DNA from: Kutzneria chonburiensis
GTDB lineage: Bacteria; Actinomycetota; Actinomycetes; Mycobacteriales; Pseudonocardiaceae
Direction of reading: 5' to 3'
NCBI RefSeq assembly: GCF_028622115.1
Contig: NZ_CP097263.1
Location: forward strand, 9,497,501-9,561,500
Length of the DNA: 64,000 bases
Shown here: one piece after another, positions 1 to 64,000 of the stretch
Numbering within the stretch: the first letter of the stretch is position 1
Layout of the letters: every line of letters starts with the position of its first letter
The notes under the pieces: generated by a model
The model's input: only the letters and a program-made list of their open reading frames with translations
Told to the model about the DNA's origin: nothing
The model's database searches: none
Position numbers and translations under genes: made by a program

Positions 1-48
1 AGCATCGCCTCGCTGGTGATCGGCGCCGACCTGCTGCTGCCGCACTAA
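1..48 (+). CDS. C-terminal end of an unidentified protein (partial)
   Basis: The window opens inside an open frame that ends at a TAA at 46-48. Only 15 residues are visible, with a hydrophobic stretch (SLVIGADLLLPH) that would fit the end of a membrane or transporter protein. The next gene starts 7 bases later on the same strand. The frame could also be chance, because it is so short. Function cannot be assigned. Confidence 0.4.
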   Translation, partial: SIASLVIGADLLLPH

Positions 49-55
49 TCTCGGA

Positions 56-1111
56 ATGGTGATCGAGCAGCTGCGCGTCCCCGTGATCGTCGCCCCGATG
101 GCGGGCGGCGGGTCCACCCCCGAACTGGTCGCCGCGGTGGTCGCCGCCGGCGGCTTCGGCTTCACACCGGGCGGCTACCTGACCGCCCAGGCGCTGGCCG
201 AGCAGATGGTGCGGACCAGTGCGCTGACCGAGGGTCGCTACGGCGTGAACCTGTTCGTGCCGGGCACGAACACCAAGCCGGATCTGGCCGACTACACCGA
301 GCGGGTGGCGGCGGAGTCGGCCCGGCTCGGTGTCGAGCCGGGCGAGCCGCGCTGGGAGGACGACGAGTATCCGGCGAAGCTGGAAATCGTGCTGGCGCAA
401 CGGGTTCCGGTGGTCTCGTTCACGTTCGGACTGCCGAACGCCGGTGACGTGGCCAGACTGCACGCGGCCGGCACGGAGATCATCGCCACGGTGACGACGC
501 CGGCCGAGGCGCACCAGGCGGCGCAGCTCGGCGTCGATGCGTTGGCCGTGCAGGGTTTCGAGGCCGGCGCGCACCGTGGCACGCTGACCGATGACGGCGT
601 TTCCCCGGGCGGCGGCGAGGAATTCGGCCTGCTGGCCTTGATCCGCCGGATCCAGGCCGTCACGGACCTGCCGCTGATCGCCGCCGGCGGCCTCGTGCAC
701 GGCGCCGACGTGGCGGCGGTGCTGACCGCCGGCGCGGTCGCGGCCCAGCTCGGCACGGCGTTCCTGCTGTGCCCCGAGGCCGGCACATCCGCGACGCACC
801 GGGCCGCCCTGGCCGACCGCACGCGGCGCACGGCGATCACCCGTGCCTTCACCGGCCGCCCGGCCCGCGGCATGGTCAACCGGTTCCTGACCGAGAACAC
901 CGCCGACGCCCCGGTCGGCTATCCCCAGGTGCACCACCTGACCCGGCCGATGCGCGCGGCCGCGGCCAAGGCCGGCGACCCGGACCTGGTCCACCTGTGG
1001 GCCGGCCAGACCTACCAGCTGGCCGGCGAGCTGCCCGCGGCCGAGTTGGTGGCCCGGCTCGACCGCGAGGCCCGCGAAGCGATCGAGCGGGTCAGCCGGC
1101 GTCTCGGCTGA
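56..1111 (+). CDS. Nitronate monooxygenase family FMN flavoprotein
   Basis: The 351-residue product looks like a 2-nitropropane dioxygenase/nitronate monooxygenase TIM barrel, an FMN enzyme that oxidises alkyl nitronates with O2. Visible hallmarks are the N-terminal APMAGGG segment, an internal VQGFEAGAHRG motif near residue 165 carrying the usual catalytic-region His, and the flavin-phosphate loop AAGGLVHG near residue 210. Length is typical of the family. Several members act on other substrates (enoyl-ACP reductase FabK is a relative), so the exact substrate is inferred only. The 3' end overlaps the convergent oxidoreductase gene by 20 bases. Confidence 0.85.
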   Translation: MVIEQLRVPVIVAPMAGGGSTPELVAAVVAAGGFGFTPGGYLTAQALAEQMVRTSALTEGRYGVNLFVPGTNTKPDLADYTERVAAESARLGVEPGEPRWEDDEYPAKLEIVLAQRVPVVSFTFGLPNAGDVARLHAAGTEIIATVTTPAEAHQAAQLGVDALAVQGFEAGAHRGTLTDDGVSPGGGEEFGLLALIRRIQAVTDLPLIAAGGLVHGADVAAVLTAGAVAAQLGTAFLLCPEAGTSATHRAALADRTRRTAITRAFTGRPARGMVNRFLTENTADAPVGYPQVHHLTRPMRAAAAKAGDPDLVHLWAGQTYQLAGELPAAELVARLDREAREAIERVSRRLG

Positions 1112-2066
1112 GCACGATCTTGCCGGCCACGTCGCCGTCCAACATCGACTTGAGGCCCTCGGCGGCGTGGGAGAACGGCAGCTCGGCCCCGATCTGGGGG
1201 CGCACGCCGGCCAGGTCGCAGAACTTGAGCAGGTCGCCGAGCTCCTCACGGGTGCCCATGGTCGAGCCGACCACGCGGAGCTGGAGGAAGAACAGCCGCT
1301 GGAGCTCGGCGGCCGAGGCGTCGCCGGTGGTGGCGCCGGAGATCACCACCACGCCGCCCGGCTTCAACGACTTCATGCTGTGCGACCAGGTGGCCTTGCC
1401 GACGGTCTCGAACACGCCGTCCACCCGCTCGGGCAGCCGCGCGCCGGATTCGAATGCCTCGTGCGCGCCGAGCTGCTTGGCCAGGGCCCGCTTCTCCTCG
1501 CTACGCCCGGTGACCCACACCCGGAAACCGGCGGCGACGCCGAGCTGGATCAGCGCCGTGGCCACGCCACCGGAAGCGCCCTGCACCAGGATCGTCTGAC
1601 CGGGCCGCAGCTCCGACTTCACGAACAGCATCCGGTACGCCGTCAGCCACGCCGTGCCCATGCACGCCGCCTCGGCGAACGACAGCCCGGCCGGCTTGGG
1701 CAGGGCGTTGCGCCGCGGCACGATCACCGTGTCGGCGAAGGTGCCCTGGTGCTTCTCGGTGAGCAGGGTCCGCTTCGGGTCCAGCGTCTCGTCGCCGCCC
1801 CATTCGGGGTCGCCGATCACGGAGTGCAGCACCACCTCGGTGCCGTCATCCAACACGCCGGCGCCGTCGCAGCCCAGGATCATCGGGAACTGCTCGGGTT
1901 TGATGCCCACGCCGCGCAGCGTCCACAGGTCGTGCATGTTCAGGCTGGCCGCGCGCACCGACACGCTGACCCAGCCGGGCGGCGGCGTCGGGGTGTCGCG
2001 CTCGCCGACGACCAGCGAGGCGAGCGGGTCGGTCGGGTTCGGCTCGGAGGCGTAAACGGCGAACAT
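1092..2066 (-). CDS. Zinc-independent quinone oxidoreductase-type alcohol dehydrogenase (MDR superfamily)
   Basis: The 324-residue protein belongs to the medium-chain dehydrogenase/reductase superfamily. It has a GroES-like N-terminal half and a Rossmann half with the nucleotide-binding signature VQGASGGVATALIQL near residue 160. The cluster of catalytic-zinc ligands of true alcohol dehydrogenases is not evident, which fits NADPH:quinone oxidoreductase-like members. The ATG at 2066 is the first start and gives a full-length fold. The gene is convergent with the nitronate monooxygenase and overlaps it by 20 bases. Substrate unknown. Confidence 0.85.
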   Translation of the reverse strand: MFAVYASEPNPTDPLASLVVGERDTPTPPPGWVSVSVRAASLNMHDLWTLRGVGIKPEQFPMILGCDGAGVLDDGTEVVLHSVIGDPEWGGDETLDPKRTLLTEKHQGTFADTVIVPRRNALPKPAGLSFAEAACMGTAWLTAYRMLFVKSELRPGQTILVQGASGGVATALIQLGVAAGFRVWVTGRSEEKRALAKQLGAHEAFESGARLPERVDGVFETVGKATWSHSMKSLKPGGVVVISGATTGDASAAELQRLFFLQLRVVGSTMGTREELGDLLKFCDLAGVRPQIGAELPFSHAAEGLKSMLDGDVAGKIVLSRDAG

Positions 2067-2090
2067 ACGCCGAACCTATACCCTGGGTTG

Positions 2091-2372
2091 GTGTTCGACT
2101 GGCTCGCCGATACCTGGGACGGGATCGAGCTGTGGGTGGCGCAGCTGTGGTTCCCGGTGCAGTTCGCCCTGGTCATGGTGGTGCTGCTGCCGATTCTGCG
2201 GGCCGTGGCGTGGCTGATCGAGCGGGTGGTCGACCGGCTGGCGGCCTGGCTGGCGCCGCGGTACCGGGCCGAGCCCACGCTGTGGGGCGCCGAGGAGACC
2301 AAAGCCGACGAGATCGAACCGGTGGCGGCCGAGGAACGGCCCGCCGACGTGGGCGCCGGCCGGCCTTCGTAG
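2091..2372 (+). CDS. Small single-span membrane protein, unknown function
   Basis: This 93-residue protein starts at a GTG (a TTG lies immediately upstream). It carries a Trp-rich N-terminal amphipathic segment (FDWLADTWDGIELWVAQLW), one hydrophobic segment around residues 22-40, a basic stretch (RVVDRLAAWLAPRYR) and an acidic, alanine-rich tail. I do not recognise a family. It is divergent from the quinone oxidoreductase and lies 10 bases upstream of the secreted ribonuclease on the same strand, so co-transcription with the RNase-barstar pair is possible. Confidence 0.6.
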   Translation: MFDWLADTWDGIELWVAQLWFPVQFALVMVVLLPILRAVAWLIERVVDRLAAWLAPRYRAEPTLWGAEETKADEIEPVAAEERPADVGAGRPS

Positions 2373-2382
2373 GCTCAGCGGC

Positions 2383-2829
2383 GTGACATCGCGCCGACGC
2401 ATCACCTTCGCCCTAGTCGGCCTGGTCGTGCTCGTGCTGGCCGGTTGGCTGGTCAAGGACCTGACCGGCGGGGGCGCCAGCACGCCGACCACGACTTCCA
2501 CCTCGGCCAAGGCCACCGGCGCGGTTCCGGGGTCGTCGTCCGGCCTGCCGGTCAAGGCGCTGTCCTCGCTGCCCAAGGAGGCCGACGACACCTGGAAGCT
2601 GATCCAGAAGGGCGGGCCGTACCCGTACCCGAAGAATGACGGCGTGGTCTTCCACAACAATGGGAACCTGTTGCCGCGCAACAAGGACGGCTACTACCAC
2701 GAGTACACCGTCGACACTCCGGGCGCGAAGAACCGGGCCACCAAGCGGCTGATCACCGGGTCCCAACGTGAGCTGTACTACACCGACGACCACTACGACT
2801 CGTTCGTCGTGGTGGATCCGACACGATGA
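2383..2829 (+). CDS. Secreted guanyl-specific ribonuclease, RNase Sa/barnase type
   Basis: The product is a 148-residue microbial ribonuclease of the N1/T1/Sa superfamily, which cleaves single-stranded RNA after G by transesterification. An N-terminal basic and hydrophobic segment (RRRITFALVGLVVLVLAGWLV) acts as signal or anchor. A Thr/Ser/Ala-rich linker follows, then the catalytic domain from about residue 55. Active-site elements characteristic of RNase Sa are visible: YHEYTV with the general-base Glu, Arg residues in NRATKRLITG, and the general-acid His in YTDDHYDSF. It starts with GTG. The stop overlaps the barstar ATG by four bases, so RNase and inhibitor are probably translationally coupled. 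Confidence 0.88.
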   Translation: MTSRRRITFALVGLVVLVLAGWLVKDLTGGGASTPTTTSTSAKATGAVPGSSSGLPVKALSSLPKEADDTWKLIQKGGPYPYPKNDGVVFHNNGNLLPRNKDGYYHEYTVDTPGAKNRATKRLITGSQRELYYTDDHYDSFVVVDPTR

Positions 2830-3113
2830 GCGCCATGCGGCACGTACTGGACGGCTCCGCCCTGCACGACCGGCTCTCCGCGCTGGACGGCATTGCCGCT
2901 GCGCTGTCGTTCCCCGACTACTTCGGCCGCAACCTGGACGCGCTGCGGGACTGTCTGGTCGACCTGTCGTGGCTGCCGGCCGGCCAACACGTCCTGGTGT
3001 GGCAGCACTCGGGCGTGCTGCGCGGCGACGATCCGCAGGCGTACCAGCGGATCGTCGCCGTACTCGACCAGGCCGTCGAGGAGAACCCCGAGTTCCGCTA
3101 TCAGCTCTCCTGA
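2826..3113 (+). CDS. Barstar-family ribonuclease inhibitor
   Basis: The 95-residue protein matches the barstar fold: an N-terminal strand, the conserved FPDYFGRNLDALRDCL helix region that in barstar faces the RNase active site, and a C-terminal helix. Barstar proteins bind the RNase active site and protect the producing cell. The ATG overlaps the stop of the preceding RNase Sa-type gene (ATGA), which makes a cognate toxin-inhibitor pair very likely. The 3' end overlaps the convergent enoyl-CoA hydratase gene by 13 bases. Confidence 0.88.
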   Translation: MSAMRHVLDGSALHDRLSALDGIAAALSFPDYFGRNLDALRDCLVDLSWLPAGQHVLVWQHSGVLRGDDPQAYQRIVAVLDQAVEENPEFRYQLS

Positions 3114-3880
3114 GCCGGCACCCAGCTGGGCTTGCGCTTCTGCACGAACGCGGCGATGCCCTCCTGGCCTTCCTCGCCGGCGAAGTGCTTGGCCGACAGC
3201 TCCAGCATGTCGGTGAAGTCCTGGCCCATGTCCCCGGTACGGGGCTCGCGCAGCATCTCCTTGGTCGCCGCCAACGCGTTCGGCGCGCCCAGCGCCAGCA
3301 TGCCCGTGTAGCGGTCGACCTCGGCGTCCAGGCCGTCGGCCGGCACCGAGGCGTTGAGCAGGCCGATCCGCACCGCCCGGTCGGCGTCGAAGGTCTCGCC
3401 GGTGAGGAACAGCTCGTGGGCCGCGCGGGGCAGCAGCCGCGGCAGCACCGTCACGGAGATCACCGCCGGCACCACGCCGATGCGTACCTCGGAGAAGGCG
3501 AACGTGGCCGTGTCCGCGGCCACCGCGATGTCACAGGCCGCGACGATGCCGACGCCGCCGGCCCGGGCCGGGCCGGCCAGCTTGGCCACCACCGGCTTGG
3601 GGCTGGTCCACAGCTGCTCCAGGATCGCCGGGAACTCGTTGACGCCCTGCTGCTCCGAGCCGGCGCCGCCGGCCTCCTTCAGGTCCATGCCGGCGCAGAA
3701 CACGGTTCCCGTGTGCGCCAGCACCACCACCCGCACCTCGTCGTCCGCGATCGCGGACGACAGGTGGTCGCGCAGCTCCCGCCGCAACTGCGCGGACAGC
3801 GCGTTGCGGTTGTGCGGGGAGTCAAGGGTGATCGTCGCGATGCCTCGTCGCACCGCGTAGTGCACCAGCTCGTCAGCCAT
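3101..3880 (-). CDS. Enoyl-CoA hydratase/isomerase family protein (crotonase fold)
   Basis: About 259 residues from the ATG at 3880 (MADELVHY). I prefer this to an upstream GTG-type start because the conserved crotonase N-terminus begins here. The oxyanion-hole regions HNRNALS and FCAGMDL, and the helix after SEVRIGVVPA, are visible. The usual role is syn-hydration of enoyl-CoA in beta-oxidation or a related CoA reaction. Catalytic acids cannot be placed with confidence, so the specific reaction is open. It is divergent from the ALF-repeat gene, with a 298-base intergenic region between. Confidence 0.85.
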   Translation of the reverse strand: MADELVHYAVRRGIATITLDSPHNRNALSAQLRRELRDHLSSAIADDEVRVVVLAHTGTVFCAGMDLKEAGGAGSEQQGVNEFPAILEQLWTSPKPVVAKLAGPARAGGVGIVAACDIAVAADTATFAFSEVRIGVVPAVISVTVLPRLLPRAAHELFLTGETFDADRAVRIGLLNASVPADGLDAEVDRYTGMLALGAPNALAATKEMLREPRTGDMGQDFTDMLELSAKHFAGEEGQEGIAAFVQKRKPSWVPAQES

Positions 3881-3959
3881 GACCCGCACTCTAAACGCAG
3901 CGCCGGGCGCCCGGCTCGCTACGCCGATCGCCGCAGCCGGATACGTTTTTCGGCCGCAT

Positions 3960-4137
3960 ATCACAAAGGTGATCGACTTGTCTTTCGATACAGCTCTAAT
4001 AGTGATCGTCGTTACAATTCGCAGCGTAGACGGTCAGGTGAAGCCTGGATACGGTGGCCTGGTCGCGCGCCTGGCGCGACCAGGTGGGGGGATCATCGAA
4101 TAATGGCGTACGGCGTTTTCGCTGTACGCCATTTTTG
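3960..4137 (+). promoter_or_regulatory. Structured leader upstream of the ALF-repeat toxin gene: palindrome, hairpin and terminator/attenuator
   Basis: This AT-richer intergenic stretch contains, in order, the inverted repeat ATCAC-AAAG-GTGAT (3960-3973), a perfect 10-bp stem (4058-4067 with 4075-4084, 7-base loop), and a second 10-bp stem AATGGCGTAC/GTACGCCATT (4102-4111 with 4124-4133) followed by TTTTT. The last has the form of a factor-independent terminator and ends about 42 bases before the ATG at 4179. A promoter near 3980-4000 is possible (TTGTCT, then an AT-rich TCTAAT) but weak. Either the leader attenuates the toxin transcript, or a short RNA of about 130 nt ends here. The two hairpins are seen; the function is inferred. 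Confidence 0.55.
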
Positions 4138-4178
4138 GTCTGCCTCCCTTTGTTCGCGGTTACTCCATAGGGGGAAGT

Positions 4179-7100
4179 ATGCGAATAAACCGACAAGCGA
4201 GCCGTTTGTTGCGGGCAGTCGCCACGACCGTCGCGGCCACGGTGGCGATCGGCACGGTCGCGGTGCCGTCGGCAGCGGCCGACACGCCGGCGGCCACCGA
4301 GCGCCAGCAACTGGTGAAACTGGTGACCGCGGGCAGCGGCACCATCGTCGCCGGCGCCGCCGAGGCCGCGTTGTGCGGCACCGACGCGGACGTGCACACC
4401 TTCCTGACCACGCAGCTGGCGTTCATGCAGGAGACCCAGGACCGGGTCACCGTGCAGCGCATGCTGAACAGCGGTGGTCCGGCCACGCAGGCCGCGGCCA
4501 ACACCGCGCTCAGCGGCAACATCGCAGCCGTGCGAGCGTTCCTCACGAACGGCTGGCAGCAGCCGTGGAACGACGACGTACGGATCCAGATCACCCGACT
4601 GCTGTCCGCCGCCACCGGCCCGGTGGTGAAGCAGACGGCCAACGCCGCGCTCAACGGCACCATCGACGCCCAGCTTGCGTACCTCGGCACCGGCTGGCAG
4701 CAGGCGCAGGACAACGACGACCGGATCTCGGTGCAGCTGCTGGTCAACAACGGCGGCCCGAACGTCAAGCTGGCCGGCAACCAGGCGCTGTCCACGTCCA
4801 TCGAGGACGTCCGGCAGTTCCTGCGCAACGGCTTCCAGGTCGCGCAGCAGCGTGACGAGGAAACCGCGACTATCGCTCAGCTCGTCGCGCTGACGCAGAG
4901 CGCGCAGGCCCGGTCGGCGACCGCGTCCCAGGCCGCGAAGGACGCCGCCGCGCAGGCCGTCGCCGCCGCTGCGGCGGCCAAGGCGTCCGCGCAGGAAGCC
5001 GCCGACCAGGCCCAGAAAGCGAACAAGTCCGCGGCGCAGGCGGCCGACGCCGCGTCGCGCGCGGCCAACGCGGCCAAGCGCGCCGCGCAGGCCGCCCAGA
5101 CCGCGATCAGCTCCGCGCAGGCGGCGACCAACGCCGCGCGTGAGGCGTCCAACGCGGCGAGCCAGGCCGCGTGGGCGGCATCGATGGCTGGGCAGGCTGC
5201 GGCCAACGCCCGCACCGCTGCGGCGAATGTCGCCACCGGCAAGGCCACGGCCGAAACCGCCAGCAACGCCGCGAAGGCGGCCCGTGACGCGGCGGCCGGT
5301 GCGCGCTCCGTCGCGGACGCCATCCAGCACGCCATCGACGCGTCGAAGCAGGTCGCCACGGCCGCGCAGGCGGCGGCGCAGGCGGCGAGCGACGCCGCTG
5401 CCGCCGCCTCGGCATCCCGTGACGCGGGGAAGTACGCCGACGCCGCCGGTGCGAGTTCCGCCGAGGCGACCGCCGCGGCCGACCGTGCGCAGCGCAACGC
5501 CGACGAAGCCAAGCGCGCCGCCGGCTCGGCGACAGCCCTGGCGAACGAGGCGGCCAACGACGCGGCGCAGGCGCGGCAAGCCGCACTCGACGCCGCCGCG
5601 CATGCCGATGCCGCTGCGGCGGCCGCCGACGATGCGGCCAAGCACGCCGGCGAGGCCGACGGGGCCACGGCGCGGGCCGACGCCGCCGCACAGGAGGCCG
5701 ACACCGCGGCGACCGACGCACAGAACGCCGCCGACCAGGCCAAGAGCACGGCCGACCTGGCCCGTCGGGCCGACGCCGAGCGGCTCGCCGAGCAGCAGTC
5801 GCAGGGCATGCGCGACGCCGCCGACGCCCTGCAGGACGAGCACGACAAGGTGGCCACGACGTCGTGGCAGGTCGGCACTCCGGAGCAGGTGGACCAGCAG
5901 ACCCAGGCGCTGCTGACCGAGGCCCGCAACCCGGCCACCGCGCCGGACGTGGCGTTGGGCGACGGCCGCCGGGCCGCCGACCGCCTGTGGAACAGCGCCG
6001 GGCCGCAGGTCCGGCTGGCCGCCATCGCCGCGCTCGGCGGCAGCACGGCCGACGTCACGACGTTCGTGCAGACCGGTCTGGCCGCCGCGATCGGGCGGGA
6101 CGACCGGTTCAGCCTGTCCATCGTGGGCGGCGCGTCCCTGGTGCCGGCGCAGCGCACCGCCGCCCAGACCGCCGGGGCCGGCAGCGACGACCAGGTCAAG
6201 CAGTTCCTGGTGACGCGGTCGTACCAGGGGAAGGTCGACGACGACCGCATCGAGGCGCAGAAGATCCTCAACACCGGAGGGCCGGCCACCAAGGCCGCCG
6301 CCAACGCGGCGCTGAACGGCACCCCGGACGACGTGGCCAAGTTCCTGGCGACCGGCCAGTACAAGGCGGCTGAGGACGACGACCGCGCCGCGACGCAGGT
6401 GATTCTGAACAACGGCGGTCCCGAGGTGAAGGCGGCGGCCAACGCGGCGCTGTCCGGGCCGTGGTCGTACGTGCAGCAGTTCCTCAAGGTCGGCCAGTAC
6501 CAGGCGCAGCTGCGCGACTCCGACGCCGCCCAGCACGTTGCCGAGATCAACGGCTACCTGGCCGACGCCGCGCAGGCGGCGGCCAACGCCAAGGTCAACG
6601 CCGCCAACGCGCACGTGGCCGCGGCGCAGGCGCACCAGGCTGACGACCAGGCGCACTACTGGGCCGACCAGGCCGCGCAGTCCGCCACGGCCGCCGGCAA
6701 CGCCGCAGCAGACGCAAAGAAGTCGGCCGACGCGGCACAGGCGTCCGCCAATGACGCGGCCGTGTCCGCGCAGCAGGCTCGCGACGCCGCGGCCGCCGCG
6801 CAGGGCAGCGCCGACGCGGCGCGCAACTCCGCCGCCGCTGCCGCGCAGTCGGCCGCTCAGGCCAACCAGTTCGCGGCCCAGGCCCAGGCTTCCGCCCAGC
6901 AGGCGGCCGCCGACGCCTTGGCCGCCGGCAAGGCCGCCGCCGACGCGGCCGCCGCCGCCAACGACGCGTGGAACAGCGCGTACAAGCTGAAGAACAACAA
7001 CGCCGCCCAGCAGGCCGTGACCGCGGTCGAGAGCACGCTGCAGAACCTGCGTGACCAGACGGCCGCCGCCATCGCCAACCATCCCGAGCTGCAGCCGTTG

Positions 7101-7907
7101 CTGGACACCCTCAACCAGGTGCTCAGCATGATGGACACGATGGCGCACGCCACCGCGGACTACATCCGGGACCACTCCGGCGAGCTGCTGGCGTTGCTAC
7201 AGCACCTCATCCAGGTCGGTGGCGGCCTCGGGCTCGCGCTGAGCGGTGTCGGCTCGATCGCCGGCGGCCTCGCCGCCTGCGGTGTGGACGTGACGACCGG
7301 CATGGAGATCGGCGGCGCCTCCACCCTCGAGTTCGGTCCCGGCGCGCTGGCCGGCGCCGCGGTCGGCGGCGTCGGCGGCCTGCTCGTGTGCATCTTCGCC
7401 GGCGGCGGGGCCATCGCCGGCGGCATCGCGGCGATCCTCAAGGGCCTGACCGTGGCCATGTCCGGCATCGAGGGCGCGGCCGACGACGTCAAGAAGCTGG
7501 TCCAGAACCGGGGATCGCTCGAAGGCCAGAAGAAGGTCGAGGTCTTCACCAAGCCGGGCAGCGGCCGTGACCCCATCACCGATTTCGATCACATCGAGAA
7601 CGGCATCCTGTGGGAGGACAAGACCGCGGTCTCGGCCGGCAACCCGACCAAGCCCGGGGACATCGGCGATCCGGCCAAGTGGGCGCGGGAGCAGGTGTCG
7701 GACAAGTTCGACAAGTATCTTGATGCTCGGGCCAACGGCTATCTGAAGGATGGCAGCCCGGTGCCGGACGAGTACAAGAACTGCCCGATCGGATTGCGGA
7801 TGGAGACGCCGGGCGTGCAGCCTGAGCTGCGCACGGCGATCGAGGCCGCGGTCGACGCGTGGCGTGCGGCACACCCAGACGTCACACTCTTGTTGGAGTT
7901 CAAGTAA
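4179..7907 (+). CDS. Secreted ALF-repeat, Ala-rich coiled-coil protein with putative PD-(D/E)XK-type nuclease C-terminus (polymorphic toxin)
   Basis: The 1242-residue protein starts at ATG after a strong GGGGGAAG ribosome site. Residues 1-35 form a signal peptide (ends PSAAADTPAAT). Two blocks of ALF-type short repeats (units built on LNxGGPxxxxAANxALxG and FLxxGxxxAxxxDD) lie at about 40-240 and 620-785. Long Ala-rich coiled-coil stretches follow each, at about 240-545 and 790-935. A Gly/Ala hydrophobic segment lies at about 1008-1090. The last ~130 residues differ in composition and contain DFDHIENGILWEDKTA, with Asp1135/Asp1137 and an E1146-x-K1148 pair, the pattern of restriction-endonuclease-fold toxins. 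A gene overlapping the stop by one base is the candidate immunity gene. The nuclease assignment is inference from motif and architecture. Confidence 0.75.
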   Translation: MRINRQASRLLRAVATTVAATVAIGTVAVPSAAADTPAATERQQLVKLVTAGSGTIVAGAAEAALCGTDADVHTFLTTQLAFMQETQDRVTVQRMLNSGGPATQAAANTALSGNIAAVRAFLTNGWQQPWNDDVRIQITRLLSAATGPVVKQTANAALNGTIDAQLAYLGTGWQQAQDNDDRISVQLLVNNGGPNVKLAGNQALSTSIEDVRQFLRNGFQVAQQRDEETATIAQLVALTQSAQARSATASQAAKDAAAQAVAAAAAAKASAQEAADQAQKANKSAAQAADAASRAANAAKRAAQAAQTAISSAQAATNAAREASNAASQAAWAASMAGQAAANARTAAANVATGKATAETASNAAKAARDAAAGARSVADAIQHAIDASKQVATAAQAAAQAASDAAAAASASRDAGKYADAAGASSAEATAAADRAQRNADEAKRAAGSATALANEAANDAAQARQAALDAAAHADAAAAAADDAAKHAGEADGATARADAAAQEADTAATDAQNAADQAKSTADLARRADAERLAEQQSQGMRDAADALQDEHDKVATTSWQVGTPEQVDQQTQALLTEARNPATAPDVALGDGRRAADRLWNSAGPQVRLAAIAALGGSTADVTTFVQTGLAAAIGRDDRFSLSIVGGASLVPAQRTAAQTAGAGSDDQVKQFLVTRSYQGKVDDDRIEAQKILNTGGPATKAAANAALNGTPDDVAKFLATGQYKAAEDDDRAATQVILNNGGPEVKAAANAALSGPWSYVQQFLKVGQYQAQLRDSDAAQHVAEINGYLADAAQAAANAKVNAANAHVAAAQAHQADDQAHYWADQAAQSATAAGNAAADAKKSADAAQASANDAAVSAQQARDAAAAAQGSADAARNSAAAAAQSAAQANQFAAQAQASAQQAAADALAAGKAAADAAAAANDAWNSAYKLKNNNAAQQAVTAVESTLQNLRDQTAAAIANHPELQPLLDTLNQVLSMMDTMAHATADYIRDHSGELLALLQHLIQVGGGLGLALSGVGSIAGGLAACGVDVTTGMEIGGASTLEFGPGALAGAAVGGVGGLLVCIFAGGGAIAGGIAAILKGLTVAMSGIEGAADDVKKLVQNRGSLEGQKKVEVFTKPGSGRDPITDFDHIENGILWEDKTAVSAGNPTKPGDIGDPAKWAREQVSDKFDKYLDARANGYLKDGSPVPDEYKNCPIGLRMETPGVQPELRTAIEAAVDAWRAAHPDVTLLLEFK

Positions 7908-8281
7908 TGAGTGTCAGCTTTCAGCTCCGGGACGCGCCGGGCAAGCTCTGGAATCCGGCCAGCGGGGTCGGGCGCACCTACCTCGGTGTCGCCCGGCTGA
8001 TCGAGGCCGAGAACCCGGAGTTCCCGGCGCTCGACACCTGGCTCAGCGTGTGGACCAGTGACGACTTCTGGATCGACCCGGCCGGTCTGGCCGTGTGGCT
8101 CCGCGCCGTTCTGGACAGCTCGGTCGTCGGGCACACCCAGTACTTCCGTCTGACCCGTGGGTTCCTCGAGATCAGCCTCGGCATGCTGTTCCGGGCGGGT
8201 GGCGACATGGAGGCCGTCAACTCGGACCAGGCCGAGTTGATCGCGGCCGGGCGTGAGCTGGAGCGATCCATGGTTCGCTGA
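7907..8281 (+). CDS. Candidate immunity protein for the ALF-repeat toxin
   Basis: This 124-residue cytoplasmic protein has no signal peptide. It begins at an ATG whose A is the last base of the toxin's TAA stop (TAATG), the tightest possible coupling. I do not recognise a family from the sequence. It is Trp- and Leu-containing, with segments such as WLSVWTSDDFWIDPAGLAVWL and ends RELERSMVR. Position directly after a polymorphic-toxin C-terminus is the main evidence that it neutralises that domain. A strong bidirectional terminator follows and closes the two-gene unit. The immunity role is inferred. Confidence 0.65.
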   Translation: MSVSFQLRDAPGKLWNPASGVGRTYLGVARLIEAENPEFPALDTWLSVWTSDDFWIDPAGLAVWLRAVLDSSVVGHTQYFRLTRGFLEISLGMLFRAGGDMEAVNSDQAELIAAGRELERSMVR

Positions 8282-8295
8282 CAAGACAGCAAAAA

Positions 8296-8340
8296 GCGTG
8301 TGCCCGGCCTCCGCACGAACGGCCGGGCACACGCTTTTCT
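8296..8340. terminator. Bidirectional factor-independent terminator
   Basis: A perfect 14-bp stem (8296-8309 with 8321-8334, 11-base loop) is flanked by AAAAA on the left and TTTTCTT on the right, so it can terminate in both directions. It sits between the immunity gene and the convergent secreted-protein gene, whose stop is at 8352. Confidence 0.9.
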
Positions 8341-8351
8341 TACGGACTCCG

Positions 8352-8975
8352 TCAGCCGATCGTGGTGGTGGTCAGCGTCGGGGCCGGGTTCGGGTAGCAC
8401 GTGGTCGGGGCGTCGACCGGGAAGCCGAAGACCGAGACCGTGGTGGTGAACTTCAGGCCGGCGTCGGTGTAGCTGGTGCCGGCCAGCGTGGTGGTGATGG
8501 TGCCGGAGGCGCCCGCGGTCAGGTTGAGCGTCAGGGCCGGCAGCTGGAACTGGGCGCCGCCGTTGATCGGGCCGGTCACCGAGGTGACGATGTTGTTGCC
8601 GACCTGGGCCACCGTCGCCGAGCCGAAGCCGGAGCCGCCGGAGAGGCTGAACGAGTTCACCGTGGCGTTGGCCGGCACCGGCACGGCCAGGGTGAGGTTC
8701 TTGACGGACTTGACGGTGAAGGCGCCGGCCGAGGTCGGCACGGTGTTCACGCCGGGGGCCAGCGTGATGGTGAGCGCGTCACCGGGCGCCACCGTCGCCG
8801 GCGCGGTCGAGTCGACGTTCTGGGACAGGGTCGTGTTGGTGGTCTGCCCTGCCGCCTTGCCCTGGCAGGAGTAGTTGACGGACTGGGTGTCGGCCGAGGC
8901 CACGCCGGCGAGCCCCAACAGCGGCACGATCGCCAGGGCCGCACCGGCCAGCAGGCGGGAGCTGGTCTTGATCAC
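8352..8975 (-). CDS. Secreted beta-rich protein of unknown function
   Basis: The 207-residue exported protein has a signal peptide of about 30 residues (AALAIVPLLGLAGVASA cleavage region). It is followed by a Thr/Val/Ser-rich, beta-strand-like chain with a single N-terminal Cys (VNYSCQGKA) and one near the C-terminus (TTCYPNP), which could form a disulphide. I chose the GTG at 8975 because GAGGTGG lies six bases upstream of it; the ATG at 8990 has no ribosome site. No catalytic motif is visible. It is probably a cell-surface or extracellular protein, and I do not recognise the family. Confidence 0.65.
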   Translation of the reverse strand: MIKTSSRLLAGAALAIVPLLGLAGVASADTQSVNYSCQGKAAGQTTNTTLSQNVDSTAPATVAPGDALTITLAPGVNTVPTSAGAFTVKSVKNLTLAVPVPANATVNSFSLSGGSGFGSATVAQVGNNIVTSVTGPINGGAQFQLPALTLNLTAGASGTITTTLAGTSYTDAGLKFTTTVSVFGFPVDAPTTCYPNPAPTLTTTTIG

Positions 8976-9032
8976 GTGGAGCCACCTCATTGTGGTTGCA
9001 GGGACAACGTGAAAAGTGTTCGCGCTCACAGC

Positions 9033-9048
9033 GTTACTCGCGGGTAAC
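9033..9048. promoter_or_regulatory. Palindrome GTTAC-N6-GTAAC upstream of the secreted-protein gene
   Basis: A perfect 5-bp inverted repeat with a 6-base GC spacer lies 58 bases upstream of the GTG start at 8975. It resembles operators of TetR-type regulators in spacing. No regulator gene lies next to it, so the binding protein is unknown. Confidence 0.35.
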
Positions 9049-9136
9049 AGGCCGACAAGGGTTAACCGTTCACAGGGAAAGCCGTTGTCGCGCAAGACAA
9101 GTCGCGCCGCCGGGGTTGGCGGGACAAGACAACGGT

Positions 9137-9886
9137 TCAGGCCGAACGTACGCCTGCGGAGTCGTTCGCTGCCGCCGAGTAGCGGTGCAGCACCAGTTCG
9201 GCCACGTCGATGTCGGCGCCGAGCGGCTGAGCGATCGTCACGTCGGGTGCGGCCGATCGGGCCTGCGCGATGACCCGGTCGGGCAGTAGACCCGGGGCCA
9301 GGAACCAGGATCCGAGCGCGATGTGCCGGGCGCCGGCGGCCCGCAGACGCTCGATCGCTTCGGGCACACCGGGATCGGCCGCTGCGGCGAACGCCGCCGT
9401 GGCGCTGGACCAGCCGGCGCCACGGGCCCAGCGCTGAGCGACGGAATGCACGAGTGCGTTTGCCGGAGCGTGCGAAGACCCTGCCGCGGCAAGGACAACG
9501 CCCACCTCCGGGTCGTCATGGCGTACACCGGCCACGGCCAAACGGCGCAGCGCGGCCGATTCCAGCCGCGGATCCGGCCCGAGCACGTCGGCGATGCGGA
9601 TGGACAGCCGCGGATGCCGCGCCGCTGCCGGCACGTCAACCTTTGCGTGATAAGCACTTCCGAGCAGCAGCGGCACCACGACCGCCTCCCGGTGCCCGTC
9701 CCACGCCACCGCCGACAACACGTCAGCCAATCGTGGCGCGGACAGGTCCAGGAACGCCGCCCGCACGTCCAAGCCGGGCCGCAACGCCCGCACGACGTCC
9801 AGCAACTCGTGCACGGTGGCGGCCGAACGCGGATCCCGGCTGCCATGAGCGACTGCGATCAACGGCGGGCTGATCAGTGGTGTCAT
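9137..9886 (-). CDS. Sirohydrochlorin chelatase (CbiX/SirB family)
   Basis: The 249-residue protein has the class II chelatase signature AHGSRDP near the N-terminus, with the His that binds the metal or tetrapyrrole. A duplicated-fold second half contains ALGSWFLAPGLLPDR. In this setting, at the 3' end of the sulfur operon, the expected role is ferrochelation of sirohydrochlorin to make the sirohaem used by the sulfite/nitrite reductase at 15717-17399. Mycobacteria keep a homologue next to sirA-cysH. The gene lies three bases after the permease stop, so it is probably the last gene of the operon. Confidence 0.85.
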   Translation of the reverse strand: MTPLISPPLIAVAHGSRDPRSAATVHELLDVVRALRPGLDVRAAFLDLSAPRLADVLSAVAWDGHREAVVVPLLLGSAYHAKVDVPAAARHPRLSIRIADVLGPDPRLESAALRRLAVAGVRHDDPEVGVVLAAAGSSHAPANALVHSVAQRWARGAGWSSATAAFAAAADPGVPEAIERLRAAGARHIALGSWFLAPGLLPDRVIAQARSAAPDVTIAQPLGADIDVAELVLHRYSAAANDSAGVRSA

Positions 9887-9889
9887 GGC

Positions 9890-10768
9890 TCAGAAAGCTC
9901 CGCTCAGTCCACGCGCCCGCAGCACGGAGCGTTCGAGCGGACGGAACACCAGCAGCTCGATGCCGATGCCCACCAACAGGATCAGGAAGATCGCGGCGAT
10001 CACGGTGGGCATGTCGCTCAGGTTGCGGCCGTCCTCAAGGAACGCGCCGAGGCCCTTGCCCAGCTGCGGCGACACGGCGATGATCTCCGCCGCCATCAGC
10101 GAACGCCAGGAGAACGCCCACCCCTGCTTCAATCCGGCCAGGTACCCCGGCAGCGCGGCCGGCAGCAGGATGTGCCGGGCCGAGGCCAGCCGGGACGCGC
10201 CCAGCACGGTGCCGACCCGGGGCAGGATCGGCGGGATCTGGTCGATGCCGGCGACAAGGCCGTTGGCGATCGACGGCACGGATCCCATCAGCACCACGAA
10301 GTACACCGTCGACGGCGTCACGCCGAACCACAGCACCGCCGCCGGCACCCAGGCCACCGACGGCAGGCTCTGCAGGCCGGACAGCAGCGGCCCGATCGCC
10401 GCCCGGATCACCCGCACCTTGGCCACGACCAGGCCGAGCGGCGTGCCGATCAGCACACCGGCGGCGAAGCCCAGCACCGCGCGGTGCACCGAGTTCCACA
10501 GGACGTCGAAAGCCTGGCCGTTCTGGAGGTTCTCGGCGATCACCGCCCACACCGCGGCCGGCGCGGGCAGCTGGTACTCCGGCCAGAACGCGGCGGCCCA
10601 CAGGGCCTGCCACACCACCAGCAGCAGCACGACGGCGATGACGGGCGGGGCCACCACGGCCACCACCCGCCGCCACGTCAGCGTGCGCCGCTCGGTCGGT
10701 GTGTCCAGCGCGTCCAGGCCCGCCTCGACCGCCGCGACCGACTCGTCGACGACGTCAGGCTGCGGCAT
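9890..10768 (-). CDS. ABC transporter permease, sulfonate/nitrate/taurine type
   Basis: The 292-residue inner-membrane protein has about six transmembrane helices and the BPD-transport EAA region (MAAEIIAVSPQLGKGLGAFL). It is a member of the SsuC/TauC/NrtB family. It overlaps the ATPase gene stop by 14 bases and follows the substrate-binding protein gene. Placement directly after cysD-cysN argues for import of an organic or inorganic sulfur source such as sulfonates. The family also includes nitrate and thiamine-precursor importers, so the substrate is inferred from context. Confidence 0.85.
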   Translation of the reverse strand: MPQPDVVDESVAAVEAGLDALDTPTERRTLTWRRVVAVVAPPVIAVVLLLVVWQALWAAAFWPEYQLPAPAAVWAVIAENLQNGQAFDVLWNSVHRAVLGFAAGVLIGTPLGLVVAKVRVIRAAIGPLLSGLQSLPSVAWVPAAVLWFGVTPSTVYFVVLMGSVPSIANGLVAGIDQIPPILPRVGTVLGASRLASARHILLPAALPGYLAGLKQGWAFSWRSLMAAEIIAVSPQLGKGLGAFLEDGRNLSDMPTVIAAIFLILLVGIGIELLVFRPLERSVLRARGLSGAF

Positions 10769-11540
10769 GGCTGCTGATCACCTCGCGCAGGCTCGTGTTG
10801 ATCTCCTCGGTGGTGGCGGCCTGGGCCGTGCCGTCCAGCCCGTCCACCGACCACTCGCGCACCACGCGGCCGGGCCGCGAGGACAGAAGCACGACGCGCT
10901 GCCCCAGCCGAACCGCCTCGCGCACGTCGTGCGTCACGAACAGCACCGCGGTGTTGGTGGAGCGCCACACCCGCAGCAGCTCGCCCTGGAGCACGTCACG
11001 GGTGATCGCGTCCAGCGCCGAGAACGGCTCGTCCATCAGCAGCAGCGCCGGCGAACCGTCCTGCGCGCCCTGCACCGCGGACGCCAGCGCGCGGGCCAGC
11101 GCCACCCGCTGGCGCATGCCGCCGGACAGCTCGTGCGGGCGCTTGTCGCCGAGACCGCTCAGCCGCACCAGTTCCAGCAGCTCACCGGCCCGCTCACGGC
11201 GCTCGGAGCGCCGCACGCCGGCGAACCGCAGCGCCAGCTCCACGTTGCGGGACGCGGTCAGCCACGGCATCAGCGCCGCCTCCTGGAACATCACGGCCGG
11301 GCGCGAGGTGCTCAGCGTGATGTCGCCCGCGGTCGGCCGGTCCAGGCCGGCGACCAGGTTCAGCAGTGTCGTCTTGCCGCAGCCGGACGCGCCGAGCAGG
11401 CACACGAACTCGCCCGGCGCGACCGACAGGTCCACCCCCTCCAGCGCCGACACGGCCGTCCGGCCGGCGCCGAAGCTCTTGTGCACGCCGGTCAGTCGCA
11501 CGGCAGTGGTCATGGCGGAGGTCTCCAGCGTCGCGGTCAT
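10755..11540 (-). CDS. ABC transporter ATP-binding protein, sulfonate/nitrate/taurine type
   Basis: The 261-residue ATPase has all canonical motifs: Walker A GASGCGKTT, the Q-loop in VMFQEAALMPWL, signature LSGGMRQR, Walker B LLLMDEP, and the switch His in FVTHDVREA. It is close to the SsuB/TauB/NrtD group. It is encoded between the lipoprotein gene (30-base gap) and the permease gene (14-base overlap). It energises uptake at the cytoplasmic face of the membrane for the proposed sulfur compound. Confidence 0.88.
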   Translation of the reverse strand: MTATLETSAMTTAVRLTGVHKSFGAGRTAVSALEGVDLSVAPGEFVCLLGASGCGKTTLLNLVAGLDRPTAGDITLSTSRPAVMFQEAALMPWLTASRNVELALRFAGVRRSERRERAGELLELVRLSGLGDKRPHELSGGMRQRVALARALASAVQGAQDGSPALLLMDEPFSALDAITRDVLQGELLRVWRSTNTAVLFVTHDVREAVRLGQRVVLLSSRPGRVVREWSVDGLDGTAQAATTEEINTSLREVISSHAAA

Positions 11541-11570
11541 GTCCTCGCCTGCCTCAATCGGTCCGGTCGG

Positions 11571-12644
11571 TCACTTCTGGTCGAGACCGCCGGCGGAGAC
11601 CGCCGGCTTGCCCGCCGCCTGGAGCACCTTGTTCAGCAACGTGAGGTCGGCAAAACCCTGCACCGCCGGCGCGGTCTTGGCCACCCCCGCCGTCACCTGG
11701 TCCTTGGCCAGCTGCGGGAACTGCGCGGCGATCGGGTCCGTGGTGAGCGAGATCTGGCCCCACGAGTCGTCGATCACGTTCTGCGCCAACGCCTTGCCGG
11801 TCAGCTTCTTGAGCTGGGCGTTGACCGCGGCCTCGGCGTCGGCCTTGTTCGAGGTGGCCCAGTCGACCGCGTCCAGCTCGCCCTTGAGCAGCGCCTCAAC
11901 GGTGGCCGGGTGCTGCTGGAGGAACTCGGTGCGCACGATCAGCACGGTGGTCGGGAACTTGCCGTCCGGCCACTGCGTGCGCTCGTCCACCAGCACCTTG
12001 GCCCCGCCCTCGATGACCAGGCGGGACGACCACGGGGCCGGCGACCAGGCCGCGTCGATGCTGCCCTTCTTGAACAGGTCGAGCGTGGTGGCGTTGTCGG
12101 AGTTGGTCACCTTGACGTCGTCCGGGCCGGTGCCGACCGTGAGCTTGTTGGCGGCCAGCCACTTCTTCAGCGCGATGTCCTGGGTGTTGGCCAGCTGCGG
12201 CGTGGCGATGGTCTTGCCCTTGAGGTCGGCCGCCGAGGTGATGGTGTTGCGCACCACCAGCTGCGCGCCGCCGGAGGTGGCGCCGGCGACCAGCGTCACG
12301 CCCTTGCCCTCGGACTTGGCGTAGGCGTTGATGGCCGGGCCGGAGCCGATGAACGCCGCGTCCAGCGACTTGCCCAGCAGCGCGCCGACCTCGTCCGGCC
12401 CGGCGTTGTACTGCTGGGTGGACAGCTTGGTACTGCCCAGTTCCTTGGCGAAGAAGCCCTTCTCCAGGCCGATCAGCGCGGCCGCGTGCGTGACGTTGGG
12501 GAAGTAGCCGAGGTGCACCTCGGTGGCCGCCCCCTGGTCGGCGGCGGCCGGCGCGGGCGCGTCCGCGCCACCGGCGCGCGAGCACGCGGTCAGCAGTGCT
12601 AAAGCGGACACTCCGGCGGCAAGGAGAACGGCTCTACGCTTCAC
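11571..12644 (-). CDS. ABC transporter substrate-binding lipoprotein (SsuA/NrtA/TauA-like)
   Basis: The 357-residue periplasmic-type binding protein has a lipoprotein signal peptide with lipobox LLTAC, so it is lipid-anchored outside the membrane. The mature chain shows the NMT1/SsuA pattern: HLGYFPNVTHAAALIGLEKGFF at the N-terminus, then GSGPAINAYAKSEGKGV. It lies 16 bases after cysN, in the same direction as the sulfur-assimilation genes and the following ATPase and permease genes. Sulfonate or related sulfur-ester binding is inferred from this neighbourhood. Confidence 0.85.
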   Translation of the reverse strand: MKRRAVLLAAGVSALALLTACSRAGGADAPAPAAADQGAATEVHLGYFPNVTHAAALIGLEKGFFAKELGSTKLSTQQYNAGPDEVGALLGKSLDAAFIGSGPAINAYAKSEGKGVTLVAGATSGGAQLVVRNTITSAADLKGKTIATPQLANTQDIALKKWLAANKLTVGTGPDDVKVTNSDNATTLDLFKKGSIDAAWSPAPWSSRLVIEGGAKVLVDERTQWPDGKFPTTVLIVRTEFLQQHPATVEALLKGELDAVDWATSNKADAEAAVNAQLKKLTGKALAQNVIDDSWGQISLTTDPIAAQFPQLAKDQVTAGVAKTAPAVQGFADLTLLNKVLQAAGKPAVSAGGLDQK

Positions 12645-12660
12645 TGGGATTCAGTCCCTT

Positions 12661-13989
12661 TCAGGGGCCAGGGGAGACGAGGTCTTGGGCGGCCGGATCG
12701 GCCTCGGAGATTTCCGGCTGGTCCAGTTGGGAGAGCGGAGCGCCGACCAGACCGCCGGCCAGCGTGCTGCCGTCGGCCGGGTCGATCACCAGGAACGCGC
12801 CGGTGCGCCGGCTGTCCGCGTAGTCATCGATCGGCAGCGGCTCGGCGCTACGTAGCACCACCCGACCGATATCATTCAGTGACAAGGACTCCGGCTCGTC
12901 CACACTGGACAGAGTCTGCTCATCGAACCGTGACCGCAACTGCGTGACCAAAGCCTGGACAGTTCGGGCCCCGTGCTTGACAAGCACGCGCGCGCCGGGT
13001 CGCAGCGGCTTGTCGCCCAGCCAGCACAGCGTCGCGTCGAACTCGTCCGACACCCGCGGCGGGGCCGCCGCCGCGGCGATCAGATCGCCGCGTGAGATGT
13101 CGACATCGTTGCCCAGCAACAAGGTCACGGATTCACCGGACTCGGCCGTCTGCTTCGGACCGTGCGGCGAGTCGATGCCGGTCACCGTGGTCGCGATGCC
13201 CGACGGCAGCACCACCACCTCGTCGCCGACGCTGATCTGGCCGGCGGCGATCTGGCCGGCGTAGCCGCGGTAGTCCGGGAACTCGGCCGTGCGCGGGCGG
13301 ATCACGTACTGCACCGGGAACCGGAACGGGGCGTCCTCGGCGTCGGCGTGCACCGGCACGTTCTCCAGGTGCTCCAACAGGGTCGGGCCGTCGTACCAGG
13401 GGGTCTGGTCCGAACGGTCCACCACGTTGTCGCCGACCAGCGCCGACACCGGAATGGTCACCACGTTCGACTCCGGGTAGCCCAACTCGGTCGCGTGGGC
13501 AGTGAACTCCTTGGCGATACGGCGATACGTGGGCTCGTCGTAGCCGACCAGGTCGATCTTGTTCACCGCCAGCACCAGCTGCGGCACGCCCAGCAGCGCC
13601 AACACCGCCGCGTGCCGCCGGGTCTGCTCGACGACGCCGTTGCGGGCGTCGACCAGCAGCACACCCAGCTGCGCGGTGGACGCGCCGGTCACCGTGTTGC
13701 GCGTGTACTGCACGTGCCCCGGCGTGTCGGCCAGCACGAACGACCGCTTCGGCGTGGCGAAGTAGCGGTAGGCCACGTCGATCGTGATGCCCTGCTCCCG
13801 CTCCGAGCGCAGGCCGTCGACCAGCAGCGACAAGTCCGGAGTGGACAGTCCGCGGTCGGCCGACGCCCTGTGCACCGCGTCCAGCGTGTCGGCCAGCACC
13901 GACTTGGTGTCGTACAGCAGCCGGCCGACCAGCGTGGACTTGCCGTCGTCCACGCTGCCCGCGGTGGCCAACCTCAGCAACTGGCTCAT
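12661..13989 (-). CDS. cysN: Sulfate adenylyltransferase subunit 1 (GTPase)
   Basis: The 442-residue EF-Tu-like GTPase has G1 GSVDDGKST, G3 DTPGHVQYTRN and G4 NKID, followed by two beta-barrel domains. CysN couples GTP hydrolysis to APS synthesis by CysD (ATP + sulfate to adenylyl sulfate + PPi). Some actinobacteria have a CysN-CysC fusion. Here the protein ends without an APS-kinase domain, consistent with the APS-type reductase encoded upstream. The ATG directly abuts the cysD TAA stop with no intervening base. Confidence 0.93.
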   Translation of the reverse strand: MSQLLRLATAGSVDDGKSTLVGRLLYDTKSVLADTLDAVHRASADRGLSTPDLSLLVDGLRSEREQGITIDVAYRYFATPKRSFVLADTPGHVQYTRNTVTGASTAQLGVLLVDARNGVVEQTRRHAAVLALLGVPQLVLAVNKIDLVGYDEPTYRRIAKEFTAHATELGYPESNVVTIPVSALVGDNVVDRSDQTPWYDGPTLLEHLENVPVHADAEDAPFRFPVQYVIRPRTAEFPDYRGYAGQIAAGQISVGDEVVVLPSGIATTVTGIDSPHGPKQTAESGESVTLLLGNDVDISRGDLIAAAAAPPRVSDEFDATLCWLGDKPLRPGARVLVKHGARTVQALVTQLRSRFDEQTLSSVDEPESLSLNDIGRVVLRSAEPLPIDDYADSRRTGAFLVIDPADGSTLAGGLVGAPLSQLDQPEISEADPAAQDLVSPGP

Positions 13990-14898
13990 TTAGAAGTAGC
14001 CCTCCCGCTTGCGGTCCTCCATGGCTGCCTCGGACATCCGGTCGTCGGCGCGGGTCGCGCCGCGCTCGGTCAGCCGCGAGGCGGCGACCTCCGCGATGAC
14101 GTCGGCAATGGTGGCGGCGGTGGACTCAACGGCACCGGTGCAGGAACCGTCGCCCACGGTGCGATAACGCACGGTCTTGCTGATCAGTGCCTCGCCGTCG
14201 CGGGGACCGCCCCACGGCCCCTCGGCCAGCCACATCCCGTCGCGCAGGTACACCTCGCGCTGGTGGGCGTAGTAGATCTGCGGCAGCTCGATGGTCTCGC
14301 GCTCGATGTAGTGCCACACGTCCAGCTCGGTCCAGTTGGACAGCGGGAACACCCGCACGTGCTCGCCCGGACGGTGCCGGCCGTTGTACAGGTTCCACAG
14401 CTCCGGGCGCTGGCGTCGCGGCTCCCACTGGCCGAAGGCGTTGCGCAGGCTGAAGATGCGCTCCTTGGCCCGGGCCCGCTCCTCGTCGCGGCGGCCGCCG
14501 CCGAACACCGCGTCGAACTTGTGCGCGGTGATGGAATCCAGCAGCGGCACCGTCTGCAACGGGTTGCGGGTGCCGTCCGGGCGCTCCTGGAGCCGGCCGT
14601 CGTCGATCCACTCCTGCACGTGCGCGACCTCGAGCCGCAACCCGTGCTCGGCCACCACCTTGTCCCGGAACTCGATGACCTCCGGGAAGTTGTGGCCGGT
14701 GTCCACGTGCAGCAGCGCGAACGGCACCGGCGCCGGCCAGAACGCCTTGATCGCCAGGTGCAGCAGCAGCGTGGAGTCCTTGCCGCCGGAGAACAGGATC
14801 ACCGGCCGGTCGAACTCGCCCGCCACCTCGCGGAAGATGTGGATCGCCTCGGACTCCAAGGCGTCCAGATTGTCCGTGACGGCAAGGGTTTCAGCCAT
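13990..14898 (-). CDS. cysD: Sulfate adenylyltransferase subunit 2 (PP-loop ATPase)
   Basis: About 302 residues from the ATG at 14898 (MAETLAV). A GTG nine bases upstream is in frame but less likely. The PP-loop SGGKDSTLLLHLA marks the adenylyltransferase catalytic subunit, and the family-typical C-terminus (AAMEDRKREGYF) is present. It forms the heterodimer with CysN, catalysing the first step of sulfate assimilation. The start overlaps the cysH stop by eight bases and the stop abuts cysN, so all three are probably translated from one message. Confidence 0.93.
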   Translation of the reverse strand: MAETLAVTDNLDALESEAIHIFREVAGEFDRPVILFSGGKDSTLLLHLAIKAFWPAPVPFALLHVDTGHNFPEVIEFRDKVVAEHGLRLEVAHVQEWIDDGRLQERPDGTRNPLQTVPLLDSITAHKFDAVFGGGRRDEERARAKERIFSLRNAFGQWEPRRQRPELWNLYNGRHRPGEHVRVFPLSNWTELDVWHYIERETIELPQIYYAHQREVYLRDGMWLAEGPWGGPRDGEALISKTVRYRTVGDGSCTGAVESTAATIADVIAEVAASRLTERGATRADDRMSEAAMEDRKREGYF

Positions 14899-15577
14899 GC
14901 AGACCACACTCCGTCTTGCCCTGGCCGGCCCAGCGGCCGCTGCGCGCGTCCTGGCCGGGCAGCGGCTTGGCCGTGCACGGGGCGCAGCCGATGGACAGAT
15001 ATCCCTCGCTCACCAACGGGTTCTCCAGAATGCCGTGATCGGCGATGTAGGCGTTGAACTCGTCGTCGCTCCACGGCGCGATCGGGTTGACCTTGACCAG
15101 CCCGTTGCGCTCGTCCCACTGCACGATCGGGGTGTTGGCCCTGGTCGGCGCGTCGACCCGGCGCACGCCGGTGACCCACGCGTCGTAGCGGGCCAGCGTG
15201 TTGCGCAGCGGCACCACCTTGCGCAGGAAGCAGCAGCGGTCCGGCGCGGTCTGGTTGAGCAGCCCGAACTCCGCCTCCTGGTCGGCCACCGACTGCTCGG
15301 CCTGCGCGTTGACGATGGTCAGCTTCGGGTAGACGGTGGCCACCGCGTCGCGGGTGCCGATGGTCTCCGGGAAGTGGTAGCCGGTCTCCAGGAACAGCAC
15401 GTCCACGTCCGGCTTCACCTGCGCCGCCAGGTCGATCAGCACCGCGTCCTGCATGTTGGACGCGACGATCCACGACTCGCCGAAGTTGGCCGCCGTCCAG
15501 GCCAGCGCCTCGGCCGCGGTCGCGTCGGCCAGCTCGGCCGACGCCTTCTCGGCGAACTCCTTGAGATCCGCGCTCAC
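14891..15577 (-). CDS. cysH: Assimilatory adenylyl-sulfate (APS) reductase, CysH family, Fe-S type
   Basis: About 228 residues from a GTG at 15577. This start overlaps the preceding gene's stop by four bases and gives the usual N-terminus (SADLKEFAEKA). It reduces activated sulfate to sulfite with thioredoxin. Two Cys pairs, DRCCFLRK and GCAPCTAK, mark the [4Fe-4S]-containing APS-reductase branch rather than the cluster-free PAPS enzyme. The catalytic Cys lies in the C-terminal ECGLH motif. This matches the absence of an APS kinase in the operon. Confidence 0.92.
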   Translation of the reverse strand: MSADLKEFAEKASAELADATAAEALAWTAANFGESWIVASNMQDAVLIDLAAQVKPDVDVLFLETGYHFPETIGTRDAVATVYPKLTIVNAQAEQSVADQEAEFGLLNQTAPDRCCFLRKVVPLRNTLARYDAWVTGVRRVDAPTRANTPIVQWDERNGLVKVNPIAPWSDDEFNAYIADHGILENPLVSEGYLSIGCAPCTAKPLPGQDARSGRWAGQGKTECGLHG

Positions 15578-15720
15578 TTCGTCACCACCAGTCCGACGAA
15601 CTTCACCGTGAAAACCCGGCAACACGCCGCGCAGCGCCATGCCGCGTGCGGCTCTTCCTCGGGACGCAGGTCCTCGTCCCCGCAGTACGGGCAGTACATC
15701 GGCACGGCTCGCTCCGTCAT
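15574..15720 (-). CDS. Small zinc-ribbon protein of the sulfur operon
   Basis: A 48-residue protein with two CxxC-type pairs, MYCPYCGDED and WRCAACCRVF, which would bind one zinc or possibly an Fe-S centre. Its ATG overlaps the sulfite-reductase stop (ATGA) and its TGA overlaps the cysH GTG (GTGA), so it is embedded in the operon by two four-base overlaps. I recall similar short Cys-rich ORFs between sir and cysH in other actinomycetes, but the function is unknown to me. A redox or cofactor-delivery helper for CysH or Sir is a guess. Confidence 0.8.
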   Translation of the reverse strand: MTERAVPMYCPYCGDEDLRPEEEPHAAWRCAACCRVFTVKFVGLVVTK

Positions 15721-17399
15721 CGGAGATCGGCCTCCTCGGCCCGCAGCGCCCACTGCGCGAACCGCTCGCCCTCGGTGCGCTGCTCGACGAAGCGGCGCAC
15801 CACCCGCTCCACGTAGTCGTTCAGCTCGGCCGCGGTCACCTTGTGGCCGCGCAGCTTCCGGCCGAAACCGGAGTCGAGGCCGAGACCGCCGCCCAGGTGC
15901 ACCTGGAAACCCTCGCCCTGGACGCCGTTGGCGTCCGTGACGATCTGGCCCTTGAGGCCGATGTCCGCGGTCTGCACCCGGGCACAGGAGTTGGGGCAGC
16001 CGTTGATGTGCACGCTCACCGGCACGTCCAGCTGCGAGTTCAGATCGGCCAGCCGGTGCTCCAGCGCGGTGATCAGATCGGCCGCGCGCTTCTTGGTCTC
16101 GACGATGGCCAGCTTGCAGAACTCGATGCCGGTGCAGGCCATCGTGGACCGCCGCCACGGCGACGGGTTGCTCTGCAGGCCCAGCTTGGCCAGGTCGGTG
16201 CTGAGCTGCTCCACCTCGGACTCCGGCACGTCCAGCACGACGACCTTCTGGTGCGGCGTCAGGCGAACCCGGCCGGAACCGGCCCGCTCGGCCGCCTTGG
16301 CCAGCTCCACCAGGATCGAGCCGGACACCCGGCCGGCGATCGGGGCGGCGCCCACGTAGTGCTTGCCGTCCTTCTGCTTGTGCACGCCGACGTGATCGAT
16401 CGGCACGGCCGGCGCCTCCGGCGCGGGGCCGTCGATCAGCGGCCGCTTCAGGTACTCCGTCTCCAGGATCTCGCGGAAGCGCTCCGGACCCCAGTCGGCG
16501 ACGAGGAACTTGATACGGGCGCGGTGGCGCAGCCGGCGGTAGCCGTAGTCGCGGAAGACGCTGACCACGCCCTCCCACACGTCCGGCACCTCCGCCAGCG
16601 GCACCCACGCGCCGAGACGCTTGCCCAGCATGGGATTCGTGGACAGGCCGCCGCCGACCCACAGGTCGAAGCCCGGGCCGTGCTCGGGGTGCTCGACGCC
16701 GACGAAGGCGACGTCGTTGATCTCGTGCACGATGTCCTGAAGGCCGGAGATGGCCGTCTTGAACTTGCGCGGCAGGTTGGAGTAGCGCGGGTCGCCGATG
16801 TAGCGGCGGTTGATCTCCTCGATGGCCCACGTGCCGTCGATGACCTCTTCGGTGGAGATGCCGGCGACCGGGGAGCCCAGCACCACGCGCGGGCAGTCGC
16901 CGCACGCCTCCGTGGTGGACAGGCCGACGGCCTCCAGCTTCTGCCAGATGGCCGGCACGTCCTCGACCCGGATCCAGTGGTACTGGATGTTCTGCCGGTC
17001 GGTGATGTCCGCGGTGTCGCGCGCGTACAGCTCGCCGATCTCGCCGAGGACCCGCAGCTGCTCGGTGGTCAGCGCGCCGCCGTCGATGCGGACCCGCATC
17101 ATGAAGTAGCGGTCGTCCAGCTCCTCCGGCTCCAGCACGGCGGTGCGGCCGCCGTCGATGCCCGGCTTGCGCTGGGTGTACAGGCCGTACCACCGGAACC
17201 GGCCCCGCAGGTCGGCCGGGTCGATGGAGTCGAAGCCGCCGTGCGCGTAGATGTTCTCGATGCGCGCCCGGACGTTGAGCGGGTTGTCGTCCTTCTTGCT
17301 GCGCTCGTTCGGGTTGAGCGGCTCGCGGTAGCCAAGGGCCCACTGCCCCTCGCCCCGGCGGGCGTGACCGCGCTTCGGGGGTGCTGCTGGGGGGACCAT
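15717..17399 (-). CDS. Ferredoxin-dependent sulfite (or nitrite) reductase, sirohaem/4Fe-4S
   Basis: The 560-residue protein has the two-repeat nitrite/sulfite reductase architecture. The Fe-S/sirohaem ligands appear as ACTGIEFCKLA (C-x5-C) and NGCPNSCARV (C-x3-C), near residues 415-470. It reduces sulfite to sulfide with six electrons from ferredoxin. Context (cysH, cysD, cysN and chelatase in the same operon, leader peptide upstream) supports sulfite rather than nitrite as the substrate, as for mycobacterial SirA. The ATG follows a CGGAGG ribosome site placed just after a hairpin in the leader. Confidence 0.9.
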   Translation of the reverse strand: MVPPAAPPKRGHARRGEGQWALGYREPLNPNERSKKDDNPLNVRARIENIYAHGGFDSIDPADLRGRFRWYGLYTQRKPGIDGGRTAVLEPEELDDRYFMMRVRIDGGALTTEQLRVLGEIGELYARDTADITDRQNIQYHWIRVEDVPAIWQKLEAVGLSTTEACGDCPRVVLGSPVAGISTEEVIDGTWAIEEINRRYIGDPRYSNLPRKFKTAISGLQDIVHEINDVAFVGVEHPEHGPGFDLWVGGGLSTNPMLGKRLGAWVPLAEVPDVWEGVVSVFRDYGYRRLRHRARIKFLVADWGPERFREILETEYLKRPLIDGPAPEAPAVPIDHVGVHKQKDGKHYVGAAPIAGRVSGSILVELAKAAERAGSGRVRLTPHQKVVVLDVPESEVEQLSTDLAKLGLQSNPSPWRRSTMACTGIEFCKLAIVETKKRAADLITALEHRLADLNSQLDVPVSVHINGCPNSCARVQTADIGLKGQIVTDANGVQGEGFQVHLGGGLGLDSGFGRKLRGHKVTAAELNDYVERVVRRFVEQRTEGERFAQWALRAEEADLR

Positions 17400-17415
17400 G
17401 CTGGCGTCCTCCGGG

Positions 17416-17490
17416 GTTCAGGGCACGGGGCACGCTGAACGAGGTCCCGATGTGGTGGGGGACGCTTCGCCGGCGTGACCCGCGCCGGCG
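17416..17490 (-). promoter_or_regulatory. Two hairpins between the sulfur leader peptide and the reductase gene (putative attenuator)
   Basis: Downstream of the leader ORF the minus-strand transcript can form CGCCGGCG/CGCCGGCG (8 bp, 17483-17490 with 17468-17475, 7-base loop). It can then form GTTCAG/CTGAAC with a GC-rich interior (17435-17440 with 17416-17421), ending next to the CGGAGG ribosome site. The layout suits control of read-through or of translation initiation by ribosome position on the leader. No poly-U tract follows, so a Rho-type or translational mechanism is more likely than a classic terminator. Confidence 0.5.
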
Positions 17491-17513
17491 AGGATCGTGC
17501 GAACGGCTACGGG

Positions 17514-17603
17514 TTACCTGACGGCAAGCCCGCACATCGCGCTGGAGACACGCTGGAAGTCGACGTGGCGGCGGACCACGAGACGAAGTTCCAGCGCAGA
17601 CAT
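17514..17603 (-). CDS. Putative cysteine-responsive leader peptide of the sulfur-assimilation operon
   Basis: A 29-residue ORF, ATG at 17603 to TAA at 17514, preceded by a TAGGAAAC ribosome site. The peptide contains RRHVDFQRVSSAMC, with its single Cys at position 24. The H-V-D-[LF]-x-R-V-x-S-x-x-C pattern is what I recall for short leader peptides annotated upstream of sulfur and cysteine genes in many actinobacteria. It lies 114 bases upstream of the sirohaem reductase. Slow translation at the Cys codon when cysteinyl-tRNA is scarce would alter folding of the downstream hairpins and raise expression. ORF and motif are seen; the mechanism is inferred. Confidence 0.75.
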   Translation of the reverse strand: MSALELRLVVRRHVDFQRVSSAMCGLAVR

Positions 17604-17760
17604 GTTTCCTAGCGTGCCATGCGTCCACGCAGTGGTCCACCGCCAACCGGATGGTGGGACGTGGTTCACGTCGGCGCTGGTGGAGTGCTATGCGGCGGTT
17701 CCCGACATATGACCTCGGGTGACGCGTCGGTAGCACTGCGTCGTCAGGGAGACTGGTGGT

Positions 17761-18978
17761 GTGCCTTCAGCTCTGCCCGTAGCCGATCCCGCCCCCGCCG
17801 ACGGCTCGCTGCCCGCGTCCGCTGTGGACGGTCTTGGTGAGCGACCCTTCGGAATGTACGTACATGTTCCGTTCTGCGCCGTGCGCTGCGGTTACTGCGA
17901 CTTCAACACCTACACGCCGGGGGAGCTCGGCTCGTCCGCGTCTCCGGCCAGTTGGCTGGAAGGCCTGCGCCGGGAACTCGACCTCGCCGCCTCGGTGCTG
18001 GGATCGCCGCCCGCTGTCGACACCGTTTTCGTCGGCGGCGGCACTCCGTCCTTGCTCGGCGTGGACGGGCTTTCGTCGGTTTTGGACGCCGTGCGCGCTT
18101 CGTTCGGGCTGGCGCCGGACGCCGAGGTGACGACCGAGTCCAACCCCGAGTCCACTTCGGCCGCGTTCTTCGCCGGAATTCGTGACGCCGGTTACACCCG
18201 CGTGTCCCTCGGCATGCAGTCCGCCGCCCCGCACGTGCTGGCCGTCCTGGACCGCAGGCACACCCCCGGCCGCCCCGTCGCCGCCGCCCGCGAGGCCTTC
18301 TCCGCCGGTTTCGAGCACGTGAACCTGGACGTCATCTACGGCACGCCGGGGGAGCGGCTCTCCGACCTGTCCGCTTCCCTGGACGCCGTCCTGTCCGCCG
18401 GCGTCGACCACGTGTCCGCCTACGCGTTGATCGTCGAGGACGGCACCGCTCTGGCCCGTCGCGTCAAGCGCGGCGAGCTCCCCGCCCCCGACGACGACGT
18501 CTTGGCTTCGTACTACGAGACCATCGACACCGCGCTGTCTGCGGCCGGCTTGCACTGGTACGAGGTCTCCAACTGGGCCTCGTCCGAGGCCGCCCAGTGC
18601 CGTCACAACATCATCTATTGGCAGGGCGGCGACTGGTGGGGCGCCGGTCCCGGCGCACACAGCCATGTCGGCGGCGTCCGGTGGTGGAACGTCAAGCACC
18701 CCGCCAAGTACGCCGCCGAGCTCGCCGCCGGCCGCTCTCCCGCCGCCGGCCGCGAGACCCTGTCTCTTGAAGACCGCCGCGTCGAGCGGGTCCTGCTGGA
18801 GATCCGCCTCGCCGCCGGCCTCCCCACCGACGCCTTGGACCCCGCCGGCCTCGCCGCCGCCTCCGCCTGCGCCTCCGACGGCCTCCTCGACCCCTCCGCC
18901 CTGGCCGCCGGCCGCTGCATCCTCACCCCCCGCGGCCGCCTCCTCGCCGACGCCGTAGTCCACCGGCTACTGCCGTAA
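17761..18978 (+). CDS. hemW: Radical SAM haem chaperone HemW (coproporphyrinogen III oxidase-like)
   Basis: The 405-residue radical SAM protein has the cluster motif CAVRCGYC within YVHVPFCAVRCGYCDFNTY and a glycine-rich GGGTPS segment. HemW proteins bind haem and are often misnamed HemN. True HemN normally has a further Cys just after the cluster motif, whereas here the motif is followed by DFNTY. The GTG start at 17761 is the first in frame. The gene is divergent from the sulfur operon and sits where mycobacteria have their hemN-annotated gene (Rv2388c region). Confidence 0.88.
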   Translation: MPSALPVADPAPADGSLPASAVDGLGERPFGMYVHVPFCAVRCGYCDFNTYTPGELGSSASPASWLEGLRRELDLAASVLGSPPAVDTVFVGGGTPSLLGVDGLSSVLDAVRASFGLAPDAEVTTESNPESTSAAFFAGIRDAGYTRVSLGMQSAAPHVLAVLDRRHTPGRPVAAAREAFSAGFEHVNLDVIYGTPGERLSDLSASLDAVLSAGVDHVSAYALIVEDGTALARRVKRGELPAPDDDVLASYYETIDTALSAAGLHWYEVSNWASSEAAQCRHNIIYWQGGDWWGAGPGAHSHVGGVRWWNVKHPAKYAAELAAGRSPAAGRETLSLEDRRVERVLLEIRLAAGLPTDALDPAGLAAASACASDGLLDPSALAAGRCILTPRGRLLADAVVHRLLP

Positions 18979-19033
18979 CCCCCGCGAGTCCCGCTCTCGG
19001 ACACACCGAATGTCGGTTTCGTGCAGACAGTTT

Positions 19034-19088
19034 TGCCACATGCGCTTCCTATGTGGCGTCTGAGCGCAAGTGGGAAGCGCATGTGGCA
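19034..19088. repeat. Large inverted repeat between convergent hemW and mazF genes
   Basis: Arms of 16 bp, TGCCACATGCGCTTCC (19034-19049) and its exact complement (19073-19088), enclose 23 bases. A competing 7-bp pairing is possible because ATGTGGC also occurs at 19051-19057, inside the loop. No U-tract follows on either strand, so it may work as a Rho-assisted boundary or as a dispersed intergenic element rather than a classic terminator. Confidence 0.6.
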
Positions 19089-19102
19089 TCGGGGCGGATG
19101 GC

Positions 19103-19441
19103 TCAGAGCGCGAGCGCGTTGCGGAGTGCCTGGCCGACCTGGTGCATCGTGGCCTGCCGGAGTGCTCCCATGTCCCGGGTCACCTCGTCCCGATACACCG
19201 TCACGATGTCGTCGCAGAGGATCCGACCGGTCCACGGGGAATCGGCGGCCGCCAGCTCGACGATCGTGTCCAGCGTGGGTTTCGGTGAGGTGGTGAGACG
19301 CACGGCCAGGAAGCTGTCCAGCACGTGGTTGCGCTGGTTGTTGGACACCGCGAGGTAGTACTTCTCCGGCAGGTCGCCGAGCTGCGCGCCGTACACACGG
19401 CCGCGGACGATGCGGGAGACACCGCCGTGGGTCCGGGTCAC
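19103..19441 (-). CDS. MazF/PemK-type toxin (mRNA endoribonuclease)
   Basis: The 112-residue protein fits the PemK/MazF fold: N-terminal RGRVYGAQL strand, a YYLAVSNNQRN segment in place of the usual promoter-proximal R/S/P loop, and a C-terminal helix. MazF toxins cleave mRNA at short sequences and stop growth until neutralised. The GTG start overlaps the preceding gene's TGA by four bases (GTGA), as expected for a toxin coupled to its antitoxin. The catalytic Arg and Thr/Ser cannot be assigned with certainty without alignment. Confidence 0.75.
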   Translation of the reverse strand: MTRTHGGVSRIVRGRVYGAQLGDLPEKYYLAVSNNQRNHVLDSFLAVRLTTSPKPTLDTIVELAAADSPWTGRILCDDIVTVYRDEVTRDMGALRQATMHQVGQALRNALAL

Positions 19442-19734
19442 TCGTCACCCCAGTTGGCGATCTGGCGGCGGCGTGCGGTGCGGATCTCGGCTTCGTCATC
19501 GGCGTCCCGCGAGACCAACAGTTCGCGGTAGCCGTCTTCCCGCGCCCGTTCGCGCACGGCGTCGATGCCGACGGCCAGCAGGGCATGCAGCAGCGCCGCC
19601 TTGGAGTCGCCGACCTCGTCGGACAGCTGTTCCAAGGCGCGCCGCTCCAGGCTGGAGCTCTGCAGGAGGCGTTCCAGGACGGCGAGGTCGTCCTCGGTGA
19701 GCGGAATGCTCTCCCGTCGTGCCGCAGTTGACAT
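19438..19734 (-). CDS. Antitoxin of the MazF-type module
   Basis: A 98-residue protein from the ATG at 19734. It has an N-terminal helical part (TEDDLAVLERLLQSSSLERRALEQL), a mid region (DSKAALLHALLAVGID) compatible with a ribbon-helix-helix or helical DNA-binding dimer, and an acidic/basic tail (DADDEAEIRTARRRQ) suited to wrap the toxin. An upstream in-frame ATG would start inside the operator, so it is rejected. Toxin and antitoxin overlap by four bases, with the antitoxin first. Autoregulation is supported by the palindrome over the promoter. Confidence 0.75.
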   Translation of the reverse strand: MSTAARRESIPLTEDDLAVLERLLQSSSLERRALEQLSDEVGDSKAALLHALLAVGIDAVRERAREDGYRELLVSRDADDEAEIRTARRRQIANWGDE

Positions 19735-19765
19735 GGCACCATTATGCAGCACATTCTGCTGCATA
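19735..19765 (-). promoter_or_regulatory. Antitoxin promoter and operator; leaderless start likely
   Basis: A perfect 9-bp inverted repeat TATGCAGCA-CATTC-TGCTGCATA spans 19743-19765. On the minus strand its end forms a -10 box, CATAAT (19746-19741). The A of the antitoxin ATG (19734) lies seven bases downstream of that hexamer, the normal transcription start position, so the mRNA is probably leaderless. Binding at the palindrome would block the -10 element directly. Confidence 0.65.
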
Positions 19766-19879
19766 TCCCAGCAGCGCCACGGCTGGGCTGCGAAGTGGGC
19801 AACAGGTGCGTCCTGAGTCCACCCGGCTCCGTAAACTTGTCGTGAGTACCTGTGTCGACCGGCCCGGAGGTGACGCCGC

Positions 19880-20902
19880 GTGAACGCTGATGAGCGCCGC
19901 TTCGAGGTGTTGCGCGCGATCGTCGCGGACTACGTCTCCAACCAGGAGCCGGTGGGGTCGAAGGCGCTGGTGGAGCGGCACAACCTGGGCGTGTCGAGCG
20001 CGACGGTGCGTAACGACATGGCGGTGCTGGAGGAAGACGGCTACATCGCGCAGCCGCACACGAGTGCGGGGCGGGTGCCGACGGACAAGGGCTACCGGCT
20101 GTTCGTGGACCGGATCAGCGACCTGAAGCCGCTGTCGCCGGCGGAGCGCCGCGCCATCCACAGCTTCCTGGAAGGTGCGGTGGACCTGGACGACGTGCTG
20201 CGGCGCAGCGTCCGGCTGCTGGCCCAGCTGACCCGCCAGGTGGCGGTGATCCAGTACCCGACGCTGACCCGCTCGACGGTGCGCCACCTCGAGGTGGTGC
20301 AGCTCACGCCGGCCCGGCTGATGCTGGTGCTGATCACGGACGCGGGCCGCGTCGACCAGCGCATGGTGGAGCTGGGGGACGTGATCGACGAGGAAGGCAC
20401 GGCCCAGATCAGGGGCATGCTGAACTCGGCGATGTGCGGCCAGCGGCTGACCGACGCCTCGGCCCGGGTTGCGGAACTGCCGACGCAGGTGCCGGCGGAG
20501 CTGCGCAACGCGATGCTGCGCGTCTCGACCGTCCTGGTGGAGACGCTGGTGGAACACCCGGAAGAGCGCCTGCTGCTGGGCGGCACGGCCAACCTGACGC
20601 GCAACGTGGCGGACTTCCCGGGCTCGCTGCGCCAGGTGCTGGAGGCGCTGGAGGAGCAGGTGGTGGTGCTGCGCCTGCTGGCCGCGGTGAGCGACCCGGC
20701 CACGGTGACGGTCCGCATCGGCGGCGAGAACGAGGCCGAGGACCTGCGCAGCACCTCCGTGGTGTCCATCGGCTACGGCGGTAAGGGAACATTGCTCGGG
20801 GGGATGGGCGTTGTCGGCCCGACGAGGATGGACTACCCGGGCACCATGGCGGCCGTGCACGCGGTGGCCAACTACGTGGGCGACATCCTGACCGGGCGCT
20901 AG
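19880..20902 (+). CDS. hrcA: Heat-inducible transcription repressor HrcA
   Basis: The 340-residue protein starts at a GTG. The N-terminal winged helix (residues 1-75) reads [29 protein letters not shown], shown here in part, and is diagnostic for HrcA. A GAF-like and inserted dimerisation domain follows, ending with [25 protein letters not shown]. HrcA represses chaperone genes by binding CIRCE elements and needs GroEL for activity. No CIRCE sequence is visible upstream of this gene, so its targets are probably elsewhere. It is followed at 57 bases by dnaJ. Confidence 0.95.
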
Positions 20903-20959
20903 CCCGACAGCTAACGGGCCGGGCCCTCGCGGGACCCCGGCAGGAGGACTGGAAACAAG

Positions 20960-22123
20960 GTGGCCAGGGACTACTACGGCACGCTCGGGGTCAGCCAGGA
21001 CGCGACCCCCGATGAGCTCAAGCGCGCGTACCGCAAGCTCGCCAGGGAGCTGCACCCGGACGTCAACCCGGACGAGCAGGCGCAGGCGCGCTTCCGTGAG
21101 GTCACGGCGGCCTACGAGGTGCTGTCCGACCCGCAGAAGCGGAAGATCGTCGACCTCGGCGGCGACCCGCTGGGCGGCGGGGGCGGCGGCGGCCAGGGCA
21201 TGCGCGACCCGTTCGGCGGCGCGGGCTTCGGCCTCGGCGACATCATGGACGCCTTCTTCGGCGCGGCCACCGGCGGCGGCGCGGGCCGTGGCCCCCGCAG
21301 CCGGGTGCAGCCGGGCTCGGATGCCTTGCTGCGCATGGAGTTGACGCTGGAGGAGTGCCTGACCGGCGTCGGCCGCGAGATCACGGTGGACACCGCCGTG
21401 CTGTGCGACCAGTGTCAGGGCGCCGGCTGCGCGCCCGGCACGAAGCCGCAGACCTGCGACACGTGCCACGGCCGTGGCGAGATCCAGTCGGTGCAGCGCT
21501 CGTTCCTCGGCCAGGTCGTGACGGCCCGCCCGTGCCCGGTGTGCCGCGGCTACGGCGAGGTCATCCCGGAGCCGTGCCAGCAGTGCTCGGGCGACGGCCG
21601 CATCCGCGCCCGCCGCACCATCACCGTGCAGATCCCGGCCGGCGTGGCCGACGGTATGCGGGTGCGCCTGGCCAGCCAGGGCGAGGTCGGCCCGGGCGGC
21701 GGCCCCGCCGGCGACCTGTACGTCGAGGTCGACGAGCTGCCGCACGACACGTTCGAGCGCGAGGGCGCGAACCTGCACGGCACGCTGCGCATCCCGGTGA
21801 CGACGGCGGCGCTGGGCGCGGTGCTCCAGCTCAAGACGCTGGACGGCACCGAGGAGCTACGCATCGAGCCGGGCACGCAGCCGAACACGGAGCTGGTGCT
21901 GACCGGCCGCGGCATGCCGAAGCTGCGCTCGTCGGGCCGGGTCGACGGCCGCGGCGACATGTACGTGCACCTCCAGGTGGAGGTGCCGACGAAGCTGGAC
22001 GCCAAGCAGGCGGAGCTGCTGCGTGAGCTGGCGGCGCTGCGTGGCGAGGAGGAGCCGGAGCTGTCCTCGACCAACGGACGCGGCCACGGCCTGTTCTCGC
22101 GCCTGCGCAACTCCCGCCGGTGA
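20960..22123 (+). CDS. dnaJ: Chaperone protein DnaJ (type I J-protein, DnaJ2-like)
   Basis: The 387-residue co-chaperone starts at a GTG. Its J domain has the HPD motif (LHPDVNPD), followed by a Gly/Phe-rich linker ([10 protein letters not shown]) and four CxxCxGxG zinc-finger repeats ([32 protein letters not shown]). The substrate-binding and dimerisation domains complete it. It stimulates DnaK ATPase and delivers clients. Position next to hrcA and away from dnaK-grpE corresponds to the second actinobacterial DnaJ (mycobacterial DnaJ2). It overlaps rsmE by four bases. Confidence 0.95.
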
Positions 22124-22851
22124 CCACACTGCCGGTGTTCCTCGTCGACAGCCTGCCGACGGGCGACGACGGCGTGCTGGATGGCCCGGAGGGTCATCAC
22201 GCGGCGTCGGTGCGGCGGCTGCGCGTCGGCGAGGAGCTGGTGCTGGCCGATGGTCGCGGTGGCCGCGTGCGCTGCGGCATCGAGGCCGTGGAGAAGGACT
22301 CGCTGCGGCTGAAGACGTTGGAGCGCACGTACATCGAGCCGCCGCGGCCCCGCGTGGTCGTGGCGCAGGCGCTGGTCAAGGGCGACCGCGGCGAGCTGGC
22401 CGTGGAGCTGGCGACCGAGGCCGGGGTGGACGCGATCGTGCCGTGGCGGGCGTCCCGCTGTGTAGCCCGATGGGATGAAGGCCCCCGCGGCGCAAAGGCC
22501 CTGGCCAAGTGGCGCAGCACGGCCCGTGAGGCGGCCAAGCAGTCTCGCCGGGCGTGGGTGCCGGAGGTCGCCGAGCCGGTGACGACCGCGGAACTGGCCA
22601 AGCTGGCCGGTGCCGCCGCGAAGGCCATGGTGTTGCACGAGTCGGCCACCGGCCGGCTGGAAGACCTGCCCACGGACGGGGATCTGCTGCTCGTGGTCGG
22701 TCCCGAGGGCGGGATCGGCGACGACGAGCTGGCCACGCTGGTCGACGCGGGCGCGGTCGCGGTCCGGCTCGGGCCCTCGGTGCTGCGGGCTTCTACCGCA
22801 GCGGCGGTGGCATTGGGAGCCATCGGCGCCCTGTCTACCCGATGGGGCTGA
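22120..22851 (+). CDS. rsmE: 16S rRNA (uracil1498-N3)-methyltransferase RsmE
   Basis: The 243-residue SPOUT-class methyltransferase has an N-terminal PUA-like domain ([20 protein letters not shown]). The C-terminal trefoil knot carries [13 protein letters not shown] and [13 protein letters not shown], which bind SAM. It methylates U1498 in the ribosomal decoding centre. The GTG start overlaps dnaJ, as in other actinobacteria (Rv2372c-Rv2373c order). No gene follows on this strand for about 800 bases. A strong terminator lies downstream at 23001-23052. Confidence 0.93.
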
Positions 22852-23000
22852 CCAGAGCGATCAAGATGGGCCCGGGGGTGGTCCGCTCTGGCGCGAAGCC
22901 GTGAGCAGGGTCTACCCTTTGGCAACCAAGAATTTCCGACGTCCGACCAGATCAGACGTTGGGACTACCCGCCGGACACCTCCCCCTCGGTCCGGCGGCG
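22852..23000. other. Intergenic stretch with two further hairpins after rsmE
   Basis: Between the rsmE stop and the terminator there is no convincing gene. Two stems are visible. CCAGAGCG/CGCTCTGG starts directly after the stop codon, and CCGCCGGAC/GTCCGGCGG lies close to 22977-23000 with a pyrimidine-rich loop. They may protect the mRNA 3' end. No known RNA family was recognised. Confidence 0.35.
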
Positions 23001-23052
23001 GCCGTGCCGTAGCGGAGTGACCCCCAGGCTCCGCTGCGGCACGGCGTTTTTT
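23001..23052 (+). terminator. Factor-independent terminator after rsmE
   Basis: A 17-bp stem with one mismatch (23001-23017 with 23029-23045) and an 11-base loop is followed by GTTTTTT. Orientation fits the hrcA-dnaJ-rsmE transcript and ends just before the convergent membrane-protein gene (stop at 23061). Confidence 0.9.
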
Positions 23053-23060
23053 ATGGCCTG

Positions 23061-23591
23061 TCACGAGCGCGACGAACTCGGGAACAGCGTGTAGCTGAAG
23101 GACCAGAGGAAGTCGATGCCGAGGATCACGGTCCACAGCGCCATGCCGCCGAGCAGTTGCTCGCCGCGCACCGCGTCGAAGCCGGTCAGCGCGTAGCCGC
23201 CGCCGAGCAGCGCGATCACCACGACCCACTCGCCGCACCGCCGGTAGAAGCCGGTCCGCTGGTCACGGGCGTGCTCCCAGCCGCTCACCCGAGGCTTGGG
23301 CTCACGGGCCAGCTTGCGGCGGACCCAGCCGTCCATGGCTTGCATGTGGTGCCGGCCGGACACCACCACGATGCCGACGATGATCGCGCCGAGCACATGC
23401 GCGATGTCGCCGGCGCCGCCGCGGGCCAGGTCGATGGCCCCGGTGATGAGCACGACGACGTAGCCCACCGGGGACAGCGCCAGCAGCACCGCGCCGGTCC
23501 TCGGCATCTTCAGCAGGTAGCGGACGGCCAGCCCGGCCAGCAGCAGGACGGCAAAGCCCACCTCCGAGCCGATCACGAGCGCGAGCAGCAC
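23061..23591 (-). CDS. Integral membrane protein, probable target of the divergent TetR regulator
   Basis: The 176-residue protein has four to five transmembrane helices: residues ~2-25, ~33-52, ~62-80, a loop rich in Arg/Lys (WVRRKLAREPKPRVSGWEHARDQRTGFYRR, in parts), then ~125-140 and ~150-168. The GTG start follows GGGGAGG. I do not recognise the family. It is transcribed divergently from a TetR gene with a perfect operator palindrome in between, the usual arrangement for a regulator and its controlled membrane protein. Confidence 0.6.
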   Translation of the reverse strand: MLLALVIGSEVGFAVLLLAGLAVRYLLKMPRTGAVLLALSPVGYVVVLITGAIDLARGGAGDIAHVLGAIIVGIVVVSGRHHMQAMDGWVRRKLAREPKPRVSGWEHARDQRTGFYRRCGEWVVVIALLGGGYALTGFDAVRGEQLLGGMALWTVILGIDFLWSFSYTLFPSSSRS

Positions 23592-23611
23592 GACGCCTCC
23601 CCTGATGTGTC

Positions 23612-23633
23612 ACGACTGTATTAGTACAGTCGT
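23612..23633. promoter_or_regulatory. TetR-type operator in the divergent promoter
   Basis: A perfect 9-bp inverted repeat ACGACTGTA-TTAG-TACAGTCGT lies between the membrane-protein gene and the tetR gene, 21 bases from the former start and 30 from the latter. Size and symmetry match operators of TetR-family dimers. Autoregulation and control of the divergent gene are inferred. Confidence 0.7.
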
Positions 23634-23662
23634 ATTTATACCACGTGTGTTAAAACAGGGGC

Positions 23663-24271
23663 GTGCCCAAGGCTGTCGATCACCAGGCCCGTCGCCGTGA
23701 ACTGGCCGAAGCGGTCTGGCGGGTGATCAGCACCGACGGCGTGCACCGCGCGTCGGTCCGCGCTGTCGCCGCCGAGTCCGGCTGGTCAACCGGCTCGCTG
23801 CGGCACTACTTCCCGACCCAGGACGCGCTGCTGGCCTTCGCCATGGAGCTGCTGGCCGACAAGGCCCGCGCGCGGATGCTGGCCATCGATGACCGCGACG
23901 CGCGCACCGTGCTGCGGCGCATCGCCGAGGCCCTGCTGCCGATGACTCCCGAGCACCGCGTCGAGGTCGAGGTCTGGCTGGCCCTGCTGGCCCGGGCCCA
24001 GGTCGACCCCGGCCTGCAACGGGCCGAGCGGGACAACCGGGAGGCGCTGCAGGCGTTGCTGTCCGGCGTGCTCTGGCGGGCCACCGCACAGGGCGAGCTG
24101 TCCAAGGACCGCAATCCCGACCTCGAGGCCGTCCGCTACCTCGCGGTGATCGACGGCATGACCCTGGCCTGCGTCTTCTCCGCCGAGTGGATCAGCACCG
24201 ACGCCGCGCTCACGGTGATCGACCAGCATCTCGACGACCTGCTCCGGCCGGCGTCTACCCTGCCGGCATGA
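23663..24271 (+). CDS. TetR/AcrR family transcriptional regulator
   Basis: The 202-residue repressor has an N-terminal helix-turn-helix (VRAVAAESGWSTGSLRHYF, residues ~35-53) and a C-terminal ligand-binding helical domain of the BetI-like type (VEVWLALLARAQVDPGLQ). A GTG start is used. TTAAAAC just upstream could serve as a -10 of a leaderless message. The gene overlaps the following HIT gene by four bases. The ligand is unknown; the probable operator is the 23612-23633 palindrome. Confidence 0.85.
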   Translation: MPKAVDHQARRRELAEAVWRVISTDGVHRASVRAVAAESGWSTGSLRHYFPTQDALLAFAMELLADKARARMLAIDDRDARTVLRRIAEALLPMTPEHRVEVEVWLALLARAQVDPGLQRAERDNREALQALLSGVLWRATAQGELSKDRNPDLEAVRYLAVIDGMTLACVFSAEWISTDAALTVIDQHLDDLLRPASTLPA

Positions 24272-24618
24272 CCGCGGACTGCCTGTTCTGCAAGATCGTC
24301 GCCGGCGACATCCCGGCGACCGTCGTCCACGACGGGGAGCGCACCTTCGCGTTCCGCGACATCACGCCGCAGGCCCGGGTGCACGTGCTCGTGGTGCCCA
24401 AGCAGCACCACGAGGACGCCGCCGCGCTGGCCGCCGCCGACCCGCAGCTGCTGGCCGAGGTGCTGACCACCGGGGCCGAGGTGGCCAAGGCCGAGGGCAT
24501 CGCCGACAGCGGCTACCGCTTCGTCTTCAACACCGGCGAGGACGCCGGCCGCACCGTGTTCCACGCCCACCTGCACGTGCTCGGCGGAGAACAATTGGGT
24601 CACTTCGGCCGGCCCTGA
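24268..24618 (+). CDS. HIT family protein (nucleotide hydrolase/transferase)
   Basis: The 116-residue protein has the histidine-triad motif HAHLHVLGG near the C-terminus and the N-terminal CLFCKIVAGDIPA zinc/structural segment of the HINT branch. HINT proteins hydrolyse nucleoside phosphoramidates such as AMP-lysine. The ATG overlaps the tetR stop (ATGA), so both may be on one message, although the biological link is unclear. In related actinobacteria a HIT gene commonly precedes phoH. Confidence 0.9.
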   Translation: MTADCLFCKIVAGDIPATVVHDGERTFAFRDITPQARVHVLVVPKQHHEDAAALAAADPQLLAEVLTTGAEVAKAEGIADSGYRFVFNTGEDAGRTVFHAHLHVLGGEQLGHFGRP

Positions 24619-24722
24619 CGACTGAACTTGAATGCGCGCTGTCGGTGCCCCCGACTAGCATCGAAGTGACCGTCAAGTTCACCGCCGGCGCGCGGACGCG
24701 CAGGAAGCAGGCCCGAGGCCAC

Positions 24723-25769
<1,047 letters not shown>

Positions 25770-25773
25770 GCCC

Positions 25774-26340
25774 GTGAGTATCGAGATCGCCAACGAGGCC
25801 GGCGTCGGCGTCGACGAGGCATCCATCGTCGCCGTCGCCCGCTTCGCGCTGGACCGGATGGGCGTCAGCCCGCTGGCCGAGCTGTCCGTGCTGCTGGTCG
25901 AGCTGGACGTGATGGCCGACCTGCACGAGCGCTGGATGGACCTGCCGGGGCCGACCGACGTGATGGCGTTCCCGATGGACGAGCTGGACTCGGCCCGCCG
26001 CCCGGACGCGGCCGGTGTCGGCCCGGCCCTGCTCGGCGACATCGTGCTGTGCCCGGCGTTCGCCAAGGACCAGGCCCGCAAGGCCGGCCACGGCCTGCTG
26101 GACGAGCTGCACCTGCTGACCGTGCACGGCGTGCTGCACCTGCTCGGCTACGACCACGCCGAGCCGGCCGAGGAACGCGAGATGTTCACGCTCCAGAACC
26201 GGATCCTGGCCGACTACCGGGAGGCCAAGGAGTCGGCCACCCGGGCCGCCGAGCAGCGCAGCAACGACGACCGCGTGCTCGGCGCCGTCGGTCTGGCCGA
26301 GGAAGAGGACAAGCCCGCCCCGGACGTCGACGCCGGCTGA
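25774..26340 (+). CDS. ybeY: Endoribonuclease YbeY (16S rRNA maturation)
   Basis: A 188-residue metalloprotein with the zinc motif [11 protein letters not shown] (H-x3-H-x5-H), typical of YbeY/UPF0054. It takes part in 16S rRNA 3'-end processing and ribosome quality control. The GTG at 25774 gives the standard N-terminus (SIEIANEAG) and lies four bases after the phoH stop. A longer start inside phoH is unlikely. The acidic C-terminal extension of about 40 residues after the motif is longer than in E. coli but common in actinobacteria. Confidence 0.93.
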
Positions 26341-27662
26341 TGATGGCCGCTGGATCGATTGATTTCGGGCTGGTCCTGATGCTGCTGTGCGCGATCGCGC
26401 TGGTGCTGCTGGCCGGCACGTTCGGTGGCGCCGACGCGGCGCTGGGCACGGTGTCGCGGGCCCGGGTCGAGGAGCTGGTGCGCCAGCGGCGGGCCGGCGC
26501 CCGCCAGCTCCAGCTGCTGATCGAGGACCGGCCGCGGCACATCAACCTGCTGTTGCTGCTCCGGCTGGGCTGCGAGCTGTCGGCGACCGTGCTGATCACC
26601 GCGTTCTGCCTACAGGCGGTCACGCCGGTGTGGCTGGCGCTGCTGGTCGCCGGCGTGGCCATGGTCGTCGTCTCGTACGTGCTCATCGGCGTCGGTCCGC
26701 GCACGGTCGGCCGTCAGCACCCGTACGGCGTGATGCTGCTGGCCGCCGGCCCGGTGCGGGTGCTGGGCCGGGTGCTCGGCCCGCTGAGTCGGCTGCTGAT
26801 CCTGGTCGGTAACGCCATCACGCCCGGTCGCGGCTTCCGCGAGGGCCCGTTCTCGACCGAAGTCGAGCTGCGCGAGCTGGTCGACCTGGCCGGCGAGCGC
26901 GGCGTGGTCGACGAGGACGAGCGGGAGATGATCCACTCCGTCTTCGAGCTGGGCGACACCATCGCCCGCGAGGTGATGGTGCCGCGCACCGAGATCATCT
27001 GGATCGAGCTGACCAAGTCGGTGCGCCAGGCGCTGGCGCTGTCCCTGCGCACCGGCTACAGCCGGCTGCCGGTGATCGGCGAGAGCGTGGACGACGTGGT
27101 CGGCGTGGTCAACATCAAGGACCTGGCCCGGGCCTCGGTCGAGGGCGGGGCCCAGTCGGTCAAGGACCTGATGCGGCCGGCCAGCTTCGTGCCCGACACC
27201 AAGCGGCTGGACGACCTGCTGCGGCAGATGCAGGTCACGCACAACCACATGGCCATCGCCGTCGACGAGTACGGCGGCACCGCCGGCCTGCTCACCATCG
27301 AGGACATCCTCGAGGAGATCGTCGGCGAGATCACCGACGAGTACGACCAGGACGAGCGGCCGCCGGTCGAGCAGCTCGACGAGGACAGCTACCGGGTCAG
27401 CGCCCGGCTGGCCGTCGAGGACCTGGCCGAGCTGTTCGACGTGGAGCTGGACGACTCAGACGTGGAGACCGTCGGCGGGCTGCTGGCCCAGCGGCTGGGC
27501 CGGGTGCCGCTGCCCGGCGCCGAGGCCGAGATCGAGGGTCTGCGGCTGCGGGCCGAGGGCGGCAAGGACAACAGGGGCCGGGTGCGCATCACGACCGTGG
27601 TGGTGCGCCGTGGGGAGCGCGAGAGGAACAGCGAACGTGAGAGGAACGGCGAGCGTGCCTGA
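26340..27662 (+). CDS. CNNM/CorC-type transmembrane protein with CBS domains
   Basis: A 440-residue protein with a DUF21 membrane domain (several helices, residues ~8-135), a paired CBS domain (~185-310, including [11 protein letters not shown] and [11 protein letters not shown]) and a C-terminal CorC/HlyC domain ([16 protein letters not shown]). Family members act in magnesium or cobalt homeostasis and were formerly called haemolysins. The ATG overlaps the ybeY TGA. Repeated [14 protein letters not shown] near the C-terminus is a low-complexity basic/acidic tail. It overlaps the next gene by eight bases. Confidence 0.9.
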
Positions 27663-27990
27663 ACTGGACCCCGAGGACGCCAAGATCGTGACCCTGGCCC
27701 GGTCGGCCCGGGCCCGTACCGGCGCCGCCGAGGGCGCCGCGGTCCGCGACACCGACGGCCGTACCTACGCCGCGTGCACGGTGTCGCTGCCGTCTCTGAA
27801 GTTGACCGCTCTCCAGGCCGCCGTCGCCGCGGCCGTGGCCAGCGGCGCGCCCGGCCTGGAGGCGGCGGCCGTCGTCACCGAGGCCGGCAAGGTCGACGAC
27901 GACTCCCATGCCGCCGTCCGCGACCTCACCCCGTCAGCCCACGTCCTCCTGGCCAACCCGGCCGGCACCGTCCTCGACACCCTCCGCTGA
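27655..27990 (+). CDS. Cytidine deaminase-like protein lacking the zinc site
   Basis: The 111-residue protein is annotated in actinobacteria as cytidine deaminase. It has the fold's N-terminal [23 protein letters not shown] and the helix [16 protein letters not shown]. The zinc ligands are missing: no [HC]AE after the strand and no PCxxC in the second half. The chain is also shorter than a true enzyme. It is therefore probably a non-catalytic relative kept for its position between corC and era. The GTG start at 27655 follows GAGGAACG. The function is unknown. Confidence 0.75.
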
Positions 27991-28003
27991 CAACACCTCT
28001 TCT

Positions 28004-28054
28004 GCTTGGAAGGGGCCTTCCTGCACTCCGAGTGCAGGAAGGCCCCTTCCAAGC
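28004..28054. terminator. Perfect 24-bp palindromic terminator between convergent genes
   Basis: Arms 28004-28027 and 28031-28054 are exact complements with a three-base loop and contain the GGAAGGGGCCTTCC core. No U-tract is present, so stability rather than a classic intrinsic signal would stop RNA polymerase from both sides. It lies directly between the cytidine deaminase-like gene and the lysE stop. I recall similar AAGGGGCCTTCC palindromes in intergenic regions of Pseudonocardiales genomes. Confidence 0.75.
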
Positions 28055-28055
28055 T

Positions 28056-28664
28056 TCAGACCCGCACCAGCAGGAAGCCGGCCAGGCCGAGGAACAACGC
28101 CGCCGACGCGGCCGACAACCCGGCCTGGCCGCGGTGTCCGATACGCCGTCCCGAGCGCGACACCGCGAAGGCCAGCACGCCTTCCAGGCCCGACGCCGTC
28201 ACGAACCAGACCACGGTGAACAGCAGCAGCCCCGGCCAGCCGCCGGAGTGCTGCGCGGCCAGCATCGTCGGCGTGCCGGTGGCCAGCCAGAACGTCCAGC
28301 TCAGCGGGTTGAGCAGGTTCGAGAGCAGGCCCTTCCAGAACGCCCAGCCGCCGTCGATCTCCGGCATGTGCCCACGCCAGAGCTTGATCGCGTCCCGGAG
28401 CGCGAACGCGGCCAGGCCGGTCATGAACACCGCGCCGGCCACCGCCACCCACAGCGCCGCGCCGGCCACCGCGGCGATCACCTGGGACAGCAGCAGCGCC
28501 GGCAGCAGCAGCACCAGATCGGCCGTTGCCGAGCCCAGGATCACCCGCATCCCGGCGGTGAAGCCCCGCGTCGCCGACTCGTGCAGGATCGTGACGAAGA
28601 TCGGCCCGACCGACAGCGCGGCCCCCGTGCCCAGCACCAGTCCCAGCCACAGCACATCGAGCAC
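28056..28664 (-). CDS. LysE/RhtB family amino-acid exporter
   Basis: The 202-residue membrane protein has about six helices and the N-terminal LysE signature (GTGAALSVGPIFVTILHESATRG). Members export amino acids such as lysine or homoserine lactones. The substrate cannot be predicted. The gene starts with GTG. It is inserted in reverse orientation between the deaminase-like gene and era, breaking a cluster that is continuous in many actinobacteria. Confidence 0.82.
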   Translation of the reverse strand: MLDVLWLGLVLGTGAALSVGPIFVTILHESATRGFTAGMRVILGSATADLVLLLPALLLSQVIAAVAGAALWVAVAGAVFMTGLAAFALRDAIKLWRGHMPEIDGGWAFWKGLLSNLLNPLSWTFWLATGTPTMLAAQHSGGWPGLLLFTVVWFVTASGLEGVLAFAVSRSGRRIGHRGQAGLSAASAALFLGLAGFLLVRV

Positions 28665-28721
28665 GGGCCGACACTACTGCCCCCGCTGAGCGCGTTCGGG
28701 GCAACCAGCGAGAATGTGACG

Positions 28722-29636
28722 ATGACCAGCGACAGCATCCCCGCCGGGCACCGCTCCGGGTTCGCCTGCTTCGTCGGCCGGCCCAACGCCGGCAAGTCGA
28801 CGCTGACCAACGCGCTGGTCGGCGCCAAGGTGGCCATCACGTCCAGCAAGCCACAGACCACGCGGCACACCATCCGCGGCGTGGTGCACCGGCCGGACGC
28901 GCAGCTGATCATCGTGGACACGCCCGGCCTGCACCGCCCCCGCACGCTGCTCGGGCAGCGGCTCAACGACCTTGTCATGGAGACCTGGTCCGAGGTGGAC
29001 GTGGTCGGCCTGTGCGTGCCGGCCGACCAGAAGGTGGGCCCCGGCGACAAGTTCATCGCCTCGGAGCTGGCCAAGATCGCCAAGCGGACGCCGGTGATCG
29101 GCATCGTCACCAAGACCGACCTGGTGTCCCAGCAGCAGGTGATGGAGCAGCTGCTGGCGCTGGAGAAGGTGATGGAGTTCGCCGACCTCGTGCCGGTCTC
29201 GGCGCAGAACGGCTTCCAGACCGACACGCTGGCCGACCTGCTGGTCGCCCGGCTGCCCGAGGGTCCTCGGCTGTACCCGGACGGCGAGCTGACCGACGAG
29301 CCCGAGGCCACCCTGGTGGCCGAGCTGATCCGGGAGGCCGCGCTGGAGGGCGTGCGCGACGAGCTGCCGCACTCCATCGCCGTGGTGGTCGAGGAGATGC
29401 GGCCCCGCGAGGGCCGCGACGACCTGATCGACGTGCACGCCAACCTGTTCGTGGAGCGGACCAGCCAGAAGGCGATCATCCTCGGCCACAAGGGCGAGCG
29501 GCTCAAGCAGGTCGGGACCACGGCCCGCCGGCAGATCGAGCGGCTGCTCGGCTCGCGGATCTACCTCGACCTGCACGTGAAGATCGCCAAGGACTGGCAG
29601 CGGGATCCCAAACAGCTCCGCCGTCTGGGCTTCTAG
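28722..29636 (+). CDS. era: GTPase Era (30S ribosome assembly)
   Basis: The 304-residue GTPase has G1 GRPNAGKST, G2 region SKPQTTRH, G3 DTPG, G4 TKTD, and a C-terminal KH domain (AIILGHKGERLKQVGTTARRQ). It binds the 3' end of 16S rRNA and helps mature the 30S subunit, in functional company with YbeY. The ATG at 28722 is preceded by GAGAATGTGACG. Length is standard. No terminator is obvious; a short GCCCC-AA-GGGGC hairpin follows the stop. Confidence 0.95.
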   Translation: MTSDSIPAGHRSGFACFVGRPNAGKSTLTNALVGAKVAITSSKPQTTRHTIRGVVHRPDAQLIIVDTPGLHRPRTLLGQRLNDLVMETWSEVDVVGLCVPADQKVGPGDKFIASELAKIAKRTPVIGIVTKTDLVSQQQVMEQLLALEKVMEFADLVPVSAQNGFQTDTLADLLVARLPEGPRLYPDGELTDEPEATLVAELIREAALEGVRDELPHSIAVVVEEMRPREGRDDLIDVHANLFVERTSQKAIILGHKGERLKQVGTTARRQIERLLGSRIYLDLHVKIAKDWQRDPKQLRRLGF

Positions 29637-29770
29637 GCTGCCCCAAGGGGCGGATCGACGCAGCTCGGTAAAGAACTGGCCGCGAGTTGCGTGAAATGCC
29701 CGGGGTCGACCCGTAACGCGCCCTATAGTTCACGCGCTTTGGCAGGTAAACCCCAGTCCAGGAGTACGCA

Positions 29771-30036
29771 GTGACCACACCGCCCCCGGCTTCGACCCGA
29801 ACCAGGGCCAGCAGCCGCCGTATGGACAGCAGCCCTACGGGCAGCAGCCGCAGACTCCGCCGCCTGGTTTCAACCAGCCGGGATACGGGGCTCAGCCGCA
29901 GCAGCCGTACGACCCGAACCAGCAGCAGTACGGCCAGGCCTCGCCGCCCTACGGCACGCCGCAGCAGCAGCCGTACGGGGCCCAGCAGCCTTACGGCGGC
30001 CAGCAGCAGTACGGCCAGCCCTACGGCGGCCAGCCG
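29771..30036 (+). other. Frameshifted Pro/Gln/Tyr-rich N-terminus of the RDD protein
   Basis: A ribosome site AGGAG lies seven bases before a GTG that opens as MTTPPP. After the C5 run near 29786 the matching continuation (GFDPNQGQQPPYGQQPYG and further PYGQQ repeats) is read in the next frame. That frame then runs without a stop into the RDD domain. Adding one C restores a single 272-residue protein. Either a base is missing in the assembly or the gene carries a real indel. Confidence 0.65.
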
Positions 30037-30588
30037 ATGGGCGCCGGTGGCGGCCTCGACTACATCCAGCTGCCCGGCGTCGGCTCCGTCCGGCTGGCCT
30101 CGATGGGCCAGCGGTTCCTGGCTCGCGTGATCGACGCGATCATCGTCGGCATCCCGTTCTTCATCCTGTACTTCGTGCTCGGCTCGGTCTTCGCCGCCTC
30201 GGCCAGCACGATCCAGGTCGACCCGGAGACCGGCCAGATCGTCAGCGGCGGGGCCTTCCTCGGCGGCAGCTTCATCATCTTCCTGATCGCGCCGTTGATC
30301 TTCCTCGTGCTGCAGATCCTGTACGAGGTCTCGATGATCGCCACCCGCGGCGCGACCCTGGGCAAGCAGGTCGCCGGGGTCAAGGTCATCCGCGAGTTCG
30401 ACGGCCAGCTGCCCGGCTGGGGCGGCGCGTTCACCCGCTGGGCCGTGATGGTCGCGCCGGTCATCGTGCCGTGCCTGGGCAGCCTGTGGGTGCTGCTGTG
30501 CGAGCTGTCGCCGTTCTTCGACAACCAGGGCCGCCGCCAGGGCTGGCACGACAAGGCGGCCAAGACGATCGTGACCGCCACCAAGTGA
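30037..30588 (+). CDS. RDD family membrane protein (intact part of a frameshifted gene)
   Basis: The 183-residue readable ORF holds the RDD domain: Arg-containing first helix (MGQRFLARVIDAIIVGIPFF), the second helix near residues 75-100, and the Asp-containing loop (GWHDKAAKTIV). RDD proteins are predicted transporters or membrane tethers; the role here is unknown. The natural start is probably the GTG at 29771 with a one-base indel in between (see the adjacent entry), because the ATG at 30037 has no good ribosome site and lies inside the low-complexity region. Its stop overlaps the next gene by four bases. Confidence 0.8.
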   Translation: MGAGGGLDYIQLPGVGSVRLASMGQRFLARVIDAIIVGIPFFILYFVLGSVFAASASTIQVDPETGQIVSGGAFLGGSFIIFLIAPLIFLVLQILYEVSMIATRGATLGKQVAGVKVIREFDGQLPGWGGAFTRWAVMVAPVIVPCLGSLWVLLCELSPFFDNQGRRQGWHDKAAKTIVTATK

Positions 30589-30968
30589 CGGCTCTCGTTC
30601 GACTGCGGGTCACCCCGGCTGTCGTCGCCGTGACGGCGGCGGCCGGGGCCCTGCTCGGCACCGGGATCGTCAGCGTCCCGTGCTGGTTCCATGCCATGAC
30701 CGGCTTCGACTGCCCGTTCTGCGGCGGCAGCCAGGCGCTGGGCGCGTTGCTGCACGGCGACGTGCTCGGCGCGCTGCGCTTCAACGCCTTCGCCGTGCTG
30801 GTGCTGCTGCCGGCCGCTCTGGTCGCCCTGGTTCTGCTCGGGCGTACTGAGCTGGGGCTGCGGATTCCGTCCTGGCCGGTCCGGCGCTCGGCCCTGATCG
30901 TGTTGGCGGTCGCCGCGGTGGCCTGGTGGCTGGTCCGCGACGTCGCGGTCCCCGGGCTCCAGGTCTGA
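30585..30968 (+). CDS. DUF2752 membrane protein
   Basis: The 127-residue protein has three to four hydrophobic segments and the DUF2752 signature CPFCGGSQALGALLHGD in the first loop, with a further Cys in VPCWFH. The domain is widespread in bacteria and its function is not established. The GTG overlaps the RDD stop (GTGA), so the two are coupled. Pairs of RDD and DUF2752 genes are common in actinobacteria. Confidence 0.82.
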   Translation: MTALVRLRVTPAVVAVTAAAGALLGTGIVSVPCWFHAMTGFDCPFCGGSQALGALLHGDVLGALRFNAFAVLVLLPAALVALVLLGRTELGLRIPSWPVRRSALIVLAVAAVAWWLVRDVAVPGLQV

Positions 30969-30980
30969 GATAATCGGTCC

Positions 30981-32405
30981 GTGAGCCTGTACCGAGACAC
31001 GTGCGTCGTGCTGCGGGTGCAGAAGCTCGGTGAGGCCGACCGGATCATCACCCTGCTGTCCCAGCGGCACGGCAAGATCCGCGCCGTCGCCAAGGGCGTG
31101 CGGCGCACGTCCTCCCGCTTCGGCGCCCGGCTCGAGCCGTTCTGCCACGTCGACGTGCAGTTCTACACCGGGCGCACGCTGGACGTGATCACCCAGGTGG
31201 AGACCGTCGACGCCTTCGGCGTCGGCCTGGTCGACGACTACGCCCGGTACACGGCGGCCTGCGCGGTCCTGGAGACCGCCGACCGGCTCACCGCCGAAGA
31301 GGGCGAGCCGGTGCTGCGGCTGTACATGCTCGTCGTCGGCGCGCTGCGGGCGCTGGCCGACCGGCAGCGTGAAGCCGGCCTGGTGTTGGACGCCTTCCTG
31401 TTGCGCGCCATGGGTTTCGCCGGCTGGGCGCCGGCCGTCAGCGAATGCGCCCGTTGTGGCACCCCCGGCCCGCACGCCGCCTTCAACGTGCCCGCCGGCG
31501 GCTCCGTGTGCGGCACCTGCCGCCCGCCCGGCTCGGCCAGCCCGGCCGGGGAGACGCTGAGCCTGCTCGACGCCCTCACCCACGGTGACTGGGCGTTGGT
31601 CGACCGCACGCCGCCGTCCAGCAAGCGCGAGGCCAGCGGCCTGGTCGCCGCGCATCTGCAATGGCACCTGGAACGGCAGCTGCACTCGCTGCCGCTGGTC
31701 GAGCGCCGCGTGTCGGCCACCGCCATCGACCGCCTCGCGGCCCAGATCAAGATGGTGGTGGCGGAACGTCAACCAACGGGGAGAACCACCTTGATCCTGC
31801 GGCAGGCTGAGCCAGGCGACCGCAAGGCCGTGCACGACATCTGCGTGGAGACCGCCACGCAGCGTGACCTCGACGACGTGGACCTGATCGGCTACATCTT
31901 CGCCGACCCGTACTTCGTGTTGGCGCCCGAGCTGTGCTTCGTCATCGAGGACTCCGACGGCGTCGCCGGCTTCACCGTCGGCGCGGTGGACACGGTGGAC
32001 TTCTACCGGCGGTGGCGGGAGGAGTACACGCCCCTGTTTGCCGATCGGTATCCGAAGCCGACGCAGGAGACCAGCCGGTACGAGTCGCTCGTGCTGTCGC
32101 TGCACAACCCGGAACGCTTCCTGCCGGCCGCCGCCGCCGACTATCCGTCGCACCTGCACATCAACCTCGACGCCCGCGCCCGGCGGCAGGGCTGGGGCAC
32201 GAAACTGCTGGCCGCGCTGTTCGACGTGCAGCGAGCCGCCGGGTCGCCCGGCGTGCATCTGACCACGTCGCAGAGCAACACCCGGGCCATCGCCTTCTAC
32301 CACACTCTGGGCTTCGAGATCCTGGAACAGCCCGGCGACGGGACCGTGATGGGACTGCGCTTCGACGGTTCGGGCAGGATGGAGGCATCCCCGTCCCGAT
32401 CGTGA
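30981..32405 (+). CDS. recO: RecO DNA-repair protein fused in frame to a GNAT acetyltransferase
   Basis: The 474-residue ORF is unbroken. Residues 1-~265 are RecO: an N-terminal OB fold (YRDTCVVLRVQKLGEADRI), a helical part, and a four-Cys zinc site (CARCG and CGTC). RecO loads RecA with RecR in gap repair. Without any linker, residue 271 begins a GNAT domain (LRQAEPGDRKAVHD ... RRQGWGTKL as the acetyl-CoA loop, then NTRAIAFYHTLGFEIL). The GNAT resembles those related to the C-terminal domain of O-GlcNAcase. A TTG at 31791 with GGGGAGA upstream could still start the GNAT separately. The fusion may result from loss of the recO stop. Confidence 0.85.
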   Translation: MSLYRDTCVVLRVQKLGEADRIITLLSQRHGKIRAVAKGVRRTSSRFGARLEPFCHVDVQFYTGRTLDVITQVETVDAFGVGLVDDYARYTAACAVLETADRLTAEEGEPVLRLYMLVVGALRALADRQREAGLVLDAFLLRAMGFAGWAPAVSECARCGTPGPHAAFNVPAGGSVCGTCRPPGSASPAGETLSLLDALTHGDWALVDRTPPSSKREASGLVAAHLQWHLERQLHSLPLVERRVSATAIDRLAAQIKMVVAERQPTGRTTLILRQAEPGDRKAVHDICVETATQRDLDDVDLIGYIFADPYFVLAPELCFVIEDSDGVAGFTVGAVDTVDFYRRWREEYTPLFADRYPKPTQETSRYESLVLSLHNPERFLPAAAADYPSHLHINLDARARRQGWGTKLLAALFDVQRAAGSPGVHLTTSQSNTRAIAFYHTLGFEILEQPGDGTVMGLRFDGSGRMEASPSRS

Positions 32406-32417
32406 GGAGCAGGCCTG

Positions 32418-33248
32418 ATGCTGCGTAGGCAGCTGCGCGGACGCAACGACCCCACCGTGAGGCCGCCCGACCCGCACTCCAGTGGCGCGCGTCCGCCCCA
32501 GATCCCGCTGGAGTTCGTGCCCAAGCACGTGGCCCTGGTGATGGACGGCAACGGCCGCTGGGCCAATCAGCGCGGGTTGTCCCGGGTCGAGGGGCACAAG
32601 CGCGGCGAGGCCGTCGTGCTCGACGTGGCCAAGGGCGCGATCGAGCTCGGCGTGAAGTGGATCTCGCTGTACGCGTTCTCCACCGAGAACTGGAAGCGCA
32701 GCCCCGACGAGGTGAAGTTCCTGATGAACTTCAACCGGGACGTCATCCACCGGCGGACCGACGAGCTCGACGAGATGGGCGTGCGGATCCGGTGGGCCGG
32801 GCGCAAGCCGAAGCTGTGGCCCAGCGTGGTCAACGAGCTCCAGAAGGCCGAGGAGCGCACGCGCAACAACGACGTGCTCAACCTGACCATGTGCGTCAAC
32901 TACGGCGGCCGGGCCGAGATCGGCGACGCCGCCCGCGAGGTCGCCCGGCTGGTCGCCGCGGGCAAGCTCAACCCCGACAAGGTCGACGAGCGCACCCTGG
33001 CCAAGCACCTCTACCACGCCGACATGCCCGACGTCGACCTGTTCATCCGGCCGTCCGGCGAGCAGCGCATCTCCAACTTCATGCTGTGGCAGTCCGCGTA
33101 CGCCGAGCTCGTGTTCCAGGACATCTTGTGGCCCGACTTCGACCGGCGTGACCTCTGGGCCGCCTGCGAGGCGTATGCCCGACGGGACCGTCGTTTCGGC
33201 GGCGCCGAGGACGCTCCCACCGAGGACCTTCAGGAGGCCACCCGATGA
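32418..33248 (+). CDS. uppS: Isoprenyl transferase (undecaprenyl/decaprenyl diphosphate synthase)
   Basis: The 276-residue cis-prenyltransferase has MDGNGRWA (catalytic Asp and phosphate loop), the FSTENW motif, and the C-terminal [15 protein letters not shown] region. It extends allylic diphosphate with isopentenyl diphosphate in cis to make the C50/C55 carrier lipid for peptidoglycan and arabinogalactan. Length and the recO-uppS order match Rv2361c of M. tuberculosis. The ATG follows GTGAGGAGCAGG. The stop overlaps the next ATG. Confidence 0.93.
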
Positions 33249-33667
33249 CCGACGACGAGGCGCAGACCACCGCCCGCCTGCTCACTTCCGCCCGGGAGGC
33301 CCTCGAGCTGTTCCACGAGGTCCACGTCGACGACGACGGGGCGTTGAGCTTCCGCCATGGCGACGTCCCCTGCGCCGTGCAGGCCATGCAGTTCGCCGAG
33401 GGCCTCACCATGCTCAGCCTCACCTGCGTGGTGGCCTGGGACCTCCCGGACGACCCCGCCTTGGCCGTCTCCGCCGCCGAACGCGCCGGTCAGGGCCTTT
33501 TCGGCACCCTCGGCGTCGTGCACACCGACCGGGGCATGGACGTCACCCTCCGCTACGCCTTCCCCGCCGACAACCTCGACCCGTCGCCGTTGTCCACCAT
33601 CCTCATGCTGGTCGTGTCCACCGCCTCGCAGCTGCGCGCCGACCTCTTGGCCAGCGTCGAAGGATGA
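33245..33667 (+). CDS. YbjN-like small protein, unknown function
   Basis: The 140-residue soluble protein has alternating strands and helices ([30 protein letters not shown]), suggesting the YbjN/type III chaperone-like fold. That assignment is tentative. It overlaps uppS and the following permease gene by four bases each, so it is co-translated with them. No catalytic residues are visible. Confidence 0.6.
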
Positions 33668-34671
33668 CCGCCACCGAGGAGCGGCTCGCCGTCCACCCGC
33701 CGCGTCGGCGGATCACCTCGCTCGAGGTGTTGTGCGTCGTGCTCGTGCTGGCCCTGGTGTTCCAGGGCCAGCTGGTCGACGCCCTCGACCTCCCGGCGCT
33801 GCGGACCGGCGCGACCGTTTTTGTCGCGGTGTGCGTGCAGGCGATGCCGTTCCTCGTGCTCGGCACCCTGATCAGCGGGGCCATCGCGGCCTTCCTGCCG
33901 GCGGAAGCCCTGCGTCGGGTATTGCCGCGGCGGTCGGCGTTTGCGGTGCCGGTTGCGGGACTGGCAGGCGTCGCGCTGCCGGGCTGCGAGTGTGCTTCGG
34001 TGCCGGTGGCCCGGCGGCTTATGCAGCAGGGCGTTGCCCCCTCTGTGGCCCTGGCCTTCCTGTTGGCCGCGCCGGCCGTGAACCCTGTCGTGCTGGTCGC
34101 GACGGCGGTCGCCTTCCCCGGCCGGCCGGAGATGGTGCTGGCCCGTTTTGCCGGCTCTCTGTTGACGGCCGTGGTCACGGGCTGGCTGTGGGCGCGCTTC
34201 GGGAAGGCGTCGTGGATCGCCGCGCGGGCCCTGGAGCGACTTCCTTCCGGCGAAGGCTCCCGGTGGGCGGTCTTCGCCGAGACCGCGCGGCACGACCTGG
34301 TCGAGGCCGGCGGCTTCCTCGTCATCGGCGGCCTCACCGCCGCCGCGCTGAACGTGCTCGTGCCGTCCACCCTGCTGGAATCCCTTTCCGGGCAATGGGT
34401 TCTCGGCATCCTCGTGATGGCCCTGCTCGCCGTCGTGCTGGCCATCTGCAGCGAGGCCGACGCCTTCGTCGCCGCCTCACTGTCCGCCCTGCCGCTGTTG
34501 CCCCGCTTGGTGTTCCTCGTCGTCGGTCCCGCTGTGGACGTCAAGCTCATCGCCTTGCAGGCCGGCACCTTCGGCAAGGCCTTCGCCCTTCGTTTCGCCC
34601 CGCTCGTCTTCGCCGTCGCCGTGGTGTGCGGCACGCTCGCCGGCCTCGTCCTGTTGGGAGGCGTCGGATGA
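33664..34671 (+). CDS. DUF318-type permease (YraQ/YcgR family)
   Basis: The 335-residue membrane protein has about eight helices and the family's Cys-containing signature GCECASVPVARRL near residue 110 and a second conserved segment AICSEADAFVAASL. Members pair with TIGR03943 (YcgQ) proteins, as here. In Bacillus the pair is under Zur control, which fits the zur and smtB genes 2.7 kb downstream. Metal transport, possibly zinc, is inferred. The substrate has not been shown. Confidence 0.8.
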   Translation: MTATEERLAVHPPRRRITSLEVLCVVLVLALVFQGQLVDALDLPALRTGATVFVAVCVQAMPFLVLGTLISGAIAAFLPAEALRRVLPRRSAFAVPVAGLAGVALPGCECASVPVARRLMQQGVAPSVALAFLLAAPAVNPVVLVATAVAFPGRPEMVLARFAGSLLTAVVTGWLWARFGKASWIAARALERLPSGEGSRWAVFAETARHDLVEAGGFLVIGGLTAAALNVLVPSTLLESLSGQWVLGILVMALLAVVLAICSEADAFVAASLSALPLLPRLVFLVVGPAVDVKLIALQAGTFGKAFALRFAPLVFAVAVVCGTLAGLVLLGGVG

Positions 34672-35513
34672 GGCGCGAGACCCAGAACATCCTGCTGGTG
34701 CTGCTCGGCGGTGCCCTGCTCAAGATCGCCCTGAACGGCACCTACCTGAACTACGTCAAGCCGGGCCTCCAGCCCTGGCTCATCGTGTCCGGCACGGTCA
34801 TGGTCGTACTGGCCGGAGTCGCCATCGCCACCGACATCCTCAAGGCCCGCCGCGCCGCCCACGCCTCAGAAATCGCTTCCACCGACTCCGACCTCGCCAG
34901 TTCCGGTGCGGCCGCCGGCGTCGCCGTGGCCGAGCACGACCATCCCCGCGGCGACCTCGTCCTCGCCTCTGGCCACGCCCACGACGACGGCCATGGCCAC
35001 TCGCACGGTGCCGCCCGCAGCGCGTGGATGTTGCTGATGCCGGTGCTGGCGATCTTCCTCATCGCCCCGCCCGCGCTCGGTGCCGACTCGGTCAACCGGG
35101 CCGGTGGTCGGACGGTGGCCAGCGAGCAGCGGCAGGACCAGGTGATCAAGACCAAGTTCCCGCCGCTGCCGGCCGGGGCCGTGGTGCCGATGCGGATGGC
35201 CGACGTCGCGACCCGCGCCGCGTGGGACGCCACCAACTCGCTCAACGGTCGCACGCTGGAGCTGACCGGCTTCGTCGTCCACGACGCCGCCGGCGTCTAC
35301 GTGGCGCGGCTAGTGATCACCTGCTGCGCCGCCGACGCCATGCCGGTCAAGGCCCGCCTGGTCGGCGTCGAGGGCCTCGCCGATGACCAGTGGATCACCG
35401 TCACCGGGCAGGTGCGCCCCGACTCGGCCGTGCAGGCCGACAACTACGTGCCGGTGTTCGACACCGCCACCGTCAAGAAGATCGGCACGCCGAGCGATCC
35501 GTACGAGTACTGA
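34668..35513 (+). CDS. TIGR03943 family protein with His-rich metal-binding loop
   Basis: The 281-residue protein has two N-terminal helices, a His/Asp-rich loop (AEHDHPRGD and GHAHDDGHGHSHG near residues 90-120), another helix, then an extracytoplasmic domain with RLVITCCAADAMPV and ITVTGQV. It always accompanies DUF318 permeases. The loop strongly suggests binding of zinc or a similar cation. It overlaps the permease stop by four bases (ATGA). It probably forms a complex with the permease. Confidence 0.8.
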   Translation: MRRETQNILLVLLGGALLKIALNGTYLNYVKPGLQPWLIVSGTVMVVLAGVAIATDILKARRAAHASEIASTDSDLASSGAAAGVAVAEHDHPRGDLVLASGHAHDDGHGHSHGAARSAWMLLMPVLAIFLIAPPALGADSVNRAGGRTVASEQRQDQVIKTKFPPLPAGAVVPMRMADVATRAAWDATNSLNGRTLELTGFVVHDAAGVYVARLVITCCAADAMPVKARLVGVEGLADDQWITVTGQVRPDSAVQADNYVPVFDTATVKKIGTPSDPYEY

Positions 35514-35578
35514 TGTAGAGAAGCCGCCGTCGGCTCCGACTGTGGGGTGTGAGAGCGCCCGACGCCGAGGAGCCGACC

Positions 35579-36703
35579 ATGGAGACGTTTCGCATCGAGG
35601 TCCCCGACGCCGAGCTGGCCGACCTGCGTGACCGGCTAGCCCGGGTCCGCTGGGCTCCCGAGCCGCCCGGCGACGATTACGGCGTCTCCGGCGCCGACAT
35701 CCGCAAACTCGTCGAGCACTGGCGTGACGGCTTCTCTTGGCGGGACCTCGAGGCCCGGCTCAACGCCCATCCGCAGTTCACCACCGTCATCGACGGCGCC
35801 ACCGTGCACTTCCTGCACGTCCGCTCGCCCGAACCCGACGCTCTGCCGCTGATCCTCACCCACGGCTGGCCCGGCTCCGTTGCCGAGTACCTCGACGTCA
35901 TCGGTCCGCTCACCGATCCTCGGGCCCATGGCCTCGACCCCGCCATCGCCTTCCACCTGGTGATTCCCTCACTGCCCGGCTTCGGCTGGTCCAGCCCCGG
36001 CCCGGATGCCGGTTGGAGTCCTCGCCGCATCGCCGCCGCTTGGGCCACGCTCATGGCTCGCCTCGGCTACGACCGCTACGGCGCCGCCGGCAACGATTGG
36101 GGCTCCGTCATCTCACCCGAGATCGGCCGCACCGCCCCCGACTCCGTCGTCGGCGTGCATGTCACCCAGATCTTCTCCGGTCCCGAAGGCGATGTGCCCT
36201 ACTACCCGCCTTCCGTCGAGCCCGCCAGCGTCGCCCTGCTGCCTCCCGAGGAGCAAGCCCTCGTCGCCGGGCTTCGCCACTTCCAGCGCACGATGGCCTC
36301 GTACCACCATGTGCACGCCGAGCAGCCCCAGACCCTCGCCTACGCCCTCACCGATTCCCCCGTCGGTCTCCTCGCTTGGAACAGCCAGGTCATGGGCGGT
36401 CTAGATCCCGATGCGCTGCTCACCCACGTCGCCATCCACTGGCTCACCCGCACCGCCGGCACCGCTCCTCGCATCTACCTGGAGGATCACCGCGACCCGC
36501 TGCCTCGCGTTCCCACCACCGTGCCCCTCGGCCTGGCCCAGTTCCCTTACGACGCCCAGGCCATCCCCACCTACGTCCGCCGCGACCACGCCAACATCGT
36601 TTCCTGGCACACCTACGACCGCGGCGGCCACTACGCCTCCCAACAAGCACCCGACTTGTGGCTCAAGGACATCAGGCAGTTCTTCGCCCAGCTCCGCGCC
36701 TGA
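35579..36703 (+). CDS. Epoxide hydrolase (alpha/beta-hydrolase, EHN domain)
   Basis: A 374-residue enzyme from the ATG at 35579 (ribosome site GAGGAG). The N-terminal epoxide-hydrolase domain (FRIEVPDAELADLRDRLARVRW) precedes the hydrolase core with oxyanion motif HGWPGS, nucleophile Asp in GNDWGS, and the catalytic His in RGGHYA. It opens epoxides to diols via an ester intermediate. The substrate is unknown. Codon choice includes more CCT/TCC/CGC-rich stretches near its 3' end than its neighbours. Confidence 0.88.
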   Translation: METFRIEVPDAELADLRDRLARVRWAPEPPGDDYGVSGADIRKLVEHWRDGFSWRDLEARLNAHPQFTTVIDGATVHFLHVRSPEPDALPLILTHGWPGSVAEYLDVIGPLTDPRAHGLDPAIAFHLVIPSLPGFGWSSPGPDAGWSPRRIAAAWATLMARLGYDRYGAAGNDWGSVISPEIGRTAPDSVVGVHVTQIFSGPEGDVPYYPPSVEPASVALLPPEEQALVAGLRHFQRTMASYHHVHAEQPQTLAYALTDSPVGLLAWNSQVMGGLDPDALLTHVAIHWLTRTAGTAPRIYLEDHRDPLPRVPTTVPLGLAQFPYDAQAIPTYVRRDHANIVSWHTYDRGGHYASQQAPDLWLKDIRQFFAQLRA

Positions 36704-37004
36704 CGCACATGCCGCCCCAGCCACAAACGCCGTCCCGTACTGCACTACCGGTCGCCCCGCCCCGCCGACGGCGCCCCACCGGTCGTGTCGCCAGTCGCAC
36801 TGCTGCGGTGGCCGTTTCACCAGCCGTGCGCTCCGCCGGTCGTGCCGCCCCGGCGGCGACGCCTCGGCCCCGACCCGCCGGGCGTGCTGACCGGCCAAGC
36901 CCTAACCTGACCGACCTCCGCTGATGCCAGCCCCGCGCCCCGTGCCCACCCAGCCGTCCGATCGAGCCCACCCGCTCGACCCAGCCACTGCCCAGGAGAC
37001 CACC
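36704..37004. other. Intergenic, no gene recognised
   Basis: This 301-base stretch between the epoxide hydrolase and the YCII gene is Pro/Arg-codon-like in all frames. Its open frames are extensions of out-of-frame shadows of the hydrolase. No structural RNA, hairpin with U-tract or repeat was recognised. It holds the ribosome site (AGGAGA) of the next gene at its right end. Confidence 0.4.
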
Positions 37005-37382
37005 GTGAAGTACCTGGTTCTGATCTACAGCAACCCGACCAGCTGGGCGCATCCCACGTTCGCGCACTCCGAGTACTACCGGTCCGCCGTGCCGGCCGAA
37101 CGGGACGAGATGGACACCCAGTTCGGCGACCTGATGCGCGAGATGTCGGAGTCGGGTGAACTCGTCTCGGCCACGCCGCTCGCGGAGCCGGCAACGACGC
37201 GCGTGGTGACGGTGCGGGACGGCGAGATGATGACCACCGACGGCCCCTTCGTGGAGTCCAAGGAGCAGATGGCCGGCTACTTCGTGCTCGACTGCGCCGA
37301 CATCGACCGTGCGATCGAGCTCGCGGCGCGCTTTCCGGACGCCCGCTTCGGACGGGTCGAGGTGCGGCCGATCATGGAGTGA
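37005..37382 (+). CDS. YCII-related (DGPF) domain protein
   Basis: The 125-residue protein has a ferredoxin-like dimeric alpha-beta barrel, N-terminal KYLVLIYSNP, and the DGPF motif (TTDGPFVESKEQMAGYFVLD). Such proteins often accompany ECF sigma factors, but none is adjacent here. The function is unknown. The GTG at 37005 with AGGAGA upstream is preferred over an upstream ATG in the Pro-rich region. It is convergent with zur, six bases apart. Confidence 0.8.
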   Translation: MKYLVLIYSNPTSWAHPTFAHSEYYRSAVPAERDEMDTQFGDLMREMSESGELVSATPLAEPATTRVVTVRDGEMMTTDGPFVESKEQMAGYFVLDCADIDRAIELAARFPDARFGRVEVRPIME

Positions 37383-37388
37383 GGCAGG

Positions 37389-37805
37389 TCAGCGGGTGCA
37401 GCCGGCGCAGGTGCCGAAGATCTCCACGGTGTGGCTGACCTCGCTGAAGCCGTTCTCGGCGGCGATGCGGTCGGCCCACTTCTCCACCGCCGGCCCCTCG
37501 ACCTCGACGGTGCGGCCGCAGACCCGGCAGACCAGGTGATGGTGGTGGTGGCTGGAGCAGCGGCGGTAGATGGCCTCGCCGCTGTCGGTGCGCAACACGT
37601 CGACCTCGCCGGCGTCGGCGAGGGACTGGAGGGTCCGGTACACGGTGGTCAGCCCGATGCCCTCGCCGCGCCGCCGCAGCTCCTCGTGCAGGTCTTGGGC
37701 GGACCGGAAGTCGTCGAGCTGGTCCAGCAGCTTGGACACGGCGGCCCGCTGCTTGGTGGCCCGCAGCCCGGGCACGGTGGCCGACGGGCGCTCGCTGGTG
37801 GTCAC
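37389..37805 (-). CDS. zur: Zinc uptake regulator Zur (Fur family)
   Basis: The 138-residue Fur-family repressor has a winged helix (residues ~15-75, LTTVYRTLQSLADAGEVDVL), the metal-sensing HHHHH and the structural zinc site CRVCG...CAGC. It represses zinc-acquisition genes when zinc is bound. The GTG start overlaps the preceding smtB-like gene by four bases. The smtB-furB order is identical to mycobacterial Rv2358-Rv2359, which favours Zur over Fur. Confidence 0.9.
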   Translation of the reverse strand: MTTSERPSATVPGLRATKQRAAVSKLLDQLDDFRSAQDLHEELRRRGEGIGLTTVYRTLQSLADAGEVDVLRTDSGEAIYRRCSSHHHHHLVCRVCGRTVEVEGPAVEKWADRIAAENGFSEVSHTVEIFGTCAGCTR

Positions 37806-38254
37806 GCTTCCTCCCGCTGCTCGCCCCGGACGGCCGAGCCGCCCTCCTCGACGTGGGTGACGGCGTCCACCACGATGTGCGCCAGGTGCTCGTCGACCAG
37901 TCGGTACATGACCTCCCGGCCATGCCGCTCGCCGTGCACGACGCCGGCCGACTTGAGCACCCGGAGGTGCTGGCTGATCAACGGCTGGGCCACGGCCAGG
38001 GCGTCCACGAGCTCGTGCACGCAGCGCTCGCCCTCCCGCAGCTGAAGCACGATGGCGATACGCACCGGAGCGGCCAGCGCTCGCAGCAGATCGCCGGCGG
38101 CGGTCAGGGTGCCGGCGGTGCGTCGCGGGGCGGAGGTGGGGCCCAGCTCACGCGGCGCATGCACATGGGCCTCGGCCAGCGCGGTCACGCCCCCGGCATG
38201 GGCGGCCGGACGCTCCGGGACGGGGGTCGCGGCGTCCGGGCTCACTGGGGGCAT
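37802..38254 (-). CDS. ArsR/SmtB-family zinc-sensing repressor
   Basis: A 150-residue regulator from the ATG at 38254, supported by GGAGAGGACG. An ATG 57 bases upstream lacks a ribosome site but could serve a leaderless message. The winged helix (QPLISQHLRVLKSAGVVHGER) is followed by a C-terminal helix that carries an intact alpha-5 zinc site D-x-H-x10-H-x2-E in DEHLAHIVVDAVTHVEE. This identifies a zinc sensor of the SmtB/CzrA kind. It derepresses zur when zinc is high, as known in mycobacteria. An operator-like palindrome lies upstream. Confidence 0.88.
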   Translation of the reverse strand: MPPVSPDAATPVPERPAAHAGGVTALAEAHVHAPRELGPTSAPRRTAGTLTAAGDLLRALAAPVRIAIVLQLREGERCVHELVDALAVAQPLISQHLRVLKSAGVVHGERHGREVMYRLVDEHLAHIVVDAVTHVEEGGSAVRGEQREEA

Positions 38255-38347
38255 CGTCCTCTCCGGCACGGCAGGCAACAGGGCGGAAGACCAGTCGGTC
38301 GTAACCACCATGGTAGGCGAACGAGGTGGTCCGCTGCCGGCGGTGCT

Positions 38348-38360
38348 GATAATGGTTATC
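38348..38360. promoter_or_regulatory. Operator-like palindrome GATAA-TGG-TTATC upstream of smtB-zur
   Basis: An AT-rich 5-bp inverted repeat in otherwise GC-rich DNA, 94 bases upstream of the preferred smtB start and 37 from the alternative ATG at 38311. It resembles both Zur boxes and SmtB operators. It also lies 23 bases beyond the stop of the gene at 38383. Binding by SmtB is inferred from the known autoregulation of this operon in mycobacteria. Confidence 0.5.
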
Positions 38361-38382
38361 GAAGCAGATGCTATCGGAGCGG

Positions 38383-38679
38383 CTAGCGGAGCACCGAGAC
38401 GAGCACCCCGACCAGGATCACGAACACCACGATCCGCAGCACCCGGTCGGCGGTCGACAGCACCCGCCAGGTGGCTCCGAGCAGGCCGAGGACGACCAGC
38501 GCCAGCACGGCGAGCAGCCCGGCGCCCACCGGCCCGCGCACCACGACACCGACCACGAACAGCACCAGCACGAGCCCGAACACGGCCGCCGCCGGCACCC
38601 GGGCCAGCGGCCCGCTACCCGGCAGCAGCGGCGCCTTCAGGTCGCGCCGACCACGTCCCGGTTGCTGTCCTCCGGCCAT
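38383..38679 (-). CDS. Small membrane protein (DUF6703-like)
   Basis: The 98-residue protein has a basic, Gly/Pro-rich N-terminus (MAGGQQPGRGRRDLKAPLLPG) and three hydrophobic segments (AAAVFGLVLVLFVVGVVV, LLAVLALVVLGLLGA, IVVFVILVGVLVSVL). I recall such proteins beside smtB-zur-glyS in actinobacteria as an uncharacterised family. The specific family name is tentative. It lies 72 bases upstream of the smtB-like gene on the same strand. Confidence 0.65.
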   Translation of the reverse strand: MAGGQQPGRGRRDLKAPLLPGSGPLARVPAAAVFGLVLVLFVVGVVVRGPVGAGLLAVLALVVLGLLGATWRVLSTADRVLRIVVFVILVGVLVSVLR

Positions 38680-38798
38680 GTCCCCACTCGATCCGCCGAC
38701 GTCGCAGCGCCGGCCGCACCCCGGCGGCGGGCGAGCCCCCGCTGATGCGAGGATGCGCCACCATAACCGACCGCCGACCCGACCCGAGGAGGGCGACC

Positions 38799-39179
38799 GT
38801 GCTGCTGGTCTGCCGGTTCGAGGTGCCCGAGGCCGAGGCGGCCGAGTTCACCGCCACTGCCCGTCACGCCCTCGAGCTGCTCACCGCACAGCGCGGCTGC
38901 CGCACCGGCCGGCTCGGCCGGGCGACCGACGCAGCGGACCGCTGGGTCCTGGTCGTCGAGTTCGACTCGGTGGTCGCCTACCGGCGGGCCATGTCGCCGT
39001 TCCCGGTCCGCGAGGTCGTGGTCCCGCTGCTGTCCCGTGCCTTGGCCGACGAGCCGGCCGCCTTCGAGCTGACGGTCTCGGCCGCCGACGGCCACGCCGA
39101 CGAGCATGTGAGCCTGTTGGCCGGCGACGCCGGCACGGTCCGGCTCGGCGAAGCGGCTGGGCCGGCCGAACCCCGCTGA
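38799..39179 (+). CDS. Antibiotic biosynthesis monooxygenase (ABM)-domain protein
   Basis: The 126-residue protein has a ferredoxin-like fold (VCRFEVPEAEAAEFTATARHALELLTAQ and WVLVVEFDSVVAYRRAM, in parts) typical of ABM/monooxygenase dimers. An extra C-terminal tail is rich in Ala/Glu. The equivalent position in M. tuberculosis is occupied by a conserved hypothetical (Rv2360c). No haem or substrate residues can be assigned. The GTG follows GAGGAGGG. The role is unknown. Confidence 0.7.
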   Translation: MLLVCRFEVPEAEAAEFTATARHALELLTAQRGCRTGRLGRATDAADRWVLVVEFDSVVAYRRAMSPFPVREVVVPLLSRALADEPAAFELTVSAADGHADEHVSLLAGDAGTVRLGEAAGPAEPR

Positions 39180-39218
39180 GAGACAATCAGCGGTAGTCGG
39201 CACGAAGGGGAGCGGGCC

Positions 39219-39857
39219 ATGCCGAGACGACGGATCGTTCTGTTGTCCTCGGCTGCCATCGCCGTTGTCGCACTCGTTGTCGGTCTCCTGTTCCTCGTCC
39301 CATCGGACGACTCGTCGCACACCGCGGCCACACCGGCGACCACGGGAGCCGCGCCGCTGGGCGGCGACGCCGCTGCCGGCACCACAACTCCGGCCAAGCC
39401 CACCGGCGTGCCGACCACCGGCACCGTGCACCTGCCCGGCGGCGGCACCGCCGAGCTGATCGCCGCTCAGGTGAGCAAGGACGGCACCATGTCCGTCCCG
39501 GAGCGGCTCGACCAGGCCACCTGGTGGGGCGCCACCCTCGGTGCACCGGTCGGCGCCACCCTCCTGGCCGGCCACGTGAACTGGCAGGGCCGCACCGGCC
39601 CGTTCGCCGAGCTGTGGCAGGACCAGGTCGGTCAGCCGATCACCGTCATGGACAGCAAGGGCCGCAACTGGGTGTACCGGATAACCCAGTTGGTCACCGT
39701 GGCCAAGGCCGATCTGCCCAACCGGGCCAAGCAGCTCTACGGCCTGGACGGCGACCACCGACTGGTGCTCGCCACCTGCGGCGGAGAGTTCGTCGGCGGC
39801 AACGAGGGCTACGACGACAACCGCTTCGCGGTGGCCACCCTGGTCACCCGTCCGTAG
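39219..39857 (+). CDS. Class F sortase
   Basis: A 212-residue membrane-anchored transpeptidase. One N-terminal helix ([21 protein letters not shown]) precedes a Ser/Thr/Ala-rich linker and the sortase barrel with catalytic His in AGHVNW, Cys in [10 protein letters not shown] and Arg in DDNRFAV. Class F sortases of actinobacteria attach LPxTG-type proteins or act on unknown targets. No sortase substrate is encoded next to it. It starts with ATG. Confidence 0.85.
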
Positions 39858-39954
39858 CGGCCCTGCCTCGCCGTCACGGTGGACGCAGCGACTATTCTTG
39901 CTCCCTTCCCAGGAATTGCCTGTCAGTTCCCGTCTCGGCCGGATGGAGTTTGGC

Positions 39955-41340
<1,386 letters not shown>

Positions 41341-42341
41341 GCGCTGGCGGTTACCGGCGGGCGGTCGCGGCTGGCCGCCCACTCGTAGGCCTGCTTGAGC
41401 TGCTGGACGAACTTCTCCTGTGAGCTCCTGATGCGTTCCGGCCTGGTGGGTAACACCACCACGCCGGCGGCGGTGAGCGCGCCGTGCCGGTCGACGGTGT
41501 GCTCGAACGGGTGCTCGGCCAGGTCGATGTCCAGCGCCATGGCCACGTCGTCCCACCAGGCGCTGACCGGGCCGAGGTAGGCGTCGTCGGCCCCGTCCAC
41601 CTGCATGTTCCACTGTGGTCGGGGCAACCGGGCGACGGCGACCAGCGTCGCGACCAGCGCTTCGGTCTCGGTCCGGATGCCGCCGACCACCTCGGCCAGC
41701 ACGCGCCGGGGCAGTGCGCTGCCCCGGCTGTTGCCGGCGTCGAGCTCGGCCCTGATCACCTGGGGCGACAGGCCGTGTTCCCAGATCGCCTCGGTGATCA
41801 GTGGGCGGATCTGCTCGGGGTTGCCGAAGCCGCGGATCGTGTCGACCAGCGCCCGTTCCGGCGGCACCACCAGGAAACCCTTGCGCATCATGGCTGTCGG
41901 CATCCTGCAGGTGCGCTCCACCCGCACCTCGGACGTTCCCTTCAGCGACCGCCGGTCCGAGATGAGGACCTGCACCGGGCTGCGCGGGGGCGGTGCGGCG
42001 ACTCGCATGCCGTGCAGCATCAGGGCGTGCCGTCCGGTCAGCAACCCGCCGGGCTCGGCGTAGCGCAGGGCCGCCTGCACCATCTGCGCCAGTGTCGGCG
42101 GCGAGTTCCCGAGCAGGAACACCCCGGGCAGGATGCGCTGCCACGGGCCGGCGTCCCGGCACCTCCGGTACGCGGAACTGAGCGGGACACCGAGCTGAGC
42201 CAGCTGCTCCGCACGGGCGATGCGGTGCGGGAACAGCCCGTAGAGCTTGTCGAGCGGAATGTGCGTCCCGCTCGCGGCGCATGTGTGCATGGGCCCACCC
42301 TCCCCCTCCGCCCCATCGGCCGAAGCCGCGAAGAGGCGATC

Positions 42342-42368
42342 TGTGGACAACTCGGCCCCTGTGGACAA
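42342..42368. promoter_or_regulatory. Two DnaA-box-like sites upstream of the AbiEi-like gene
   Basis: Two copies of TGTGGACAA (complement TTGTCCACA, the actinobacterial DnaA-box consensus) lie at 42342-42350 and 42360-42368, in the same orientation with starts 18 bp apart. They sit 52-78 bases upstream of the gene at 41310-42290 and may bind DnaA. There is no AT-rich unwinding region, so an origin is not suggested. Confidence 0.5.
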
Positions 42369-42521
42369 CTTCGCCCTCGAAGATCCACATCGGACGGTCC
42401 GGCGGACGGCCTGCGCTAGGCTGGTGGGTTTGCCAGTGGAGTTGACGAGGACTCGCATCCGGCGAGAAGGTGGGCTGTCACCGCGTGTTTCGTGGCCGGA
42501 CGCGCAACCAAGGGGGACTTC

Positions 42522-43751
42522 GTGTCGGTGCAGCGCAGCCGCGGCGGTGTCGTGCTGCTGTCAGCTCTTGTCCTCGACTCGGTCGGCAACGGCATGTTCA
42601 TGCCGCTCTCGCTCATCTACTTTCCCCAGCTGACCCCGGTGCCGCTGGCCCTGATCGGCCTCCTGCTCAGCGCCGCGACCGCGCTGACGCTGCCGGTGCC
42701 GATGCTGGCCGGGTGGCTGGCCGACCGGATCGGCCCATTGCCGCTGGTCGTCGCATCCCAGCTGGCCCAGGGCGCCGGCTTCATCGCCTACGGCCGGGTG
42801 CACGAGCCGGTCGGCATCTTCCTGGCGTCGGCCCTGGTCTCGATCGGGGTCCGGTTCTTCTGGTCCTGCGTGTTCACCGCCGTCGCGGACTATGCCGACG
42901 GCAGCACGTCGACCATGAGCAAGGACAGCTGGTACGCGTGGGCCAACATGACCCGAACGGGTGGTCTCGGCATCGGCGGCCTGATCACCGGCATCGCCGT
43001 CGCCGGCGGCAGTGACGCCTTCTACCGCCTGCTGTCCGACGGCTCCGCCGTCTGCTATCTGCTGGCCGGGATCGCGATCGGGGCAGTCGTGCGGGCTCCG
43101 CGCCGTGCGCACGAGAAGGACGCGGCCGTCGGCTACGCGACCATGATGCGAGATCGGCCTTTTGTTGCGTTCTCGGCCATCAACACCGTGTTTGCTGTCA
43201 GCACCGGCATGCTCGCACTGGGGCTGCCGGTGCTGGTGAAGAACGGCATCGACGGACCGCCGTGGTTGAGTCCGCTCGTCCTCGCCGGAAACACGTTCCT
43301 GCTGGCCGCGCTGAGTGCGCCGGTGATCAAAAGGCTCGCCCCGTACCGGCGGACCCGGGTGCTGATCGCGGCCGCGGGCCTGTGGGCGGCCTGGTGCGTG
43401 GCGTTCGCGGGGCTGGTGCCGAACCAACCCGGTTGGGTGATTCCGGCGCTGGTCGTGGCCAGCCTGCTCTACACGGCCGCCGACGTGCTGCATGCCCCGG
43501 TGTCGATGGCCCTGGCCACGGCGTTGTCGCCGCCCGCGGCGCGTGGCCGCTATCTGGCCGTGTTCCAGTACTCCTTCGTCATCGCCGGCATGATCGCGCC
43601 GGCCTTCTTCACCACGCTGTTCGAGCTGCACCGGGCCTTGCCGTGGCTGGGGTTGGCCCTGCTCAACCTGGCCGCGCTGGCCGGGATGCGGCTGCTGGAG
43701 CGGATCGTGCCGGCCTCGGCGCAGCAGGTCACCGAGCCGGCACGGGCGTGA
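42522..43751 (+). CDS. MFS transporter
   Basis: A 409-residue protein from the GTG at 42522, placed six bases after GGGGGA. It has twelve hydrophobic segments, and the MFS loop 2-3 motif appears as GWLADRIGPLPLV. Members are proton-linked exporters or importers of small molecules; the substrate is unknown. It is divergent from the AbiEi-like gene and convergent with the peptidase E gene, whose stop is one base beyond its own. Confidence 0.85.
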   Translation: MSVQRSRGGVVLLSALVLDSVGNGMFMPLSLIYFPQLTPVPLALIGLLLSAATALTLPVPMLAGWLADRIGPLPLVVASQLAQGAGFIAYGRVHEPVGIFLASALVSIGVRFFWSCVFTAVADYADGSTSTMSKDSWYAWANMTRTGGLGIGGLITGIAVAGGSDAFYRLLSDGSAVCYLLAGIAIGAVVRAPRRAHEKDAAVGYATMMRDRPFVAFSAINTVFAVSTGMLALGLPVLVKNGIDGPPWLSPLVLAGNTFLLAALSAPVIKRLAPYRRTRVLIAAAGLWAAWCVAFAGLVPNQPGWVIPALVVASLLYTAADVLHAPVSMALATALSPPAARGRYLAVFQYSFVIAGMIAPAFFTTLFELHRALPWLGLALLNLAALAGMRLLERIVPASAQQVTEPARA

Positions 43752-43752
43752 G

Positions 43753-44481
43753 TCAGAGGCGACGGACGTCGAAGGCCGTCTCGACGACCTCGCCGCTCGC
43801 CTCATTTCGGCGCACCAGGTAGGCGCCGCCGCGCTTGCGCTCCGAGACGGCCTCGACCAGCTCGGTGCCGTGGTAGACGAGGCCGGCGCCGTCGTCGGTG
43901 CAGTGCGTGTCGGTCAGCTTTCCCGACGCCACGGCCTCGTGAATCGTCGGTCGGCGCTGCTCCTCGGAGTCCAGGTGCACGCCGCTGGAGTAGGGCAGCA
44001 GCCCGAGGCCGTTCGTCACGACCCGCAGGTTCGGGCCGAACGAGTCGGTCACGCCGCCGGTGTACCAGCAGATCGAGCCGGCTGAGACCCCGCCGAGCAC
44101 GACGCCGGCCTCCCAGGCCGCGTGCATCACCTCGCCGAGGCCGTGCACCTGCCAGACCGCGAGCAGGTTGGCCACCGAGCCGCCGTTGACCCACACCACG
44201 TCGTGGTCGAGCACGAAACCGGCCAGGTCCTCGGTCGGCGGCATCGGGAACAGGTTCAGGTTGGACACCTCGACGCCGGCGACCCGGCCGGCCTCGTTCA
44301 CCATCGCGTTGGTGCCGCGGCTGTCCCCGTTGGCCGTGCCGACGTGGCACAGCCGCGGTCGGCCGGTCGCCCCGGACAGGTCCAGGGCGAGCCGGATCAG
44401 CGGCCCGAACTCCAGCTCGGTCCGCTCGCCGCGGACCCATCCGCCCGAGGTCGCCACGATGGTCGGTTGATCGGCTGCCAT
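43753..44481 (-). CDS. Peptidase E-like Ser protease (family S51)
   Basis: The 242-residue protein resembles dipeptidase E/cyanophycinase-type Ser-His-Glu hydrolases. The nucleophile elbow GGVSAGSICW, preceded by WVNGGSVANLL, is clear, and HLDSEEQRRPTIHEA supplies a likely His. Family members cleave aspartyl dipeptides or cyanophycin. Most actinobacterial copies are of unknown substrate. It is probably cytoplasmic, since no signal peptide is visible. Confidence 0.85.
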   Translation of the reverse strand: MAADQPTIVATSGGWVRGERTELEFGPLIRLALDLSGATGRPRLCHVGTANGDSRGTNAMVNEAGRVAGVEVSNLNLFPMPPTEDLAGFVLDHDVVWVNGGSVANLLAVWQVHGLGEVMHAAWEAGVVLGGVSAGSICWYTGGVTDSFGPNLRVVTNGLGLLPYSSGVHLDSEEQRRPTIHEAVASGKLTDTHCTDDGAGLVYHGTELVEAVSERKRGGAYLVRRNEASGEVVETAFDVRRL

Positions 44482-44552
44482 GGCCGGATCCTGTCAGCTA
44501 CGCCGGGGACCATGCCAGTTGTCATGGGGGACTGTCCGCCTCCTGCCCTAAC

Positions 44553-45698
44553 GTGATGCGCATGGGCGACCGGTGCACCTCGGATCCGGCGGACGGCGAC
44601 AAGGCCGACCGCCGGCGGCGCGTGGGCGCGACCGCCTTCTCGTTCGTGTTCCTGTCCTGGTCGGTGCCGGGTGTGGTGGACATCGCCCGCTCGGACGTGC
44701 CGATCGGGCTGAAGGCGGCGCAGCTGGCGGTGACGATCGCCTACCTGCTCAGCTACCCGCTCGGCACCTGGCTCTCCAGCTCCGAGCGGACCGGGCCGAA
44801 AGTGTGGTATGTCGCCCTGGCCACGGCCCTCGGCCTGGCCACGCTGTGGCTCGACTGGCCAGGCCCGTCGATCTTGCTCATCTACGCGCTCGCCCTCAGT
44901 GCCATTCTGTTGCCACGGCCCGCGTCGGTCGTGGTCGCGAGCGGCATCACCGCCGTCGCGTTCATCGCATCGGCGCTGGCGCCGGACGGACCGGACTGGG
45001 GGAACCTCGCGTTGATGGTCGCGCTGACCATCGGCATCACGAGTTTCCACAAGGTCGGCGGCGATCTGCGGGAGGCCAACCGGGAGGTGGCCCGGCTCGC
45101 GGTCGCCGAGGAGCGGGCCAGGGTGGCCCGTGACGTGCATGACGTGCTTGGGCACAGCCTGACCACGGTGACGCTGAAGCTGGGGCTGATCCGCAGGCTG
45201 CTGGAGACGAGACCGGGGGAGGTGGAGCGGTTGATCATCGAGGTCGGAGAGGCCGAGCAGTTGTCCCGGCAGGCCTTGTCGGAAGTGCGGGCCACGCTGT
45301 CGGGCTACCGGAGCGCGTCGCTGAGCGCCGAGGTCGCGGGAGCGCGTGCGGCGCTGGCGTCGGCCGGCATCGCCGCCGACCTGCCTCGTGCCGTGGACAA
45401 CGTGTTGCCCGAGTACCAGGAGTCGTTCGCCTATGTGCTGCGGGAGGGGGTCACCAACGTGTTGCGGCACAGCGGTGCGACGAATTGCGAGGTCCGGCTG
45501 GGGGAGTCCTGGCTTGAGGTTCGGGACAACGGCGCGGCCACTGTGGACGCGGGGGCGTCGCGTGTGGACGGCGGTGGGGCCGGCCTGACCGGGTTGGCCG
45601 ACCGGCTGGCCGCGATCGGCGGCCGCATCGACGCCGGTCCGGTGCCGGGCGGCGGTTTCCTGTTGCGGGCCAGCGTGTCGAGGCCGGTGCCGGTATGA
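44553..45698 (+). CDS. Sensor histidine kinase 1 of a three-kinase array (NarL/DesK type)
   Basis: The 381-residue membrane kinase has about five to six helices in the sensor part (residues ~25-165). Then comes a HisKA_3 dimerisation motif ARVARDVHDVLGHSL with phospho-acceptor His196, and an HATPase domain with N box REGVTNVLRHS, DNG and the glycine box GGGAGLTGL. It is complete by motif. It starts GTG-ATG (44553) and overlaps kinase 2 by four bases. The probable partner is the regulator at 47850-48455. The signal is unknown. Confidence 0.88.
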   Translation: MMRMGDRCTSDPADGDKADRRRRVGATAFSFVFLSWSVPGVVDIARSDVPIGLKAAQLAVTIAYLLSYPLGTWLSSSERTGPKVWYVALATALGLATLWLDWPGPSILLIYALALSAILLPRPASVVVASGITAVAFIASALAPDGPDWGNLALMVALTIGITSFHKVGGDLREANREVARLAVAEERARVARDVHDVLGHSLTTVTLKLGLIRRLLETRPGEVERLIIEVGEAEQLSRQALSEVRATLSGYRSASLSAEVAGARAALASAGIAADLPRAVDNVLPEYQESFAYVLREGVTNVLRHSGATNCEVRLGESWLEVRDNGAATVDAGASRVDGGGAGLTGLADRLAAIGGRIDAGPVPGGGFLLRASVSRPVPV

Positions 45699-46780
45699 CC
45701 GATCAGACCGTCCGGGACAATCACCGGGGCTGGGTTCTTACGGCCTGCTTCTTCGACCTGTTCATGGTGCCGAGCCTGATCGGGCAGTTCGGCCTCGACC
45801 GCCCGGTGTGGCTGACCGCGCTCGTCGTCGCCGGCATCGTGGTCTACGGCTTCGGCTACGTGGTGCTGCCGCTCGTGGTGTGGGGGAGGTCGCAGGCCTG
45901 GCAGCTCCCCGTCGGTGTCGCGTACATGGGGTTGGCGGCCGCGCTGTCGCCGGTGGCGACGCCGTACATCTTCATCTGGGCTTTCGCGCTGTGCTCCGTG
46001 ATCGTGCGGGGCTGGTGGCTGATCGCCTTGTCCGGCACCGTGTTCGTGGCGCTGGCGGTCGTGCTGCCGAGCAGCTACCTGGGATTGTTGGTGATCCTGG
46101 TCTCGGTGGCCATCCTGTGCCGGTCCGTGGTGCACATGGTGGACATCAACGGCGCGTTGCGGCTGGCCCGGGACCAGGTCACCGCGCTGGCCGTCGCGGA
46201 CGAACGCAGCCGTATCGCCCGCGATCTGCACGACGTGTTGGGGCACAGCCTGACCACGGTCACCGTCAAGGCCGGACTGGCCCGGCGCATGCTCGAAGCC
46301 GGCGTCGCGACCGACCGTGCGCTGGTCGAGATGCGCGACGTGGAACGGTTGTCCCGTCAGGCTTTGGCTGACATCACGGCGACGGTGTCCGGGGTACGGG
46401 CGGCGTCGCTGGCGGCCGAGTTGGTCGGTGCCAAGGAAGCACTGCGGGCAGCCGGCATCGACGCCGACTTCCCACTCGCGGTCGACGACGTCGAACCCGC
46501 CTATCAGGAGGCGTTCGCGTTCGCCTTGCGTGAAGGCGTGACGAATGTGTTGCGGCACAGCGCGGGCGCCACTCGGTGCGAGGTGCGCCTCGGCGACAGC
46601 TGGCTCGAGGTCCGTGACGACGGCGACCCCGGGCCGGCGGCGACGCAGCCGTCCCGCGTGGCCGGCGGCGGCAACGGCCTGTCCGGGCTTTCCGAGCGGC
46701 TGACCGGGATCGGCGGCCGACTCGAGGCGGGACCGATGCCCAGCCAGGGCTTCCGGTTGCGGGTGGAGGTCGCCGTATGA
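45695..46780 (+). CDS. Sensor histidine kinase 2 of a three-kinase array (NarL/DesK type)
   Basis: The 361-residue paralogue of kinase 1 has a multi-helix sensor region (residues ~15-150), HisKA_3 motif SRIARDLHDVLGHSL with His179, N box REGVTNVLRHS, and glycine box GGGNGLSGL. All residues needed for catalysis are present. Both its ends overlap neighbouring kinase genes by four bases. Similarity of the catalytic halves (for example AGARAALxxAGI-type and EVRLGxSWLEVRD segments) indicates tandem duplication. The sensor halves differ more. Confidence 0.88.
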   Translation: MTDQTVRDNHRGWVLTACFFDLFMVPSLIGQFGLDRPVWLTALVVAGIVVYGFGYVVLPLVVWGRSQAWQLPVGVAYMGLAAALSPVATPYIFIWAFALCSVIVRGWWLIALSGTVFVALAVVLPSSYLGLLVILVSVAILCRSVVHMVDINGALRLARDQVTALAVADERSRIARDLHDVLGHSLTTVTVKAGLARRMLEAGVATDRALVEMRDVERLSRQALADITATVSGVRAASLAAELVGAKEALRAAGIDADFPLAVDDVEPAYQEAFAFALREGVTNVLRHSAGATRCEVRLGDSWLEVRDDGDPGPAATQPSRVAGGGNGLSGLSERLTGIGGRLEAGPMPSQGFRLRVEVAV

Positions 46781-47853
46781 GCGAGCCGCGATTCGATGCG
46801 GAGCCGGGCTGGCTCCTGAGCTGCTTCTTCCTGTTGTTCGCGGTGCCGAGCCTGTGGCAGCTGGTCACCAGCGGCCGACCAACGGAGCTCATCGCCGCCG
46901 GACTGGCCGGGTTCGCCGTCTACGCGGTGCTGTACGTGGTGGCGGCCAGCCGGATGTGGCGCCTGCGCCTGCGGTGGAAGCTGGTGTTCACGGCGTTCCT
47001 GCTCGCGCTGCCGACGGCACTGGTGGTGTTGCTCGGGCTGACGTCCTCGTGGACGTTCGTCTACGGGCTCTCGCTGGTCGCCATCATGCTGCCGACCGGA
47101 CTGGCGTTCGCGGTCGGCCTGCCGACGCTGACCGCGCTGGCTGTCCTCATCACCGTGAACCTGGGCGTCGACTTCCTGTTCAGCGACTGGGTGATGCTCG
47201 CCGCCGTGTTCGCGGCGACCTGGTTCATGGGCCGGTTGATCCGGGCCAACTACGCGCTGGCGACGGCGCAGGAGGAGATCGCCCGGCTGGCCGCTGCGCA
47301 GGAGCGCGCGCGGCTGGCCGAGGAGTTGCGCGAGGATCTCGGCCGCAGCCTGGCCGCGATCACCGCGAAAGCCGGCTCGGTGTGCGTCGAGCTGGAACGG
47401 GGTGACACGCCGGTGGCGAACGTCCGTGAGGTCGAGGACCTGGCCCGCGAGGCGGTGACGCAGGTACGGGCGACCGTGTCTGGTTACCGCACTGCCTCGC
47501 TGGCTGCCGAGGTCGTCGGTGCGCGGGCGGCGTTGGAGGCGGCCGGCATCACGGCCGACCTGCCGACGGCGGTGGACCGGGTGGCGCCTGCTTACCGGGA
47601 GGCCTTCGCGTACGCGCTGCGCGACGGTGTCACGGCGGTGCTGCGGCGCGCGTCCGGCGCGACGCGGTGCGAGGTCCGGCTGGGCGAGTCCTGGCTGGAG
47701 GTGCGCGACAACGGCACAGCCTGCGTGCCGGTCGCGGACAGTGGTGGAGTGGACAGCGGTCTGGTCGAGCGCGTGGCGGGCATCGGTGGTCGGATCGACA
47801 CCGGGCCGTGCGCGGAAGGAGGTTTTCGGTTGAGAGTGGCAGTGCCGTCGTGA
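46777..47853 (+). CDS. Degenerate histidine kinase 3 (probable pseudokinase)
   Basis: The 358-residue paralogue of kinases 1 and 2 keeps the membrane sensor part and overall length. The HisKA_3 motif reads ARLAEELREDLGRSL, with Arg185 in place of the phospho-acceptor His. The N box is RDGVTAVLRRA (the Mg-binding Asn is lost) and the GGGxGLxGL box is missing. It therefore should neither autophosphorylate nor bind ATP normally. The reading frame is intact and overlaps both neighbours, which argues for a retained, non-catalytic role such as heterodimer partner or signal input. Confidence 0.85.
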   Translation: MSEPRFDAEPGWLLSCFFLLFAVPSLWQLVTSGRPTELIAAGLAGFAVYAVLYVVAASRMWRLRLRWKLVFTAFLLALPTALVVLLGLTSSWTFVYGLSLVAIMLPTGLAFAVGLPTLTALAVLITVNLGVDFLFSDWVMLAAVFAATWFMGRLIRANYALATAQEEIARLAAAQERARLAEELREDLGRSLAAITAKAGSVCVELERGDTPVANVREVEDLAREAVTQVRATVSGYRTASLAAEVVGARAALEAAGITADLPTAVDRVAPAYREAFAYALRDGVTAVLRRASGATRCEVRLGESWLEVRDNGTACVPVADSGGVDSGLVERVAGIGGRIDTGPCAEGGFRLRVAVPS

Positions 47854-48455
47854 TCAGGGTTCTGCTGGCCGACGATCAGGCGCTCGTGCGCGGCGCGCTG
47901 GCGGCGATGCTCAGCATCGAGTCGGACATCGAGGTCGTGGCCGAGGTCGGTTCAGGCGACGAGGTGGTGCCGGCGGCGCGGCGCACCAGTCCGGATGTCG
48001 CGCTGCTGGACGTGCAGATGCCCGGCAAGGACGGGCTGACCGCGGCCGCGGAGTTGCGCAAGGCGATGCCCGGCTGCCGGGTGGTGGTGTGCACCACCTT
48101 CGGCCGGCCCGGCTATCTGTCGCGGGCGATGGCCGCTGGTGCGGCCGGATTCGTGGTCAAGGACGCGCCGCCGGAGCAGTTGGTGGAAGCGGTCCGGCGG
48201 GTGCACGCCGGGCTGCGGGTGGTCGATCCCGCGCTTGCCGCGGAATCGCTGGCCAGCGGGGCGAGCCCGCTGACCGAACGGGAGAGGGAGGTGTTGCTCG
48301 CCGCCAGTGACGGCGGCACGGTGTCGGATGTGGCCAGGACCTTGCACCTGTCGGAGGGCACGGTGCGCAACCATCTGTCGTCGGCCATCGGCAAGACCGG
48401 GGCCAGGACCCGGGCCGAGGCAGCCCGCCTCGCGGAGGAGCGCGGCTGGCTGTGA
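47850..48455 (+). CDS. NarL/LuxR-family response regulator
   Basis: The 201-residue regulator has a receiver domain with phospho-acceptor Asp54 (DVALLDVQMPG), Thr in VVCTTFG and Lys in VVKDAPP. The C-terminal LuxR helix-turn-helix reads SPLTEREREVLLAASDG and TVRNHLSSAIGKTGARTR. It is coupled by a GTGA overlap to kinase 3 and is the only regulator of the cluster, so all three kinases probably act on it. Targets are unknown. Confidence 0.92.
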   Translation: MIRVLLADDQALVRGALAAMLSIESDIEVVAEVGSGDEVVPAARRTSPDVALLDVQMPGKDGLTAAAELRKAMPGCRVVVCTTFGRPGYLSRAMAAGAAGFVVKDAPPEQLVEAVRRVHAGLRVVDPALAAESLASGASPLTEREREVLLAASDGGTVSDVARTLHLSEGTVRNHLSSAIGKTGARTRAEAARLAEERGWL

Positions 48456-48459
48456 CACG

Positions 48460-49104
48460 ATGGGCCCCGTGAGTGGGTCGACCGTGCGCCGGGTGTTTCT
48501 GCGGGTCGTGCTGGGCGCGCTCCTCGTGGCCGGACTGGTGATCGGCGGCACAGCCGTGCGGGTCTGGCAGGTGGCGCGGCTGGACGACCGGTCGCCGGTG
48601 GACGTCGCGATCGTGCTCGGTGCGGCGCAGTACGACGGCACGCCGTCGGACGCGCTCGAGGCCAGGCTCCAGCACGCCAAGACGCTGTACGACGACGGTG
48701 TGGTGAAGTACGTGCTCACCGTCGGCGGCCGGCAGCCGGGCGACCACTACACGGAGGCCGAGTCGGGCCAGATGTGGTTGGCCGACAACGGGGTTCCGCA
48801 GGACCGGATCATCTCCGTCGGCACCGGCAGCGACACGCTGGAGAGCCTGCGGGCGGTGGCCCCGGTCTACCGCAACCACGGCTGGAGCTCGGCGGTGCTG
48901 GTGAGCGATCCCTGGCACTCGTTCCGGGCCCAGATCATGGCGCGGGACAGCGGCATCGACGCCAACGTGTCACCGACCCACACCGGTCCGATGGTGCGGA
49001 CGCGGGAGACGCAGTTCAGCCAGATCGTCCGGGAGACCGGGGCGCTGCTGTTCTACCGGCTGTCCCGGGCGCCGGCCGACGAGTTCGGGGCGAGCGCCAG
49101 TTGA
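48460..49104 (+). CDS. YdcF/SanA family protein (DUF218)
   Basis: The 214-residue protein has one N-terminal helix (residues ~12-32) and a DUF218 domain with [24 protein letters not shown] and [10 protein letters not shown]. Family members such as SanA affect envelope barrier function and vancomycin exclusion; the chemistry is unproven. The ATG at 48460 is used here, and a GTG nine bases on is possible. It overlaps dgt by four bases. Confidence 0.8.
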
Positions 49105-50357
49105 CCGGCGGCTACACCGAGCACGACACCGCCCGCCTGCTGCCGGACGCGCCGAAGCTGGCGGCCCTGCCGGGCTCGCTGGCCGAGCAGCGCAGCGCGT
49201 TCTCCCGGGACCGGGCGCGCGTGCTGCACTCGGCGGCGCTGCGCCGGCTGGCCGGCAAGACGCAGGTGGTCGGGCCGGGTGAGGGCGACGTGCCGCGGAC
49301 GCGGCTGACGCACTCGCTCGAGGTCGCGCAGATCGGCCGGGGTATCGGGGCCGAGCTGGGGTGCGACCCGGACGTGGTGGACACGGCCGGGCTGGCGCAC
49401 GACATCGGGCACCCGCCGTTCGGGCACAACGGGGAGCGGGCGCTGCACGTGATCGCGGAGCCGTGTGGCGGCTTCGAGGGCAACGCGCAGACGCTGCGCA
49501 TCCTGACCCGGCTGGAGCCGAAGGTGCTGGCCGACGGCCGCGGCTACGGGCTGAACCTGACCCGGGCGTCGCTGGACGCTGCCACGAAGTACCCGTGGCC
49601 GCGGACGGCCGGCGTGGTCAAGTTCGGCGTGTACGAGGACGACGTGTCGGTCTTCGAGTGGGTGCGGGAGGGTGCGCCGGAGCGTCGGCGGTGCCTGGAG
49701 GCCCAGGTCATGGACTGGGCCGACGACGTCGCCTACTCGGTGCACGACGTCGAGGACGGCGTGCTGTCCGGGCGCATCTCGCTGAGCGAGCTGGCCAGTC
49801 CGGTGGAGCGGGCCGCGGTGGCTCAGTTGGCCGCCAAGCACTTCTCCGACGAGCCGGTGGGCGCGTTGGAGGATGCGGCGACCGAGCTGTTGCGGCTGCC
49901 GGCTGTCGCCGAGCTGGCCGAGGACGACTACGACGGGTCGCTGGGTGCGCAGGTGGCATTGAAGGTGCTGACCAGCGAGCTGGTCGGCCGGTTCGCCGCG
50001 GCGGCGATTACCGAGACGCGGCGCCTGCACGGTGACGGGCCGCTCAGCCGGTATGACGCCGACCTGGCCGTGCCGGCGCTGGTCGCGGCCGAGGTGGCGC
50101 TGCTCAAGGCCGTGGCTCTGCACTACGTGATGAGCGATCCGCATCGGTTGGCCTTGCAGCGGGTGCAGCGGCAGCAGCTGGTGGAGCTGGCCGAGGTGCT
50201 GTCCGAGCAGGCGCCGGATGCGCTCGATCCGGCGTTTCGGCCGGCGTGGCTGGCGGCCGGTGACGATGCCGCGCGGCTGCGGGTGGTCGTCGATCAGTTG
50301 GCCTCGCTGACCGATGGGCAAGCAGTTGCTTGGTACGACCGGTTCTGCCTGCGGTGA
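49101..50357 (+). CDS. dgt: Deoxyguanosinetriphosphate triphosphohydrolase-like protein
   Basis: The 418-residue HD-domain hydrolase has the metal ligands in [12 protein letters not shown] and [15 protein letters not shown], and a further Asp in [17 protein letters not shown]. It hydrolyses dNTPs to nucleosides and triphosphate, helping control the dNTP pool. A TTG start overlaps the previous TGA (TTGA). The position near dnaG is shared with mycobacteria (Rv2344c-Rv2343c), although here a serpin and the sigma-factor locus intervene. Confidence 0.9.
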
Positions 50358-50663
50358 ACCGCTGGTTCCACCGGCCGGTCCGGTGGGACTCTCGGTGTCA
50401 TGGGTATAGCTCGAGCAGTGCGGCGAGGGCTGCGGCGGCTGTTCGGCCGCCGGGTGTCGGCCGGTGTCACCCGAAGGGGTGGCGAAGGGTCGGGCGGCGG
50501 CGCGGCGGGTGTCCGTGAGCCGCGGGTTCCGCGGCCGAACGGGCCGCGTGGGGCCGGTGCGCGACCACTTCCGGAGGAATCTGCGAACGTCAAATTGCGC
50601 GACCCACGGCGTTAGCGGCAGGCGGATGGCAGACTCGGGACACCCCCCACTCCAGGAGGTGTC
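50358..50663. other. Intergenic between dgt and serpin, no supported gene
   Basis: A 71-codon frame at 50400-50615 is Arg/Gly/Pro-rich (GIARAVRRGLRRLFGRR at its start) and has no ribosome site or recognisable fold, so it is not called. A CCGCGG-GTT-CCGCGG hairpin lies near 50520. The serpin ribosome site AGGAGGT is at the right end. Confidence 0.4.
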
Positions 50664-51821
50664 GTGGACCTGGCGTTCACCCTCGCCCTGCACCGTGCGG
50701 TCGACCCCGATCCGGACAACGACCTGTGCTGGTCGCCGTTCTCGGTGCTGAGCGCCCTCGGGCTGACCGCGGAGGCTGCCGAGGGCGCCAGCCGGGACGA
50801 GCTCGTCGGCTCGCTGCTCGGCGATCCGGTACTGGCCGGCGGCGGCACGACGGGTGGCGTGCGCGGCTCGGCCGGTGACCGTGCGGGTGAGCTGCGGGCG
50901 CAGGCCGCCCAGCTGGCGGCGGCGGCCGAGTTGGACGACACCGGGCACGGCGATCCGCCGGTGCTGGCCGTGTCCAACACCCTGTGGGCGGTCGAGGACC
51001 TGCCGATCCGGCGGGAGTTCGCCGACGAGCTGGCGCGCTGGCCCAACGGCTCGGTCAAGGGCGCGCCGTTCGCCGACGCGCCGGAGGACGCCAGGAAGCT
51101 GATCAACACCGACGTCGCGGAGACCACGCGCGGCCTGATCCCGGAGCTGATCCCGCCGGGCAGCATCAAGCCGATGACGGTCGCCGCCCTGGTCAACGCC
51201 CTGTACCTGAAGGTCGCCTGGCAGCACCCGTTCACCGACGGCGCCACCGCGCCGCGGCCGTTCCACGCGCCGACCGGCACGTACGAACCGCCGAGCATGC
51301 GGCAGACGCAGCGGCTGGGCTATGGCCACCGCGACGGCTGGCAGGTGGTCGTGCTGCCGGCGGCTGGTGGAGTGGACGCGGTCCTGCTGCTGCCGGACGG
51401 GCCGCTGACCGAGGCCGAGCCGGCGCTCGACGCCGCGAAGCTGGCCGATCTGCTCGACACGACGTCGTCGCAGCGGGTGCAGCTGACCATGCCGAGGATC
51501 AACGTCAGCACCCGGGCCAGCATCAAGCACCCGCTGCTGGACCTGGGCGTGCACCTGCTGTTCAAGCCCGGACAGGCCGGGCTGACCCGGCTGTGCCCCG
51601 ATCCGCGCCTGTACGTGGACGACGTGCTGCACGAGTCGGTACTCAAGTTCGACGAGCAGGGACTTGAGGGCGCCGCCGCGACCGCCGTGGTCATGCGGAC
51701 GATGTCCATGGCCATGCCGGCGGAACCGGTTGTGGTGGACGTGGACCGGCCGTTCCTCGTCGTCGTCCGGCACCGGCAGACCGGTGTGCCGTACTTCGTC
51801 GCCCGGGTCGTGCATCCGTAG
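50664..51821 (+). CDS. Serpin (serine protease inhibitor)
   Basis: The 385-residue serpin has no signal peptide. Core serpin motifs are visible: NTLWAVEDLPI, ALVNALYLKVAW, and a reactive-centre loop DEQGLEGAAATAVVM leading to RTMSMAMP and then the shutter/breach segment DRPFLVVV. The hinge Glu-Gly-Ala-Ala-Ala is typical of inhibitory serpins. Gap-free alignment to alpha-1-antitrypsin puts the scissile bond at Met347-Ser348. P14 is Leu rather than Thr/Ser. The target protease is unknown, and an intracellular location is likely. Confidence 0.88.
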   Translation: MDLAFTLALHRAVDPDPDNDLCWSPFSVLSALGLTAEAAEGASRDELVGSLLGDPVLAGGGTTGGVRGSAGDRAGELRAQAAQLAAAAELDDTGHGDPPVLAVSNTLWAVEDLPIRREFADELARWPNGSVKGAPFADAPEDARKLINTDVAETTRGLIPELIPPGSIKPMTVAALVNALYLKVAWQHPFTDGATAPRPFHAPTGTYEPPSMRQTQRLGYGHRDGWQVVVLPAAGGVDAVLLLPDGPLTEAEPALDAAKLADLLDTTSSQRVQLTMPRINVSTRASIKHPLLDLGVHLLFKPGQAGLTRLCPDPRLYVDDVLHESVLKFDEQGLEGAAATAVVMRTMSMAMPAEPVVVDVDRPFLVVVRHRQTGVPYFVARVVHP

Positions 51822-51822
51822 C

Positions 51823-51849
51823 TGTCACACTCGCGCCGGGCTCCTCGTC
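51823..51849 (+). promoter_or_regulatory. ECF41 sigma-factor promoter (TGTCACA-N16-CGTC)
   Basis: TGTCACA (51823-51829), sixteen bases, then CGTC (51846-51849) is an exact match to the described ECF41 target consensus. It drives the AhpD-like gene. With the start site expected 6-8 bases after CGTC, transcription begins at or just before the ATG at 51858, giving a leaderless mRNA. Confidence 0.85.
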
Positions 51850-51857
51850 CCATGGTT

Positions 51858-52424
51858 ATGACGAGGATTCCTGTGGTGAGCAATGATCAGGCCGGCCTGC
51901 TGGTGCGCGGCGTGTACTGGTTCGCCAAGCGCCGCTACGGCGCGGTGCCCGAGCCGTACGGGGTTTTCGCCCAGCACCGAGGGCTGCTCAAGGCCGGTGC
52001 CGTGCACGAGCTCGCGGTGGAGCGGACGGCGACGACGCTGCCGGTGAGCTTGCGGCACCTGGTGCAGTACCGGGTCGCCGTGGTGCTGGGCTGCTCGTGG
52101 TGCGTCGACTTCGGGACCATGTTGCAGCGCATGCAGGGCCTGGACATCGAGCGGTTGCGGGACATCGACGACTACGAGACGTCGTCGCGCTACAGCGAGA
52201 TCGAACGCAAGGCGCTGGCGTACGCCGATGCCATGACCGCCACGCCCACCACTGTCACCGATGAGCAGGTGGCGGAGTTGGACGCCGAGCTGGGGCATGT
52301 CGGGGTGATCGAGCTGACGTACCTGATCGCGCTGGAGAACCAGCGCAGCCGGATCAACCACGCGCTGGGCATCGTCGACCAGGGCTTCACCTCGGGCGAG
52401 GCGTGCCGGGTGCCGAGGGTTTGA
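51858..52424 (+). CDS. Carboxymuconolactone decarboxylase/AhpD-like protein, ECF41 partner
   Basis: A 188-residue all-helical protein of the CMD/AhpD family with the redox pair CSWC in VLGCSWCVDFG and the proton-relay-like segment further on. Such proteins are the standard genomic partner and target of ECF41 sigma factors. An ATG at 51852 lies upstream of the predicted transcription start, so the ATG at 51858 (TRIPVVSN) is preferred. It is convergent with the sigma factor gene, which is now separated from it by an IS481 element. Confidence 0.88.
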   Translation: MTRIPVVSNDQAGLLVRGVYWFAKRRYGAVPEPYGVFAQHRGLLKAGAVHELAVERTATTLPVSLRHLVQYRVAVVLGCSWCVDFGTMLQRMQGLDIERLRDIDDYETSSRYSEIERKALAYADAMTATPTTVTDEQVAELDAELGHVGVIELTYLIALENQRSRINHALGIVDQGFTSGEACRVPRV

Positions 52425-52430
52425 CCTAGG
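52425..52430. repeat. Left target-site duplication CCTAGG of the IS481 element
   Basis: CCTAGG directly follows the TGA of the AhpD-like gene and precedes the IS terminus TGT. The same hexamer is found at 53537-53542. Its TAG, read on the minus strand, is the stop codon of the transposase. Confidence 0.85.
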
Positions 52431-53418
52431 TGTTCTGACCCGTGAGGTTGGGAACGCGGCTGGCTGGGGGTAGGCCCTTGAGCGCGGTGTGGCCGCGGTG
52501 GTGATTGTAGGTGTGTAGCCACTGCGGCAGGGCCTGGCGGCGTTCGGTCTCGGACCGGTAGGGGCGGGCGTAGGCCCATTCGTCGAGCAGGGTGCGGTTG
52601 AACCGTTCCACTTTGCCGTTGGTCTGGGGCCGGTAGGGGCGGGTGCGTTTGTGGGTGATGTCTGCGGCGGCCAGGGTGTCGCGCCAGAGTCGTGAGCGGT
52701 AGCAGGACCCGTTGTCAGTGAGTACCCGTTTGACGGTGATTCCGTTGGTGTGGAAGAAGGTCTGCGCCCTCTGCCAGAACGCGGCGGCGGTTTCCTTGGT
52801 CTCGTCGGGCAGGATCTCGGTGTAGGCCAGACGGGAGTGATCATCGATCGCGTTGTGCAGGAATCCGTAGCCCAGCAAGGGGTTGCGGTAGGCGCTGCGG
52901 GTCGCGGTGGCGGTGCGTTGGCTGTTGCGGCCGCCGATCTGACGGCCGTGCACCCGGTGACCGCCGCCGTCGGGGATGTTGCCCAGCTTTTTGATGTCGA
53001 CGTGGATCAGGTCGCCGGGAGCGTCGCGTTCGTAGCGGCGGATGGGTTGCGCGGTGGCGCGGTCCAGATGCGTCAGGCGAGCCAGGCCGTAGCGACGCAG
53101 CACCCGGTGCACCGTAGCCGGGTTCAGGCCGAGCAGGTAGGCGATGCGGGCCGGTCCCCAGCGGCGTAGTACGCGGACCTTGATGATGCGGCGTTCGGTG
53201 CGGGTAGGGGTACGGCCAGGGCTGGTGCGAGGACGGGAGGACCGGTCGACCATGCCAGCGGCACCGAGTTGGCGGTAGCGCCGCGCCCAGCGTTGAGCGG
53301 TGCTGACCGAGACCTGGAACCGGTCGGCCGCTGGTCGCAGTGGCCAACCGTCGTCCACGACGCAGCGGGCCAGCCGCAGCCTGCCCAGCTCGGTCAAGGG
53401 TGCGTTACGGTGGGGCAT
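52426..53418 (-). CDS. IS481 family transposase
   Basis: A 330-residue transposase from the ATG at 53418 (MPHRNAPLTELGR); a longer start exists. An N-terminal helix-turn-helix (LAVSVSTAQRW-like: RFQVSVSTAQRWARRYR) precedes an rve-type DDE core with DLIHVDIKKLG, LTDNGSCYRS and the final Glu in RPQTNGKVERFNRTLLDEW. The frame is complete. Its last codon and TAG stop extend out of the IS into the target duplication, so the element borrows its stop from the target. Confidence 0.9.
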   Translation of the reverse strand: MPHRNAPLTELGRLRLARCVVDDGWPLRPAADRFQVSVSTAQRWARRYRQLGAAGMVDRSSRPRTSPGRTPTRTERRIIKVRVLRRWGPARIAYLLGLNPATVHRVLRRYGLARLTHLDRATAQPIRRYERDAPGDLIHVDIKKLGNIPDGGGHRVHGRQIGGRNSQRTATATRSAYRNPLLGYGFLHNAIDDHSRLAYTEILPDETKETAAAFWQRAQTFFHTNGITVKRVLTDNGSCYRSRLWRDTLAAADITHKRTRPYRPQTNGKVERFNRTLLDEWAYARPYRSETERRQALPQWLHTYNHHRGHTALKGLPPASRVPNLTGQNT

Positions 53419-53536
53419 GAGGGCCTCCGGGAGCTCGGTGTAGACGTCGCAATCCACACCGAACCTGGAGGCCTTCCCTCATTTCAAGATCATCGGTTCA
53501 CGTGTCTGCCCGTTCGCAACCTCCCAAGGCAGTACA
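52431..53536. mobile_element. IS481 family insertion sequence, intact
   Basis: A 1106-bp element bounded by imperfect inverted repeats beginning TGT[T/A]CTG, with GAGGTTG conserved about 15 bases in. It is flanked by direct repeats of CCTAGG, and the transposase ORF is intact. Insertion is exactly between the convergent AhpD-like and ECF41 genes, disrupting neither. The intact ORF, terminal repeats and perfect duplication suggest a recent, possibly active insertion. Confidence 0.9.
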
Positions 53537-53542
53537 CCTAGG
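53537..53542. repeat. Right target-site duplication CCTAGG of the IS481 element
   Basis: The second copy of the 6-bp duplication. Its CTA (53538-53540) is the TAG stop codon of the sigma factor gene on the minus strand, so the insertion preserved that stop. Confidence 0.85.
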
Positions 53543-54425
53543 CCAACTCCAGGTGGGTGAGCTTGTCGGGATTGGCGATGTCGTAGACCGCCGCGATCTG
53601 GCCGTCGCGGAAAGCGAACGTGCTGACGCGGGCGGCGGGGCCGTGGCCGGCCGACAGCACCAGGCCCAGATCGCCGTTGACCAGTTCGAGGCGGAAGGCG
53701 GCAAGCGCTTGCGGGCCGTACATGGTGCGCAGGCCCAGCAGGAAGCGGGCGACTTTGTCGCGGCCGGTGATGACGTTGATCGTCGTGCGGACCTGGCCGC
53801 CGCCGTCGCCGATGACGGCGGCGGCGGGGTGGAGGACGCGCAGCAGCTGGTCGAGATTGCCGGTGGCGACGGCGGCGAGGAATTCGGTCAGCACGGCCTG
53901 CTGGGTGTCGAGGTCCACGCGCGGCGGGACGTCGGCGTCCTCGACTATGCGTCGGGCGCGGGAGGCGTGCTGCCGGGCCGTGGCGGGCGTGCAGCCGAGG
54001 GTGTCGGCGATCTCGGGGAACGGCACGCCGAAGGCGTCGTGCAGCACGAAGGCGACCCGCTGCTCCGGGGTGAGGGAGTGCAGCACGACGAGGGCGGCCA
54101 TGCGCATGCCGTCGTCGCGGACGACGAGATCGAGCGGGTCGCCGCCGTCCAGCGGCGTGACGAGCGGCTCGGGCAGCCAGGAGCCGACGTAGCGTTCACG
54201 TTGTGACGCGGCCGACTTGAGCTGGTCGAGGCAGATCCGGCCGACCACGGTGGTGAGCCAGGCCCGCAGGTCGCGGATGCCTTCTGGGTGCGCGGACAGC
54301 CGCAGCCAGGCCTCCTGGACGGCGTCCTCGGCATCGCCGAACCGGCCGGTGATGCGGTAGGCGACACCGAGCAGGTGCGTGCGGTGCGCGGTGAACGCGG
54401 CGGCCAGGTCGTCCGGGACTGACAT
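53538..54425 (-). CDS. ECF41-group RNA polymerase sigma factor (SigJ-like) with SnoaL-like C-terminal domain
   Basis: The 295-residue sigma factor has region 2 (YRITGRFGDAEDAVQEAWLRL) and region 4 (FAEI-type: PFPEIADTLGCTPATARQHASRARR). A C-terminal SnoaL-like domain of about 120 residues replaces an anti-sigma partner. The ECF41 marks DGGGQV and NPDKL are both present, the latter near the C-terminus. The C-terminal domain modulates activity in known ECF41 proteins. The perfect promoter upstream of the AhpD-like gene is its likely target. The signal is unknown. Confidence 0.93.
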   Translation of the reverse strand: MSVPDDLAAAFTAHRTHLLGVAYRITGRFGDAEDAVQEAWLRLSAHPEGIRDLRAWLTTVVGRICLDQLKSAASQRERYVGSWLPEPLVTPLDGGDPLDLVVRDDGMRMAALVVLHSLTPEQRVAFVLHDAFGVPFPEIADTLGCTPATARQHASRARRIVEDADVPPRVDLDTQQAVLTEFLAAVATGNLDQLLRVLHPAAAVIGDGGGQVRTTINVITGRDKVARFLLGLRTMYGPQALAAFRLELVNGDLGLVLSAGHGPAARVSTFAFRDGQIAAVYDIANPDKLTHLELA

Positions 54426-54469
54426 GCCCTGGATCCTGCCGCACGGGTGGCCGCCTACACTCGGGTGTT

Positions 54470-56371
54470 GTGGCAGGACGGATCCGGGACAGTGACATCG
54501 CCGAGGTGCGTGACCGCAACCGGATCGACGATGTGGTCGGCGAGTACGTCGCCCTGAGCCGGGCCGGCGGCGGCGCGCTGAAGGGGCTGTGCCCGTTCCA
54601 CGACGAGAAGACGCCGTCGTTCAACGTCCGGTCGACGCACGGCACCTTCCACTGCTTCGGCTGTGGCGAGGGCGGCGACGTGATCGCCTTCGTGATGAAG
54701 ATCGATCACCTCAGCTTCGTCGAGTCGGTGGAGCGGCTCGCCGAGCGCGTGGGCATCCAGCTGACCTACGAGGGCGGCGGCGCCAGCGTGCAGCGGGACC
54801 GCGGCACGCGCAGCCGGCTGCTGGAGGCGCACCGCGCGGCGTCCGAGTTCTACATGGAGCAGCTGCGCACGCCGGACGCCCTCAAGGCGCGGGAGTACCT
54901 CGCCGAGCGCGACTTCGACGAGGCGACGGCGACGCTGTTCGGCTGCGGCTTCGCGCCGGCCGGCTGGGACTCGCTGACCAAGCACCTGCTCGGCCGGGGT
55001 TTCGGGCTGGAGGAGCTGATCAAGGCGGGCCTGTCGCGGGAGGGCCAGCGCGGCCCGATGGACCGGTTCCACCGGCGCCTGCTGTGGCCGCTGAAGGACC
55101 TCGGCGGCGACGTGGTCGGCTTCGGCGCCCGCCGGCTGTTCGACGACGACCGGATCGAGGCCAAGTACGTCAACACGGCGGAGACGCCGATCTTCAAGAA
55201 GTCGCAGGTGCTGTTCGGCATCGACATGGCCAAGCGGGAGATCGCGCGGCGGCACCAGGTGGTGGTGGTCGAGGGCTACACCGACGTGATGGCCATGCAC
55301 GCCTCGGGCGTGCCGACGGCCGTCGCCTCCTGCGGCACGGCCTTCGGCACCGACCACATCTCGGTGCTGCGCCGGCTGCTGATGGACGACTTCGAGTTCC
55401 GGGCCGAGGTCATCTTCACCTTCGACGGTGACGCGGCCGGTCAGAAGGCGGCGCTCAAGGCGTTCGACGACGACCAGCAGTTCTCCGCGAACACCTACGT
55501 CTGTGTCGCGCCGGACGGCATGGACCCGTGCGAGCTGCGGCAGCAGAAGGGCGAGACCGCGGTGCGGGACCTGGTGGCCCGCCGGCAGCCGCTGTTCACC
55601 TTCGCCATCAAGGCTTTGCTCACCGAGCACGACCTGGACACCGCCGAGGGACGGGTCGAGGGGCTGCGCCGCGCGGTGCCGCTGGTGGCCCGGATCAAGA
55701 ATGTCGCGCTGCGGGACGAGTACGCGCGCCAGCTCGCCGGCTGGGTGGGCTGGGAGGACACCAACACCGTCGTGCGACGGGTGCGGGAGTCGGCCGGCGG
55801 CACCGAGCCGGCGCGGCGTGGTCGTCGGGTGCAGCAGCCTGACCCGGACCAGAGTGCCCTCGGCCTGGACGTGTCCGGGCCGACGCGGCCGCGTCGGGAC
55901 GACCCGGCGCTGTGGTCGCAGCGGGAGGCGTTGAAGATCGCTTTGCAGGCGCCGGCGCTGGCCGGGCCGTACTACGACTCGCTGCCCGAGGACGCGTTCA
56001 GCGATCCGGCCTACCTTGAGGTGCACCGGGCGATCATCGCCGCCGGCGGGGCGTCGTGCGGCATCTCCGGGCCGGCGTTCGTGGACGCCGTCGGGCAGCA
56101 GCTGCGGCACCAGAGCCTGCGGTCGATGGTGACCGAGCTGGCGGTCGACCCGGTGCAGGTGAAGTCCGAAGTGGACATCCGCTACGTCGAGGTGATCGTG
56201 GCGCGGCTGCAGGAGACGTTGGTGGCCAAGCAGGTCGCCGAGCTCAAGTCGCGGCTGCAGCGGCTGTCGCCGGTGGAGCACGAGGCCGAGTACCGGGAGC
56301 TGTTCGGCGACCTGGTGGCGTTGGAGCAGTACCGGAAGGCGTTGCGCGAGCAGGGGATCGGTGCGTATTGA
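54470..56371 (+). CDS. dnaG: DNA primase DnaG
   Basis: The 633-residue primase has an N-terminal zinc-binding domain (CPFHDEKTPSF ... CFGCGEGGD). The RNA polymerase and Toprim core includes VVVEGYTDVMAMH and TFDGDAAGQKAAL, and the DnaB-interacting C-terminal region reads YFE-type LEVHRAIIAAGG. It makes RNA primers for Okazaki fragments. A GTG start at 54470 is used. It is divergent from the sigma factor gene with 44 bases between, and its stop overlaps the next gene. Confidence 0.95.
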   Translation: MAGRIRDSDIAEVRDRNRIDDVVGEYVALSRAGGGALKGLCPFHDEKTPSFNVRSTHGTFHCFGCGEGGDVIAFVMKIDHLSFVESVERLAERVGIQLTYEGGGASVQRDRGTRSRLLEAHRAASEFYMEQLRTPDALKAREYLAERDFDEATATLFGCGFAPAGWDSLTKHLLGRGFGLEELIKAGLSREGQRGPMDRFHRRLLWPLKDLGGDVVGFGARRLFDDDRIEAKYVNTAETPIFKKSQVLFGIDMAKREIARRHQVVVVEGYTDVMAMHASGVPTAVASCGTAFGTDHISVLRRLLMDDFEFRAEVIFTFDGDAAGQKAALKAFDDDQQFSANTYVCVAPDGMDPCELRQQKGETAVRDLVARRQPLFTFAIKALLTEHDLDTAEGRVEGLRRAVPLVARIKNVALRDEYARQLAGWVGWEDTNTVVRRVRESAGGTEPARRGRRVQQPDPDQSALGLDVSGPTRPRRDDPALWSQREALKIALQAPALAGPYYDSLPEDAFSDPAYLEVHRAIIAAGGASCGISGPAFVDAVGQQLRHQSLRSMVTELAVDPVQVKSEVDIRYVEVIVARLQETLVAKQVAELKSRLQRLSPVEHEAEYRELFGDLVALEQYRKALREQGIGAY

Positions 56372-56862
56372 GCTGGCTGCGCCGCAAGCTGACCGGCCTG
56401 CCCGAGGGGTTCACCGGCAACCTCGACGCGAACGAGAGTGTCGCGGCGAGTGGCACTTCCGGCGGCGAGCTGGTGGTGGCGACCTCGCTCGGGCTGTGGC
56501 TGCCGGGTGAGGAGCGCCTTGGCTGGCATCTGATCAGCAAGGCGACGTGGGACGGCAGCGCGCTGACGATCATCGCCGCGGTGGAGACCGGCACCGCTGG
56601 GGCGGCCGTGCTGCTGACCGACCAGCCGCCGCGGCGGTACCCGCTGGAGCAGCCGGGCAAGCTGCCGCAGGCCGTGCAGCGGCGCGTGACGCAGTCCGTC
56701 GTCGACCGGCACCGGCATGAGCTGCCGGGCGGCGGCGCCTGGTTCGTACGCCGTCGGGTGCCCGGGCAGGACGGGACGATCCTGCAGGTCAGGGCCGATG
56801 CCGGCGTGGACCCGGCGGCGCTGGACGCGCTGGCGTCGAAGGTCGCGAACCGGCTGCACTAA
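56368..56862 (+). CDS. Conserved protein downstream of dnaG, unknown function
   Basis: The 164-residue protein starts at a TTG that overlaps the dnaG TGA (TTGA). It contains beta-strand-like segments (VAASGTSGGELVVATSLGLWLPG, LGWHLISKATWDG) ending in a helix (PAALDALASKVANRL). A homologue occupies the same position in mycobacteria (Rv2342 region). No motif reveals a function. Coupling to dnaG suggests co-expression only. Confidence 0.75.
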   Translation: MSWLRRKLTGLPEGFTGNLDANESVAASGTSGGELVVATSLGLWLPGEERLGWHLISKATWDGSALTIIAAVETGTAGAAVLLTDQPPRRYPLEQPGKLPQAVQRRVTQSVVDRHRHELPGGGAWFVRRRVPGQDGTILQVRADAGVDPAALDALASKVANRLH

Positions 56863-56898
56863 CCGGCGTGAGGTCTGGTGGCGGACCCGTGTGTGCGC

Positions 56899-56917
56899 TA
56901 TAAAAGACGTACGTACG
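56899..56917 (+). promoter_or_regulatory. Promoter -10 and palindrome before the Tam gene
   Basis: TATAAA (56899-56904) makes a good -10. Directly downstream, at about +1, lies the perfect 10-bp palindrome CGTACGTACG (56908-56917). A repressor bound here would block initiation. The -35 is not clear. The AAGGAGG ribosome site follows at 56924. Confidence 0.55.
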
Positions 56918-56936
56918 GTTTGCAAGGAGGCAGACG

Positions 56937-57704
56937 ATGTGGGATCCCGCCAAGTACCTCGCGTTCGGCGACCACCGGGCGCGGCCGTTCCATGACCTGG
57001 TCGGACGGATCGCCGCCGAGGCGCCGCGCCGCGTGGTCGACCTGGGCTGCGGGCCCGGCAACCTGACCGTCACCCTCGGGCAGCGCTGGCCCGGTGCCGC
57101 GCTCGAGGCCTCCGACTCGTCGCCGGAGATGGTGGCCGCCGCGCGGGAGCGGGGGATCGACGCCGAGGTGGTGGACGTCAACGACTGGAAGCCGCAGGGC
57201 GACACCGATGTCATCGTCACCAATGCCGTTCTGCAGTGGGTGCCCGGCCATGCCTCGCTGCTCAGCCGATGGGCTCGCGAGCTGCCGGACGGGGCGTGGC
57301 TGGCCATGCAGGTGCCGGGCAACTTCTCGTCGCCGTCGCACACCACCATCCGCGAGGTCGCCGGCCGGCCGCGGTGGCAGCGCGAACTCGAGGAGGTGGC
57401 GCTGCGTGAGCCGCTGGCCGTGCTCGACCCGGCCGGCTACGCCGATGTCCTCGTCGAGGCCGGCTGCGAGGTCGACGCCTGGGAGACGACGTACCTACAG
57501 CGGCTGTCCGGCCCCGATCCCGTCCTCGAATGGGTGACCGGAACGGCCTTGCGTCCCATCAAGGCCGCCCTCGACGAGGACCACTGGTCGGAATTCCGCG
57601 CCGAACTCGCCGTCGAGCTGCGCAAGGCCTATCCGGCACGGTCCGACGGCACCACCTGGTTCCCGTTCCGCCGCGTGTTCGCCGTCGCCCAGGTGCGACG
57701 TTGA
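56937..57704 (+). CDS. tam: Trans-aconitate 2-methyltransferase
   Basis: The 255-residue SAM methyltransferase has the conserved N-terminus MWDPAKYLAFGDHRARPF, SAM loop VVDLGCGPGNLT, and the post-motif LQWVPGHASLL characteristic of Tam. It monomethylates trans-aconitate, a toxic aconitase by-product. A strong AAGGAGG site precedes the ATG. The gene abuts the stop of the convergent small membrane protein with no intervening base. Confidence 0.92.
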   Translation: MWDPAKYLAFGDHRARPFHDLVGRIAAEAPRRVVDLGCGPGNLTVTLGQRWPGAALEASDSSPEMVAAARERGIDAEVVDVNDWKPQGDTDVIVTNAVLQWVPGHASLLSRWARELPDGAWLAMQVPGNFSSPSHTTIREVAGRPRWQRELEEVALREPLAVLDPAGYADVLVEAGCEVDAWETTYLQRLSGPDPVLEWVTGTALRPIKAALDEDHWSEFRAELAVELRKAYPARSDGTTWFPFRRVFAVAQVRR

Positions 57705-57872
57705 TCACTCCGCCGCGTCGCTCAGTTTGGCTCTGACCACACCGGCAACCCCCTGCACCGCCGGGTGGTCCTTGAGTCGGCGGTAGGCTCGCACCAGCTG
57801 GTCGTAGCGCTCTCGACCTGCGCGAGCGCCCAGCACGTAGCCCACCGCCAGTCCCAGCAAGAAAGTCTTCAT
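57705..57872 (-). CDS. Small YtxH-like membrane protein
   Basis: A 55-residue protein from the ATG at 57872 (ribosome site GGAGG). One Gly-rich hydrophobic N-terminal segment (KTFLLGLAVGYVLGARAGRERY) and an amphipathic helical tail resemble YtxH-type stress proteins. The family call is tentative. A longer frame would include an unlikely Pro/Arg-rich extension. It is encoded tail-to-tail with tam. Confidence 0.65.
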   Translation of the reverse strand: MKTFLLGLAVGYVLGARAGRERYDQLVRAYRRLKDHPAVQGVAGVVRAKLSDAAE

Positions 57873-57926
57873 CGTCGGGTCCTCCGCATCGCCGCCGCGC
57901 CGAGCCGTCCCCCTCTGCGTACCCGG

Positions 57927-57953
57927 TGGAGGGGGTGTGTGAAACCCCCTCGC
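57927..57953. other. GC-rich hairpin upstream of tRNA-Asn
   Basis: GAGGGGGT-gtgtga-AACCCCCTC can fold into a stable stem between the small membrane-protein gene and the tRNA. No U-tract follows on either strand. It may act as a transcription boundary ahead of the tRNA promoter. The rest of this 144-base gap shows nothing recognisable. Confidence 0.35.
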
Positions 57954-58016
57954 GGGCATGCGCTACAGTTATCACCAGTCGAGCGGGACACCGTGAGACG
58001 GCGAACAAAAGAACAT

Positions 58017-58089
58017 TCCTCCATAGCTCAATTGGCAGAGCATGCGACTGTTAATCGCAGGGTTGCTGGTTCGAGTCCAGCTGGAGGAG
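58017..58089 (+). tRNA. tRNA-Asn (anticodon GTT)
   Basis: A 73-nt cloverleaf is complete: acceptor stem TCCTCCA/TGGAGGA, D arm with GCTC-AATTGGCA-GAGC, anticodon stem TGCGA/TCGCA with GTT at 58050-58052, and a T arm containing GGTTCGAGTCC. Discriminator base is G and the CCA end is not encoded. The integrase gene of an integrative element begins 67 bases beyond, so the 3' part of this tRNA is the probable attachment site. Confidence 0.97.
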
Positions 58090-58105
58090 CTCTTTTAGCA
58101 GGTGA

Positions 58106-58130
58106 GGCCCCGTCCACTTTGGACGGGGCC
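58106..58130. terminator. Hairpin terminator between tRNA-Asn and the integrase gene
   Basis: A perfect 10-bp stem GGCCCCGTCC/GGACGGGGCC with a five-base loop is followed on the plus strand by TTCCTCGTT. A TCTTTTA run precedes it just after the tRNA. It probably ends the tRNA transcript and also the minus-strand integrase transcript. Confidence 0.65.
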
Positions 58131-58155
58131 TTCCTCGTTCAAGATCAGCCCATGC

Positions 58156-59346
58156 CTAACCCTCACCATTGCTCTCGGGCTCCTCAGCCGGGACGACCCG
58201 CTCCATCACCTCCGCCGCTCCCGTGCGGCGCACCCGCCGCTTGAAGTAGTTGTCCTGGGTCATGGACACCTTCGCGTGGCCGAGCTGGTCAGCGGCGGCC
58301 CGGGCGGACAGCCCCGCGTCGTCCATCATCGAGGCCACCGTCTTGCGCCACCCGTGGCTGGTCATCCAGTCGTAGCCGGCCGCCCCGAGCGCCTCCTTGA
58401 TGTCCGCGTTGGTGTTAGACGGATCACGTAGCCCGCCCATCGGCGCGGTGAACACGATGCCGTCGGGCGAGGCGTTCGCCGGCTTGCGGCGGCGCAGCTG
58501 GTCACGCAGCCAGTTCGGCAGCTCCAGCGTCCGGTACCCGTCCTCGCTCTTGGGCGCGGGCTTGATCCGCAGCCCCTTGCCCTTCTCGCGGATCACCGTT
58601 CCGCGCACCTCCACTTCGGCCGGCGTCGATTCCAGGTCGAGCGCGTCCCAGACCACCGCTGCCGCCTCGCCGATGCGCATTCCAGTGCCGAGCATCATGT
58701 CCACGAAGTCCGCCAGGTCACGACTCCGGGCTTTCTCATCGGTCGCAATCCGGGCCCGGAGGTCTTGCGCCTGTTCGAGCTCCAGTGCCCGTGTTGCCGT
58801 CATCTTCTTGGGCGCGCGAATCCGCTCGATCTCGCGGGCCGGATTGTGGTCGTAGACGTCGTGGCGGGTGGCGAGCCCCAGGACCCCGCTAATCACGGTC
58901 CGGGCCAGTTTCGCGGTGCCGATGCCGTGCTTGTCCTTGACCGTCTTCACGACCTTGTCCACGCGGGACACGGTGATCTCACCGAGGGTCAGCTGGCCCA
59001 GCGCGGGGAGGACTTGGTTGTCCAACCGATCCCGGTACAGCCGCGCCGTGCCGGGCGACTTGTGCCCCTCGTCCACCTCAGCCTGAATCGCCGCGAACCA
59101 CATTTCGGCGACCGGCGCGAACCGGGTCTCTGGCGTGATGTCGTTCTCGACATCGGCCCGCTTGCGGTCCCGCAGCGCCTCTTTCAGGTTGTTGATCGCG
59201 GCGGGTCTCGACTTCCCGACCCGCTCAACCGGCCGCGTGATGCCATCGAAGTCGCGGTAGTTCGCGATCGCACGCCACTTGCCCGAGTCGAGCTCGTAGG
59301 CCCGGATCTCGCCGTAGGTGCCGATCGGCAGCCGAGGCCGGGCCAT
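58156..59346 (-). CDS. Site-specific tyrosine recombinase (element integrase)
   Basis: A 396-residue integrase from the ATG at 59346, which overlaps the excisionase stop. An N-terminal arm-binding and core-binding region (residues ~1-165) precedes a catalytic domain with Arg in GTGMRIGEA, the H-x-x-R box SHGWRKTVAS and the nucleophile Tyr in TQDNYFKRR. It would recombine the element into the 3' end of tRNA-Asn. Length and gene order match AICE integrases. Confidence 0.93.
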   Translation of the reverse strand: MARPRLPIGTYGEIRAYELDSGKWRAIANYRDFDGITRPVERVGKSRPAAINNLKEALRDRKRADVENDITPETRFAPVAEMWFAAIQAEVDEGHKSPGTARLYRDRLDNQVLPALGQLTLGEITVSRVDKVVKTVKDKHGIGTAKLARTVISGVLGLATRHDVYDHNPAREIERIRAPKKMTATRALELEQAQDLRARIATDEKARSRDLADFVDMMLGTGMRIGEAAAVVWDALDLESTPAEVEVRGTVIREKGKGLRIKPAPKSEDGYRTLELPNWLRDQLRRRKPANASPDGIVFTAPMGGLRDPSNTNADIKEALGAAGYDWMTSHGWRKTVASMMDDAGLSARAAADQLGHAKVSMTQDNYFKRRVRRTGAAEVMERVVPAEEPESNGEG

Positions 59347-59525
59347 CACGCCACGTCCGTCGACAGGCCCCGGAACCACTCCCGTACCTCATCAGGGAGG
59401 TAGCGAACGTGCTTCCCGACTCGGCGGCCGGGCGGTCCGTAGTTCTTCGTCCTCCACTGGTAGATCGTCTGCACGGGAACGCCGAGGTACGCGGCAACTT
59501 CCTTGGGACCCCATGTGTTCTCCAT
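59346..59525 (-). CDS. Excisionase (MerR-like helix-turn-helix DNA-binding protein)
   Basis: The 59-residue protein starts at the ATG at 59525 (GGGAGGTAGC upstream). It has the HTH_17/excisionase pattern WGPKEVAAYLGVPVQTIYQW and then GRRVGKHVRYLPDEVREW. It would direct integrase toward excision. TGATG overlap with the integrase gene couples the two. It follows the RepSA gene by four bases, as in pSAM2-like elements. Confidence 0.9.
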   Translation of the reverse strand: MENTWGPKEVAAYLGVPVQTIYQWRTKNYGPPGRRVGKHVRYLPDEVREWFRGLSTDVA

Positions 59526-59529
59526 GTTG

Positions 59530-60978
59530 CTACCTCCCTTCGTGTGTTGGTGAATTGGCGCTGCGCAATCCTTCGGCGATTGCCGCCGCGAGTTGTCGTT
59601 CCTCGTCGGAGTCGTAGCCGACCGAGACGAAGTTCCACGCGTTGACGACCAGCGCGGTCGGGGTGACGTAGACCTTGCTGCCGTCCAGGCCGGTGTACTC
59701 GTAGCCCTCGTCGTCCTCGATTCCCAGCGCGGCCAGCGTTTCCGTGCGGCGGAACGCGGCTTGGGCGTGGCGGATCTCGCGGAAGGTCGTGGAGTAGCGG
59801 CGGGACTTGGTGAGGAAGTGGCCCCGGAATCCGAGCATGTGCGCCCAGCGACGCAGTTTTAGCCCGTCCTTGGGATCGTTGTACATCTCCAGCCCACCCA
59901 AGTCCCACGCGGTTTGGATCATGCGCCGGTGGTGCTCGGTGATGCCGGTCAGCATGTCGATCGCGGCTTGGGACAACAGGCGGCGGTCGATGCCGTCCAC
60001 GGTGCTGCCGGTCGACTTGGTGGCGTACTTGGCGATGTAGCCGGCCAGCTTGGTCTCGCTGACCTGACCCGCCTCGTCCTCGAACTGGCCGGCCCGGTCG
60101 GGGCGGATCTCCCGGACGTCGACCTGCGAGCCCCACACCAGCGGCAGCACGGTGCCGCAGGGCCGCCAGGACTCGACCAGCACGGCGGCAGCGGCGGAGC
60201 GGACGCTCTCAGCAACCAGGTCGTGCGCGACCCACTTGGGGGCCGGGTCGTGCGCGCCGTCGGGGCCGTCGATCCGGATCACCGCGTGGAAGTGGACCAG
60301 GCCCCGCCGTTGGTACTCGGCCACCTTGGCGTAGGAGATCCGCACCTGTGCGCCGAACGCGGCCTCGGACAGGTGGCCGGCGCGGGCCAAGTGGCGGCGC
60401 AGGGTGATCACGAACCGGTGCCACAGCGCCCCTGCGTGAGCCTGCCACAGGACCGCGCCCTCGTAGTCGTAGGTGTCGGGGTCGATGGCGGTCCCGAGCC
60501 GGGGGTCGTCGGGGTGGTGGAACTCGCCGCAGGGGCACGGGATCTGGCGGCCACGGCGGGAGGTCCGGCGGCCGTGGACGGTGCCGAAGCTCGGGGCGGT
60601 GAGGGTGACGAACTGACGGGGCTTTTCGGTCACCGTGGCGGGGACGCCCTTGCCCTCGTCGCCGGCCAGGCCGGAATGCATCAGGTGGAAGGCGTCGGCG
60701 GCGTAGCGGTCGGCGCAGGCCGGGCAGACCGAGGCGCGGCGGGTGCCGCACGGGACGAAGATGTGCCCGGAGCGGTGGGCCAGGGCCTGGGCCTTGGTGG
60801 TGGGTGAGAGCGGGAACGGGTTGGCCTGCGGCGTGGCCAGGATCGTGGTCGATCCGGTCAGGTGGATCGGGCGGGCGCAACCGCGTACGGCGGTCACCTT
60901 GTCGCGCCAGGTTCCGAAGTCGGCGCGGCGGATCCGAGCCGCCAGCCGATCATCCGAAGTGGACATGGTCGTGTTCAT
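59530..60978 (-). CDS. RepSA-like replication initiator (HUH family)
   Basis: About 482 residues; the ATG at 60978 with GGGGGT upstream is preferred over one 12 bases earlier. An N-terminal zinc-type cluster (CGTRRASVCPACADRY, CPCGEF) precedes a rolling-circle HUH motif HFHAVIRIDG and the likely catalytic Tyr in GYIAKYATK. Such initiators replicate the excised circular element of AICEs. It is conserved next to xis and int. Confidence 0.88.
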   Translation of the reverse strand: MNTTMSTSDDRLAARIRRADFGTWRDKVTAVRGCARPIHLTGSTTILATPQANPFPLSPTTKAQALAHRSGHIFVPCGTRRASVCPACADRYAADAFHLMHSGLAGDEGKGVPATVTEKPRQFVTLTAPSFGTVHGRRTSRRGRQIPCPCGEFHHPDDPRLGTAIDPDTYDYEGAVLWQAHAGALWHRFVITLRRHLARAGHLSEAAFGAQVRISYAKVAEYQRRGLVHFHAVIRIDGPDGAHDPAPKWVAHDLVAESVRSAAAAVLVESWRPCGTVLPLVWGSQVDVREIRPDRAGQFEDEAGQVSETKLAGYIAKYATKSTGSTVDGIDRRLLSQAAIDMLTGITEHHRRMIQTAWDLGGLEMYNDPKDGLKLRRWAHMLGFRGHFLTKSRRYSTTFREIRHAQAAFRRTETLAALGIEDDEGYEYTGLDGSKVYVTPTALVVNAWNFVSVGYDSDEERQLAAAIAEGLRSANSPTHEGR

Positions 60979-61024
60979 GGTGACCCCCATTGGTTGCGGG
61001 ACAACGGTTGTGCGGGTGGATGGT

Positions 61025-61549
61025 TCAGTGGCGGTCGGTCATGGTGACGGTGGCCGGCCACAGGGTGTCGGTGTTCACGCCGAGGTAGCGCAGCGCGCCG
61101 GACAAGCTCCGGTACAGCTCGATCGCGGACGCGACGTCGGCGGAGATGGTGAGCCGGAACACTGGCCCGTCGGGGACGGCTTGGTGGCCGATGTCGACCA
61201 GCACGCGTTCGCGGACGGTGGAGCAGGAGGCCGCGAGGAAGGCGGGGATGACGTCCCCGACCATCAGCGGCGGGCCGACCGGCGCGGGCGGGTTTGTGGC
61301 GCCCATGGCGTTGCGGGCGTCGTCGGGTGTGGCCCAGCGGCAGCCCTCCAGCGGTCGGCCGGAGTCGCGGTGGATCGGGACGTCGGCGGTCTCGATCACG
61401 GTGTCGGGCAGGCTGCCGATGACGCCCTCGTCGGTCCAGAACACCGCGCGTGCCTGTTGCCAGCCGCCGTCGTCCCTGTCGTACCAGCGTTCCCAGACGG
61501 TGCCGTCCGGGTTGACAATGAGTTCGGGGGCGTCCTGTGTGGTCGTCAT
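61025..61549 (-). CDS. Element-encoded protein of unknown function
   Basis: The 174-residue soluble protein is Trp-rich in its N-terminal half (DGTVWERWYDRDDGGWQQARAVFW) with a C-terminal part that may form a strand-helix unit (VFRLTISADVASAIELYRSL). I do not recognise it. It lies 46 bases upstream of repSA on the same strand and 16 bases downstream of a near-perfect palindrome, so it may be the first gene of the rep-xis-int transcript. Confidence 0.65.
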   Translation of the reverse strand: MTTTQDAPELIVNPDGTVWERWYDRDDGGWQQARAVFWTDEGVIGSLPDTVIETADVPIHRDSGRPLEGCRWATPDDARNAMGATNPPAPVGPPLMVGDVIPAFLAASCSTVRERVLVDIGHQAVPDGPVFRLTISADVASAIELYRSLSGALRYLGVNTDTLWPATVTMTDRH

Positions 61550-61565
61550 CCCGAACCTCCCTTCT

Positions 61566-61581
61566 TGACGCTTAAGTGTCA
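61566..61581. promoter_or_regulatory. Operator-like palindrome TGAC-g-CTTAAG-t-GTCA
   Basis: A 16-bp sequence palindromic at 14 positions and AT-richer than its surroundings lies 16 bases upstream of the ATG at 61549. Position just before the replication-excision gene set makes it a candidate operator for the element's transfer or replication repressor, whose gene is not in view. Confidence 0.5.
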
Positions 61582-61691
61582 GAACAGGTGTGGGAGTGGT
61601 TGGTGCGCAACAGGTTCTGGTGTCCCCGGTCCAACTCGAATGGACGGCCCGACCGCGTTCATCACGGGGCGGGGACGGTGTAGCAGCGTGA
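61582..61691. other. Intergenic region upstream of the palindrome
   Basis: About 110 bases between the membrane-protein stop and the operator. I see no hairpin with U-tract, ORF or known RNA. It may hold the promoter of the rep-xis-int transcript. Confidence 0.3.
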
Positions 61692-62572
61692 TCAGGCGGC
61701 CTCGGCCAGGGAGGCGGCCAGCTGTGCGGCGTAGCTCTCCGGCACCCGGAGTGCGGTCCGGATGTCCTCCGGGGTCAGGGGCCGGTCGAGATCAGCCCGC
61801 AGGGTAATGAGCTTGGTCCGCATCGCGTCGGGGATCGCAGACCGCGACGGCGCAGCCGCAGCGGCCACGGCCGGTTGAGCGGGGGCGGGCGGTGCGACCG
61901 GGACCGGTGCGAGGGCGGGCGCGGGGGTGTCGGGGCGGGGCGCGGATTGCTCTCCCGAACCACTGCGGCCGTGGCCGGCTTGGGGGTGTGGCGCTCCTTG
62001 GCCTTGGTGAACCCCGTCTGGATCAACGGCATGACCTCGGCCACGAGGAACACCACGATCGGGATCACGACGTGCACAAACACCGAGCCGGGCGTCACCT
62101 GCTCACCCGAGCCGGCCCGGGGCCACAGCGTGGGCACGACGTTCATGACCAGCGTGGACCCGAGCAACACGCGTTTGAGCCACTGCACGGGCCCTGTGGT
62201 CTTGCCCGGCCGTCCGGTGGGAATGGCGACTCCCCGGCTGAGCATCTCCGATTCCCAGCGCAGCAACGTGATCAGCAGCGCGGCGAGCGCGGGCTCGACC
62301 AGCCAGCAGCCCCACCACATGGGGTCGCCGATCGGCTTGTCGCCGGCCAAGAAGTCGTGGACACCGACCGTGGTGAACCCCAGCCCGGCCGCCAGGCCCC
62401 ACCACATGGAGCGCGTCACGGACACGCGGATCCTTTCCAGGGCGACGATGTGTCGGAGCGGGTCCTCCGACAGCGCGTGCAAGTCGTGCGCCTCGTGCAG
62501 TTCGGCCCGGAGCTTGCGGACCCGGTTGGTCTCGTCCGGTGTGGACGGTTGGCGTTTGGTGCTGCGGAACAT
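61692..62572 (-). CDS. Element membrane protein with apparent C-terminal frameshift
   Basis: The N-terminal ~205 residues are coherent: a cytosolic helical lead, four transmembrane segments (WWGLAAGLGFTTVGV, WWGCWLVEPALAALLITLL, VLLGSTLVMNVVPTLW, HVVIPIVVFLVAEVMPL) and a charged linker. As written, the frame then becomes Arg/Pro-rich and stops at 61775. A one-base insertion in the C-rich run near 61930 restores a sensible tail (PVAPPAPAQPAVAAAAAPS ... TPEDIRTALRVPESYAAQL) ending at 61692. Probably a spread or transfer-related protein of the element. The family was not recognised. Confidence 0.65.
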
Positions 62573-62629
62573 GACGCTTCACCTCCCTGGTGTTCTGCGT
62601 GGATGGCGGACGGGTGTTGTTCGACCCGG

Positions 62630-62968
62630 TCAGTCGTGGGGCGGAGTGATGTCGCGCATGAAGTCGCTGCCCTGCTTGGTGACGGTCAGCATGTGCAAGC
62701 TCACCGGCTCACTCGGGTTGTCGTTGAGGTAGCCGGTGAACCTGCGATCCTCTTCGGTGACGTACCCGCCGGTGATCAGCAGCGACACCTGGTCGCAGTC
62801 CAAGGGACTTCGGGGTTCGACGTACTTTCCCCGGCGCAGGCAGTAGACGGCCTTGCCCGCGTTGCTGGTTCGAAACAGCCTGTGCCAGGTGATCTCGGTG
62901 ATCAGCTTTCGCCGGTGTCGCCAGAACTCGACCTTGGACAGGTCGTAGAGGGTTATCGCGGTCGGCAT
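62630..62968 (-). CDS. Small winged-helix-like protein A1 of a duplicated element module
   Basis: The 112-residue protein has N-terminal TLYDLSKVEFWRHRRKLI, mid segment QVSLLITGGYVTEEDRRFT and end LTVTKQGSDFMRDI, which together look like a MarR/winged-helix small domain. It is a clear paralogue of the protein at 63369-63746 (shared YDLSKxEFW, GYVxEE, FMRD). The ATG at 62968 follows AAGGAGG by 11 bases. The function is unknown. Confidence 0.65.
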   Translation of the reverse strand: MPTAITLYDLSKVEFWRHRRKLITEITWHRLFRTSNAGKAVYCLRRGKYVEPRSPLDCDQVSLLITGGYVTEEDRRFTGYLNDNPSEPVSLHMLTVTKQGSDFMRDITPPHD

Positions 62969-62999
62969 GCTGGTCTCGTCCTCCTTGTCGTTGTTGGCA

Positions 63000-63362
63000 T
63001 CACGGCACCCGTCCTGTCGACGACGCCGCCTTGTCGCGCAGCACGTGCACCAGTCGGTCCAGGTAGTCACCGCCGCGCGACGTCAAGGTCAGCGGCACCA
63101 AGGTGGTGCGGCCACGTTCCGGCGCGGACATCCTGCACTCGGTCCCGGGGCCGCCCTCGGTGACATATCCGTCATCGACGAGACCGAGCAGGCACGCCTC
63201 GTGGGTGTGGTGCGCGTAGTCCGTTGCGATTCCTATACGTACGTAGAGCCGACCACTCCGGGCGGCGAGCTTGAAATAGCGAAGCCCGAGAGTCCATTTG
63301 AGACGATCGATGACGAACCTGATGTCGGATGGCGTGGAGGGGATCAGTGGTGGCTCACTCAT
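63000..63362 (-). CDS. Small winged-helix-like protein B1 of a duplicated element module
   Basis: The 120-residue protein has EACLLGLVDDGYVTEGGPGT, then CRMSAPERGRT and LTLTSRGGDYLDRL. It is a paralogue of the partial protein at 63743-64000 (shared TECR and PERGR) and more distantly of the A proteins (GYVTE and the terminal LTxxGxxYLxRL). It starts three bases past the end of A2, using a GAGGAA site that overlaps the A2 stop. The function is unknown. Confidence 0.65.
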   Translation of the reverse strand: MSEPPLIPSTPSDIRFVIDRLKWTLGLRYFKLAARSGRLYVRIGIATDYAHHTHEACLLGLVDDGYVTEGGPGTECRMSAPERGRTTLVPLTLTSRGGDYLDRLVHVLRDKAASSTGRVP

Positions 63363-63368
63363 CGTTCC

Positions 63369-63746
63369 TCACGAACTTGAGCGGGGCGCGTAGACGTCGC
63401 GCATGAAGTCGTAGCCCTGGCTGGTCACGGTGAGCCGGTGCACCGTGACGGGCTCCTTGTGCTTGAAGTCCAGGTAGCGGGTGATCGTGCCGGTCTCCTC
63501 GGCGACGTACCCGATGTTGATCAGGATGGACACCTGCTCAGCGTCCAGAGCCGCGCAGGGCTTGGCCAGGCGGTGCTGGCCGTCGATCCGGTACAGGGCG
63601 TCCCGACCGTTCTTGCCCCGGCCCAGCTGGTTCCGGGCGATTTGCGCGATCAGGTTCCGCTGGTGCTGCCAGAACTCCTTTTTGGACAAGTCATAGACCG
63701 TGGATACGTTCGGCATGGCGTTCTCGTTCTCCTCATCGTCGTTCAT
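63369..63746 (-). CDS. Small winged-helix-like protein A2 of a duplicated element module
   Basis: A 125-residue protein from the ATG at 63746 (GGAAGGGG site; ATGA overlap with B2). An acidic N-terminal tail (MNDDEENENAM) precedes the same domain as A1: TVYDLSKKEFWQHQRNLI, QVSILINIGYVAEETGTIT and LTVTSQGYDFMRDV. A start at 63716 would match A1 length but lacks a close ribosome site. Function unknown. Duplication with A1 is evident. Confidence 0.65.
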   Translation of the reverse strand: MNDDEENENAMPNVSTVYDLSKKEFWQHQRNLIAQIARNQLGRGKNGRDALYRIDGQHRLAKPCAALDAEQVSILINIGYVAEETGTITRYLDFKHKEPVTVHRLTVTSQGYDFMRDVYAPRSSS

Positions 63747-64000
63747 TTCGTGGACCCCTTCCGGGGCTGTGCGTCCAGCAGCCGTCGCAGGTAGCGGCGG
63801 CCACATGGGGTCAGGTTCAGCGGCACCATGGCGACCCGGCCGCGTTCGGGGACGGGCAGCCTGCACTCGGTGTCGGGTGTGTCGGTGGTGATGCATCCGC
63901 TTGCCATGAGTTCCAGCAGGCACTGCTCGTGCGTGCGGGGAGCGCGGGCGGCGGTGACGTCGGTCCGCAGGTACGGCGGGCCGGTGGTCGACGTGGGCAG
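63743..64000 (-). CDS. Small winged-helix-like protein B2 (partial, runs off the window)
   Basis: The last 85 residues are visible: THEQCLLELMASGCITTDTP, DTECRLPVPERGRVAMVPL and a C-terminal GRRYLRRLLDAQP. It parallels B1. The TGA overlaps the A2 ATG. The N-terminus lies beyond position 64000. Confidence 0.65.
   Translation of the reverse strand: MPTSTTGPPYLRTDVTAARAPRTHEQCLLELMASGCITTDTPDTECRLPVPERGRVAMVPLNLTPCGRRYLRRLLDAQPRKGSTK

Follow-up and report, generated by a model that had tools for sequence, protein, structure and literature searches.

Judged by its sequence, the 1242-aa protein encoded in the window, i.e., the whole 64-kb stretch of DNA analysed here, is a polymorphic toxin of the UmbC type, and its layout is already known, because residues 14–953 align with UmbC1, the stalk of the umbrella particle. 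On this known UmbC chassis, the protein appears to carry a warhead which is new to Pfam and NCBIfam. We consider it quite probable that this UmbC combines a nuclease warhead of the PD-(D/E)XK kind with a DUF6086 immunity protein and serves in an umbrella particle directed against competing bacteria. Since neither umbA nor umbB was found in the 64 kb, the entry is to be read as an UmbC protein and not as a complete umb locus. The gene and its neighbour comprise the following features:

4179..7907, + strand: umbC-like gene, 1242-aa ALF-repeat/coiled-coil polymorphic toxin stalk (ORF, Pfam, UmbC1 alignment)
4179..4280, + strand: signal-peptide-like N terminus, about residues 1–34 (sequence)
4302..4844, + strand: first block of ALF repeats (PF03752 places in its own genome, converted to window coordinates)
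4899..5738, + strand: first Ala-rich coiled coil, about residues 241–520 (UmbC1 alignment, composition; limits approximate)
5967..6506, + strand: second block of ALF repeats (PF03752 places in its own genome, Pfam)
6579..7058, + strand: second Ala-rich coiled coil, about residues 801–960 (UmbC1 alignment, composition; limits approximate)
7206..7433, + strand: Gly/Ala-rich hydrophobic segment, residues 1010–1085, N-terminal to the toxin domain (sequence; putative role)
7488..7904, + strand: toxin domain, predicted PD-(D/E)XK-like nuclease, residues 1104–1242 (AlphaFold2, invariant residues)
7907..8281, + strand: DUF6086 gene, 124 aa, probable cognate immunity protein in the UmbD role (PF19564, adjacency)

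The observed architecture is real and far beyond chance. The open reading frame is intact, and its TAA stop ends at 7907, which is also the first base of the next ATG, i.e., the one-base overlap with a small gene that the original prediction had described. Eight ALF stretches were recognized by Pfam in the 1242-aa protein (E 4.5e-69), seven of which were recovered, in two blocks, by a genome scan with PF03752, and the Ala content amounts to 45–53% in the first (40-residue windows) and 30–55% in the second coiled-coil stretch. Pfam, composition and the UmbC1 alignment agree on two ALF blocks, each followed by an Ala-rich coiled coil, as had been proposed. The predicted signal peptide is seen as a hydrophobic, signal-like start, in which no RR pair is visible by eye, and both the Gly-rich hydrophobic segment and residues D1135, D1137, E1146 and K1148 are found where they had been placed.

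In a phmmer search against PDB sequences, the sole match at E ≤ 0.01 was 8w20_A (E 3.4e-105), whose residues 25–965 are aligned as a single stretch through both ALF blocks and coiled coils. This entry represents the Umb1 particle of Streptomyces coelicolor (Zhao et al., 2024, PMC11062931; PDB 8w20/8w22), and with this alignment the earlier view of an uncharacterised layout was rejected in favour of UmbC of umbrella toxin particles. According to the available text of that paper, the ALF repeats of UmbC form the ring holding the lectin spokes and the two coiled coils the stalk, with the toxin placed at the stalk end and the immunity gene umbD1 directly 3′ of umbC1; UmbC1 binds specifically to UmbB1, while UmbA proteins can pair with several UmbB, and the targets described there are related actinobacteria. 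In the same account, the particles are secreted without attachment to the producer surface. A follow-up paper on Umb particles is available (PMC13274773), and the ALF repeat was described as a stalk module of polymorphic toxins already in 2012 (PMC3482391). The proposed delivery stalk of ALF repeats and coiled coils was hence right in that a polymorphic toxin with an ALF/coiled-coil delivery structure is present, but in the published particle the ALF repeats are the ring and the coiled coils alone the stalk. Likewise, of the suggested contact- or secretion-dependent action, the secreted polymorphic toxin stands, whereas a surface-bound, contact-dependent form was rejected in view of the secreted umbrella particles. 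The window UmbC is collinear with S. coelicolor UmbC1 over the aligned stretch; its warhead and immunity family differ, however, from those named in the available text of PMC11062931, no twin-arginine (TAT) pair is visible in it, and unlike the S. coelicolor Umb locus, the window is devoid of umbA and umbB. Moreover, S. coelicolor and the window organism belong to different families of actinobacteria.

By analogy with the published particle, the ALF repeats would form a ring binding UmbB adaptors, which carry the UmbA spokes with their lectins; the stalk would consist of the two coiled coils and the warhead of the C-terminal 139 residues. The UmbC particle would be secreted and guided to its targets by the lectins, with UmbB and UmbA being recruited from other loci, e.g., via the unlinked umbB at 10.35 Mb or the umbB at 3.55 Mb. 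The motif of the warhead suggests metal-dependent nucleic-acid cleavage via D1135 and E1146-x-K1148, and the position of the overlapping gene suggests that the DUF6086 product blocks the warhead in the producer. Within this scheme, the UmbC homology, the invariance of the motif, the linkage of toxin domain and DUF6086 across chassis and the absence of local UmbA/UmbB are established at the level of sequence.

The motif I-x-D-x-D...G-x-L-x-E-x-K of the toxin domain, i.e., of the last 139 residues, was present in 38 of 38 aligned copies (leaving out the frameshifted G007 copy), all four residues D1135, D1137, E1146 and K1148 being identical throughout; as a peptide pattern with G-x-LWE-x-K served to retrieve 31 of these copies, the invariance of Glu and Lys is circular for these 31, while both Asp lie outside the pattern. 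An AlphaFold2 model (pLDDT 91.1) predicts the PD-(D/E)XK-like order b-b-b-a-b-a-b, with weak fold matches, and places I-x-D(-x10-)E-x-K in a beta hairpin. The Tox-REase families likewise feature a D/ExK signature, and that of Tox-REase-7 (IxD, ExK, Q), as given in the available text of Zhang et al. (2012; PMC3482391), is close to the window motif, except for the Q, which is not kept. The PD-(D/E)XK CdiA-CT DNases TA271 and YPIII (PDB 4G6U, 4ZQU) have Ser two positions before Lys, where the window domain has Glu, and are, unlike the window UmbC, CDI toxins of Gram-negative two-partner secretion. Searches with the domain itself gave no meaningful match in Pfam, NCBIfam or PDB sequences; its profile found no PDB sequence at E ≤ 10, Pfam at E ≤ 10 returned for 13 members nothing but one chance-level PT-TG, and no similarity to one REase-3 tail and two REase-7 sequences was seen with hhalign. 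The toxin domain is probably a nuclease: of the proposed D...ExK nuclease-like tail, the invariant motif was borne out, whereas nuclease activity itself is still inferred.

The 124-aa product of the overlapping gene belongs to PF19564 (58.3 bits at a cut-off of 31.9; residues 1–124 on 1–119 of 119). While this entry gives no function in the Pfam copy used, DUF6086 is here tied to the toxin domain. The latter occurs in 10 of 297 same-family genomes, in 4 of 394 genomes of the class (G000 included) and, by peptide-pattern search, at 31 named loci in Amycolatopsis, Nocardia, Streptomyces, Actinomadura, Saccharopolyspora, Kibdelosporangium and others. Counting the six named loci also met in the genome samples once, this gives 39 distinct places (the 31 named loci, the window, L012, G003, G007, G205, G233, G421 and G586), and a DUF6086 gene is adjacent downstream in 37 of them (30 of 31 named loci, 7 of 8 other places). 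The two exceptions are L012 and L137, the toxin domain being truncated at L137. In view of this adjacency, DUF6086 most likely provides immunity against the toxin domain. Toxin-domain and DUF6086 distances are correlated (r 0.746, 34 pairs, 0 of 2000 permutations), which shared descent would give likewise. As a side observation, the toxin domain of G007 is broken by a frameshift. In the reverse direction, the 27 DUF6086 places sampled in the family, including partial ones and one below the cut-off, had the toxin domain upstream in 10 cases and lacked it in 17 (about 1.5 kb examined for each). The original prediction had named a downstream gene without the tail as evidence against itself, and such genes literally occur at these 17 places, but the link from the toxin side stands, and frequent solitary immunity genes would give just this pattern. 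DUF6086/PF19564 is not named in the literature searched, outside of which were the supplementary tables of the Umb papers; these list 77 toxin families along with immunity families and may already contain the pair.

A Pfam scan of 21 proteins or frames with the toxin domain revealed a chassis domain in 11 of them:

Window, L012, L110 and L111: ALF chassis; L123: ALF chassis with PT-HINT
L041, L131 and L132: T7SS_signal+DUF6531+RHS chassis
L037: DUF6531+RHS+PT-HINT chassis
L118: T7SS_signal chassis
L019: Scabin-like domain, with an N terminus that is ESX-like by eye

No chassis domain was found at the thresholds used in the other ten (L032, L034, L035, L036, L042, L043, L113, L114, L124 and L130), and the sister-species orthologue L013 has ALF repeats by genome scan. 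The downstream gene moves with the tail, as DUF6086 follows the toxin domain across different chassis. Variable C-terminal toxin domains are also seen among the ALF proteins of the genus, whose tails differ: Ntox44 at L074, a CdiA_C_tRNase match below threshold at L076, where the next, small gene has no Pfam match, and an ALF frame followed by a Tox-REase-3 domain in another reading frame and an Imm7 gene at L077, where the ALF gene looks broken or misread. Together with the window, the comparison of ALF-protein C-termini, as proposed originally, is consistent in this small sample with a joint exchange of tail and next gene on one chassis.

The genome encodes a second UmbC (L012), whose toxin domain is 57% identical to that of the window and has no adjacent DUF6086 gene; by eye, a methyltransferase gene follows there. 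At E ≤ 0.001, the genome contains no DUF6086 gene other than that of the window. The orthologues of umbC and DUF6086 in the sister genome G003 (89% DNA identity) lie beside a divergent umbB-umbA pair, and an enoyl-CoA hydratase gene flanks the locus on its other side in both genomes. The window has about 300 bp of unrelated sequence in place of this pair, the upstream region and the first ~14 codons, and DNA homology to L013 starts at 4220:

3919..4219, no strand assigned: ~300 bp non-homologous to the sister locus, where umbB and umbA lie in about 2.5 kb of sequence

Inside this stretch, a terminator-like hairpin was noted at 4102–4133, which is no evidence of function because 1 such site was found in 3900–8500 versus 2.8 expected by chance. 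UmbA and UmbB gave no match within the 64-kb window (best E 0.079). Elsewhere in the genome, four UmbB are found at 3.55, 4.24, 6.18 and 10.35 Mb, the window being located at 9.50 Mb. Three belong to other umb loci (L012, L074, L075), and the one at 10.35 Mb, 82% identical to the L012 UmbB, has no umbC in the 14 kb examined and an UmbA-like gene about 5 kb away. Either the window UmbC takes its spokes from other loci, or umbC is vanishing and DUF6086 is kept. Use of a foreign UmbB cannot be taken for granted, since UmbC1 is specific for UmbB1 in the available text of PMC11062931.

We regard it as rather unlikely that umbC is a decaying orphan which lost its promoter, original start region and umbA-umbB and is now silent or useless, with DUF6086 being selected against the second UmbC or neighbours. 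The replacement up to codon ~14 and a sole DUF6086 copy next to a second toxin copy lacking one would fit, and so would the lower dN/dS versus the G003 orthologues of DUF6086 (0.106) compared to the toxin domain (0.29), with 0.099 for the hydratase control. However, all 1242 codons are open, the motif residues and a signal-like N terminus are kept, and an unlinked umbB and an UmbA-like gene are at hand. With a dN/dS of 0.213, umbC appears still to evolve under constraint, although this value covers the whole time since the G003 split, not the time since the umbA-umbB loss, and is therefore silent on recent decay.

Less probable still is a toxin with DUF6086 immunity that is not a nuclease, but presents D...ExK on another alpha/beta fold and acts on another substrate. 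Foldseek gave no significant match for the model, esterase folds are among the top entries of the VIA list, and none of the known nuclease families in Pfam and NCBIfam matches, all of which would be in line with such a toxin. Nevertheless, the invariant motif in a beta hairpin, its proximity to the Tox-REase-7 signature and the presence of CdiA-CT YPIII high in the VIA list, with an alignment over 111 of 139 residues, argue for the nuclease. Finally, DUF6086 could be a conserved neighbour with another role, e.g., a secretion chaperone. The 17 places without toxin domain would allow this, but DUF6086 follows the domain on chassis that are probably exported by different routes, none of the DUF6086 matches in the genus lies at the other ALF loci examined, and the solitary copies fit orphan immunity genes; we hence consider this option very unlikely.

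Beyond the immunity reading as such, a broader scenario is conceivable, albeit tentative: DUF6086 could be the immunity family of uncatalogued PD-(D/E)XK-type toxins delivered by umbrella, type VII/RHS and other secreted toxins throughout the actinobacteria, with an orphan umbC that lacks spokes of its own borrowing UmbB and UmbA from other loci and a single DUF6086 gene providing the sole immunity to two different umbrella warheads. More generally, a Pfam family without assigned function would gain a testable one, and a warhead missed by Pfam and NCBIfam would be added. Two questions also become directly testable, namely whether different particles share UmbB adaptors, as raised by the orphan umbC, and whether one immunity protein may cope with two related warheads, as raised by the second warhead copy, which has no immunity gene of its own.

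Around the umbC gene, which encodes the UmbC-like stalk protein of a predicted umbrella toxin, the window carries a second toxin–inhibitor pair, located about 1 kb from umbC and at positions 2383–3113: a gene for a ribonuclease resembling barnase (PF00545, 75 bits) overlaps a barstar gene (PF01337, 92 bits). This stretch occurs also at L013, the locus of the sister genome G003 with the orthologous umbC. Downstream of the DUF6086 gene, the probable immunity gene, the two loci differ: only about 10 bp separate it from the next shared gene in the window, whereas about 3.3 kb of additional DNA (L013 2590–5905) lie between them in the sister genome.

Elsewhere in the same genome, at 3.55 Mb, another UmbC is encoded (L012 4389–8162), whose warhead is 57% identical to that of the window protein. 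Both umbA and umbB adjoin this umbC; no DUF6086 gene was found with it, and inspection by eye placed a methyltransferase gene downstream. At 10.35 Mb (L107), an umbB gene (6214–6765) and an UmbA-like gene (11451–13157) are separated by about 5 kb, and no umbC was seen within the 14 kb examined.

At L074 (2145–3281), UmbB is joined to the trypsin-like part of UmbA, which looks broken or misread, as the UmbA homology is spread over two reading frames. Neighbouring ALF genes lie at L076 (G003) and L079 (G002). One tail at L076 gave a sub-threshold match to CdiA_C_tRNase and is followed by a gene of about 110 aa without a Pfam match, whose product may represent another immunity family; by eye, L079 features the same tail and small gene.

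Finally, the toxin domain of the window UmbC recurs in an 887-aa protein (L019 1492–4155), preceded by a Scabin-like domain, of the ADP-ribosyltransferase type. This protein thus apparently combines two warheads within a single polypeptide.
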